This document shows positions 1 through 41,332 of a stretch of DNA of 41,332 nucleotides, piece by piece (positions within the stretch are counted from its first letter, which is position 1; each line of letters opens with the position of its first letter). Under the pieces are notes generated by a model. The model had not been told where the DNA came from. It did not search any database and worked only from the letters and a program-made list of their open reading frames with translations. Position numbers and translations under genes: made by a program. Source of the DNA: Pseudomonadota bacterium (GTDB taxonomy: Bacteria > Desulfobacterota > Anaeroferrophillalia > Anaeroferrophillales > Tharpellaceae); assembly GCA_011049115.1 (NCBI GenBank), contig DSCM01000129.1:1-41332 (forward strand), in the 5' to 3' direction.

Positions 1-930
1 GACTCGACCCCCCCGCCCATAACCCGAGGTTACCAGGGAACAATGCCGCATTTCCTCACAACTGTTCTCGGAGCCAATGATAATCCGCAGACGCTCACCG
101 CCGAGAGCCTCATCCAGAACCTTCAAAATCGCGCCCTTTTCCTCAAAGGCCCGAAAAATCTTTTTCATCCGTTCAACATCGGTAAATTCCGGATGCTCCA
201 GCAGATTCAACTTACCATCCAGCATGACTTCACTCTGCAGCTCAGGATCTTTGGCAAAAAAACTGCGGCTCAGGGCCAGCACCTGCACAAACAACTCGTC
301 ATAACTCCGCTTATCACCAGCCATTTCCTGAAGAATTTTGCGTTTTATCCCGTTCAGGGTCAGGTCGCCAAGCAAAGCGTTGAGATAGTTGGAAAAACGG
401 TTAAGCTGGTCCTGGCTCAAAATATTTTCAGATTCAAACAAAACATTCTGTACCGCTCCCGAAACCGAAACCATGACGGCCAGAATTCGCCGCTCTTTCA
501 GTTTGACGAAGCGAATATGACGCAGCACCATCTGTCGAAAATCTGGCAGGCTGACAACCCCGACATATGGAGTCAATTGGGCCAGAGTCAGGGCCCCGTC
601 ATGCAGAACCGTCTCGAAACGCTCTCCGGAAAGCTCCAGACGCGCATCGATTTGCCGGCGAAGCTCCGCGTTAAGACCCGCAAAAGAGGGCAACCGGTTA
701 ACATAGAAACGAAATCCCTGGTCGGTTGGAACCCGGCCTGCCGAGGTATGCGGCTGACAAAGAAGACCTCCCTCTTCAAGATCAGCCATGACATTCCGCA
801 AGGTCGCCGGACTGAGCTTGAAGCGCGCGCTGCGCGACAAACTACGCGAACCCACCGGTTCGCCAGTGCGGATATAGTCTTCGACCACCGCCTGCAAAAC
901 GTTTATGTGTCGATCCGAAAAATTTTCCAT
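1..930 (-). CDS. hrcA: Heat-inducible transcription repressor HrcA (partial, C-terminus off window)
   Basis: HrcA represses heat-shock chaperone operons by binding CIRCE operators and is released when GroE is titrated by unfolded protein (family knowledge). About 310 residues are visible; the family is about 340, so only the last part is missing beyond base 1. The N-terminus shows the winged-helix region typical of HrcA (VLQAVVEDYIRTGEPVGSR, then LSPATLRNVMADLEEGG and HTSAGRVPTDQGFRFYV), followed by the GAF-like and dimerisation regions. The ATG at 930 is used here. A GTG two codons upstream (936) has the better-spaced AGGGG ribosome site, so the protein may begin there. A promoter and a perfect CIRCE sit directly upstream, so the gene is probably autorepressed. 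In relatives grpE and dnaK usually follow; here they would lie outside the window. Confidence 0.95.
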   Translation of the reverse strand, partial: MENFSDRHINVLQAVVEDYIRTGEPVGSRSLSRSARFKLSPATLRNVMADLEEGGLLCQPHTSAGRVPTDQGFRFYVNRLPSFAGLNAELRRQIDARLELSGERFETVLHDGALTLAQLTPYVGVVSLPDFRQMVLRHIRFVKLKERRILAVMVSVSGAVQNVLFESENILSQDQLNRFSNYLNALLGDLTLNGIKRKILQEMAGDKRSYDELFVQVLALSRSFFAKDPELQSEVMLDGKLNLLEHPEFTDVERMKKIFRAFEEKGAILKVLDEALGGERLRIIIGSENSCEEMRHCSLVTSGYGRGGRV

Positions 931-973
931 ATGCACGCGAAAACCCCTGCCAGACGAACCCACAAAAAACCCG

Positions 974-1000
974 TTAGCACTCTATGGCGAAGAGTGCTAA
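974..1000 (-). promoter_or_regulatory. CIRCE operator
   Basis: A perfect TTAGCACTC-N9-GAGTGCTAA inverted repeat, extended by CCCG/CGGG on its outer sides (970-1004). It lies between the predicted -10 box and the start of hrcA, so HrcA bound here would block transcription of its own gene. The 9/9 match and 9-nt spacer are the classic consensus. Confidence 0.97.
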
Positions 1001-1008
1001 CGGGGGCT

Positions 1009-1037
1009 AAAATAACAACCATCTGAATCATTGTCAA
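1009..1037 (-). promoter_or_regulatory. Sigma-70 promoter of hrcA
   Basis: On the minus strand TTGACA (1037-1032), a 17-nt spacer and TATTTT (1014-1009) form a near-consensus housekeeping promoter. Transcription would begin at or just inside the CIRCE operator, which is the usual arrangement for CIRCE-controlled genes. Confidence 0.8.
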
Positions 1038-1144
1038 GGGTCTCTCAAAAGTCCGCTCGCTTCAGACGAAAGCTTAGGCCTCACAAAGCCGCGGGAGCCG
1101 GAAAGAATCAGCCCGAAGACTCAGGGCAATAACCACGCCTCCAG

Positions 1145-2170
1145 CTAAAACAGCAACGGAGCTTCGCCATTCTGAGCCAGGCTTGAATCAGGCTCCGTCG
1201 TGCCCTCAATTTTGCCCTTGGAGCCAAGGTAGAAAGGCCGACCGAAAAGACGATGAAAGTCACTCCACTCGGAACCGAGCTCCCGGGCGGCATGCATGAA
1301 GGTGCCGATGGCCACCAGTTTAGCATCTAGATCGTCGATAAAATTCAGGAGCACCGCTTCCTGGGTTTTCGGTTTTTTCGGAGAACCATACTCGTATTCA
1401 CCATGGTGACTCAGCATAAGATGCTCGAGCAACATCAGCGTTTCCCCTGGAAAGCCTTTGATATTCGAGGCTTTCTCGCGCACCATCCGCGCCCCGATCA
1501 TGACGTGCCCAAGCAGTCGACCCGGGGTCGAGTAATCAAGACTGCGCTCGTAGACCAGTTCTTCAACCTTACCGATATCATGCAGCAGCGCCCCCGCGAG
1601 CACCAGGTCGCCGTCAACCTGCGGATAAAGCGGACAAACCTGCACAGCCAGGCGGGCGACCCCGAGCGTATGTTCAAGCAGCCCGCCCAACCAGGCGTGA
1701 TGCATGGCCTTAGCCGCCGGGGCCAGGGAAAAAGAGCGGGCAAAGGCCTGGTCCTTGACAAAAAAAGCCTCGCCCAGACGGCGCAGCCAAGGGTCCCGAA
1801 GATCCATCACAAGACGACGCAGATCCCGCTCCATCGTTGGAATATGCTTATCGGTATGCGGAAGAAATTTTAGCGGATCAACCGGCCCCTGCCAAAGCTT
1901 GACTAAACTCAGATTAAGCTGCAGGTTGCCGTTAAAAATCTGACTGTGCCCTTTAATCTCGACACAATCTCCCTCTTTGATCTGAGCCTCGGCGACGTCT
2001 ACGTCATCCCAGAGAAATGCCGTAATTTCACCGGAACGATCGCCCAGTCTGAGATTAAGATATTCCTTTCCATTCCGACTGCGGGCCAGAGTCTTGCGAC
2101 GCACGAGAAGCTGCATGGCCACCTGCTGATTGGCTTTAAGATCAGCTACTTTAAGCTCTGAAATGATCAT
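1145..2170 (-). CDS. YhaM-like 3'-5' exoribonuclease (OB-fold plus HD domain)
   Basis: The first 100 residues or so form an OB-type nucleic-acid-binding domain (RSRNGKEYLNLRLGDRSGEITAFLWDD). An HD phosphohydrolase domain follows, with the conserved H...HD pattern (HHAWLGGLLEHT, then LLHDIGKVEEL) and a later HHGEYEYGSP motif. This order matches the YhaM family, metal-dependent 3'-5' exonucleases acting on RNA and DNA; activity here is inferred. About 341 residues, close to the family length. The ATG at 2170 has GGAGG only 2 nt upstream; a TTG at 2179 is in frame. Either start overlaps the end of thiL by 20-29 nt, which implies translational coupling. It is the last gene of the minus-strand series that starts near 7.05 kb. 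Confidence 0.82.
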   Translation of the reverse strand: MIISELKVADLKANQQVAMQLLVRRKTLARSRNGKEYLNLRLGDRSGEITAFLWDDVDVAEAQIKEGDCVEIKGHSQIFNGNLQLNLSLVKLWQGPVDPLKFLPHTDKHIPTMERDLRRLVMDLRDPWLRRLGEAFFVKDQAFARSFSLAPAAKAMHHAWLGGLLEHTLGVARLAVQVCPLYPQVDGDLVLAGALLHDIGKVEELVYERSLDYSTPGRLLGHVMIGARMVREKASNIKGFPGETLMLLEHLMLSHHGEYEYGSPKKPKTQEAVLLNFIDDLDAKLVAIGTFMHAARELGSEWSDFHRLFGRPFYLGSKGKIEGTTEPDSSLAQNGEAPLLF

Positions 2171-3173
2171 AACCTCCAAACCCGCTCAAGGCTGTTTTCA
2201 GCCCCTGATGGCAGAAAACAACTCCGGCCGCAGCAGTAATCCGGCCGATCCTAGTCACCGCAGTGCCGGCCGCCGCGGAGGCCGCGGCCACGGCCTGACG
2301 TTGTGCCGGAGGAGCTGTAAACAGCAGTTCATAATCTTCTCCCCCGCTCAACAAGCGAGGATAATCAACCAACCCGGAGTGCAGGAAAAATCCGGCCGCC
2401 GGCGACAGCGGCAGACGTTCCGCCTCCAGCTGGGCTCCCAAGCCCCCGGCGGCAACCAGCAGATGACCGAGATCAGCCACCAAGCCATCACTTACATCCA
2501 GCATGGCGCTTACCACCCCGCTGGCGCCCAACTTTTCTCCAAGGCTCACCCTGGGTTGCGGGCAAAGATGGCGCTCACGCAAGTAGGCCGCCTCCCGCTC
2601 CCGGCCGGCCGTCTCCGCAAGACGCCCCTGAAGCAATTTCAGCCCCAGATAACTATCACCCAGCCAGCCGGACAGATAAAGATCATCACCGACCATCGCT
2701 CCCTGGCGACAAATCGGAGAGCAACCGGCGGGCTGCCCGTTGAGGGTCACGGCAATAACCAACTCCCGCCCTCTAACCGTGTCCCCACCGGCCAGCTGGA
2801 CTCGCTGGGTACCGGCCAGACCTAAAAAACCGTCCAGAAAGCTTTCGAGCCACCGCTTTTCGAGGGTTGGCGGCAGGGCCAGAGAAAGATAGGCCGTCGC
2901 GCCGGATTTCCCGCCCATCGCCGCCAGATCACTGAGATTAACCGCCAGGGCCTTGTAACCCAGGGACGCCGCCGTGGTATAGTGCAAATCGAAGTGAACC
3001 CCGGCCACCAGCATGTCGGCCGTAGTCAAGATTCCCCCGGCATCGTCCGGCAACCACCAAGAGGCATCATCACCGGGTCCCAAACGCAAGCCCCCGGAAA
3101 GCGGAGGCAAGCGTTTTTTCAACGCCTCAATAAAAGCGAATTCACCCCAATCGGCCAGTGATGATCTCGGCAC
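2151..3173 (-). CDS. thiL: Thiamine-monophosphate kinase ThiL
   Basis: ThiL phosphorylates thiamine monophosphate with ATP to give thiamine diphosphate, the last step of cofactor synthesis in the cytoplasm. The PurM/AIR-synthetase-like fold is visible: WGEFAFIEAL, the acidic GPGDDA loop, TTADMLVAGVHF, and NLSDLAAMGG (metal/ATP binding), then LAGGDTVRG, MLDVSDGLVADLGH and SGGEDYELLFT near the C-terminus. All are standard ThiL motifs. I chose GTG 3173 because AAGG lies 8 nt upstream and the N-terminus then has the usual length (340 aa). GTG 3200 is an alternative that would leave only 8 bp after lon. IorA in this window is a thiamine-diphosphate enzyme and so depends on this cofactor. Confidence 0.93.
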   Translation of the reverse strand: MPRSSLADWGEFAFIEALKKRLPPLSGGLRLGPGDDASWWLPDDAGGILTTADMLVAGVHFDLHYTTAASLGYKALAVNLSDLAAMGGKSGATAYLSLALPPTLEKRWLESFLDGFLGLAGTQRVQLAGGDTVRGRELVIAVTLNGQPAGCSPICRQGAMVGDDLYLSGWLGDSYLGLKLLQGRLAETAGREREAAYLRERHLCPQPRVSLGEKLGASGVVSAMLDVSDGLVADLGHLLVAAGGLGAQLEAERLPLSPAAGFFLHSGLVDYPRLLSGGEDYELLFTAPPAQRQAVAAASAAAGTAVTRIGRITAAAGVVFCHQGLKTALSGFGGYDHFRA

Positions 3174-3208
3174 GCCAGTTACCTTAATCAGCGGTTTCAC
3201 TCACGGGC

Positions 3209-5872
3209 TTACACGCCGCCACCATTTTGCGCGCCCCCGGCTTTTTCACGGAACTCACCTTTTTTTTCCGGCCGCAGTTCAGGCAACGGCTCGGGAATGC
3301 GCACCAGCACCAAGGGCACCACCTCCTCGGCCCGGGAGACCGGAACAATCTTCAGGCGCTTACGAATCTTGGCCGGAATGTCCTCCAGATCCTTGCGATT
3401 ATCCTCAGGAATCAAAACCGTGGTCGCACCAAAACGCAAAGCTGCCAGCACCTTCTCCTTAAGACCGCCGATCGGCATCACCCGACCCGCCAGGGTCAGT
3501 TCTCCGGTCATGGCCACCTGACGTCGGGCCGGAATCCCGGTCATGGCCGAAAGCAGCGAGGTCAGCATCGTGATTCCGGCCGAAGGGCCATCCTTGGGGG
3601 TTGCGCCCGCCGGAACATGAATATGAATATCCTTTTCCTTGATAAGATCATCCCCGATACCGAACTGACGGGAGCGCGATCGGATAAAACTCATCGCCGC
3701 ATGGGCCGATTCCTTCATGACATCCCCCAGATGACCGGTCAGGGAAAGCTCCCCTTTGCCCGGCATCAGCAGGGTTTCAACCATCAGCACCACTCCTCCG
3801 TAAGGCGTCCAGGCTAACCCCGTGGCCACCCCAACCTGGTCTTCCCCTTTTCCGCCTTCAGGCAGAAACTTAACCGGTCCGAGAAAACGATGCAACGAGG
3901 CCGGAGTCACCAGGGTTCGGCCAACCCGGCCTTTTTCCGCGACCTTGGTCGCCACCTTGCGGCATAAAGATCCGATTTCCCGCTCCAGATTCCGCACTCC
4001 GGATTCCCTGGTGTAATGGTTGACCAGAGCGAGCAGTGCCGGTTGGGAGAAAGAGATATGTTTGGCGCTGATACCATTTTCCTCTATCTGCCGGGGAATC
4101 AGGTAGCGCTTGGCGATATGCAGTTTCTCCTCATCCGTGTAACCGGAAAGCTCAATAATCTCCATGCGATCACGCAAGGCCGCGGGAATCGGTTCCAGCG
4201 AATTGGCGGTCGTGATGAACATGACGTGGGAGAGATCAAAAGGAACATTGAGATAATGATCACTGAACTCGTAGTTTTGCTGGGGATCCAGGACCTCAAG
4301 CAACGCCGAGGCCGGATCACCGCGAAAATCATTGCCGATCTTATCAATTTCATCCATCATGAAAACCGGGTTCCGGGTGCCGGCTTGCTTCAGTCCCTGA
4401 ATCACCCGCCCAGGCAAGGCTCCGATATAGGTGCGCCGATGACCGCGAATCTCGGCCTCATCCCGCATGCCGCCCAGTGAAAGCCGGTAAAATTTACGGC
4501 CCAAAGCCCGGGCCACCGACTTTCCGAGCGAGGTCTTACCAACCCCCGGGGGGCCGACAAAACACAGAATCGGACCGCGCAATTTATTTTTCAGCTTACA
4601 AACCGCAAGATATTCGATAATCCTTTCCTTGATCTTGGTCAAACCGAAATGATCCTCTTCAAGTATCTTTCGAGCCATACTCAAATCAAGATTATCCTTG
4701 GTCTGTTTACTCCAGGGGACATCTATCATCCAGTCGATGTAGGTGCGGATGATATTGGCTTCCGCCGCGTCCGGATGCATCCTCTCGAGTCGATCAAGCT
4801 GCTTATTCGACTCCTCAAAGGCCGGTTTCGGCATTTTGCAATTTTTTATCTTTTCCCGCAGCTCTTCAATCTCGGCGGAACGATCTTCTTGGTCGCCAAG
4901 TTCATGGCGAATCGCTTTCATCTGTTCCTTGAGAAAATATTCGCGCTGCGTTTTGGTCATCTCCTCCTTGGCCTGATTCTGAATCTTGGCCTGCATACTC
5001 AGAACCTGAATCTCCTTGGCCAGAATTTTATTGATATCAGCAAGGCGTTTGCGGCCATCTGGCTCCTCCATAAAGGACTGCGCGACCTTGAGTTTAACCC
5101 CGAGATTGGAAACAATCAAATCAGCCAAACGCCCCGGCACATTGACATTGTCAAGAATCATCGCGACTTCCGGAGCAATCGGTTTGCCGAGTGAAATAAC
5201 CTTCTCCAGGCGCTCTTTGACACTGCGCATCATCGCCTCGGTTTTAAGGTCCAGTTTACCCCGGCCCTCGATATCCTCGATTTTTTCGACCCGCACCTTG
5301 AACAGAGGTTCACGCTGGACCACCTCGGTAATCGCGGCCTTGGCCAATCCCTGGACCAGGATTTTAACCCGGCCATCCGGCAGTTTCAGCATCCGCATAA
5401 TCATCGAAATGGTGCCGACCCGATAGACCCCGCTGCGATCCGGATTCTCCTCCCGCAGGTTTTTCTGGGTCACCAGGAAGATCAGTCGGTCTCCGGCCAG
5501 GGCCTCATCGACAGCCTTGATTGAGGCCTCACGACCGACAAACAACGGCATGATCATAAAAGGAAATACCACCACATCCCGAATCGGCAGCAGGGGTAAC
5601 TCATCCGGAAGCACCAGGGTTTCCCCTTCTTCCGGAGCTCCATTTTGACCTTGGCCGGCCCGTTCCTCGATGACCGCCAGAGAATCCTCCAGACCCTCAT
5701 CCGCGGAGTCAGCCAAACCTTCCGTTTCCTCGTCCTCCGCCTCCAGATCATAATCTTCCAATTCGGAATCTTCATTCTCGTCGGTGAAGTCATCACCTTC
5801 AGCCTTCAAACCGTCGCCTTCGATCCCGTCCTCTGGCATATTCTTGTCGCGCTTTTTTTTATTGTCACCCAC
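3209..5872 (-). CDS. lon: ATP-dependent protease Lon with acidic N-terminal extension
   Basis: Lon is a hexameric cytoplasmic AAA+ serine protease that degrades misfolded and regulatory proteins. Visible in order: a LON substrate-binding domain starting near LPLLPIRDVVVFP (about residue 92), coiled-coil linker, Walker A GPPGVGKTS (about 440-448), Walker B VFMMDEID (about 503-510), sensor regions, and the protease domain with the Ser-Lys dyad in PKDGPSAG (Ser about 764) and GGLKEKVLAA (Lys about 807). About 887 aa, longer than the usual 780-820 because of roughly 75 very Asp/Glu-rich residues before the LON domain. GTG 5872 is preferred because GGAGG lies 9 nt upstream; ATG 5839 lacks such a site. 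It sits between the MetE-like gene and thiL in the same direction. Confidence 0.97.
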   Translation of the reverse strand: MGDNKKKRDKNMPEDGIEGDGLKAEGDDFTDENEDSELEDYDLEAEDEETEGLADSADEGLEDSLAVIEERAGQGQNGAPEEGETLVLPDELPLLPIRDVVVFPFMIMPLFVGREASIKAVDEALAGDRLIFLVTQKNLREENPDRSGVYRVGTISMIMRMLKLPDGRVKILVQGLAKAAITEVVQREPLFKVRVEKIEDIEGRGKLDLKTEAMMRSVKERLEKVISLGKPIAPEVAMILDNVNVPGRLADLIVSNLGVKLKVAQSFMEEPDGRKRLADINKILAKEIQVLSMQAKIQNQAKEEMTKTQREYFLKEQMKAIRHELGDQEDRSAEIEELREKIKNCKMPKPAFEESNKQLDRLERMHPDAAEANIIRTYIDWMIDVPWSKQTKDNLDLSMARKILEEDHFGLTKIKERIIEYLAVCKLKNKLRGPILCFVGPPGVGKTSLGKSVARALGRKFYRLSLGGMRDEAEIRGHRRTYIGALPGRVIQGLKQAGTRNPVFMMDEIDKIGNDFRGDPASALLEVLDPQQNYEFSDHYLNVPFDLSHVMFITTANSLEPIPAALRDRMEIIELSGYTDEEKLHIAKRYLIPRQIEENGISAKHISFSQPALLALVNHYTRESGVRNLEREIGSLCRKVATKVAEKGRVGRTLVTPASLHRFLGPVKFLPEGGKGEDQVGVATGLAWTPYGGVVLMVETLLMPGKGELSLTGHLGDVMKESAHAAMSFIRSRSRQFGIGDDLIKEKDIHIHVPAGATPKDGPSAGITMLTSLLSAMTGIPARRQVAMTGELTLAGRVMPIGGLKEKVLAALRFGATTVLIPEDNRKDLEDIPAKIRKRLKIVPVSRAEEVVPLVLVRIPEPLPELRPEKKGEFREKAGGAQNGGGV

Positions 5873-5925
5873 CAGCAACAACCTCCGGATTATAAAAAAT
5901 CATTTCCCTGTATATCCAAATAACC

Positions 5926-7050
5926 CTACAGCTTATAATGTTCACGTAGTTTTTGTGAAAGTTCCAGCGTCACTTCAAAAACCTTTAGCGCACGCTGTGG
6001 CGTCAGCGAGCCGGCACCACAGCTGGGCGAGATAAAACTGCGCTGCAATACCGTCTCCAGTGGAATCCCGCTCCCCCCCAGACGCTCAAGCTGCTGTTTA
6101 AGGAGAAGAAAGAGTGACGCGGCATCTTCATCGTCGATGGCCGCACTGGTCGGTACCACTCCCCAGGCCAGATAACCTCCGTTCCGAAGAAAGACAGCCA
6201 GCTCTTTTTCGTACAAAAGCAGGTTATCGCCATATTCATAGGCATCAAAGTTCAACAAGTCAACCCCGATCTCGAGCAGCAAGGACCAATCCGTATTCCC
6301 GCAACAATGCACCCCGACCAGACCTTCAAGACCAGCCCCGACCTCTTTGAGAAGCGCCTGAACCCGCTCCCGCGACAAGGTGCAAAACGCTGTTCCAAAG
6401 GAAACCATATAGGGCTCATCGAAAAAGGTCAGGGTCGGCAACCCCGGAAAACAGTGCTGGAGAAAGGCCTCCTGCCAGCGGGCCTTCATATTGAGATGTC
6501 TGACCATGACTTCGACCATGGTGGGATCATAGATAATCGATTTTTTCGAGCGGTCGGTTACTCCCAGGCCGAAACTGACCGGACCAGTTACCTGACCTTT
6601 GACCAGAAACGGTTGTCGGACGGCATAACGGCGGGACAAAACCGGCAGGCCCTCGATCAAACCGCTGGCCCGCTCCCGACTGATGGCAAAATAATCCAGA
6701 TTTTTCGCCATTACGGCTTCATAAAAGGCGGTCAACTCCTCAGCGAAACCGGGCCGGCCGGAATCCACAAAAAAACGCCCGTGTTTTTCATCAACCTCCG
6801 CTCCGGGCAGGCCTTCGCCATACTGAACGTACATCCCTTCCCAAAAAGAGCGATTCGGCAACTGCGGCCAGAAAGGAACCTCCGGCAGACAGGTGGCAAT
6901 AATCTCAAGCGCCGGCTCAAGTTCCGTATAGGGCAGGCTGCCGATAGCCAAAGCCATACCCCGGGGCGTGAAATTTTTAAGTATCAGACCTGTTGACAAA
7001 CCCTTCACCTCGAAACCATCGAACTCTAAAAAGCGGTCTTCGCAAACCAC
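5926..7050 (-). CDS. MetE-like (core methionine synthase family) protein
   Basis: About 374 aa, matching only the C-terminal catalytic barrel of cobalamin-independent methionine synthase or the related UROD/MetE-like superfamily. The folate-binding N-terminal half of MetE is absent. Zinc-ligand-type motifs are visible: GVHCCGNTDW (His and Cys), then SPSCGAGSL near the end, and LLNFDAYEYGDN between them. Core-MetE proteins transfer methyl groups from non-folate donors, but the donor here cannot be read from sequence. The conserved core starts near ALAIGSLPYT, so the true start may lie 20-30 codons inside the GTG at 7050; no convincing ribosome site decides it. The stop is about 50 bp before lon and in the same direction, so cotranscription is likely. 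Confidence 0.75.
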   Translation of the reverse strand: MVCEDRFLEFDGFEVKGLSTGLILKNFTPRGMALAIGSLPYTELEPALEIIATCLPEVPFWPQLPNRSFWEGMYVQYGEGLPGAEVDEKHGRFFVDSGRPGFAEELTAFYEAVMAKNLDYFAISRERASGLIEGLPVLSRRYAVRQPFLVKGQVTGPVSFGLGVTDRSKKSIIYDPTMVEVMVRHLNMKARWQEAFLQHCFPGLPTLTFFDEPYMVSFGTAFCTLSRERVQALLKEVGAGLEGLVGVHCCGNTDWSLLLEIGVDLLNFDAYEYGDNLLLYEKELAVFLRNGGYLAWGVVPTSAAIDDEDAASLFLLLKQQLERLGGSGIPLETVLQRSFISPSCGAGSLTPQRALKVFEVTLELSQKLREHYKL

Positions 7051-7171
7051 CCGGACAACTCACAAAAAAGCAAACCTCTCCAAAAGCGAATCAACTTAAC
7101 ACGAAAATTATCATTCTCGCAACTATTTTACCCCGGTTATGCAGTAAATCAGCCGAAACCGCGGAATCAGG

Positions 7172-7200
7172 TTGACAAGACTCGGGTTATTGGCTAGCTA
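7172..7200 (+). promoter_or_regulatory. Sigma-70 promoter for the RNase Z-like gene
   Basis: TTGACA (7172-7177), a 17-nt spacer and TAGCTA (7195-7200). It lies in the divergent gap between the MetE-like gene and the MBL gene, giving a leader of about 70 nt to ATG 7280. Confidence 0.6.
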
Positions 7201-7279
7201 GAGCGACGCTACCGGCGCGAAAACATTCGCCATCTTAATCGCTTGTTTGACAAGCCCGGCCCGCGCCGGCTTTCTGGAA

Positions 7280-8263
7280 ATGACTTTTCCCTGGCTCGTA
7301 GAACCTTTAAATCAGCCTTTCGGTGATCCAGGATTCCGGCTGGAGCATTGTTTCAGCCGGACCGCCCTTTTTTTTGATTTAGGAGATCTACACGCCCTCT
7401 CCAACCGGCAAATTTTGAGAGCCTCTCTGATCTTTATCAGTCATGGCCATATTGACCACCTGATCGGCTTTGACCACCTGCTGCGCCTGAATTTAAATCG
7501 CTCTCGGCATCTACAGGTCTTCGGTCCTCCCGGCATAATCACCCTGCTGGGCCATAAGCTCGCCGGCTACCAATGGAATCTGGTGAGCGACTATGAACTG
7601 CGGATCAGCGTCAGTGAAATCGACGAACATGAAATTCGGCAAACGGTCTTTGTCTGCCGTCACCGTTTTCAGCCCGAAACCTTGATCCGACAAACAATAA
7701 ACGACCACCTTATCCTGCAAACTCCAACCTTCAGGGTAAAAGCGGTGCTTACCGATCATGACATCCCCTGCCTGGCCTTTGCCCTTGAGGAGCCCCTACA
7801 AATCAAATTTCGACCCGAGGCCCTGGCCTCTCAAGGCTGGACCCCGGGGCCTTGGTTGACCCGGATCCGTGAGCTGCTGCAGAGTCAGGCTGCCGGCGAG
7901 ACCATAATCCGCCTTGGCGAAAAGTCCTTCACCCTACAAGAAATTGCCGCGAGTATCGCCATCACCAGACCGGGACAAAAAATTTCCTACGTCGCCGACA
8001 CCAGTTTCACCCCGGCAAACCTAGAAACCCTGCTGCCTCTGATCAGGCATTCCGATTTGCTTCTCTGCGAGGCCGCCTTTCTCGATTCTGCTACCGCCAA
8101 AGCGGCGGCCAGCCGACATCTGACGTCCGGCCAGGCCGGGCGTCTGGCCCAGCTGGCCGGCGTCCGGCGCCTGCGTCTTTTTCATTTTTCTCCGCGCCAC
8201 AGCGGACAACAAAGTGAGTTCTATCAACAGGCCGCCGCCTACTACTCCGGCCCCATTGTTTAA
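7280..8263 (+). CDS. MBL-fold metallo-hydrolase, RNase Z-like
   Basis: A beta-lactamase-fold hydrolase with the metal-binding signature HGHIDH near residue 60, followed by LTDHD, the ADTSFTP aspartate motif, CEAAFL, a histidine in SRHLTSGQAG and HFSPRH near the C-terminus. This order resembles ribonuclease Z, which trims tRNA 3' ends, but the usual HST motif is replaced by HLTS, so assignment to tRNA processing is tentative. About 327 aa. ATG 7280 is preferred; an in-frame TTG at 7247 would add 11 residues with no ribosome site. The gene is monocistronic-looking, with 170 bp before the next gene. Confidence 0.75.
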   Translation: MTFPWLVEPLNQPFGDPGFRLEHCFSRTALFFDLGDLHALSNRQILRASLIFISHGHIDHLIGFDHLLRLNLNRSRHLQVFGPPGIITLLGHKLAGYQWNLVSDYELRISVSEIDEHEIRQTVFVCRHRFQPETLIRQTINDHLILQTPTFRVKAVLTDHDIPCLAFALEEPLQIKFRPEALASQGWTPGPWLTRIRELLQSQAAGETIIRLGEKSFTLQEIAASIAITRPGQKISYVADTSFTPANLETLLPLIRHSDLLLCEAAFLDSATAKAAASRHLTSGQAGRLAQLAGVRRLRLFHFSPRHSGQQSEFYQQAAAYYSGPIV

Positions 8264-8433
8264 AAAAAGGGATTGCTTTGTCGGCAGCCTTCTGCTACTT
8301 TTTGTGTCGGATTGAAAAAAATACGCTCGGATCCGTCGGGAATGTGACCGCAGACCGGTTCATTCGCAGCTACTCGACCAAGGCGATTTCGCGCCCTCGC
8401 GCCCAATAACCCTATTACCTATCTTTAACCACC

Positions 8434-9039
8434 ATGCCCCTGGAAAAACTGGCAGATTTTTTCTCGACTTACAAAGCGCAGGTAATCTCTTCCGACGAAG
8501 CTGTCCGGGCTGCGGTCTTGTGCCCCCTCTACGTCGACGGGGGGGAGTTGAAAATACTTTTTATCAAGCGCTCGCAAACAGTCAAAAACCACAAGGGTGA
8601 GATCTCTTTTCCGGGCGGGGTTCGGGACTCCCGGGATGAATCCCTGGAAGCCACCAGCACTCGTGAAACCGAAGAGGAAATCGGGGTAAAAAGCCGCGAC
8701 ATAACCATCTTCGGTGGTCTGGATGAGATTAATACCACCACCGGCTTTCTGGTCTCGCCATTCATCGGCACAATCCCTTATCCGTATCCATTTCGACTTT
8801 CCGCCGATGAGGTTGATGATTTGATCAGTGTCCCCCTGGACGAATTTTTCCACCCGCGTAACGAAATTGATTTTTTCTATTTCAACGGCCACCAAAACAG
8901 CGCCCAGCTGGCCTACCACATCAATGGTGTAACCATCTGGGGAGCCACCGCGAAAATCGTCTGGCAAATCATCCATCTGGCGAAAAAATACGCGCTTTTC
9001 GCACAAAAGACTCCGGCCGCGTACCACTTCGCCAGCTGA
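8434..9039 (+). CDS. Nudix hydrolase, probable CoA pyrophosphatase
   Basis: A complete Nudix box is present (GGVRDSRDESLEATSTRETEEEIGV region, residues about 63-87, matching GX5EX7REUXEEXGU). It is preceded by the CoA-pyrophosphatase-type motif LFIKRSQTVKNHKGEISFPGG. Such enzymes cleave coenzyme A or acyl-CoA to 4'-phosphopantetheine and 3',5'-ADP, a proposed CoA turnover role in the cytoplasm. 201 aa, normal for the family. The ATG has a poor ribosome site, but no better start is visible. It lies 60 bp before the SH3-domain gene and may be cotranscribed with it. Confidence 0.85.
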   Translation: MPLEKLADFFSTYKAQVISSDEAVRAAVLCPLYVDGGELKILFIKRSQTVKNHKGEISFPGGVRDSRDESLEATSTRETEEEIGVKSRDITIFGGLDEINTTTGFLVSPFIGTIPYPYPFRLSADEVDDLISVPLDEFFHPRNEIDFFYFNGHQNSAQLAYHINGVTIWGATAKIVWQIIHLAKKYALFAQKTPAAYHFAS

Positions 9040-9098
9040 AAGCAAAACACCACGCGAAAAGATGTCAACCACTAATCGATCTCACATCGGGAATTAAC

Positions 9099-9824
9099 AT
9101 GTTGCCAGAAAAAAATCTCCGGCCCGGACCGGCTAAAATCACCCTGATTCTCTTTGCGTTTCTGCTCTCCGGTAGCTTCTGCCAGGCCCAAGCGGAAAAT
9201 GAAGTCCGCTATATCTCCGACAAAATCAGAGTCTATGCCCGGGCCGGCGCCGGCCACGAATATAAGCTGATCGCCCCCCTGGTCACCGGTGACAAGGTTA
9301 TCCTGCTGGAAAACAACGATGGCGACTGGGCCCATATCAGTTACGGCAAAGATCGTGAAGGTTGGATTGAAAAGCGTTTTCTCACTGAACTGGAGCCCGC
9401 AGCCAAACGTCTGGCCAGGCTGCAGGAAGAGATGAAACAGCTGGAGCAAAACAGCAAAACCAAGCTTATCTCCCTGACCGAAACCAACAAGGAATACCGC
9501 AAGGGTAATACCAGTCTGTTGCGGGAAATCAAAGAACTGCGCCAAAAACTCAACCGGGTGGAAAAGGACTACAACACCCTGCGCGAGGAATCCGCCGCTT
9601 TTCTGGAGTTGCAGAGCGAGCACCGGAAACTGCTGGCCGAAAACCAGCTTCGCCAGGAAAGAGAATCCACAATTCTCGAGAAATGCGAACTCCTGAAAAC
9701 GGCTTACCGAATCAAATGGTTTATTGCCGGCAGCGCTGTGCTGCTGATCGGCTTCGCTATCGGCTTGCTGATGCAGGCTTTTCGCTACCGGAGAAAAAAG
9801 CATTCCGGTCTAAGTCTCAAATAG
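9099..9824 (+). CDS. Membrane-anchored SH3-domain coiled-coil protein (YgiM/TIGR04211-like)
   Basis: 241 aa. An N-terminal signal segment (ITLILFAFLLSG, ending near CQAQA) is followed by a bacterial SH3 domain (residues about 36-100: VRYISDKIRVYARAGAGHEY ... GWIEKRFL). A long charged coiled coil (about 105-205) and one transmembrane helix (WFIAGSAVLLIGFAIGLLMQ) follow, with a short basic tail RRKKHSGLSL. This is the layout of the SH3-and-anchor family typified by YgiM; the molecular role is unknown, and an envelope or peptidoglycan role is inferred from SH3b domains. Its stop codon overlaps the ribosome site of iorA, so the two genes are probably coupled despite unrelated functions. Confidence 0.8.
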   Translation: MLPEKNLRPGPAKITLILFAFLLSGSFCQAQAENEVRYISDKIRVYARAGAGHEYKLIAPLVTGDKVILLENNDGDWAHISYGKDREGWIEKRFLTELEPAAKRLARLQEEMKQLEQNSKTKLISLTETNKEYRKGNTSLLREIKELRQKLNRVEKDYNTLREESAAFLELQSEHRKLLAENQLRQERESTILEKCELLKTAYRIKWFIAGSAVLLIGFAIGLLMQAFRYRRKKHSGLSLK

Positions 9825-9834
9825 GGAGTTGACA

Positions 9835-11691
9835 TTGCAGCAGGTGATGCTTGGAAATGAAGCCTTGGCTCGAGGGTTGCTGGCAGGCGGTTGTGACTCG
9901 CTTTACGCCTACCCCGGGACGCCGTCTTCGGAAATTCTGCCATCCTTTTTAAGCCAAGGGGAAAACTTAGGGCTCTCGGTTTACGGCCACTGGTCGGTCA
10001 ATGAAAAAATCGCCCTGGAATCGGCTTTCACTGCCGCCATCAGCGGGCTTTACAGTGCCGTGGCCATGAAGCAGGTGGGCCTCAACGTTGCTGCCGATGC
10101 CTTCCTCAGCAGCGCCTACCTGGGAGTAACCGGCGCCATGGTGGTGATCAGCGCCGACGATCCCGGCCCCAACAGCTCGCAGACAGAGCAGGACAGCCGC
10201 ATGTTTGCAATGCTGGCCAAGGTTCCGGTTTTCGACCCGGCAACCCCGCAGGAAGCCGAGCTTTTCGCCGGCCGCGCCCTGGAATTGTCCGCCGAGCTTG
10301 GCCTACCGGTCCTGCTGCGACCCACCGCCACCCTTTGCCACGCCCGGCAGAATATCACTCTGAGGAAAATACCTGACACCAAAAGCCGCCCGCCGCAGTT
10401 CAACCGCCAGCCGGAACGCTGGGCGGCAACCCCAAAACACCGTCTCCGACTGCATCAGGAACTCAACCAGAAACTCCTGACCCTGGCCGAGGATATACGT
10501 TTTAATTTCACCGCCGCCCCCGGCGGCGGTGCTGCCGGTTCCTGGGCACCCTACGGCATCGTCGCTTCCGGTTGCGCCTGGGCCCTGATTGCCGACCTGC
10601 TCGAGGAACTGCCCGAAAGTTTTTCCCGGCAATTCACACTTTACAAGGTCGACCTGCCGTATCCCTTGTCTCGCCTGGCGGGAAAAACCCTGCTGGAGCG
10701 CCACGAACGGCTACTGGTAATTGAAGAAAGCATGCCGGTCATTGAGTTCCAGCTCGGCCATCGGGAAAGAATCAGTGGCCGCTTGAACGGCTTGATCGCC
10801 GATGCCGGAGCCCTGACCCCAGAGCTGGTCCGCACAGCCCTGCACCGCTTCTGCGGCCGCCCGAAAAACGCTGAGGGAAAAACCGAGCTAGCTGAAGTGG
10901 CTCCGGGAAAACGCCCCAGCCTCTGCCCCGGCTGTCCGCATCGCTCAAGTTTTTACGCCCTCAAAAAGGCCCTGCCTCAAGGCATTTACGCCGGTGATAT
11001 CGGCTGTTACACCCTGGGCATCAATCTCAAGGCCCTGGATACCTGCCTCTGCATGGGTGCATCCATCAGTCAGGCCGGAGCCTTCTTTCGGAATTTTGCC
11101 CGGCACCAACAGGAAACACCACCGATTACCGCAATTATCGGTGACTCGACCTTTTTTCACTCCGGCATTCCGGCCCTGGTTAACGCCCGCTGGGAAGACA
11201 ATCGTTTTGTTCTGCTGCTGCTCGACAACAGCACCACCGCCATGACCGGCAACCAGCCGACCCCGGCGGCCGGTTTAAGAGCTGACGGCAGTCGAGGCCC
11301 CGCCCTGCCCCTGGAGTCTTTACTTACCGGTTGCGGCCTCACGCATATCAGCGTGGTCGACCCTTACGACCGGGAAACGATGATTGCCGAGCTGAAAAGG
11401 GCTGAACAGTACACCCGGTCTCCGGAAGGCGGCATTGCGGCGGTCATCGCCCGGCGCGGCTGCTTGATGATCAAAGATGAACGCCGGCGCCTGCCCGGGC
11501 TCAAAGTCATCATTGACGACAGGCTTTGCAATGGTTGCGGCTACTGCATAAACGCTTTCGAGTGCCCGGCCCTGGTTCGCAACGAGCAGGATTTAGAAAA
11601 ACGAGTAACCATCGACCAGGTTATCTGCGTCGGCTGCGGCCAGTGTCTGTCCGTCTGCCCGCAGGAAGCCATCAAAACGGCCGCCTCCTGA
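9835..11691 (+). CDS. iorA: Indolepyruvate:ferredoxin oxidoreductase alpha subunit IorA
   Basis: IorA carries the thiamine diphosphate and Fe-S centres of the enzyme that oxidatively decarboxylates aryl pyruvates (from Trp, Phe, Tyr) to aryl-acetyl-CoA, reducing ferredoxin. The pyrimidine-binding domain begins near GNEALARGLL and YPGTPSSEI. The cofactor-binding domain shows GDIGCYTLG, GDSTFFHSG and LDNSTTAMTGNQPTP. Two ferredoxin-like clusters end the protein: CNGCGYCINAFECPAL and CVGCGQCLSVCP. About 618 aa, normal. TTG 9835 is chosen because AGGGAG (9823-9828) lies 6 nt upstream; TTG 9829 directly abuts that site. The ribosome site overlaps the previous stop codon. iorB follows after 26 bp. 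Confidence 0.95.
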   Translation: MQQVMLGNEALARGLLAGGCDSLYAYPGTPSSEILPSFLSQGENLGLSVYGHWSVNEKIALESAFTAAISGLYSAVAMKQVGLNVAADAFLSSAYLGVTGAMVVISADDPGPNSSQTEQDSRMFAMLAKVPVFDPATPQEAELFAGRALELSAELGLPVLLRPTATLCHARQNITLRKIPDTKSRPPQFNRQPERWAATPKHRLRLHQELNQKLLTLAEDIRFNFTAAPGGGAAGSWAPYGIVASGCAWALIADLLEELPESFSRQFTLYKVDLPYPLSRLAGKTLLERHERLLVIEESMPVIEFQLGHRERISGRLNGLIADAGALTPELVRTALHRFCGRPKNAEGKTELAEVAPGKRPSLCPGCPHRSSFYALKKALPQGIYAGDIGCYTLGINLKALDTCLCMGASISQAGAFFRNFARHQQETPPITAIIGDSTFFHSGIPALVNARWEDNRFVLLLLDNSTTAMTGNQPTPAAGLRADGSRGPALPLESLLTGCGLTHISVVDPYDRETMIAELKRAEQYTRSPEGGIAAVIARRGCLMIKDERRRLPGLKVIIDDRLCNGCGYCINAFECPALVRNEQDLEKRVTIDQVICVGCGQCLSVCPQEAIKTAAS

Positions 11692-11717
11692 AACGGGCGG
11701 GAAACTGGGGGTACCTG

Positions 11718-12263
11718 ATGATCGACTGCAAACTTCTGCTTGCCGGGCTCGGCGGCCAGGGCGTAGTTTTTCTGTCCCGCCTGATCAGCCAGGCGGCCCT
11801 GCTGAACGGAGACAGCTTTATCACTTATGAAAGCCATGGCATGGCCATGCGGGGGGGCTCCGTAACCAGTCAGGTTAAAATCGGAAACTACCGCTCTCCT
11901 CTGATCGGGCGCGGCCAGGCCGACCTCCTTCTGGTCCTGGCCGCGCCCGAATACCTGCGCAACCGGCATTTGCTTCAGGAAAACGGCCAAGCCCTGATCA
12001 ATAGTCCGCTGGCCGCACGGCTTCTGCCGGCCCGAGATTGCTGCGCGGCCACCGAAATCGCGGTGAAAAATGGTCTGCCGCAGGCCGCAAACCTGGTTTT
12101 TGCGGGCTGGCTGGCCGAGCATCCGGCTTTCCCTTACGATTTCACCCTGCTTTGCGAAACGGTCCGAAGCCTGGCTTCCCCTCCCCCTCTGGAAGCCGCC
12201 AATCTCAAGGCCCTGGACCTTGGTCGGCGATCAGGAGCAAAAAGCACGCCGCCGGGCCGGTAA
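11718..12263 (+). CDS. iorB: Indolepyruvate:ferredoxin oxidoreductase beta subunit IorB
   Basis: The gamma-type domain partner of IorA, forming the IorAB complex. It shows LLLAGLGGQGVVFLSRLISQAA at the N-terminus and the family signature SHGMAMRGGSVTSQVKIG, then SPLIGRGQADLLLVL. 181 aa, slightly short of the usual 190-200, ending in a low-similarity Ser/Lys-rich tail. The ATG at 11718 has GGGGG 7 nt upstream; the longer open frame upstream overlaps iorA and is not credible. The gene ends only 22 bp from the convergent CBS-ACT gene with no clear terminator between them. Confidence 0.93.
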   Translation: MIDCKLLLAGLGGQGVVFLSRLISQAALLNGDSFITYESHGMAMRGGSVTSQVKIGNYRSPLIGRGQADLLLVLAAPEYLRNRHLLQENGQALINSPLAARLLPARDCCAATEIAVKNGLPQAANLVFAGWLAEHPAFPYDFTLLCETVRSLASPPPLEAANLKALDLGRRSGAKSTPPGR

Positions 12264-12285
12264 ACTTTCGCGGTCCCGGCCCGCA

Positions 12286-12939
12286 TCAATCCGCCCGGGA
12301 GACATTAGAAACCGTGTAACCCTTATTCTGCAGACCGGCTACTAAAGCCTCGACATTGACATTCTGCACTCTGAAAACCAGCTCCCGGCGTCCGACAAGC
12401 GGAACATCATCGATCAGGGTCAGACTGACCAGCAGACCACGCAAACCGTTCAGGATCTCGATCACCCGAATAATATCGTCCTGCTCCCGGGGGAAATTGT
12501 CTAGGGTTATACGAACTGAATCCTTATAGGTCGCCCCCAACATCTGGAGAAAGGCCCGGTAAATATCAGATTCCGTGATAATTCCGACCAGCTTGCCGTT
12601 GTCGAGCACCGGCAGCGCCCCGACTCCATACTTGGTGCCGCGCACCGCCGCTTTTTCCATGGTCATTTCCGGGGAACAGGTTATCACCTCGCGGCTCATG
12701 ATCTCTCCCACCGTCATTTTGGCCAGAAGATAATTAAGCTCGTGAACACTCAGGCTGGTGGCTTTGGAAGGCTGGGCCTCACGCAGACCGGCCAGTGTGA
12801 CAATCCCCACCAGCCGCGACCCTTTCATTACGGGCAGCCGGCGGATACGATGCTGACGCATGATCTTTTGCGCGTCGATCACCAGGGTCTCGGGACTTAC
12901 GGTAAAGGGATTGCTCTTCATCCAATATTTGACCAGCAT
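12286..12939 (-). CDS. CBS-pair and ACT-domain protein (AcuB-like)
   Basis: 217 aa with two CBS motifs (SNPFTVSPETLVIDAQKIMRQHRIRRLPVM and the MSREVITCSPEMTMEKAA region) followed by a C-terminal ACT-like half (VRITLDNFPREQDDIIRVIEILNGLRG). This CBS-CBS-ACT order is that of AcuB-like proteins. CBS pairs usually bind adenine nucleotides and ACT domains amino acids; the ligand here is not known. ATG 12939 is chosen because GGAGGG lies 7 nt upstream; the longer frame to 13053 has no ribosome site. It lies 240 bp downstream of livF, same strand, and faces iorAB, which suggests it senses amino acids or energy state for that pathway. Confidence 0.82.
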   Translation of the reverse strand: MLVKYWMKSNPFTVSPETLVIDAQKIMRQHRIRRLPVMKGSRLVGIVTLAGLREAQPSKATSLSVHELNYLLAKMTVGEIMSREVITCSPEMTMEKAAVRGTKYGVGALPVLDNGKLVGIITESDIYRAFLQMLGATYKDSVRITLDNFPREQDDIIRVIEILNGLRGLLVSLTLIDDVPLVGRRELVFRVQNVNVEALVAGLQNKGYTVSNVSRAD

Positions 12940-13180
12940 GCTCATACCCTCCAGAACGACGACCCCGATTTCCGATCCGCCATTCACAATTGATGAATTC
13001 GTAAGAACTCTTGAAAATCGCAAAAACACCGGCCGACACAGTAACCGTTCCAAAGGCGAGGCGCCCGCGAAACCTGAGGCAGGCGCCGCGGTGACTCTCG
13101 TTCCGGGGGCTCGTCCGGGCTTGGCCGGAAGGGTTGAAGGGAGATGACGCCATCACACTGACCGTTCACGAACTATCGAC

Positions 13181-13993
13181 TCAGGTTGCTCGCGAAACCT
13201 GCCTTCCTTTCCTGGAATCCGCGGCGCTCCTGTTCGACATGTCCTGGGCCCTCTTCCCCGCACCGGTCCCGCAGCCCAGATAAAAACCTTTGACCTTGGG
13301 ATTGCCACGCAGACTGACACCTTCCCCCTCAAGCACCACCCGGCCCCCATCCATGAGATAGCCATAATCGGCGACTTGCAGCGCCGGGTTGGCGTTTTGC
13401 TCCACCAACAGGATCGTAATGCCCTCCTGCTGATTGATACGCCTGACAATCTCGAAAATTTCCCGGACCAGGAGCGGTGCCAGGCCCAATGAAGGCTCGT
13501 CCAGCAGCATCAATTTCGGTCTCGCCATCAGGGCCCGACCGATAGCCAGCATCTGCTGTTCTCCGCCGCTCATGGAACCGGCGGACCGGCTCCGACACTC
13601 CTTTAAACGAGGGAAATAATTGAAAACCACCTCCAGCTCCTCCTTTAAAGCGAAGCGCCCCCGACGGGCATGGGTTCCGACTCTGAGGTTTTCGGTTACA
13701 CTCAAATCCTTAAAGACCCGCCGGCCCTCCATCACCTGAATGATACCGTCCCGAACAATCGCTTGCGGAGCCTTGCCCACGATTTTTTGTCCCAGAAACG
13801 CAATGCTGCCGGCGCTTACCACGCCGTTTTCAGCCCGCAACAATCCGGAAACCGCCTTTAATGCGGTACTTTTTCCGGCTCCATTGGCACCCAGCAACGC
13901 CACGATCCGCCCGTGGGGAACCCTCAGCGACAAGCCTTTTAAAACCAGAGCGGCCTGATTATAGATAACTTCAACATGATCCAGCTTAAGCAT
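13181..13993 (-). CDS. livF: Branched-chain amino acid ABC transporter ATPase LivF
   Basis: Second ATPase of a Liv-type importer. Walker A GANGAGKST, the Q-loop region IVRDGIIQVMEGRRVF typical of LivF, signature SGGEQQMLAIGRALM, Walker B LMLLDEPSLGLAP and the H-loop-equivalent LLVEQN are all present. 270 aa, with roughly 30 extra residues after the usual FYLG end that are polar and probably disordered. ATG 13993 is used; no strong ribosome site is visible. It starts 13 bp after the livK stop and is the last transporter gene of the set. Confidence 0.94.
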   Translation of the reverse strand: MLKLDHVEVIYNQAALVLKGLSLRVPHGRIVALLGANGAGKSTALKAVSGLLRAENGVVSAGSIAFLGQKIVGKAPQAIVRDGIIQVMEGRRVFKDLSVTENLRVGTHARRGRFALKEELEVVFNYFPRLKECRSRSAGSMSGGEQQMLAIGRALMARPKLMLLDEPSLGLAPLLVREIFEIVRRINQQEGITILLVEQNANPALQVADYGYLMDGGRVVLEGEGVSLRGNPKVKGFYLGCGTGAGKRAQDMSNRSAADSRKGRQVSRAT

Positions 13994-14006
13994 AAGAGAT
14001 TCAGCT

Positions 14007-15203
14007 TTAAAGCGGTCGACGCTCAAGCCGCAACGCCTCAACCAGAACAAAGCGACCATTCCGCACCTGGTAAAGCCTCATCCCCATGGTCCCTTTATGA
14101 CTGACAGGGGAAAAACTGATCGGCATGGTCAATCCTCCGGTCTCAAATTCCTGCATGGTTTCAAGGGCCTCCTTAAGCTTCGGTCCCGTCACCTCCCCTT
14201 TGATCCTCCGCAAGCCCTCGACCATGACCTGCATCGCGACAAAACCTTGAAAATAGTTTACGGGCTGAATTTTACCGGGATGATATTTAAGGCTGACCAT
14301 TTTTGCCTGGCTCACTCCGGGGCCGCTGTCTTCCCAGACACAAAACGGGTTGACCCAGTAACAGTTTTCCGCCGCCGCCCCCGCCTGGGCCAGAATCTCG
14401 CGACTCATAGCCCAATTCAAAGCAAAAAAACGACTTCTCAGTTTCAGTTTTTCAGCATCCTTCAAGATCGTCGCCATCTCCGAGGTTTGCTGTACCAGGA
14501 TAAAATCAGGATCGGCTTTTTTCAGGCCCAGCAACTGAGGGCTGACCTCCAGAGAACGCAAATCAATGATCGTTCGGGCCACGATCTCAATTCCGAGGGC
14601 GCGGGCATAATCTTCGGCACCGGGAAAAAGATGGCCCTGATATCTGACGGTAAAAAAAGGTGAACGCCCGAATCCGGTATCATTGTAAATAAACGCGACC
14701 CGGGGTGGACGACTCTCATCGGCCCAATTTTCCCGTATAAAGGAGAGCACGGCTCGCGCCTGGTCGGCATAGGTGACACCGACCGAAAAATTATAGGGCG
14801 TCAGAGCCGGGTTACAAAGATGTTCAGAATATGAAGCCGAAAAATAGGGAATCCGATCCTTATTGATCAGCGGCGCCATCGCCTCGGTATCACCGGTTCC
14901 CCATCCCTGAATAGCGACCACGTCGGAATTCTTGAAATTTTTATACGCCGCCAACGCCTGAGAGATTTTATACGCGTAATCAACATCCAGAAGTTCCAGC
15001 GGAATCCCGTTAAGCCCCCCCTGTTCCTCATTCAGATAACGCACATAATCGCGCACCCCTTGAGCGTAGGGGGTGCCGACCGAACCGGTTCCACCGGTAA
15101 TATCAAAGAGGCCGCCGATTTTAATGGTTTTCTCCGCCTGCACCGAACCGCAGAACAGCAACAACAGCAATCCCGTCCCCAGACGGCTAAAAATCTTTTT
15201 CAT
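14007..15203 (-). CDS. livK: Periplasmic substrate-binding protein of Liv-type transporter
   Basis: Periplasmic type I binding protein (Leu/Ile/Val-binding family) that delivers substrate to LivHMGF. A Sec signal peptide is clear (MKKIFSRLGTGLLLLLFCGSVQA). The mature part begins with IKIGGLFDITGGTGSVGTPYAQGVRDYVRYLNEE and shows the paired alpha/beta lobes (GWGTGDTEAMAPLI, RVAFIYNDTGFGR). 398 aa, normal for the family. The ligand cannot be told; neighbours (IorAB) favour aromatic or branched amino acids. ATG 15203 follows a run of seven G. The larger frame upstream to 15326 lacks a signal peptide in the right place and is rejected. Confidence 0.9.
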   Translation of the reverse strand: MKKIFSRLGTGLLLLLFCGSVQAEKTIKIGGLFDITGGTGSVGTPYAQGVRDYVRYLNEEQGGLNGIPLELLDVDYAYKISQALAAYKNFKNSDVVAIQGWGTGDTEAMAPLINKDRIPYFSASYSEHLCNPALTPYNFSVGVTYADQARAVLSFIRENWADESRPPRVAFIYNDTGFGRSPFFTVRYQGHLFPGAEDYARALGIEIVARTIIDLRSLEVSPQLLGLKKADPDFILVQQTSEMATILKDAEKLKLRSRFFALNWAMSREILAQAGAAAENCYWVNPFCVWEDSGPGVSQAKMVSLKYHPGKIQPVNYFQGFVAMQVMVEGLRRIKGEVTGPKLKEALETMQEFETGGLTMPISFSPVSHKGTMGMRLYQVRNGRFVLVEALRLERRPL

Positions 15204-15335
15204 CCCCCCCCTGTTGACCCTGAATGGCTCGGGTCGGCAAAAAAATGCGCCAACCTCATCAAGAACATGCCGGGCCGCTTGCTTACCAGAAAACACGCCG
15301 CCGGATACGGCTTTTACCCTGGACAATGGAAACCA

Positions 15336-16430
15336 TCAATGGAAAGACAGCCGGTTTTGCCAATAATCCTTGATCAGCTGCCAGCGATGGGCCAGGCCCT
15401 CCGGTTCAAAAATCAGAAAGGTGATGATTATCAAACCGAAGACGCCCTCCTTAAGAGCGGCAAACAGATTCACAATCAACGGGAACTCACCACTCAACAG
15501 GTTGCAGCCGACCCGCAGAAACTCAGGCAACAAAACCATAAAGATGGCCCCGAGAACCGAACCGAGCAACTGCCCCATACCTCCGATAATAATCATCGCC
15601 AAATACTCAATCGAGACCCCGAAAGTAAAATGCTCCGGGGTGATGATGGTCACATAATGAGCCCACAAAGAACCGGCCACCCCGGCCAGAAAGGAGCTGC
15701 AACCAAAGGCCAGAAGCTTGTATTTGAAGAGATTGATGCCCATCGCCTGGGCGGCGACGGCCTGATCGCGGATCGCGACCAAGGCCCGACCGGGCCGACT
15801 TCGAACTAGATTGCGGGTCAGGATCAGGGCGCCAAGAACGATGCTGACAACCAGATAGAAATAACGCCGGTCGGTATCAAAAGAGAACCCCATAAAAGAA
15901 GGAAAGGCTACCATTTTACCGAGCACTCCGTTGGTGATAAACTCAACATGAACCAGCAGAAATTCAATAATAAACTGTGCGGCCAAGGTAGCGATCGCCA
16001 GATAAAAACCTTTCAGACGCAGAGAAGGAAGTCCAAAAATCATGCCGCACATGGCGGTTATCAAGCCGGCACCGGGCAGAGCGACAAAGAACGGCACCTC
16101 CAGATCCATCACCAGACTGGCGGAAGCATAAGCTCCGATACCAAGAAAGGCCCCATGCCCCAGAGAGATCAGCCCCGTATAACCGACTAGAAGATTAAGC
16201 CCCAGTGCCCCGATTATCGCGATCCCGGCAAGATTGCAGACATACAGCTGATAGCTGTCGAGAAAAAGCGGCATCACATAGAGAAAGACCATCCCAAAAA
16301 ACCAACGGGGCCCAGGGGAAAAGGCTTTTGATGAGGCCGCTGTCTTCAGGCAATCGCGGTTGTCGGTTTTTTTGCCGTCGAGTGCAGGCGAGCTCAGACT
16401 CAACTCCGTCCTCCCCCGTTCCAGCCCCAT
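15336..16430 (-). CDS. livM: Liv-type ABC transporter permease LivM
   Basis: Inner-membrane permease with about eight to ten hydrophobic segments after a polar N-terminal 40 residues. Hallmarks are IIGALGLNLLVGYTGLISLGHGAFLGIGAYASA and, in the cytoplasmic loop, RSRPGRALVAIRDQAVAAQAMGIN (coupling helix), then MIIIGGMGQLLGSVLGAI. 364 aa. ATG 16430 has GAAGGG 8 nt upstream. It lies 18 bp after livH and pairs with it to form the channel. Confidence 0.94.
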   Translation of the reverse strand: MGLERGRTELSLSSPALDGKKTDNRDCLKTAASSKAFSPGPRWFFGMVFLYVMPLFLDSYQLYVCNLAGIAIIGALGLNLLVGYTGLISLGHGAFLGIGAYASASLVMDLEVPFFVALPGAGLITAMCGMIFGLPSLRLKGFYLAIATLAAQFIIEFLLVHVEFITNGVLGKMVAFPSFMGFSFDTDRRYFYLVVSIVLGALILTRNLVRSRPGRALVAIRDQAVAAQAMGINLFKYKLLAFGCSSFLAGVAGSLWAHYVTIITPEHFTFGVSIEYLAMIIIGGMGQLLGSVLGAIFMVLLPEFLRVGCNLLSGEFPLIVNLFAALKEGVFGLIIITFLIFEPEGLAHRWQLIKDYWQNRLSFH

Positions 16431-16448
16431 CGCCGTTGCCCTTCGAGC

Positions 16449-17333
16449 TCAGATAGTTTCAAGCGCACCCCTCCCCCAAAGACCATAGGGTTTGACCAGC
16501 AGAACAATCAGCAGAACGACAAAAGGAATCACCTCCTGGGTGCCCCCGCCAACCAGAGGATCGAGATAGGCTCCGGCCAGAACTTCCACCAAACCGATCA
16601 GCAATCCTCCGGCAACCGCTCCCACGAAGCTGTCAAGCCCCCCCAGAATCACGGCCGGAAGAACCTTGAGCCCGTAAAATCCGAGAGAAACATTAACCAC
16701 ATTGATATTGCCGAGAAAGACTCCAGCCCCGCCGGCCAGCATAAAGGCAATACACCAAGCCAGGGCAAAACTATTCTTGACCTTGATCCCCACCGACCGA
16801 GCCGCCTGTAAATCAGAGACCACGGCCCGCAGCGCCAGACCCGCGGTAGTATAGCGGAAAAACAGCGTGAACAAAACCAGAAAAAACCCGGTAACGCCCA
16901 GCGCCCAGAGACAGACCGGGGAGATGATTAGGTTTCCCAGGGCCAGGGGGGGCTGGGAAAAATCCTGAGGATAAACCCGATCATGGGGACCCCAGACCAG
17001 CAGCACCAGACATTTCAAGACACTGGAGAGACCGATCGTCAACATGATTACGGAAATAATCGGCTTGCCGATCATCGGCCGCAACACCAGACGTTCGATA
17101 ATCAGACCCAACAGGACCGCAACCCCCATCGTCAGTAAAAATGCGACCCAGAAAGTCAGTTGCAGCTGGGCCATCAGGGCCAGACAGACATAGGCGCCGA
17201 CCAGCAAAAATTCACCCTGGGCAAAATTTATGACCCCGGTAGCTTTGTAAATCAGCACAAAACCGAGAGCCACCAAGGCGTAAATACCACCCATAACCAT
17301 GCCACTGATCAGCAGCTGCAGAAAAAAATCCAT
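16449..17333 (-). CDS. livH: Liv-type ABC transporter permease LivH
   Basis: Inner-membrane permease, 294 aa, with the family start LQLLISGMVMGGIYALVALGFVLIYKATGVINFAQGEF. The conserved coupling loop is LALRAVVSDLQAARSVGIKV, and LGGLDSFVGAVAGGLLIGLVE follows. ATG 17333 has GAGG 8 nt upstream, in the short gap after livG. The order livG-livH-livM-livK-livF is compact and surely an operon. Confidence 0.94.
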   Translation of the reverse strand: MDFFLQLLISGMVMGGIYALVALGFVLIYKATGVINFAQGEFLLVGAYVCLALMAQLQLTFWVAFLLTMGVAVLLGLIIERLVLRPMIGKPIISVIMLTIGLSSVLKCLVLLVWGPHDRVYPQDFSQPPLALGNLIISPVCLWALGVTGFFLVLFTLFFRYTTAGLALRAVVSDLQAARSVGIKVKNSFALAWCIAFMLAGGAGVFLGNINVVNVSLGFYGLKVLPAVILGGLDSFVGAVAGGLLIGLVEVLAGAYLDPLVGGGTQEVIPFVVLLIVLLVKPYGLWGRGALETI

Positions 17334-17343
17334 TCTTTAGTCC

Positions 17344-18174
17344 TCAAACGGAGCCCTCAGCGCAACCGGACTGAAGAAATGAATCCTCAACCCCCAGGTA
17401 AGCGCTGATGACCAGCGGGTTGCTCTGCACCTCAACCGGGGTCCCGGTAGTCAGCAATGCACCGAAATTAAGTACCGTTACCCGGTCTGAAAGTTCCATG
17501 ACCACCTCCATGTCATGTTCAACCAGCAGCACCGTGACGAAACGTTTCTGATTGATCTCAATAATGAAACGAACCATCTCCGCGACCTCTTCCCGGCTTA
17601 TTCCGGACAGAGGCTCATCGAGAAGCAGAAGTTCCGGTTCCAGGGCCAGGGCCCGGCCCAGTTCGAGACGCTTCTGCAAACCGTAACTCAAGGCACCAAC
17701 CGGCTGGTCACGAAACGGCGACAGACCTAAAAAACCAATCAGTTCCTCCACCATTTCACGCTGCTCGAGCTCTTCCCGGCGAGCCCCACCCCAGAAAAAG
17801 GCGCTGCGCAAGAACCCGGTCCGCAGCCGCGCATGCCGGCCGAGAAGCAGATTATCCAGAACCGTCATCCCCTTGACCAAGCTGACCTGCTGAAAACTAC
17901 GGCCAATCCCCAGGCCAGCGATCTTATGTGGCGGCAGCGTAACCAGATTCCGTCCCCGATAAAGCACCGCCCCCCTCTGTGGTCGACTCAAGCCACTGAT
18001 AACATTTAATAAAGCCGATTTTCCGGCTCCGTTCGGCCCGATGAGGGAATGAATTTCCCCCTGACGAACCCTGAATCCAACCCCAAGCAAAGCATTCACT
18101 CCCCCAAAGTTCAAACAGAGGTCCTGAATTTCAAGCAGCTCGGACGTCAAATCCGCACCTGACTCTTCCGCCAT
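17344..18174 (-). CDS. livG: Branched-chain amino acid ABC transporter ATPase LivG
   Basis: First gene of the liv operon. ABC ATPase with Walker A GPNGAGKSA (Ala where Thr or Ser is more usual at the ninth place), SLVKGMTVLDNLLLGRH, signature LSYGLQKRLELGRAL (LSYG instead of LSGG, as usual in LivG), Walker B LLLLDEPLSGIS and LVEHDMEVVMELSDRVTVLNFG. 276 aa. ATG 18174 is chosen because GGGGA lies 6 nt upstream; the frame extends to a TTG at 18189. Confidence 0.94.
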   Translation of the reverse strand: MAEESGADLTSELLEIQDLCLNFGGVNALLGVGFRVRQGEIHSLIGPNGAGKSALLNVISGLSRPQRGAVLYRGRNLVTLPPHKIAGLGIGRSFQQVSLVKGMTVLDNLLLGRHARLRTGFLRSAFFWGGARREELEQREMVEELIGFLGLSPFRDQPVGALSYGLQKRLELGRALALEPELLLLDEPLSGISREEVAEMVRFIIEINQKRFVTVLLVEHDMEVVMELSDRVTVLNFGALLTTGTPVEVQSNPLVISAYLGVEDSFLQSGCAEGSV

Positions 18175-18189
18175 GCCCATTCCCCGCAA

Positions 18190-18437
18190 ACCCCATAAAA
18201 CATCTTTATATCAAACCGCAACTATCTCAGCGATTCCCATTTGTCAACTGAAAAGCAACTCTCCCCTCAACCACAAAACCAGTCATGTTTACAGAGACTA
18301 AAGCATACGTTATAAACTTAACATAATTTCCCGCAGCGGCAGAACAGCGATTTAAGGAAATCCAAGCGGCTTTACCGGGGGGCCGAAAAGACCAAAAAAA
18401 ACCAACCTTTTCACCACTTTACACGGCAATAAAGTTC
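18190..18437. other. Divergent regulatory gap between livG and merR-type gene
   Basis: AT-richer, non-coding on both strands. For livG the best minus-strand signal is TTGACA (18247-18242) with a poor -10 about 17 nt on (TAGTTG), or the separate TATAAA at 18210-18205; neither is convincing. No inverted repeat long enough to call an operator was seen. Confidence 0.4.
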
Positions 18438-18466
18438 TTGACAAGATTTTCCGCTTACTCTACTAA
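18438..18466 (+). promoter_or_regulatory. Sigma-70 promoter of the MerR-type regulator
   Basis: TTGACA (18438-18443), 17-nt spacer, TACTAA (18461-18466). The predicted leader to ATG 18545 is about 70 nt. The spacer is 17 nt, not the 19-20 nt typical of MerR-activated promoters, so classic MerR twisting activation is not implied at this site. Confidence 0.72.
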
Positions 18467-18544
18467 AGACAGCGACGCGAAAAATAAATGACCCGACAAC
18501 CTCTTTAAGAAATTGACCCGCTGGCCGACCCCGCCTTGGAGAAC

Positions 18545-18958
18545 ATGGAAAGCACCCCGGAGCCCCAGGTTGAAGCCAACCTGAAACGCTATCGCATCGG
18601 CGAACTCGGCAAGATTCTTGATCTCAGCACCAGAACCATCCGCTATTACGAAGAGATCGGTCTGTTAAACACCGTCAAGAGAATCGAAGGTGGACGCCGG
18701 ATTTACACGGATGACGACCTGCGCAGATTGCGCTTTATCAAAAAACTCAAACTCCTTGGTCTCTCCCTGGGCGAAATGGCGGAACTTGAAAATCATTACA
18801 ACCGGCATCGCAACAACAAGAAGGTGCTGCCCAAGGTCGTGGAACTCCTGCGCCGCCACAGCGCCGAAATCGAAAACCGGCTTTTTGAACTCGGCAAGCT
18901 CAAAAAAGAGATCAACGACTATCTTTCCCACATAGAGAAAAAAATCGACGAGCCTTGA
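18545..18958 (+). CDS. MerR-family transcriptional regulator
   Basis: 137 aa. Residues about 15-85 form a MerR winged helix: YRIGELGKILDLSTRTIRYYEEIGLL, then RRIYTDDDLRRLRFIKKLKLLGLSLGEMAEL. A C-terminal dimerisation helix follows (VVELLRRHSAEIENRLFELGKLKKEINDYLSHIE). There are no cysteines in the C-terminal part, so a metal sensor of the MerR/CueR type is unlikely. ATG 18545 follows GGAG by only 3 nt; a TTG at 18536 is in frame. It is followed after 66 bp by the M24 peptidase gene on the same strand. Confidence 0.88.
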   Translation: MESTPEPQVEANLKRYRIGELGKILDLSTRTIRYYEEIGLLNTVKRIEGGRRIYTDDDLRRLRFIKKLKLLGLSLGEMAELENHYNRHRNNKKVLPKVVELLRRHSAEIENRLFELGKLKKEINDYLSHIEKKIDEP

Positions 18959-19024
18959 AACACTTTCTCAAGGCCTCGCCGTCGCCGCACAAGAACTTTT
19001 AGCGGAAAACAGCTGACACGACTG

Positions 19025-20296
19025 ATGAATATGGACCCGTCCCCGCCGGAACTACCGGCGTCCTACCAGCTGGTACCGGCCGGCGAAATCGAACAGCGCC
19101 TGAAAAAAACCCAGGAAAGCCTCGCCCAGACCGAACTGGAGGGCCTTCTCGTCCTGCAAAACGTCGACCGCTATTATTTTACCGGCACCCTGCAGGACGG
19201 CGTCCTCTGGCTGCCTCGCTCCGGAAAGCCGGTCTTCTGGGTGCGGCGCAGCCTGGCGCGGGCCCGTCAGGAATCCCCGCTCTCCGAAATTCGGCCCCAA
19301 CCGCTCGACCACGCTGAACTGATCCGGGAGCTCCAGACCGAGCTCGGCGGCGCTCGAAACCTCGGCCTGGAGCTGGACGTGGTTCCGGTGCGGGTGGCCG
19401 AACGCTGGCGCAGCCTGTTGCCGGAAAGCTGCCGCCTTAGTGACGCTTCTTTCCTGATCCGCAGCCTGCGCGCCCGCAAAAGTGCTTATGAAATCAGCTG
19501 CATCACCAAAGCCGCCGCCATCATGGATCAGGTCATGGACCATGCCGCCACGGTCCTGACCTGCAAGCTCAGCGAGATCGAGCTGATGGCCGAGCTTGAA
19601 CATCAGGCGCGGCGCCTGGGACACCTTGGCATCGTTCGCATGCGCGGCTGGAACAACGAACTTTTTTTTGGTCACACCCTCAGCGGCGGTGAAGGGGCCC
19701 GGCGTGGCTATCTTGATTCACCGACCAACGGTCTGGGGCTTGGCGCCGCCTTTTCTCAAGGAGCCTCCGACACCAAATTACAACCGGGAACCCCGATCAG
19801 CATCGATTTCATGGTCAACTGCGAAGGCTACCTCGCCGACCTGACCCGCATGTTCTGCCTCGGCGAGCCATCGGCGCAACTACAGCGCACCCATCACGAC
19901 CTGCTCCGCCTTAACCATGAACTGGTCGCGGCCCTGCAACCCGGCCGGGCCGGCGGCGAAATTTACGCCAGGGCCCTGAAACTGGCGGCCGAATTTGGTT
20001 TTAGCGATTATTTTCTCGGTCACGGCCGCGACCAGGTGAGCTTCGTCGGTCACGGCGTCGGCCTTGAAGTCGATGAGTTTCCTTTCCTGGCCCGGGGAAA
20101 CCGCATGCTTCTGGAAGAAGGCATGGTCGTCGCCCTTGAACCTAAACTGACCTTCCCCCCCCACCACCAGGCTCCGGCCCCCTACAGGGATCTGCCCGCA
20201 ACCGCCGTCACCACGGAAACCACCTATCTGATCACCGGAAACGCCGTCCTCCCCCTTACCCTCACCCCGGAAAACATTAAGATTATTTCAAATTAA
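19025..20296 (+). CDS. M24-family metallopeptidase (Xaa-Pro aminopeptidase-like)
   Basis: 423 aa, two-domain 'pita-bread' peptidase. The N-terminal creatinase-like domain (about 30-155) contains GLLVLQNVDRYYFTGT. The catalytic domain has ligands in the usual order: ISIDFMVNCEGYLADLTRMF (two Asp), FVGHGVGLEVDEFP (His), VVALEPKL (Glu) and VTTETTYLI (Glu), consistent with a dinuclear metal site. Substrate could be X-Pro peptides or a non-peptide; this is not readable. The ribosome site before ATG 19025 is weak; ATG 19031 is also possible. The gene ends 24 bp before the porin promoter. Confidence 0.85.
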   Translation: MNMDPSPPELPASYQLVPAGEIEQRLKKTQESLAQTELEGLLVLQNVDRYYFTGTLQDGVLWLPRSGKPVFWVRRSLARARQESPLSEIRPQPLDHAELIRELQTELGGARNLGLELDVVPVRVAERWRSLLPESCRLSDASFLIRSLRARKSAYEISCITKAAAIMDQVMDHAATVLTCKLSEIELMAELEHQARRLGHLGIVRMRGWNNELFFGHTLSGGEGARRGYLDSPTNGLGLGAAFSQGASDTKLQPGTPISIDFMVNCEGYLADLTRMFCLGEPSAQLQRTHHDLLRLNHELVAALQPGRAGGEIYARALKLAAEFGFSDYFLGHGRDQVSFVGHGVGLEVDEFPFLARGNRMLLEEGMVVALEPKLTFPPHHQAPAPYRDLPATAVTTETTYLITGNAVLPLTLTPENIKIISN

Positions 20297-20320
20297 GATT
20301 AAAAATATCTAAAAATTAGG

Positions 20321-20349
20321 TTGACAAACGCGGGCTGAAATGATATTTA
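20321..20349 (+). promoter_or_regulatory. Sigma-70 promoter of the porin gene
   Basis: TTGACA (20321-20326), 17-nt spacer, TATTTA (20344-20349). A consensus -35 with optimal spacing suggests strong expression, as expected for a porin. An inverted repeat covers the spacer and the -10 box. Confidence 0.75.
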
Positions 20350-20357
20350 GCCCGCGT
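20328..20357. promoter_or_regulatory. Inverted repeat overlapping the porin promoter (candidate operator)
   Basis: ACGCGGGCT (20328-20336) and AGCCCGCGT (20349-20357) are perfect 9-nt arms. Pairing extends inward to 12 with one G-T mismatch, leaving 6 nt in the centre. It spans the promoter spacer, the -10 and the likely start site, so a repressor dimer bound here would exclude polymerase. There is no T-run, so it is not a terminator for the upstream gene. Confidence 0.5.
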
Positions 20358-20686
20358 AGCCTAAAAAGCTGTTATAGTATTTTCGCTTCCACAGACAGGC
20401 ATTGCAACCCGATAAGACTCGTTTTTTGCTGATTGCCAAGCCATGCTTGAAGACAGCATGGTATTTAGAAAGGGGGTGAGACCACGCAAGCGGCTCGCGG
20501 GCGAGATTGAGCGAGCCTTAAACAAGAGGCAAGCGGCAAACCTTGATTATGCAACACCGGATAAGCCGGTCCGGCGCGGCGGCTCCGCAACGGAAAGTCT
20601 TCGTGGACGGTCGGTCGATTTTATCATCCGTCAGTCAGAGAAGTGGTTTCAGTTTTATTTCAACAACTAGAAAAGGAGTAACACAG
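20358..20686 (+). ncRNA. Long structured 5' leader of the porin mRNA (candidate cis-regulatory RNA)
   Basis: About 330 nt lie between the predicted transcript start and the porin ATG. Several perfect hairpins are visible: CCATGCT/AGCATGG (20441-20461, 7-nt loop), GGCTCGC/GCGAGCC (20492-20517), ACCGG-ATAAG-CCGGT (20556-20570) and TCCG-CAA-CGGA (about 20583-20593). The core lacks motifs of riboswitch classes I know. A 75-codon open frame (20443-20670) crosses it, ending just before the porin ribosome site, but has no ribosome site of its own, so a leader peptide is possible yet unsupported. Confidence 0.4.
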
Positions 20687-22129
20687 ATGAAGAGAAGTTA
20701 TCTTGCATTACTGGTGAGCGTAATCTTTATTCTCGCCACGGCCGGTGTGTCTTTCGCCGCCATGGGCGAAGGCACGGTCAGCGCCAAGAAGGGGGTCGAC
20801 CTGACCCTGTTCGGCAACAATCGTTTCATCCCCACCTATTCAACCAACTTGATCGACTTCGACAGCAGCAACCCGAGCGGCAACGACCCGCTGACCCTGG
20901 ATGAAGGCGGCTTCGGCGCCGGCTTCTTCGTCCGCAACGAGCTGCGCATCGGGTTTGCCGGTAAAGGCGAGAACTTCGGCTTCAAAGTCATTTTGGAAAA
21001 TGATATCCATTACAGCAAGGACAACGTCGACCGCAACACCTACAGTGGTTACGGCAATGTCAGCTCCGATTTCGGCAGCGAGTTCTCGGTGGAGCGCTCC
21101 AATTTCTGGTATGATTTCGGCCCGGTCAAACTGTCCACCGGTTGGGATGTCACCTTTCAGGACCTTAAGACCGGCGGTCTGCTTTACGGGGACGACCATC
21201 CGTACATCATGCTTTCCGGCGAGGTCGACAAGGTCATGGACTGGCAGGTTTACATGCTCCTGATCAACGATTCCGACGATGTCAACAGCACCGGCGGCAA
21301 TCACTATCGCGATACCGACTGGTATACCTACAACGCCAAGTTCAACTTCAAGTTCTGCGGCCTGACCTTAAGCCCCTTCTTCACCTACAGCGACATGCGC
21401 AAAGGCATTCAGAAATACGGCAACGCCCAGGCTTATTATGCCGGCTTTGAAGGCTACGGCAAGATCGGCATGCTGATGCCGAGCTTTGAAGTCGTCGGCG
21501 TCACCGGCACCATCAACGACGCCGCCCCCGGCGGCAAAGACTACGACATCAGATCCTGGGCCGCCTTCGCCGCTCTGAAACTCGACCTGATGCCCGAATT
21601 TCAGCCTTACCTGGGCGGTTTCTATGTCCAGGGCGACGATGATCTGACCGATGACGATGCCGAAGGTTTCGTCGGCATCACCAACATCACCCGCTACACT
21701 CCGACCTTCGGTATGGAAGGCGCGATCATGTACGAACACCTCGGCAGCCTCGGCGCCCCGCTGTACGGCCTGGTGCCTGAGCGTCTGGGCGGCGGCAGCG
21801 CCACTTACGGCGGTATCGGCGCCGGCGGTACCGGTAACAACCCCGGTCTGATATATCTGGGCATGGGCGCCACCGGTAAGCTCGACAAGGTTTCCTACAA
21901 GGTCCAGACCGCTTACATGTGGTTTGCCGAGAAAGACGGCCTGAACCTGAAAAACGATGAAATCGGCTGGACTGTGGACGCGCTGGTCACCTATCCTCTC
22001 TCCAGCAACGTCGTCACCAGTTTCTGCACCAGCTTTCTTGATCCCGGCGACGGCGTACAGGATCTGCTCGGCAAGAAAGCCGATGACACGGCCTGGATCA
22101 GCCGCCTGGAAATATGCTGGTCCTGGTAA
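20687..22129 (+). CDS. Outer-membrane beta-barrel porin
   Basis: 480 aa. Signal peptide MKRSYLALLVSVIFILATAGVSFA is followed by a mature protein dominated by alternating hydrophobic/polar strands and turns rich in Asp, Gly and Asn (for example NELRIGFAGKGENFGFKVILENDIHY and SNFWYDFGPVKLSTGWDVTF). It ends in an aromatic residue (LEICWSW), the outer-membrane insertion signature recognised by the BAM complex. It resembles porins of sulfate- or metal-reducing bacteria, but I cannot name a specific family or substrate. ATG 20687 has AAAAGGAG about 8 nt upstream. It is monocistronic: own promoter, long leader, terminator at 22175. Codon use is very regular, as in a highly expressed gene. Confidence 0.85.
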   Translation: MKRSYLALLVSVIFILATAGVSFAAMGEGTVSAKKGVDLTLFGNNRFIPTYSTNLIDFDSSNPSGNDPLTLDEGGFGAGFFVRNELRIGFAGKGENFGFKVILENDIHYSKDNVDRNTYSGYGNVSSDFGSEFSVERSNFWYDFGPVKLSTGWDVTFQDLKTGGLLYGDDHPYIMLSGEVDKVMDWQVYMLLINDSDDVNSTGGNHYRDTDWYTYNAKFNFKFCGLTLSPFFTYSDMRKGIQKYGNAQAYYAGFEGYGKIGMLMPSFEVVGVTGTINDAAPGGKDYDIRSWAAFAALKLDLMPEFQPYLGGFYVQGDDDLTDDDAEGFVGITNITRYTPTFGMEGAIMYEHLGSLGAPLYGLVPERLGGGSATYGGIGAGGTGNNPGLIYLGMGATGKLDKVSYKVQTAYMWFAEKDGLNLKNDEIGWTVDALVTYPLSSNVVTSFCTSFLDPGDGVQDLLGKKADDTAWISRLEICWSW

Positions 22130-22174
22130 GCTAAAGCTTATCTGAACCAAAAGGCTTGCCGAAAGGCTTGACTG

Positions 22175-22207
22175 AAAAGCCCGACCAGAAATGGTCGGGC
22201 TTTTTTT
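22175..22207 (+). terminator. Rho-independent terminator after porin
   Basis: GCCCGACC (22179-22186), 6-nt loop, GGTCGGGC (22193-22200), then seven T. The stem can be extended by AAAA/TTTT. A textbook intrinsic terminator. Confidence 0.95.
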
Positions 22208-22316
22208 ACTTGCTTTATGGTCCGGATATCTATTATTCTCTATATTCTGAAGGAGTGACCCTGCAAAGAATTTCCGCCGGCCTTGAGCCCAACGCTTTTT
22301 TCCCGATAAAGAGACC

Positions 22317-24101
22317 ATGCCGAACATGATTAGACTCAGAAGAACCTGTCCCGCGGCGCTGTTGATTTTCAGCCTTTTTCTGTTCGAAACCGCGTTGGGA
22401 GCCTCGAATCCCTGGCAGGAATTAACGCAGACCATCAGATATCGTCTCAACCCCGGCAATCTATCAGTCGGGCGACTTGATGTGATTCAGGGCACGACCG
22501 CCATCCTGTCGCTCACGGATCCGCAGATCAGTGTTGGCGCGACCCTGGCGGTCAAGGGCAACAGCCTGCCGGGAGTCCCGTTGTCCCTGCAGGACAACCT
22601 GGCCCGCATCCAGGTTACGCAAATCAGCGGCAACCAGGCCCGGGGCACAATTCTTCCGGGCTCACAAAAGATTTTCCCCGGAGCGCCCCTGTTTCCACTG
22701 GCGCACAACCGAGTCTACCTCTACAGCAATCTTACCGCGCCGCAGGATCTGCCCTGTTACCTCGATCTGACCCGCGCTCTGCAGGCGAACCAGATTCCTT
22801 ACGCCGTCATGCACAAAGCCCAGATCGGCGCTGGTGAAACTCCGGGGATTCGCCCCCTGATCATCGCTCTGGAAGCCGCCGGCTCCATGCTTTTTTGCCG
22901 TCTAACCGATCGCGAGCAGAATATTTTTTATCAGAACCGTTTCGCCCTGGGCTGGGCGCCTCCCATAAGCCATCCGGCGGGAATTCAATTCACGCTCACC
23001 TCGACATCCGGTAGCGCCTCTGACCCTGAAGGCAGATCCTTCACTCAGGCCTCGGGACCGGCTCCCGGCTCTCAGCCGGCGGGTAAGATTGAACTCAAGA
23101 ACCCCTACAAACGCTTGGTTTTTGCCGATTGGGACCAGCACCCCGGACAGGAACTTGTTCTTTTAAATGAACAATGGCTGGAAATCTACCGCCTAGACGA
23201 CCAGCCCAAGCTGGTCCCGCTTGGACGTTTTCGCCTGCCTTATAACGACGCCATTCCTCTGCACCTTCACGCCGGAGATTTCAACCACAACGGCAGAGAC
23301 GAACTCTATGTCACCCTTGGCCGACCGAAGACCGTCGATAACAAAAAGGATACCGCGCTTTATTCCCTGATCGTCGAAAACCAGGGAACTAAAATCGCGC
23401 TCCTCGGCAAAGACTACCCCTACTATTTTCGCGTACTTGAACTGCGAGACGGCAAGCGGGTGCTGCTGGCCCAGGAGATGGGCGCATTCAAGCAGTACCA
23501 GGTACCGATTCACTGGGGAGGTTTCTTTCAGGGCAGGTTTTCGGTCCGCAACCAGTTCCGCCAGGCTCGGGATGTGTTTTCCATCTACAATTTCACACTG
23601 AACCCTTTTAACGAAAATCAGCTTCTGATCATCGATGAACAGGGCAACTTGGCTGGATTTAATGCCGAAAGCTCCGAAATGTTGGTCAGTTGCGACCAAC
23701 ATTTCGGAGCTTTCGATGAGACCATCTACCTGCAGAAACTTGCTAAAACCGTCTATGAAGGCGGCTTTTCGATTACCAAAACTGCTGAGATACGCTATGC
23801 CGCCCGCCGCTTTGTCATGCGCAACAGCTATGGCCGGCAGAGTTTTCTGATCAAAAAGGAAAGGGTCGTGAACCCGGGGCTGGTGGATAAGGGCATCGGC
23901 CTGATTATCGATGACAAGATCAAATATGATCAGATTATCGGGGTTCAATGGCAGGCCGGAGAGATGCGCGAATCCTGGCGTTCGCCCCGATTTCCGCGTG
24001 ACATTGTCGACTTCGGCTTTACCCAGAAAGAAAATCAGGAAGTCATGGTTGTCCTGACCCGTAACCAAAACGGCAAATACGCCTTGGAGTTGCTCAACTA
24101 A
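22317..24101 (+). CDS. Exported protein with FG-GAP-like repeats, unknown function
   Basis: 594 aa with a Sec signal peptide (RRTCPAALLIFSLFLFETALG, cleavage before ASNPW). Residues about 45-130 form a small beta-rich module (VGRLDVIQGTTAILSL ... QISGNQARGTI ... GAPLF) that resembles FlgT C-terminal-like modules. Residues about 270-560 look like a beta-propeller of FG-GAP/VCBS type: FADWDQHPGQELVLLN, then HAGDFNHNGRDELYVTL. No catalytic motif was recognised. Residues about 450-467 are encoded by a perfect 22-bp inverted repeat (23666-23715). The ribosome site is weak (AGAG 3 nt before ATG); ATG 22326 is also possible. The cupin gene follows by 17 bp. Confidence 0.75.
   Translation: MPNMIRLRRTCPAALLIFSLFLFETALGASNPWQELTQTIRYRLNPGNLSVGRLDVIQGTTAILSLTDPQISVGATLAVKGNSLPGVPLSLQDNLARIQVTQISGNQARGTILPGSQKIFPGAPLFPLAHNRVYLYSNLTAPQDLPCYLDLTRALQANQIPYAVMHKAQIGAGETPGIRPLIIALEAAGSMLFCRLTDREQNIFYQNRFALGWAPPISHPAGIQFTLTSTSGSASDPEGRSFTQASGPAPGSQPAGKIELKNPYKRLVFADWDQHPGQELVLLNEQWLEIYRLDDQPKLVPLGRFRLPYNDAIPLHLHAGDFNHNGRDELYVTLGRPKTVDNKKDTALYSLIVENQGTKIALLGKDYPYYFRVLELRDGKRVLLAQEMGAFKQYQVPIHWGGFFQGRFSVRNQFRQARDVFSIYNFTLNPFNENQLLIIDEQGNLAGFNAESSEMLVSCDQHFGAFDETIYLQKLAKTVYEGGFSITKTAEIRYAARRFVMRNSYGRQSFLIKKERVVNPGLVDKGIGLIIDDKIKYDQIIGVQWQAGEMRESWRSPRFPRDIVDFGFTQKENQEVMVVLTRNQNGKYALELLN
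23666..23715. repeat. Perfect 22-bp inverted repeat inside a coding sequence
   Basis: The 22 bases at 23666-23687 are exactly complementary to those at 23694-23715, separated by the 6-nt loop AGTTGC. Mismatches begin immediately outside (C/A at 23665/23716). There is no T-run after it, so it is not a terminator. The reading frame passes through without a stop, encoding AESSEMLVSCDQHFGAFDE. Confidence 0.97.
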
Positions 24102-24118
24102 ACCGCGAGGGAAGACTG

Positions 24119-24490
24119 ATGCACGACCCCGTTTCTCGCCCGTGGGGATCCTATCGTTCCCTCCTGCTGGCGGAAAGCTATCAGGTCAAGGAAATTCTGG
24201 TCAATCCCGGCCAGCGATTGAGTCTGCAATCTCATCGGCAACGCAGCGAGCACTGGGTGGTAACCGCTGGTCCCTGCCTAGTGACTCTGGGTGATGAAGA
24301 TCTACGTCTGGAAACCGGCATGCATGTCTATATTCCCCGGAATAGCCGGCACCGGCTCGGCAACCCGGGAAAGGCAATTGTAAAAATCATTGAAGTACAA
24401 ATCGGAGACTACCTTGACGAAGACGACATCGTCAGATACGAGGATGATTATCAGCGCGTACCCCCGGTAACCACCCCGGAAAATCTGTAA
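24119..24490 (+). CDS. Cupin phosphomannose isomerase (type II), stand-alone
   Basis: 123 aa, a single cupin corresponding to the C-terminal isomerase domain of bifunctional ManC/AlgA-type enzymes. It interconverts fructose-6-phosphate and mannose-6-phosphate. Canonical motifs: RPWGSYRSLL, LSLQSHRQRSEHWVV (metal-binding histidines and Glu), VYIPRNSRHRLGNPG and IIEVQIGDYLDEDDIVRYEDDYQR. The start has AGGGAAG 4 nt upstream. It lies 36 bp before the mannose-1-phosphate guanylyltransferase gene, so the two GDP-mannose functions are separate genes here with the isomerase first. Confidence 0.92.
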   Translation: MHDPVSRPWGSYRSLLLAESYQVKEILVNPGQRLSLQSHRQRSEHWVVTAGPCLVTLGDEDLRLETGMHVYIPRNSRHRLGNPGKAIVKIIEVQIGDYLDEDDIVRYEDDYQRVPPVTTPENL

Positions 24491-24526
24491 CCAATATCTT
24501 TTTCAAGCCCTGCCAAGGACATAACC

Positions 24527-25600
24527 ATGCAAGAAGTCTATGGAATTATTCTCGCTGGAGGCTCCGGAACCCGTTTCTGGCCTTTGAGCCGTCATCAGAA
24601 ACCGAAACAACTCATTCCCCTGCTCTCCGGAAAAACCACCCTGGAAACCACATTGGAACGCCTGCTGCCCTATATTCCGGCGGAGCGAATCATGGTGCTC
24701 ACCAACCAGGAACAGGCCGATGAGGTTTACGGCTTGCTCAAGCCCTGGCTGGACAGAACCCAGATCATCGCCGAGCCCGAGGGGCGTAATACCGGGCCCG
24801 CCATTGCCGTGGCCGCGCAGCTGCTGGCGCTTAAGGCCGGCGACAACGCTATCATGATGGTGTTTCCAGCCGATCATTACATCGGTGATCCCGGGCGCTT
24901 TCATGACCATTTACGTCGCGCGGCGGAATGCGCCGCCAGCGGCAGTCTGGTAACCCTGGGGATCCGCCCAAACCGCCCCGAAACTGGGTATGGCTATATT
25001 CAGGGCGGCACGAAACTGCCTGAGGAGAAGGCAAAAATCGCCGCCTACGAAGTTAAAAGATTTGTCGAAAAACCCGATTACCGCACGGCCGCGACCTATC
25101 TTATGGATGGCGGCTACTACTGGAACAGCGGAATCTTCATCTGGCAGGCCGGTACGATCCTGCGCGAAATCAGCAAACTGGCTCCCGAACTGGGAAAATC
25201 GCGGATAAAATTTGCCGCACTCCTGGCCGCCGAAGGCTTGCAACCAGCCCTCAGTCAATTTTTCCAGGAGGTCGACCCCATGTCCATCGATGTCGGCATC
25301 ATGGAAAAATCAACTCGGGTCGTCGTCGTTCCCGCTGATTTTCCCTGGAGTGATCTGGGCAGTTGGGATTCACTTGACGAATTACAGCTCAGCCCTTTTT
25401 CGCAGAGCACGCCGGTCATCTCGATCGAGGCCACCGACAACACGGTCTACAGTCGCAAGCTAACGGCCCTGGTGGATGTTGAAAATCTGCTTGTGGTGGA
25501 AAGCGACGACGCGCTTTTGATCTGCCGGAAAGGGAGTTCTCAGCAGGTCAAGGAAGTCGTAGCCGAATTACAGCAAGCCGGCTTGTCGGAATTTCTGTAA
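24527..25600 (+). CDS. manC: Mannose-1-phosphate guanylyltransferase
   Basis: Forms GDP-mannose from mannose-1-phosphate and GTP for surface polysaccharides or glycoconjugates. The nucleotidyltransferase signature is ILAGGSGTRFWPLSRHQKPKQ (1-30 region). FPADHYI binds metal and nucleotide. GYGYIQ, VKRFVEKPD and YYWNSGIFIW contact the sugar phosphate, and FPWSDLGSWDSL closes the domain. 357 aa, the length of the monofunctional enzyme without the isomerase cupin, which is encoded just upstream. AAGGAC lies 6 nt before the ATG. Confidence 0.95.
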   Translation: MQEVYGIILAGGSGTRFWPLSRHQKPKQLIPLLSGKTTLETTLERLLPYIPAERIMVLTNQEQADEVYGLLKPWLDRTQIIAEPEGRNTGPAIAVAAQLLALKAGDNAIMMVFPADHYIGDPGRFHDHLRRAAECAASGSLVTLGIRPNRPETGYGYIQGGTKLPEEKAKIAAYEVKRFVEKPDYRTAATYLMDGGYYWNSGIFIWQAGTILREISKLAPELGKSRIKFAALLAAEGLQPALSQFFQEVDPMSIDVGIMEKSTRVVVVPADFPWSDLGSWDSLDELQLSPFSQSTPVISIEATDNTVYSRKLTALVDVENLLVVESDDALLICRKGSSQQVKEVVAELQQAGLSEFL

Positions 25601-26020
25601 ACACTTCCGCGCAAACCAGCTCGAAAGCTGATTACTTTCAGGAAATTTTGGGAACACCATCCCGATTTCCGACAAAAATCAGGCCATCTTTCCAGAACAT
25701 CCACAGAATAACCGGGCTGGCTGATTAGAGTACTTATTTGCGGGCCATGAGGGCCATTTGAGTCGCAGGACTCGTTCCCGCATTAGTCACTTTCTTTAAT
25801 TCAACCTGTCGCTCCGCCTGGCTGAGCGACAAAGCTTACCACAAAAAAGATTGAAAAAGAATCCGGTCTATGCCATAGCTGGACAAAGCATCTATCGGCC
25901 GTGTAAAAAACAGCTCTACTCCCTGGGGAGCCGCGATTTTCTGGCAACGGACTCTCAGGATAAAGCTGTGTTTTAGCGGGGCCGCCAATTTTCAAGCATC
26001 ATACCAAGGAGAAAACACCC
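25601..26020. other. 420-bp gap with hairpins, no gene recognised
   Basis: No credible gene. Hairpins are seen: GAGTC-GCAG-GACTC (about 25759-25772) nested in GCGGG/CCCGC (25740-25781), and TGTCGCTC/GAGCGACA (25807-25831, 9-nt loop). None is followed by a T-run. A poor promoter (TGGACA 25880-25885, 16 nt, TGTAAA 25902-25907) could serve the following lipoprotein. A 64-codon minus-strand frame here has no ribosome site or family resemblance. Confidence 0.45.
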
Positions 26021-27319
26021 ATGACAAGAAAGATCGTATTTTTCTGCATAATAGCGGCTTTCATGGTCAGCGGCTGCAGCTGGCACATTCCATTTTTCGG
26101 CAGCCAAAAGGTCCAGGAGGAAGAGGCTTTGGTCCAGGATTCCAGCCTGATTGATGACGAACCGCAATACAGCGGCCAATACTCAAGCCAGGCGCCGGTG
26201 CAAAATGCTAATCTTTATCAGCAGCCCATGGCCGACAACAACACATATACCCAGGCCTATGGCCAGCCGGCCCCGGTCGCCGACGCCTTCAAGCCGGGAC
26301 AGCCTTACAATCCCAATCCCAACTATGCGATGAACGCCACTCCAGGTTATTACGGCGCGACTCAGACTCCGGCTTCCAACTATCAGGCCCAGGGCATGGC
26401 CACCGCGCAACCGGCTTACGGTATGACGGCCGCGCCGGTTTATTCGGGGACGGGAAACCTCGCTTACGGCGCCTATCCCGAAGCCCAGCCCCTGCAACCG
26501 ATGCACCCAGTTTACGGAAGCGGCCTGGAAGCGACCCTGCCGGGAGGAATAGTGGAAAGCAATGCTGCTGGAAGCTCATTTTTCGGAGCCCCTGCAAACG
26601 AAGCTTTTTCTTTCAGCGGAATCAAGCGTAAAGTGCTGTTTTTAATAAGTTATCCGCAACACGGACTCAGTACTTCGCCGCAGGATGCCTTCAGCCAGAA
26701 AATCTTTCAGCAACTGGCCACAGCTCCCGGCATCAACCTGATTCCCCGCGAGGCCGTTGAGCAATACAGCCGTACGGCTCAGGTTTACAATCTATCGCTG
26801 GATACCCAGGCCCGAATCAGCCAACTGGGTCAGGAGCTCGGAGCTCATGCCATAATTCTGGAAAAAATTCACTTTTCCGGCAATTACAACTATATGGGCG
26901 GCGCCTACAATACGCCGACCCAGCAGGTTGAATTGCAGTTGCTGGACGCGACCACCGGCTATCCGGTCAAGAGCTATAATTTAAACCCCGCGACCCCGGG
27001 TTCGGAACAGGTTATCGGCAGTCTGGTCGGCCATGTCCGAATGATCGATTGGAGCGCCAGGGTCATCCAGGTTGAAAATCAGCGCCTTCTGATTAATGCC
27101 GGGCGCATGAGCGGGCTGCAAGCGGGCCAGAATCTGAGGGTTTACGCCAAAGGCAGCGAAATCAAAGACCCAGGCACCAGGCTTTCCCTGGGGCAGGCCC
27201 AGGGAGCCCTCAAGGGAACCGTTAAAATAGTGGATTTTTTTGGTCTCGACGGAGCCATCTGTGAACCCCTGGCCAATGGCAAATTCGCTCAGGACGACAT
27301 GGTCAAGGCGGTTGAATAA
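26021..27319 (+). CDS. Lipoprotein with FlgT-like C-terminal half
   Basis: 432 aa. Lipoprotein signal MTRKIVFFCIIAAFMVSGC with a lipobox ending at Cys19. Residues about 45-175 are a low-complexity linker rich in Tyr, Pro, Gln, Asn and Ala, probably unfolded. Residues about 200-320 look like the TolB-N/CsgG-type domain (KRKVLFLISYPQHG ... QKIFQQLATAPGINLIPREAV ... GAHAIILEKIHF ... QVELQLLDATTGYPVKSYNL). The end (about 345-432) is a small beta module with NAGRMSGLQAGQNLRVY and KIVDFFGLDGAICEP. This order recalls FlgT middle and C-terminal domains of the flagellar H-ring, but no flagellar gene is nearby. It shares its last module with the next gene. AAGGAG lies 8 nt before the ATG. Confidence 0.8.
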   Translation: MTRKIVFFCIIAAFMVSGCSWHIPFFGSQKVQEEEALVQDSSLIDDEPQYSGQYSSQAPVQNANLYQQPMADNNTYTQAYGQPAPVADAFKPGQPYNPNPNYAMNATPGYYGATQTPASNYQAQGMATAQPAYGMTAAPVYSGTGNLAYGAYPEAQPLQPMHPVYGSGLEATLPGGIVESNAAGSSFFGAPANEAFSFSGIKRKVLFLISYPQHGLSTSPQDAFSQKIFQQLATAPGINLIPREAVEQYSRTAQVYNLSLDTQARISQLGQELGAHAIILEKIHFSGNYNYMGGAYNTPTQQVELQLLDATTGYPVKSYNLNPATPGSEQVIGSLVGHVRMIDWSARVIQVENQRLLINAGRMSGLQAGQNLRVYAKGSEIKDPGTRLSLGQAQGALKGTVKIVDFFGLDGAICEPLANGKFAQDDMVKAVE

Positions 27320-27402
27320 TTTTCCCTGCGCCCCCTGCACGGGGCTGGAAGAAGGCTTTGCATCCCCGTTATTTTTCAACCCTTGACCTGAAATCACACT
27401 GC

Positions 27403-28611
27403 ATGAAACCTTTTCCGTGCCGGCCACGTGGGCTCTTGCTCTTACTTTTCACCCTTATTTTCGGGCTTGGCGGCTGCAGTCTTCCCTTTCTTCCCCGCCT
27501 CGAAATCGATCGTTTTCCCGAAGACAGCCGCTTCAATTTCGAGACCATGGAGGTCAAGGGCGTGGTTTATATTCGGGTAAGCAACCCCCAAGCGTCGTCG
27601 GACCCGGAAGCAACGCCGACGCTCTGGATACCGATGCAGGTCTATCACGCGGGCCGGTACCAAGCCTATCATGAAAGCGCCTCAATCCCCGAGGTGGCTG
27701 CGTTAACGGGGGAAAAAGCAGAAGAGAACACGCCGGATCAGGAAACTCCCTGGGCGGAAAGCTCTCCGAGCCCCCCCCCAGCCGTCGAGGAAGAAACCCT
27801 GCAGAGCCAAGCGGCCGAGGCCGACAGCGCGGAGGAGACGCCTCTGCTTAGGCGCCGGGCTTTTTTCTTTCCTTCCCGCAGCAGTATTCTCCGGCCTGAA
27901 CTGGTCAGTCTGCTGATCATGGAACTTGAAGAAAAACTCCCGTTACGGGTCCAGCAAAATCTTGAAGAAAATTTTGCGGGACCATACCGACTGCTGACTC
28001 AGAGAGACGAGCTTCTGCAGGCCGGTCGCGCCTGGCTGCGGCAACAGGAGCAACCACTGACGGCGCAATTTATCATCTTTCTGAGCCAGCGTGCCGGAAC
28101 GAAGCTGCATAATTACACCTGTGACTGGATTGACAGCCAGACCGGGGAAAATGTCGCCTCCTTCACCTTCAGAGAAACCTCAACCGGCCAGCTACTACGC
28201 CCTCTGGTTCCCAATGATCCAGTTCCCCTGCGTAAACTCGTCAGTGCAGCTTCCTGGTGGTGTCGAATCAGTCCGCAAAATCAAACTCAAGTTGTCGTTG
28301 AAGCCGGGCATCGCAGCCGCCTCCGCCAAGGGCGGCAACTTGAGGTTTTCGCCGCCACGAAGGTCATCAAGGATCCCATTAACGGTAAGATTCTGGGCTT
28401 AAGCTTCATCCAACCCCTCGGCAGAATGACAATCATCGATTTTTTCGGGGATGACGGCAGCATCGGCCAGATGGAAGGCGACAGCGGAACAACCTTTCCC
28501 GTAGCCTATGCGACCGAGATCCCGGCATTGCTCCAGCAAGAGCAGAAACCATACCAACCCATGACTCAGACGCAACCTGAAAACCACTCGCCGCCAACCG
28601 CACAGGAGTAA
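27403..28611 (+). CDS. Lipoprotein, paralogue of the preceding one
   Basis: 402 aa from ATG 27403. Lipoprotein signal ([17 protein letters not shown]), lipobox GLGGC. An acidic Pro/Glu linker spans about residues 105-160. A TolB-N/CsgG-like region follows ([22 protein letters not shown] ... [14 protein letters not shown] ... [12 protein letters not shown] ... [15 protein letters not shown]). The C-terminal module has [27 protein letters not shown] and [15 protein letters not shown], aligning with NAGRMSGLQAGQNLRVYA, EIKDP and VKIVDFFGLDGAICE of the preceding lipoprotein. The pair is best explained by duplication. No good ribosome site precedes ATG 27403; TTG 27358 has one but would give an unusually long signal. 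ilvD follows after 4 bp. Confidence 0.75.
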
Positions 28612-28615
28612 ATCT

Positions 28616-30280
28616 ATGCGCTCTCATCTCATAACCAGAGGCGCGGAAAGGGCTCCGCATCGTTCCCTGCTTAAAGCCCTCGGCTATACCGACAGCGAAC
28701 TGCAACGCCCCTTAATCGGCATCGCCCAGTCGGCCAACGAAGTTATTCCAGGCCATCTCCACCTCAACCAGATCTGCGCCGCGGTCAAGGCCGGGATTCG
28801 CATGGCCGGCGGCACGCCGATGGAATTTTCGACAATCGGGATCTGCGACGGCATCGCCATGGGCCATGAGGGCATGAAATATTCGCTGGCCTCCCGGGAA
28901 TTGATCGCCGATTCAGTGGAAAGCATGGCTCGGGCTTATCCTTTTGACGGCCTGGTCCTGCTCCCTAATTGTGACAAGATTGTGCCGGGGATGATCATGG
29001 CTGGGGCACGACTTGATTTGCCCACCATTGTTATCTGCGGCGGCCCCATGCGCACCGGAAACTGCGCCGGCCGACAGATTGATCTGATCACGGTTTTCGA
29101 GGGCATGGGAAAACTTAAGATCGGTGCAATCAGCCCGGAAGAACTCAGCGATCTGGAAAATTCAGCCTGTCCCGGGGCGGGCTCGTGCAGCGGCATGTTT
29201 ACCGCCAATTCGATGAACTGTCTGACCGAAGCCCTGGGAATCGCCCTGCCCGGCAACGGCACCATTCTCGCGGTTGACGCGGCCCGCATTCGCCTGGCCA
29301 AGGAAAGCGGCATTGCCATCATGAATCTGGTGGCACAGCAAATTAATTTTCGCCGGATTCTGACCCTGGAGGCCTTTCATAATGCCCTGGCGGTCGACAT
29401 GGCCTTCGGAGGATCGACCAACACCTCACTACACCTGCCGGCCATTGCCCATGAAGCCGGACTCAATCTGGAGCTGTCCGAGTTTAACCGGGCCAGCGCC
29501 AGGACCCCCCATCTCTGCAACCTGTCGCCAGGGGGCCCGGATCACCTGGAAGATCTGCATCAGGCGGGAGGAGTCAGCGCCATCATGAAAATCCTGGCGG
29601 AAAAAGGTCTGATAAACGGCCGCTGCCTGACGGTCAGCGGCAAGCCCCTGGCTGATCATCTAAGCCATCCGGCGGTTCGCGTGACCAATTTCGAAGTGAT
29701 CAGACCTTTGCACAATCCCTATCACCAAACCGGCGGGCTGGCGATTCTGACCGGCAACCTGGCCGGCGAAGGTGCGGTTGTCAAGGAAGCGGCCGTGGCC
29801 GGAGAAATGCTGCGTCACCAGGGCCCGGCCCGGGTCTTTGAGAGCGAGGAAGAAGCCTTTACCGCCATCATTGCCCAAAAAATTAACCCGGGCGAAGTTG
29901 TCGTTATTCGCTATGAGGGCCCGCGCGGCGGACCCGGTATGCGCGAGATGCTCTCGCCGACGGCGGCGTTGGCCGGGATCGGACTCGACAAAGAGGTCGC
30001 CCTGTTAACCGACGGCCGCTTTTCCGGCGGCACCCGGGGCGCCGCTATCGGCCACATTTCCCCCGAAGCCGCCGTCGGAGGTTTACTGGCGCTGGTGGAG
30101 GAAGGCGACCAGATAAAAATCGATATTCCGGGCCGCAGCCTGGAATTGCTGGTCGCGGAAGACGAATTAGCTCGACGGCGCGCCTTGTGGCAAGCTCCGG
30201 CCGCCAAGATCACACAAGGATATCTGGCCCGCTACGCCCGCGGGGTCGGCTCGGCGGCCGGCGGCGCGGTCATGAGCTGA
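28616..30280 (+). CDS. ilvD: Dihydroxy-acid dehydratase IlvD
   Basis: Converts 2,3-dihydroxy-isovalerate and -methylvalerate to the 2-keto acids in valine/isoleucine synthesis, using an Fe-S cluster. Motifs: [45 protein letters not shown] (cluster Cys), [19 protein letters not shown] (cluster Cys) and [18 protein letters not shown] near the C-terminus. 554 aa, normal for the bacterial short form. GGAG lies 7 nt before the ATG. Its close position behind two lipoprotein genes is functionally odd and may only reflect shared transcription. A small hairpin follows at 30297-30313 but has no T-run. Confidence 0.96.
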
Positions 30281-30439
30281 AAACGGGAAAACAAAACCCT
30301 AACGCAATTAGGGCTTGCCTGATGGTAATTTGCAACCACCTGAATGAAATCAGTTTTTGAGTCAGATTACGGGGAAAAGTTACGCCTGCATAAGATAACG
30401 ACAACGGCTTTGAATCAATGCCTGGGAGGGAGTGCGCTT

Positions 30440-30775
30440 ATGGAAGACTGCCTGTTCTGCAAAATCGTCAAGGGAATCATCCCAGCCGACAAAGTCTATG
30501 AAGATGAGAATTTTCTTGCCTTTAAAGATATCAACCCGAAGGCCCCGGTTCACCTGCTGATTATTCCTAAAAAACATTACGCGACCATCAATGATATTCC
30601 GGATACGGAAATGGAAATCATCGCCGAGATCCACCGGGTCATCAAAAAACTGGCGCAGGACTTCGCGGTAGCGGAAAGCGGCTACCGGATTCTGGCCAAT
30701 GTCAATCGGGAAGGGGGACAGGTGGTGTATCATGTCCACTACCACCTGATCGGCGGACGTCTGCTGCGCGGCTGA
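30440..30775 (+). CDS. HIT-family nucleotide phosphohydrolase
   Basis: 111 aa. Histidine-triad motif HVHYHLIGG near residue 100 and the family start DCLFCKIVKGIIPADKVYED with two Cys of a zinc site. HIT proteins hydrolyse AMP-lysine or adenosine phosphoramidates; the physiological substrate is unknown. ATG 30440 has GGGAGGG 9 nt upstream; the longer frame upstream is rejected. The methyltransferase gene follows by 37 bp. Confidence 0.92.
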   Translation: MEDCLFCKIVKGIIPADKVYEDENFLAFKDINPKAPVHLLIIPKKHYATINDIPDTEMEIIAEIHRVIKKLAQDFAVAESGYRILANVNREGGQVVYHVHYHLIGGRLLRG

Positions 30776-30812
30776 CGCGACCTTCAGCCGCAACCGGCAA
30801 GGGAGTGGTGAT

Positions 30813-31832
30813 ATGAGCTCGACCAGCCTGAATCTGACCAGCGCCTACTATACCGGCGACCATCCCAGCCTACTCTGGGAAATGACGGTCTGTCAATCGC
30901 TCGGTGACGGAGACGGCGCCTTTGCAAAAACCCTGCAGCGCCCACAGGCCTATGGCCGCCGGCTGGCAAAATTTTTGCTGGACCGGGGCCTGCCCGCAAA
31001 CTGCGGCGAGCTTGTCGAGGTCGGCGGCGGTTATGGAACGCTGATGGCGGCCCTGCTTGAAGTTATCCGCCCGCAAAGCGTAACCATGGTGGATATTTCT
31101 CCCCGCCTGCTTGCGATTCAACAACAAAGACTTTCACTATATCAAGCCGAATTTTACGGTCAGGATATTTTCACCTGGCTTGAGAACAACCGGCAAGCCT
31201 CGTCCGAGCTTATCATTCTCAATGAAGTTATCGGAGATTTGCCGACCATCACCGAGATCAGCAAAAACACCTTACAATCACTTCTTAAGCGCAGCGATCT
31301 GAAAAGTTGTACAGAGTCCGCCCGTTTCGAGCAGCAGCTGGATGAAACGCAACTGCTGCTCGAATGCGCCCGTCAGATTACCGCTTACGGACTCGATCTG
31401 GCCGAACTACCGGAAAGCTTTAATTTCAATTACGGAGCACTGCTTGTTCTGGAAATGCTGGCCCGGACCAACATCAAACGCGCCGTGATCACGGAACACG
31501 GCTGCGATACCATGCTGCCTTACCCCTTTTCCCTCTATGCAGCCATCACCCCCCCGGTCAGCAACCGCAATCCGCGCCGCATCCACCTCAAGGATCATGA
31601 CGAGTATAGCATCCGCTTCGACCATCTTGAAAAAACGGCGCGAAGCTTGAATTTCACGGTACAACGCTTTCATCTCTTCGAGCTTCTGCAAATGCGTTTC
31701 GATGACGAAATCCACGCCCTTTTAGAGGGCCACCGGCCGACCTCTGAGAAACAGGAAATTTTTCTCGAATTTTACGAGCACGCGGCAGAATACCAGGGCC
31801 TGTATCTGGAGCGCCGTCCGGATTCCCTGTAA
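30813..31832 (+). CDS. Putative SAM-dependent methyltransferase (MidA-like)
   Basis: 339 aa. A Rossmann-type SAM-binding motif is clear (GELVEVGGGYGTLMAALLEV, about residues 67-86), followed by VTMVDISPRL and the post-strand motif LIILNEVIGDLPTITEI. That last motif recalls the NE...DALP motif of MidA/NDUFAF7 protein arginine methyltransferases, but the similarity is limited. The C-terminal half contains a long SIRFDHLEKTARSLNFTVQ segment like that of late methyltransferase domains. Substrate unknown. The gene ends at a bidirectional-type hairpin. Confidence 0.6.
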   Translation: MSSTSLNLTSAYYTGDHPSLLWEMTVCQSLGDGDGAFAKTLQRPQAYGRRLAKFLLDRGLPANCGELVEVGGGYGTLMAALLEVIRPQSVTMVDISPRLLAIQQQRLSLYQAEFYGQDIFTWLENNRQASSELIILNEVIGDLPTITEISKNTLQSLLKRSDLKSCTESARFEQQLDETQLLLECARQITAYGLDLAELPESFNFNYGALLVLEMLARTNIKRAVITEHGCDTMLPYPFSLYAAITPPVSNRNPRRIHLKDHDEYSIRFDHLEKTARSLNFTVQRFHLFELLQMRFDDEIHALLEGHRPTSEKQEIFLEFYEHAAEYQGLYLERRPDSL

Positions 31833-31834
31833 AC

Positions 31835-31868
31835 CAAGAAGCCGGCCCTCCGCGGAGCCGGCTTCTTG
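31835..31868. terminator. Hairpin terminator at the 3' end of the methyltransferase gene
   Basis: Perfect 12-bp stem CAAGAAGCCGGC (31835-31846) / GCCGGCTTCTTG (31857-31868) with a 10-nt GC-rich loop. It lies between two convergent genes. The T-tract is interrupted (TTCTTGACTTTG), so termination efficiency is uncertain. Confidence 0.7.
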
Positions 31869-31885
31869 ACTTTGTTCAACATCCT

Positions 31886-31909
31886 AAAACTATTCAGTCA
31901 CCTGAATAG
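31886..31909 (-). terminator. Intrinsic terminator of the propionyl-CoA synthetase gene
   Basis: On the minus strand CTATTCAG-GTGA-CTGAATAG (31909-31890) is followed by TTTT (31889-31886). The 8-bp stem with tetraloop begins 36 bp after the stop codon. Confidence 0.65.
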
Positions 31910-31944
31910 CTGCAATGAATTTCGGCCGAGCGCCAAGAAAAAGA

Positions 31945-33855
31945 TTAAGCTTTGCGCGCTTTTCCATATCCGATTTTAGTGACCGCTTCTTCGATTTCCC
32001 CTAAAACCGCGGGGTCATCAATGGTTGACGGCACCGAATACTTTTCATTATCGGCAATCTTGCGAATGGTGCCGCGCAGAATCTTTCCGGAACGGGTTTT
32101 AGGCAGACGGGCAACTTCGGTGGCAACCTTGAAACAGGCGACCGCGCCGATCTGTTCCCGCACCATCTGCACACACTCTTTTGCAATTTCGGCCGGGTCC
32201 TTGGTGACCCCGGCTTTCAGCACGAAAAATCCGACCGGCACCTGCCCCTTGAGCTCGTCCTCGACTCCGAGAACCGCGCACTCGGCAACATCGGGATGGG
32301 TCGCGACAATCTCTTCCATGCCGCCGGTGGAAAGACGATGCCCGGCAACGTTAATGACATCGTCAACCCGGCCCATAATGTAAACATAGCCCTCGTCGTC
32401 AATATAACCGCCGTCACCGGTGAAATAATAACCGGGGTAGACGCTGACATATGACTCGACATAACGCTGATCCTGCTGCCAGAGGGTCGGCAGACAGCCC
32501 GGTGGCAGGGGCAATTTAATCGTGACGATGCCTTCTTGATTCGCTCCCAACTCTTTGCCGTCACCATCCAGAATTTTCACATTATAGCCGGGCACGGCTT
32601 TGGTCGGAGAGCCCGGCTTGATCGGAAACTGCTCGATCCCCAGACAATTGGCGGCAATCGCCCAGCCGGTTTCGGTCTGCCACCAGTGGTCAATAACCGG
32701 AATACGCAGAAGATTAGCGGCCCAGTGATAGGTATCGGGGTCAAGACGCTCACCGGCCAGAAAGAGATATTTAAACTCGGAAAGATCATATTTTTTCAAC
32801 AGCTCCCCATTGGGATCTTCCCTTTTAATCGCCCGAAAGGCGGTCGGCGCGGTGAAAAGAACCTTCACCTTATGTTCGGAAATCACCCGCCAGAAGGCAC
32901 CGGCATCGGGGGTACCGATCGGTTTACCCTCGTAAAGGATGGTCGTGCAGCCCAGAAAAAGCGGCGCATAGACAATATAAGAGTGGCCGACAACCCAGCC
33001 GACATCGGAGGCCGCCCAATAGACATCTCCGGGCTCAACCCCGTAAACCTGGCGCATGCTTTGCTTCAGAGCGACCACATGACCACCATTATCGCGAACC
33101 ACCCCTTTGGGAATCCCAGTAGTTCCGGAAGTATAGAGAATATAAAGGGGATCAGTCGCCTTGACTGTCGTGCATGGAGCCGGCTCGGCCTGGGCATAAA
33201 CTTCATTCCAATCCAGATCACGTCCGGGAATCAGTACAGACTGAACCTGCGGCCGTTGAAAAATTATACATTTCTCAGGTTTGACCGCCGCCAGTTTGAT
33301 CGCCTGATCGAGAAGCGGCTTATAGGGAATGACCTTGCTCGCGCCTTCCAACCCGCAGGAGGCGGAGATCATCAACTTCGGCTTGGCGTCGTCGATGCGA
33401 ATCGCCAGTTCATTGGGTGCGAACCCCCCGAAAACCACGGAATGGACGGCGCCGATCCGGGCACAGGCAAGCATGGCGACCACCGTCTCGGGAATCATCG
33501 GCATGTAGATGACGACCGTGTCCCCCTTGCCCACACCCTGCGCCCGCAACGCGCCGGCAAAACGGGCCACCTGGTCTAAAAGCTCATTATAGGTTATCTT
33601 TTTCACCGTCTGAGTCTGAGGACTGTCATAAATCACGGCAACCTGATCGGCCCGGCCATTTTCGACATGGTAATCCAGCGCGTTGTAACAAGTATTGAGT
33701 TCGGCACCGGTAAACCAGCGATAAAAATTGGGCGCCGCGGAATCATCCAGAACCTTATCCCATTTCCGGACCCACTGTACATCAGCCGCCGCCGCGGCCC
33801 AATATTCGTTCGGAGACTCAATTGACTGACGATACAGCTCTTCATATTTTCCCAT
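31945..33855 (-). CDS. prpE: Propionyl-CoA synthetase-like acyl-CoA synthetase
   Basis: Cytoplasmic AMP-forming ligase of the Acs/PrpE/ACSS3 group; activates propionate (or acetate) to the acyl-CoA. 636 aa. Motifs: YTSGTTGIPKGVVRDNGGH (ATP-binding loop with the PrpE-type RDNGGH), GHSYIVYAPL, WWQTETGW, YYFTGDGGYIDDEGYVYIMGRVDDVINVAGHRLSTGGMEE and [11 protein letters not shown], whose Lys is the usual acetylation site. The RDNGGH motif favours propionyl-CoA synthetase over acetyl-CoA synthetase; strict specificity is inferred. ATG 33855 has GGAGG 7 nt upstream. It diverges from acs at 34505. Confidence 0.85.
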   Translation of the reverse strand: MGKYEELYRQSIESPNEYWAAAAADVQWVRKWDKVLDDSAAPNFYRWFTGAELNTCYNALDYHVENGRADQVAVIYDSPQTQTVKKITYNELLDQVARFAGALRAQGVGKGDTVVIYMPMIPETVVAMLACARIGAVHSVVFGGFAPNELAIRIDDAKPKLMISASCGLEGASKVIPYKPLLDQAIKLAAVKPEKCIIFQRPQVQSVLIPGRDLDWNEVYAQAEPAPCTTVKATDPLYILYTSGTTGIPKGVVRDNGGHVVALKQSMRQVYGVEPGDVYWAASDVGWVVGHSYIVYAPLFLGCTTILYEGKPIGTPDAGAFWRVISEHKVKVLFTAPTAFRAIKREDPNGELLKKYDLSEFKYLFLAGERLDPDTYHWAANLLRIPVIDHWWQTETGWAIAANCLGIEQFPIKPGSPTKAVPGYNVKILDGDGKELGANQEGIVTIKLPLPPGCLPTLWQQDQRYVESYVSVYPGYYFTGDGGYIDDEGYVYIMGRVDDVINVAGHRLSTGGMEEIVATHPDVAECAVLGVEDELKGQVPVGFFVLKAGVTKDPAEIAKECVQMVREQIGAVACFKVATEVARLPKTRSGKILRGTIRKIADNEKYSVPSTIDDPAVLGEIEEAVTKIGYGKARKA

Positions 33856-33969
33856 CTGCAAACCTCCTCAAAACTCAATTGAAACATACCCTGCCAGATG
33901 CCGAAAGCCGGATAAAACACACCCGGCCAGCATTGCGAAAAATAGCGCATAACTTGGACAATTAAAATA

Positions 33970-33989
33970 ATGGTTTACCACTAAACCAT
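33970..33989. repeat. 8-bp palindrome, candidate operator
   Basis: Perfect arms ATGGTTTA and TAAACCAT around CCAC, 115 bp upstream of the prpE start. Size and TGGT...ACCA symmetry are like operators of dimeric helix-turn-helix regulators (GntR-type sites look similar). The regulator is not in the window. Confidence 0.5.
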
Positions 33990-34307
33990 CCGCGCCGAGA
34001 AGTCAAGCGCAATCTGTATACAAAGCATTCCAATCCTAACCACCTTTATATTTCTTTCGAAAGACACGGTCCCGACAAGACAAACCAAAGCGCCGATTCC
34101 ACTTTAACTCTTAACGTAAACTGGCATAACAATTCAAATTCACATGCCAACCCAGCGTGATAAAGAAGCTATCTAACATTAAAATTTGTATTTTATTTTA
34201 CGCTGAGCCAATCCCGGCAAATCCCTTATCCGGCATTCTTTCCGGCGCCGGCAAGCGTTTGTCGAACCCGGACGGCGTCCTTTAAATTCAATTAATATAA
34301 TTTTTGC

Positions 34308-34336
34308 TTGACATTTTTATAACGCTCTTATAGAAC
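34308..34336 (+). promoter_or_regulatory. Sigma-70 promoter of acs
   Basis: TTGACA (34308-34313), 17-nt spacer, TAGAAC (34331-34336). It lies in AT-rich DNA and gives a leader of about 160 nt. Confidence 0.65.
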
Positions 34337-34504
34337 ATACCGACCCGACATGATAAATACAATAACCCAGGACTTCTCCACTGTCCTCGGGACATTTGTA
34401 TTTTGTATGTTTTCGGCAGCCTACCCCCTCCTCAGCGCGCCGGAAAAACGGGGAACATCAGCCCACAGTAAACCGCCAACCCTATACGAGCAGGAGAGTT
34501 ATCA

Positions 34505-36475
34505 ATGGCAGACACCGAACTCAAACAAGTCTACGAAGTTCCAGCCTCTTTCAGAGCGAAAGCTTACTTCAAAAGTCGCGAAGAGTATCAGCAGCTTTAT
34601 GATGAGTCGCTCAGGGATAACGATGGTTTCTGGGCCCGGATCGCCAAGGAATATGTCACCTGGTTCAAGGAGTGGGACCAGGTCCAGGACTGGAAATTCA
34701 GCAAGGATGAAGTCTATCTGAAATGGTTTATCGGCGGCAAGCTCAATGTTTCCTATAACTGCCTGGACCGCCACCTCGCCAAACGGGGCGACCAGACCGC
34801 GATTATCTTTGAAGGCAACGAGCCCACGGTTGACAGAAAGTATACCTACAAAGAGCTACACGAACAGGTCTGCAAATTCGCCAATGTCATGAAAGCCCAC
34901 GGGATTAAAAAGGGCGACCGGGTAACCCTTTATCTGCCGATGATTCCGGAATTGGCCATCTGCATGCTGGCCTGCACCAGAATCGGGGCGATGCACTCCA
35001 TCGTTTTCGGCGGCTTCTCGGCCGATGCCCTCAAGGACCGGATCCTGGACTGCGATTCCAGCTTTCTGATCTCCTGCAACGCCTACTATCGCGGCGCCAA
35101 GGTCATTGACCAGAAGGTCAACGTCGACGCCGCGGTTGCGATGTGTCCGAGCATCAAAAACACCATTATCGTCAAACATGAAAGTGCGGTCGAGGTTCCC
35201 ATGAAGCCCGGCTTCGACCTCTGGTATCACGAGGAAATGGCCAAGGTGGACGCCAATTGCGAACCGGAATGGATGGATGCCGAGGATCCGCTTTTCCTGC
35301 TCTATACCTCCGGCTCCACGGGCAAGCCCAAAGGGGTCATGCACACCACCGGCGGTTATCTGGTCTACACCTCCTTTACACACAAGATTATCTTCGACTA
35401 CCATGACGGCGACATCTATTTCTGCGCCGCCGATATTGGTTGGGTCACCGGCCACTCCTATATTGTCTACGGGCCGTTATGCAACGGCGCGACCACGGTC
35501 ATGTTTGAAGGGGTTCCCAATTATCCTGACGCGGGCCGCTACTGGGATATTATCGGCAAGCACAAGATCAACACCCTCTACACCGCTCCGACCGCGATTC
35601 GCGCGATCGCGGGCCAGGGCGAGCAATACGTTTCCAGTCGGCTGCACAAACTCGACAGTCTGACCCTGCTCGGCACGGTCGGTGAACCGATCAATCCGGA
35701 AGCCTGGAAATGGTATTACGAACTTCCCGGCCGCAGCAAGTGCCCGATCGTCGACACCTGGTGGCAGACCGAAACCGGCGGCATTCTGATCACCGGTCTG
35801 CCCGGCGCCATCGATATGAAACCGGGTTACGCCACCACACCTTTCTTTGGCTGCGATCCGTTGATTGTCGACCCGGTTAGCGGGGTTGAAATCAACGGGC
35901 CCGGCGAAGGAGCCCTTTGCATTCGCAGACCATGGCCGGGTTTGATGCGCGGTGTTTACGGAGACCCGGATCGTTTCCGCACCACCTATTTCATTCAGTA
36001 CGACGGCTATTATTTCACCGGTGACGGCGCCATGCGCGAAGCTAATGGCGATTATCGCCTGATGGGCCGGATTGATGACGTTATCAACGTCTCCGGCCAC
36101 CGCATGGGGACCGCCGAAGTCGAAAGCGCGCTGGTGCTTCATCCCAGCGTCGCCGAAGCTGCGGTTGTCGGCATGCCGCATGAAATCAAAGGACAGGGCA
36201 TCTATGCTTACGTGACCCTGAACGCCGGCATCGAGGGTACAGATGCACTCAAAAAAGAGCTGGTCAGTCTCGTGCGCAAGGAGATCGGACCGATCGCCAG
36301 CCCCGACATGATTCAGTGGGCCCCGGCCCTGCCCAAAACCCGTTCCGGCAAGATTATGCGCCGCATCCTGCGCAAGATCGCGGCCAACGAGGTCGAAGGT
36401 TTCGGAGACACTTCCACCCTGGCCGATCCTTCCGTGGTGCAAAGCCTGGTTGACACCCGCGAAAATCGAGGGTGA
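34505..36475 (+). CDS. acs: Acetyl-CoA synthetase Acs
   Basis: AMP-forming acetate activation to acetyl-CoA. 656 aa, the standard Acs length. Motifs: [33 protein letters not shown], the acyl-pocket region [66 protein letters not shown], and the acetylation/SGK motif [17 protein letters not shown]. The N-terminal Acs cap is present ([26 protein letters not shown]). AGGAGAG lies 6 nt before the ATG. The gene ends in a strong terminator and probably stands alone. It is clearly homologous to the divergent prpE-like gene. Confidence 0.95.
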
Positions 36476-36513
36476 TCAAGATAAATTCCGGTTGACCAAA
36501 AAATTCTTTTTAG

Positions 36514-36551
36514 GCTAAAAGGGCGGGCCGGCAACGGTCCGCCCTTTTAGC
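36514..36551 (+). terminator. Rho-independent-type terminator after acs
   Basis: A 13-bp perfect stem GCTAAAAGGGCGG / CCGCCCTTTTAGC (36514-36526, 36539-36551), continued inward by one G-U and three GC pairs to a GCAA tetraloop. It sits 38 bp after the acs stop. The T-tract is inside the stem rather than after it. Confidence 0.8.
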
Positions 36552-36648
36552 GTGGCGTTGCCGATCAAGACACGCGACAAAAGCAGCGCGTTCAACCTGC
36601 TTGCCGCCCACGAGCAGTCTCAACCTCAACCCCGGCCTGAGTCCACCC

Positions 36649-37626
36649 ATGAAAATCGGCATCACCTCCACGATTCCCATCGAAGTTGTTTTCGCCGCCG
36701 GCCATCAACCCTGCGATCTCAACAACCTTTTCATCAACCACGCCGACCCCGGCCATTTCATCCATCTGGCCGAAGACGCCGGATTCCCGCGAACCTCCTG
36801 CGCCTGGACCAAGGGACTCTACGGCGTCATGCTGGAGCAAAAGATCGAAAAGATTATTATTGTCAGCGGCGGCGACTGCAGCAACGGCATTGCTTTGGGA
36901 GAAATTCTCTCCGATGACGGCAGAGAAGTCATGCCTTTTTCCTATCCCCTGACTCCCGATTCCCGCCAAATGACTCAAGCCATCAACGACCTGGCCGACC
37001 GACTTCAAGCCCCGATAGGGGCCACCAATGAGATCAAAGCCGGGCTCGACAGAATCCGCCTGCGCCTGGGCGAGCTTGACCGTCTGACCTGGCAGAGCGG
37101 TCAGGTTTCCGGGGCTGAAAACCTGCTCTTTCTGGTCGGAGCCAGCGATTTCAACGGCGAGCCGCGGCTTTTTGCAAATGATCTGAATACGTTTCTCGGC
37201 CAGGCCGCAAGGCGCCGCCCGGCAAATCCGACAATCCGCCTCGGCCTGGCCGGTGTGCCGCCGATTCTCAGCAATCTTTTCCCAACCCTCGAACAACTGG
37301 GCGCGGCCGTGGTTTTTAATGAGGTTCCACGCCAGTTCGCCATGCTCCAGGGGCCGGATACCAGCCTCGCCGAGCAGTATTCGCTTTACACCTATCCCTA
37401 CTCCGTCACGGGACGCCTGCGAGATATTATTCATGCCTGCGAAGAACGCCGGCTTGACGGAATCATTCATTACACCCAATCCTTCTGTTTTCGTCAAATT
37501 GAAGATATTCTTTTCAAACGGCAACTGCCGGTCCCCTGCCTGACGCTTGAAGCCGACCAACCGGGCGCGATCGACGGACGCACCCTGACACGCCTTGAAA
37601 CCTTTATTGAGATGTTAAAAGGTTGA
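36649..37626 (+). CDS. 2-hydroxyacyl-CoA dehydratase D-component family protein (HgdB-like)
   Basis: 325 aa. Family features are visible: MKIGITSTIPIEVVFAAGHQPCDLNNLF at the start, PRTSCAWTKGLYG, SGGDCSNGIALGEIL, and HYTQSFCFRQIED near the C-terminus. The Cys residues in these places bind an Fe-S cluster in HgdB, FldB or BcrB/BadE-type proteins. Those enzymes need a partner subunit and an ATP-dependent activase (HgdC/BadF type); neither is nearby. It may act in a different redox reaction or with partners elsewhere. ATG 36649 lacks a strong ribosome site. It is preceded by the acs terminator and so has its own promoter, not identified. Confidence 0.78.
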   Translation: MKIGITSTIPIEVVFAAGHQPCDLNNLFINHADPGHFIHLAEDAGFPRTSCAWTKGLYGVMLEQKIEKIIIVSGGDCSNGIALGEILSDDGREVMPFSYPLTPDSRQMTQAINDLADRLQAPIGATNEIKAGLDRIRLRLGELDRLTWQSGQVSGAENLLFLVGASDFNGEPRLFANDLNTFLGQAARRRPANPTIRLGLAGVPPILSNLFPTLEQLGAAVVFNEVPRQFAMLQGPDTSLAEQYSLYTYPYSVTGRLRDIIHACEERRLDGIIHYTQSFCFRQIEDILFKRQLPVPCLTLEADQPGAIDGRTLTRLETFIEMLKG

Positions 37627-38107
37627 GCCCTCAGTACCCCCCCCACGAATCAGCCCCACCTTCGCCTCTGCTTTTTTACCGCCGGGGAAATTGACACTGG
37701 GTTTCCATTTTTCTGACAGGCATCTCAAAAGACCTTTTCTGCGTTCCTTTTATCGAGCACGCAAGCGCTCAGAACAGCGCCGCCGACGCAACCTTCACAT
37801 TGTTTTATCCCCTGTTTTATCAACGACTTACAGCTTACTATAGAATAAATTCGCGGCTCGGAAGCGGCCCGCAAGAACCCTGGCACGACTGTTGCGAACC
37901 CGCTCAGCAAAAGAAAGAACCTTGCTCGCTCTGCGGCCAAGCTGCCATTTCGAGGGCGATCAGCGGTCTGAGCGCTTTGAGCGCGTTCCACAATCTGGGC
38001 GCCATGAACGCTGAAAAACCGCAAGCGAACGGCGACCGTAAAGAAAATCCACGTCGGCCGCGGCGGCGCAAAATCAGCCCCATCTGGAATTTTTGGGAGG
38101 AAAACAC
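37627..38107 (+). other. Promoter region of the GGDEF gene
   Basis: 480 bp without a credible gene. It contains a sigma-54 promoter (37881) and a tandem direct repeat TGTTTTATC (37801-37809 and 37813-37821, 12-bp periodicity) about 60-80 bp upstream of it. Several weak open frames here lack ribosome sites. Confidence 0.6.
37881..37895 (+). promoter_or_regulatory. Sigma-54 promoter
   Basis: TGGCACG-ACTG-TTGC matches the consensus TGGCACG-N4-TTGC at every conserved position, with exactly 10 nt between the GG and GC dinucleotides. It reads toward the GGDEF gene with a leader of about 200 nt. Activation would need a bacterial enhancer-binding protein, not encoded in this window. Confidence 0.82.
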
Positions 38108-39238
38108 ATGTTTTATGACAACCAACCACTCAGATTTGGTTCCCGCCCCAATCCGGCAATAGCGGCCATCGGATATCTGTTTTCAAAGCCATCCACCCTC
38201 GCAGTCAACAAGCGCCACGAAGCCCCCGGTTTTTGCGGCGCCTCATTTCTGCACAATTTTTTTATTCGCCTGCGCCTCCAGTCTCCGACAGCCATGCTGA
38301 TCGCCGCCGGCAAACACCTGGGGACCATTGTGGCGCCGGGCACCGCCATCCTTTTCCATGAACACCGCTCCCAAATCACCGTGGTGCTGACCGGCCAGAA
38401 GCTTAGCCCCGCCCTCAGCCTGCAGCTGCGCGGGCTGTTGGCCGAACTCAATCCGCAAGGCCATTCCCAACACCTTGTCGACCAGACCTCGGTTTTTCCT
38501 CCGTCTGCCGACCCCGACGGATTTTTGGCGGCATTCGCCCTGGCCGGCGACGGCGCAGCCGGGGAATCGGAGCGACTCAAGCTGTATCTGTCCCGACCGG
38601 TGACGGCGGAGAAGCGACAAATCCTCAATTTTTGTTTGCAGCAGCTCAGCACCAGAATTACCGAAGCCCGGCACTTGAAGGCTCTGGAAAAAGACGCGCG
38701 GCTGGACAGTCTGAGCGGGCTTGGCAATCGCCGATATTTTGATGAGGCGCTACAAGCCGAAAGTGCCCGGGCCGACCGCTACCGGCACGCCCTGAGCCTG
38801 ATTCTGCTCGATCTCGACCATTTCAAAAAGATCAACGATAGCTTCGGACATCAAACCGGAGATCTGGTCCTCAAAGAACTGGGACGGGTTTTAGCCAGTG
38901 AACTCCGCGCCAGCGATATCGCTTGTCGCTATGGAGGAGAGGAATTCGCGATCATTCTTCCGGAAACCGGGCTTCGAGAAGGTCGCCAGATTGCCGAGCG
39001 CATCCGCCGCGCCATTGCGAAATTGACCCTTGCTGCCCAAGGCAACATCCATCTTAAAATAACCGCCAGTCTAGGGCTGGCAGGCAATGAAAGCCAGTTA
39101 GGGCTTGATCTGGTCCAGGGCGCGGACAAAGCTCTGTACGAAGCCAAACAGAACGGCCGCAACCGGGTTGTGGTCGCCCAGGAAAGGCATCAGGTTGAGC
39201 CGAAATATTTTGAGATTGTTTCACAGGCGCGGCTGTGA
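38108..39238 (+). CDS. GGDEF-domain diguanylate cyclase with novel N-terminal region
   Basis: 376 aa. The last about 165 residues form a GGDEF domain (DSLSGLGNRRYFDEAL, LDHFKKINDSFGHQTGD, active-site GGEEF, DKALYEAKQNGRNRVV). An RxxD inhibitory site (RASD) lies 5 residues before GGEEF, so product inhibition is expected. An intact GGEEF implies c-di-GMP synthesis. The N-terminal about 200 residues (FHEHRSQITVVLTGQKLSPALSLQLRGLLAEL ...) match no sensor domain I know. No transmembrane segment is evident, so it is likely cytoplasmic. ATG 38108 has GGGAGG 7 nt upstream. It is the first gene after the sigma-54 promoter. Confidence 0.9.
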   Translation: MFYDNQPLRFGSRPNPAIAAIGYLFSKPSTLAVNKRHEAPGFCGASFLHNFFIRLRLQSPTAMLIAAGKHLGTIVAPGTAILFHEHRSQITVVLTGQKLSPALSLQLRGLLAELNPQGHSQHLVDQTSVFPPSADPDGFLAAFALAGDGAAGESERLKLYLSRPVTAEKRQILNFCLQQLSTRITEARHLKALEKDARLDSLSGLGNRRYFDEALQAESARADRYRHALSLILLDLDHFKKINDSFGHQTGDLVLKELGRVLASELRASDIACRYGGEEFAIILPETGLREGRQIAERIRRAIAKLTLAAQGNIHLKITASLGLAGNESQLGLDLVQGADKALYEAKQNGRNRVVVAQERHQVEPKYFEIVSQARL

Positions 39239-39326
39239 TAAAAGACAGGCTTAGTCAGGCAGGTTTTTTTGATTCTCAACCGATTTTCCTCGGCGACGCG
39301 AGTGAAACCGGTAGCAGGAAATATTC

Positions 39327-40022
39327 TTGGCTCGTAAACCTATCCATAAAAGGAAAAAACCGACCCATAGAGGAGCGCACCCGGCAGCCCGGCAACCAAG
39401 ATTACTCCCGGCCGTTTTTTTTCTGCTGCTGGTCTGCGGTTTGTTGGCTGCCCTGTTTTTTGCTGACCGATTTAAGCTCCCCGGGCAGGAGACCTGCGCA
39501 AACCGACCAGCCGCTTCGCAAAAAAAGCCGGCTCCCGGGGCGCCGCCCGGTCGAAACCCAAGTCCGAAAATTGACCGCAACCCACCGATCACCACACGGG
39601 ACAGCCTGACAATTTATCGACTGACCTCCGATCTGAGCCGGCCGCAACCCCTGAGCGTATCAATGCCGAAACTTAGCCAATCGGAAAAGATAACCGCTAT
39701 CGTGGCGCGCTTAACCGAAACGCGCTATCCCGGAATCGCGCCGCTGCCGGAGTCGACCCGAATCCTTAACAGCAATTTGGCTCCGCCCGTCATGGTCCTG
39801 GATCTGGACCCTGAAATCCTTACCGCGGTTGCCGCCTACGGAGCTCAGGACGAAAGGCTGGCCATCTTTTGTCTGGCGCAGAGCCTGCTCGAAAACTTTC
39901 CGGAATACGATCAATTACAAATTCTAATTGGGGGTAAAATTGAAAAAACCCTGGCCGGGCATATTGATATTTCTCGGCCCCTGCGTCGTCAGAGCGGACC
40001 GATGACTACGGGCCGGGATTGA
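39327..40022 (+). CDS. GerMN-domain membrane protein
   Basis: 231 aa. Basic N-terminus, one transmembrane helix (LLPAVFFLLLVCGLLAALFFADRF), a Pro/Lys-rich linker and a GerMN-like domain from about residue 90 (SLTIYRLTSDLSRPQPLSVSMP ... EKITAIVARLTETRYPGIAPLP ... YDQLQILIGGKIEKTLAGHIDISRPL). GerMN domains occur in spore germination protein GerM and in envelope proteins of Gram-negative bacteria that do not sporulate; their biochemical role is unclear. TTG 39327 is chosen because AGGA lies 7 nt upstream and no ATG exists near. It lies 88 bp after the GGDEF gene and 31 bp before the next. Confidence 0.72.
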   Translation: MARKPIHKRKKPTHRGAHPAARQPRLLPAVFFLLLVCGLLAALFFADRFKLPGQETCANRPAASQKKPAPGAPPGRNPSPKIDRNPPITTRDSLTIYRLTSDLSRPQPLSVSMPKLSQSEKITAIVARLTETRYPGIAPLPESTRILNSNLAPPVMVLDLDPEILTAVAAYGAQDERLAIFCLAQSLLENFPEYDQLQILIGGKIEKTLAGHIDISRPLRRQSGPMTTGRD

Positions 40023-40053
40023 GCGCAGGCAAACTTACGGTACTGGAGCTTTC

Positions 40054-40701
40054 ATGCCTTACGGATGCACACAGACAATCAATGAAGTTGCTCGCATTTT
40101 CGCTCACGCCTGCGAACAGACCCTGAGCCAGGCCACCAACAGCAAAATCACTATCGCCCCCACCATTCAGAAGGTCCCGGCGGTGTTTCTCAAGCCCGAC
40201 ATCGGTTGCTTTGTGCAGTTTTTCGGGGATTATTCCGGCCTTTTCATCATGAACCTCGGCGGCGAAGTCGCCCTGGAACTGTATCGCAAATCCATGCTCT
40301 ATATGGGTTTACCGGCGGAGGATCTGGCTCGGGACCATACCTCGGACGAGGTGGTGGACAGTATCGGGGAGCTGGTTAACCAGATCATGGGCAAGGCGCG
40401 CAGCCTGATCAAGGACCGTTTCGGCCTGATCGCCGGCAACCATCAGCCCAAGGGCATCACCATCGCCAGCGTCATTACCATGTCGATTGCGACCCCGCTG
40501 ACCCGCCCTCAGTGCCGACGCATCTCCTTTCGCTCCGCCGACAACCATAGTTTCCATGTTGAGCTCTCCATGGAGGACACCGAATTCATCGCGGCGTTTC
40601 AAAATGAAGCGTCGCTTTTCGGCGCCAACCCAAGCCCCTCCGGCAACCTTGAAACCGACAGCGAGCTCGATGACATCAATCGTTTGATCGACAACCTCTA
40701 A
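40054..40701 (+). CDS. DUF3334/CheX-like protein
   Basis: 215 aa without signal or membrane segment. The region about 95-170 (DEVVDSIGELVNQIMGKARSLI) resembles the E-x(2)-N helix of the CheC/CheX/FliY phosphatase fold: GELVNQIMGKAR fits that pattern. Length and N-terminus (TINEVARIFAHACEQTLSQAT) fit proteins annotated DUF3334. If the fold is right it could dephosphorylate CheY-like receivers, but no chemotaxis gene is nearby. GGAG lies 5 nt before the ATG. It follows GGDEF and GerMN on the same strand and could be part of the same transcript. Confidence 0.62.
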   Translation: MPYGCTQTINEVARIFAHACEQTLSQATNSKITIAPTIQKVPAVFLKPDIGCFVQFFGDYSGLFIMNLGGEVALELYRKSMLYMGLPAEDLARDHTSDEVVDSIGELVNQIMGKARSLIKDRFGLIAGNHQPKGITIASVITMSIATPLTRPQCRRISFRSADNHSFHVELSMEDTEFIAAFQNEASLFGANPSPSGNLETDSELDDINRLIDNL

Positions 40702-40707
40702 AAAATC

Positions 40708-40752
40708 AAGGGGTCGAGGACGGCGGCAAAAAACCGCGTTCTCGACCCCTTT
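40708..40752. terminator. Bidirectional hairpin terminator
   Basis: AAGGGGTCGAG (40708-40718) pairs with CTCGACCCCTT (40741-40751) around a 22-nt middle that itself contains GCGG/CCGC. T and A tracts lie at the ends, in the gap between convergent genes (40701 plus, 40801 minus). Confidence 0.78.
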
Positions 40753-40800
40753 CCAGCAACTCAGGCCCCGCGTCGGAACCGATCCAACCCCGTCGTGAAA

Positions 40801-41332
40801 CTAGTACAGACTGCCGCTGGTCTCAAGCACCAGGGCGGGCAGAATATCAATCAGGGCGGATTTCGGGCCGGCATCCGTCGCGGCGGTGCTTTGATAATTG
40901 ATGACGAGTCCGGAAAGCGCGTGATCCGCCACATAGCGCACACAGCTGGGGGCGGAGAGCAGACGACTGAACAAATCCTCGGGCAAGCCCGACAACTGCG
41001 CCCGGGGCTCGATCCGGTGTTCCTCTTCTCCCAGGTAGTTGCCTTCATCATCATAGGCGATCAAGGTTACCCTGGCGCCTTCAGTGGCCCGGTTGAGCAG
41101 GGACAGTCCACTCCAGGCGCCTTTTTCGCGATACTGCAGCCGAGCAAAGACACCGCTTTTTGCGGCCAGATCGGAGACCGTCACGCAATCCATCGCGTCA
41201 CCGGTGCCGAGAAACTCGATGCCGGCCACAGCGCAGCCGCTGTCAAGTTCAAGCCGGTTGGTGCCTGCGGGCAGTTGATTGGCAAGTAACACCAGCCCTT
41301 CCAGAGCCCCGAGAGCGGACGGCAGGGAATCA
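40801..41332 (-). CDS. C-terminal part of a secreted beta-rich protein (partial)
   Basis: The frame stays open to the window edge, so the GTG at 41292 is not necessarily the start; at least 176 residues are visible. The sequence is beta-rich: LDSGCAVAGIEFLGTGDAMD, then GLSLLNRATEGARVTLIAYDDEGNYLGEEEHRIEPRAQL, and YVADHALSGLVINYQ. Such repeats of about 90 residues are common at C-termini of extracellular proteins in this bacterial group, but no catalytic motif is seen. It ends at a hairpin terminator 50 bp away. Confidence 0.6.
   Translation of the reverse strand, partial: DSLPSALGALEGLVLLANQLPAGTNRLELDSGCAVAGIEFLGTGDAMDCVTVSDLAAKSGVFARLQYREKGAWSGLSLLNRATEGARVTLIAYDDEGNYLGEEEHRIEPRAQLSGLPEDLFSRLLSAPSCVRYVADHALSGLVINYQSTAATDAGPKSALIDILPALVLETSGSLY

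Follow-up and report, generated by a model that had tools for sequence, protein, structure and literature searches.

The perfect 22-bp inverted repeat at 23666-23715 is probably a mutational scar, left in ordinary coding DNA when a quasi-palindrome was corrected by template switching during replication. No other perfect inverted repeat in the window (the whole 41,332-nt stretch of DNA that was analysed) is longer, and this one lies within a protein-coding gene. The features concerned are:

22317..24101, + strand: host gene, encoding a 594-residue protein with an apparent signal peptide, a weak FG-GAP-like match, and homologues and conserved neighbours in relatives
23666..23687, + strand: left arm of the perfect inverted repeat, CGAAAGCTCCGAAATGTTGGTC; encodes ESSEMLV (residues 451-457), with one extra base
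23688..23693, + strand: loop of 6 nt, AGTTGC; residues S458 and C459
23694..23715, + strand: right arm of the perfect inverted repeat, GACCAACATTTCGGAGCTTTCG; encodes DQHFGAF (residues 460-466), with one extra base

Position of the repeat within its host gene

As the original prediction stated, the two arms are exactly complementary (22 of 22 positions) across the 6-nt loop, and the reading frame passes through them undisturbed. The repeat occupies residues 450-467 of the open reading frame, A[ESSEMLV]SC[DQHFGAF]D, and the codons of the left arm pair in register with those of the right arm. The ORF is a genuine gene, judging by its homologues and by the neighbours that it has kept in relatives. 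Homologues of the protein (38-64% identity) were found in the family and the order, and several relatives share the gene order Xaa-Pro peptidase-like, porin-like, host protein, cupin/mannose-6-phosphate isomerase, GMP (nucleotidyl transferase) and lipoprotein-like. The N-terminus of the host protein resembles a signal peptide when judged by eye and its FG-GAP-like match falls below the cutoff; searches of NCBIfam and PDB with the protein returned no match. Separately, a 13-bp stem (AAAAGCCCGACCA/TGGTCGGGCTTTT) at 22175-22204, located 3′ of the porin-like gene, is likely a bidirectional terminator.

The expectation that such a repeat would be very unlikely to arise by chance was confirmed. About 2e-6 inverted repeats with arms of at least 22 bp and loops of at most 60 nt are expected by chance in 367 kb, and synonymous-codon shuffling of 395 sampled genes (60 shuffles) never produced arms of 17 bp or more. 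An intrinsic terminator was rejected for the 22-bp stem because, as the original prediction had also noted, it is followed on its 3′ side by ATGAGACCA rather than by a T-run.

The quasi-palindrome in homologues and the changes private to the query

The protein family conserves the residues K-N-S-E on the left of the site and F/Y-G-V-F on the right. Possible codons for these residues, AAA AAC TCC GAA and TTC GGA GTT TTT, are reverse complements, and this complementarity between the codons of the conserved residues gives most homologues an imperfect palindrome. At this centre 6-13 of 21 positions are complementary in the homologues (mean 10; 10-13 in most of the family) compared with a mean of about 5.8 of 21 at other centres, and the repeat centre ranks 6 of the 2574 centre/loop combinations in the C-terminal part. 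Perfect runs at the site in relatives reach up to 8 bp, the 8-bp run of G006 falling in the outer stem. The quasi-palindrome at this site has its origin in the protein sequence. The possibility raised earlier, that homologues conserve the same nucleotides through plain codon constraint, therefore holds for the quasi-palindrome but does not extend to its perfect version.

It had been proposed that inserted or uniquely changed residues around positions 450-467 would point to insertion or template switching. Alignment of this region revealed private substitutions and no inserted residues. Residues 440-476 were aligned with 14 homologues, including the paralogue C112 from the same genome, and because all of them align across the repeat without a gap, its letters must have been substituted rather than inserted. 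At alignment columns 5/52 and 9/48, and in the query alone, both sides of an A-U pair have been replaced to give G-C. Compared with the codons most frequent in the family, the first of these paired changes sets a K-to-E replacement against a silent TTT-to-TTC change, and the second sets an N-to-S replacement against V to A. Private residues account for 5 of the 16 residues in 451-466 against a background of 11% in the C-terminal region, and they occur in both arms. Nucleotide identity to the homologues is 0.60 in the left arm and 0.59 in the right arm, with an average of 0.67; both arms are thus slightly more diverged than average and neither is clearly the overwritten one, a point that counts against template switching at this site. 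The changes were judged against living homologues, none of the searched genomes being from the same genus. Protein identity to the closest relatives reaches only about 64%, too low to assign the event to a short branch.

The imperfect repeat in homologues, the ungapped alignment, the private paired changes and the genome-wide excess of short-loop repeats described below all support a quasi-palindrome mutation, which was one of the options originally listed. According to this model, the codon-driven imperfect inverted repeat present in most homologues would be the starting state. A nascent strand would fold back on the quasi-palindrome, or invade the sister strand, and the polymerase would copy one arm from the other before switching back, leaving the arms perfectly complementary while length and frame stay unchanged. 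One or a few such events, together with point changes carried from arm to arm, would generate the paired private changes, and either arm could have served as the template. The protein would tolerate these changes, and the hairpin would need no function of its own. Point mutations arising one by one, combined with selection for pairing, would lead to a similar end state.

Quasi-palindrome mutations of E. coli have been reported to perfect a palindrome by a templated route (PMC6357072, PMC7202029). In the thyA hotspot and the lacZ QP5/QP6 reporters, as here, an imperfect repeat with a short spacer becomes perfect within coding DNA as one arm templates the other; however, those systems remove a 4-bp frameshift and the reporter has 18-bp arms, whereas the substitutions here are length-neutral, the arms measure 22 bp and only the end state is seen, over a long divergence. 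Homogenisation of inverted-repeat arms has been documented in natural coding cases in yeast (PMC8604942), and the Saccharomyces cerevisiae genes resemble the present one in their perfect coding repeats, multinucleotide arm changes and amino-acid replacements, although their arms (7-16 bp) are shorter and the changes could be polarised by close strains, in place of relatives at about 64% identity. A further proposal is that RNA stems originate and persist by template switching, through compensatory-looking double changes that a single event can make (PMC8794818), as may have happened here, but those stems belong to functional RNAs whereas the pairing at 23666-23715 is unconserved. Coding palindromes in nematomorph mitochondria (PMC6649704) are likewise perfect, compatible with the codons of protein genes and built with second codon positions paired (the phase 2 repeats of that paper); they are numerous and reach 284 bp, lengths not encountered here. 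If the proposed origin is correct, the repeat is a clear example from nature of a quasi-palindrome made by protein sequence and then perfected by replication, and residue changes produced in this way could be misread as positive selection or as an RNA element.

Alternative origins of the perfect repeat

A species-specific hairpin maintained by selection, acting either in the mRNA (as an RNase III site, by pausing ribosomes or by protecting a processed end) or as a palindrome bound by a protein, would account for the very high stability of the stem (its core at -40 kcal/mol, RNA z-score -7.4), and 22 mismatch-free pairs do imply youth or upkeep. We nevertheless regard this explanation as unlikely. 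A comparable hairpin was found at the same place in none of 13 homologues; the RNA of the G019 homologue is more stable than its own synonymous shuffles, but by different pairs. When the 22 pairs of the query were scored on the homologues alone, 65.7% of cells paired compared with at most 52% in slid registers, yet covariation among the homologues was absent (254 of 500 partner shuffles scored as high). Because this in-register excess comes without covariation, the pairing in homologues appears to be passive, a product of the amino acids. Furthermore, Rfam gave no match in the window, the stem sits 390 nt upstream of the host gene's stop codon and lacks terminator features, and the genome holds no second copy. 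A conserved cis-regulatory RNA hairpin was rejected on the absence of both comparable hairpins and covariation, and the same results leave the suggested RNase III or RNA-control site without support.

Fold-back artefacts are known from amplification methods, and the genome is a fragmented, metagenome-type assembly of 143 contigs, so the palindrome might be absent from the organism itself. An artefact of assembly or amplification, also considered in the original prediction, is however improbable: a chimera formed by fold-back would usually lengthen or shorten the sequence, whereas the reading frame, the length and the alignment are undisturbed on either side of the repeat, the arms differ from the homologues by plausible substitutions, and other genes hold similar repeats that also preserve the frame.

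It is very improbable that codon constraint and chance suffice, with the protein sequence supplying most of the pairing and drift the rest. The homologue average is already 10 of 21 pairs. Yet with the query's own residues taken as given, the probability of reaching perfect pairing by codon usage alone is 1.9e-5, and no shuffle of the sampled genes reached 17 bp.

Copies of the repeat were sought at several scales. Allowing up to 3 mismatches, a search of the query genome for the arm recovered, besides both arms, only one weak 18-mer with 3 mismatches, while a different palindrome serving as positive control, GGGGGACATAATACTTATTT, gave seven matches. Among 59 relatives there was only one single-arm match, with 2 mismatches, and an exact 20-mer of the arm was absent from a collection of 84,980 species, in which the window's own record was possibly left out. 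The 11-bp core occurs as a palindrome in four records of unrelated bacteria and in one viral contig. An inserted palindromic mobile element of the REP-like or Rickettsia type, which the repeat recalls in its size, its palindromic form and its in-frame position, can thus be dismissed almost entirely: there is no insertion relative to the 14 homologues and no further copy in the genome, the relatives, the species collection or the viral contigs searched. The control palindrome itself belongs to a dispersed family with seven genome matches within 2 mismatches, and a 27-bp perfect palindrome of this kind, close to the end of a contig (L044 14503-14560), may be a REP-like element or one associated with a transposon.

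Short-loop repeats across the genome and Exonuclease I

Perfect inverted repeats were counted in 399 kb of genes sampled from the query genome, with the first 80 codons dropped, and compared with synonymous shuffles. Genes were called by a simple longest-ORF rule, and those of E. coli and the relatives were likewise a sample. For arms of at least 10 bp and loops of 3-10 nt, the query genes contained 28 perfect repeats against 4.2-4.5 in shuffled genes, and the excess faded with loop length (7 observed and 6.1 expected at loops of 46-60 nt); this concentration at short loops is the geometry that fold-back predicts. The relatives G005, G006, G009 and G016 (511 kb) displayed a weaker excess, 13 against 4.8 expected, whereas the sampled E. 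coli K-12 genes (201 kb) had none against 1.7 expected. G041 and further genomes of the phylum likewise showed some excess. The difference between the query genome and its relatives is modest and only suggestive (one-sided p of about 0.008, 0.16 and 0.035 for arms of at least 10, 11 and 12 bp, respectively). The query count includes some repeats that are not truly coding (a spurious ORF containing the CIRCE site, a repeat at the end of an arginase gene and an ORF of L056 without a Pfam match), which are few relative to the size of the excess, and by Pfam the genes that host the longer repeats are mostly real (CysS, MreB, ThiD2-ThiE, RNA polymerase beta′, histidine kinases and others).

A ThiD2-ThiE fusion gene carries a 15-bp perfect repeat with a loop of 5 nt (L055 762-796). 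One arm has changed from the S-x-G-I of most close relatives to A-I-E-S while the other retains the family sequence, making this the clearest template-switch footprint found, with an overwritten arm plainer than at 23666-23715. CysS contains a 13-bp repeat that is imperfect in the relative G004, and here too one arm looks rewritten. In the CysS sequences of relatives, in-frame stops appear, where shown, at query residues 14-15, near the N-terminal end of the match, and probably lie upstream of the true start.

Laranjo et al. are said to have reported in 2017 that Exonuclease I aborts template switching in E. coli. The enzyme was not detected in the query genome or in any of 25 relatives, and among 14 control genomes it was found in E. 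coli only. Loss of SbcD, RecJ or ExoVII was rejected as a cause of the repeat excess, all three being present in the query genome. The association between the absence of Exonuclease I and the repeat excess is a correlation only, and because the whole family is without the enzyme its absence cannot explain why the query genome exceeds its relatives. Template switching itself is an established mechanism; the interest lies in the excess across the lineage, and the counts suggest a process seemingly common in this lineage and absent from the sampled E. coli genes. We tentatively raise the possibility, though we consider it less likely than not, that a standing genome-wide rise in template switching, with no Exonuclease I found and perhaps with other factors, keeps perfecting codon-driven quasi-palindromes in the genes of this lineage. 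Multi-residue changes would then be a regular source of variation, and the 22-bp palindrome would be the longest example in the sample. A testable hypothesis is that perfect short-loop repeats build up in the genes of bacteria without Exonuclease I.

Other inverted repeats were noted. At 11905-11950 a perfect 15-bp GC-rich repeat with a 16-nt loop lies in an ORF resembling the second subunit of indolepyruvate ferredoxin oxidoreductase, and it probably represents a further coding repeat like the one at 23666-23715. An intergenic 25-bp perfect palindrome with a loop of 4 nt and no T-run is present at L053 5950-6003. Finally, an exact CIRCE-type operator (TTAGCACTC-N9-GAGTGCTAA) at 970-1004 stands just upstream of the minus-strand gene 1-963, which is cut by the window edge and whose product resembles the heat-shock repressor HrcA, an ordinary autoregulated heat-shock arrangement.
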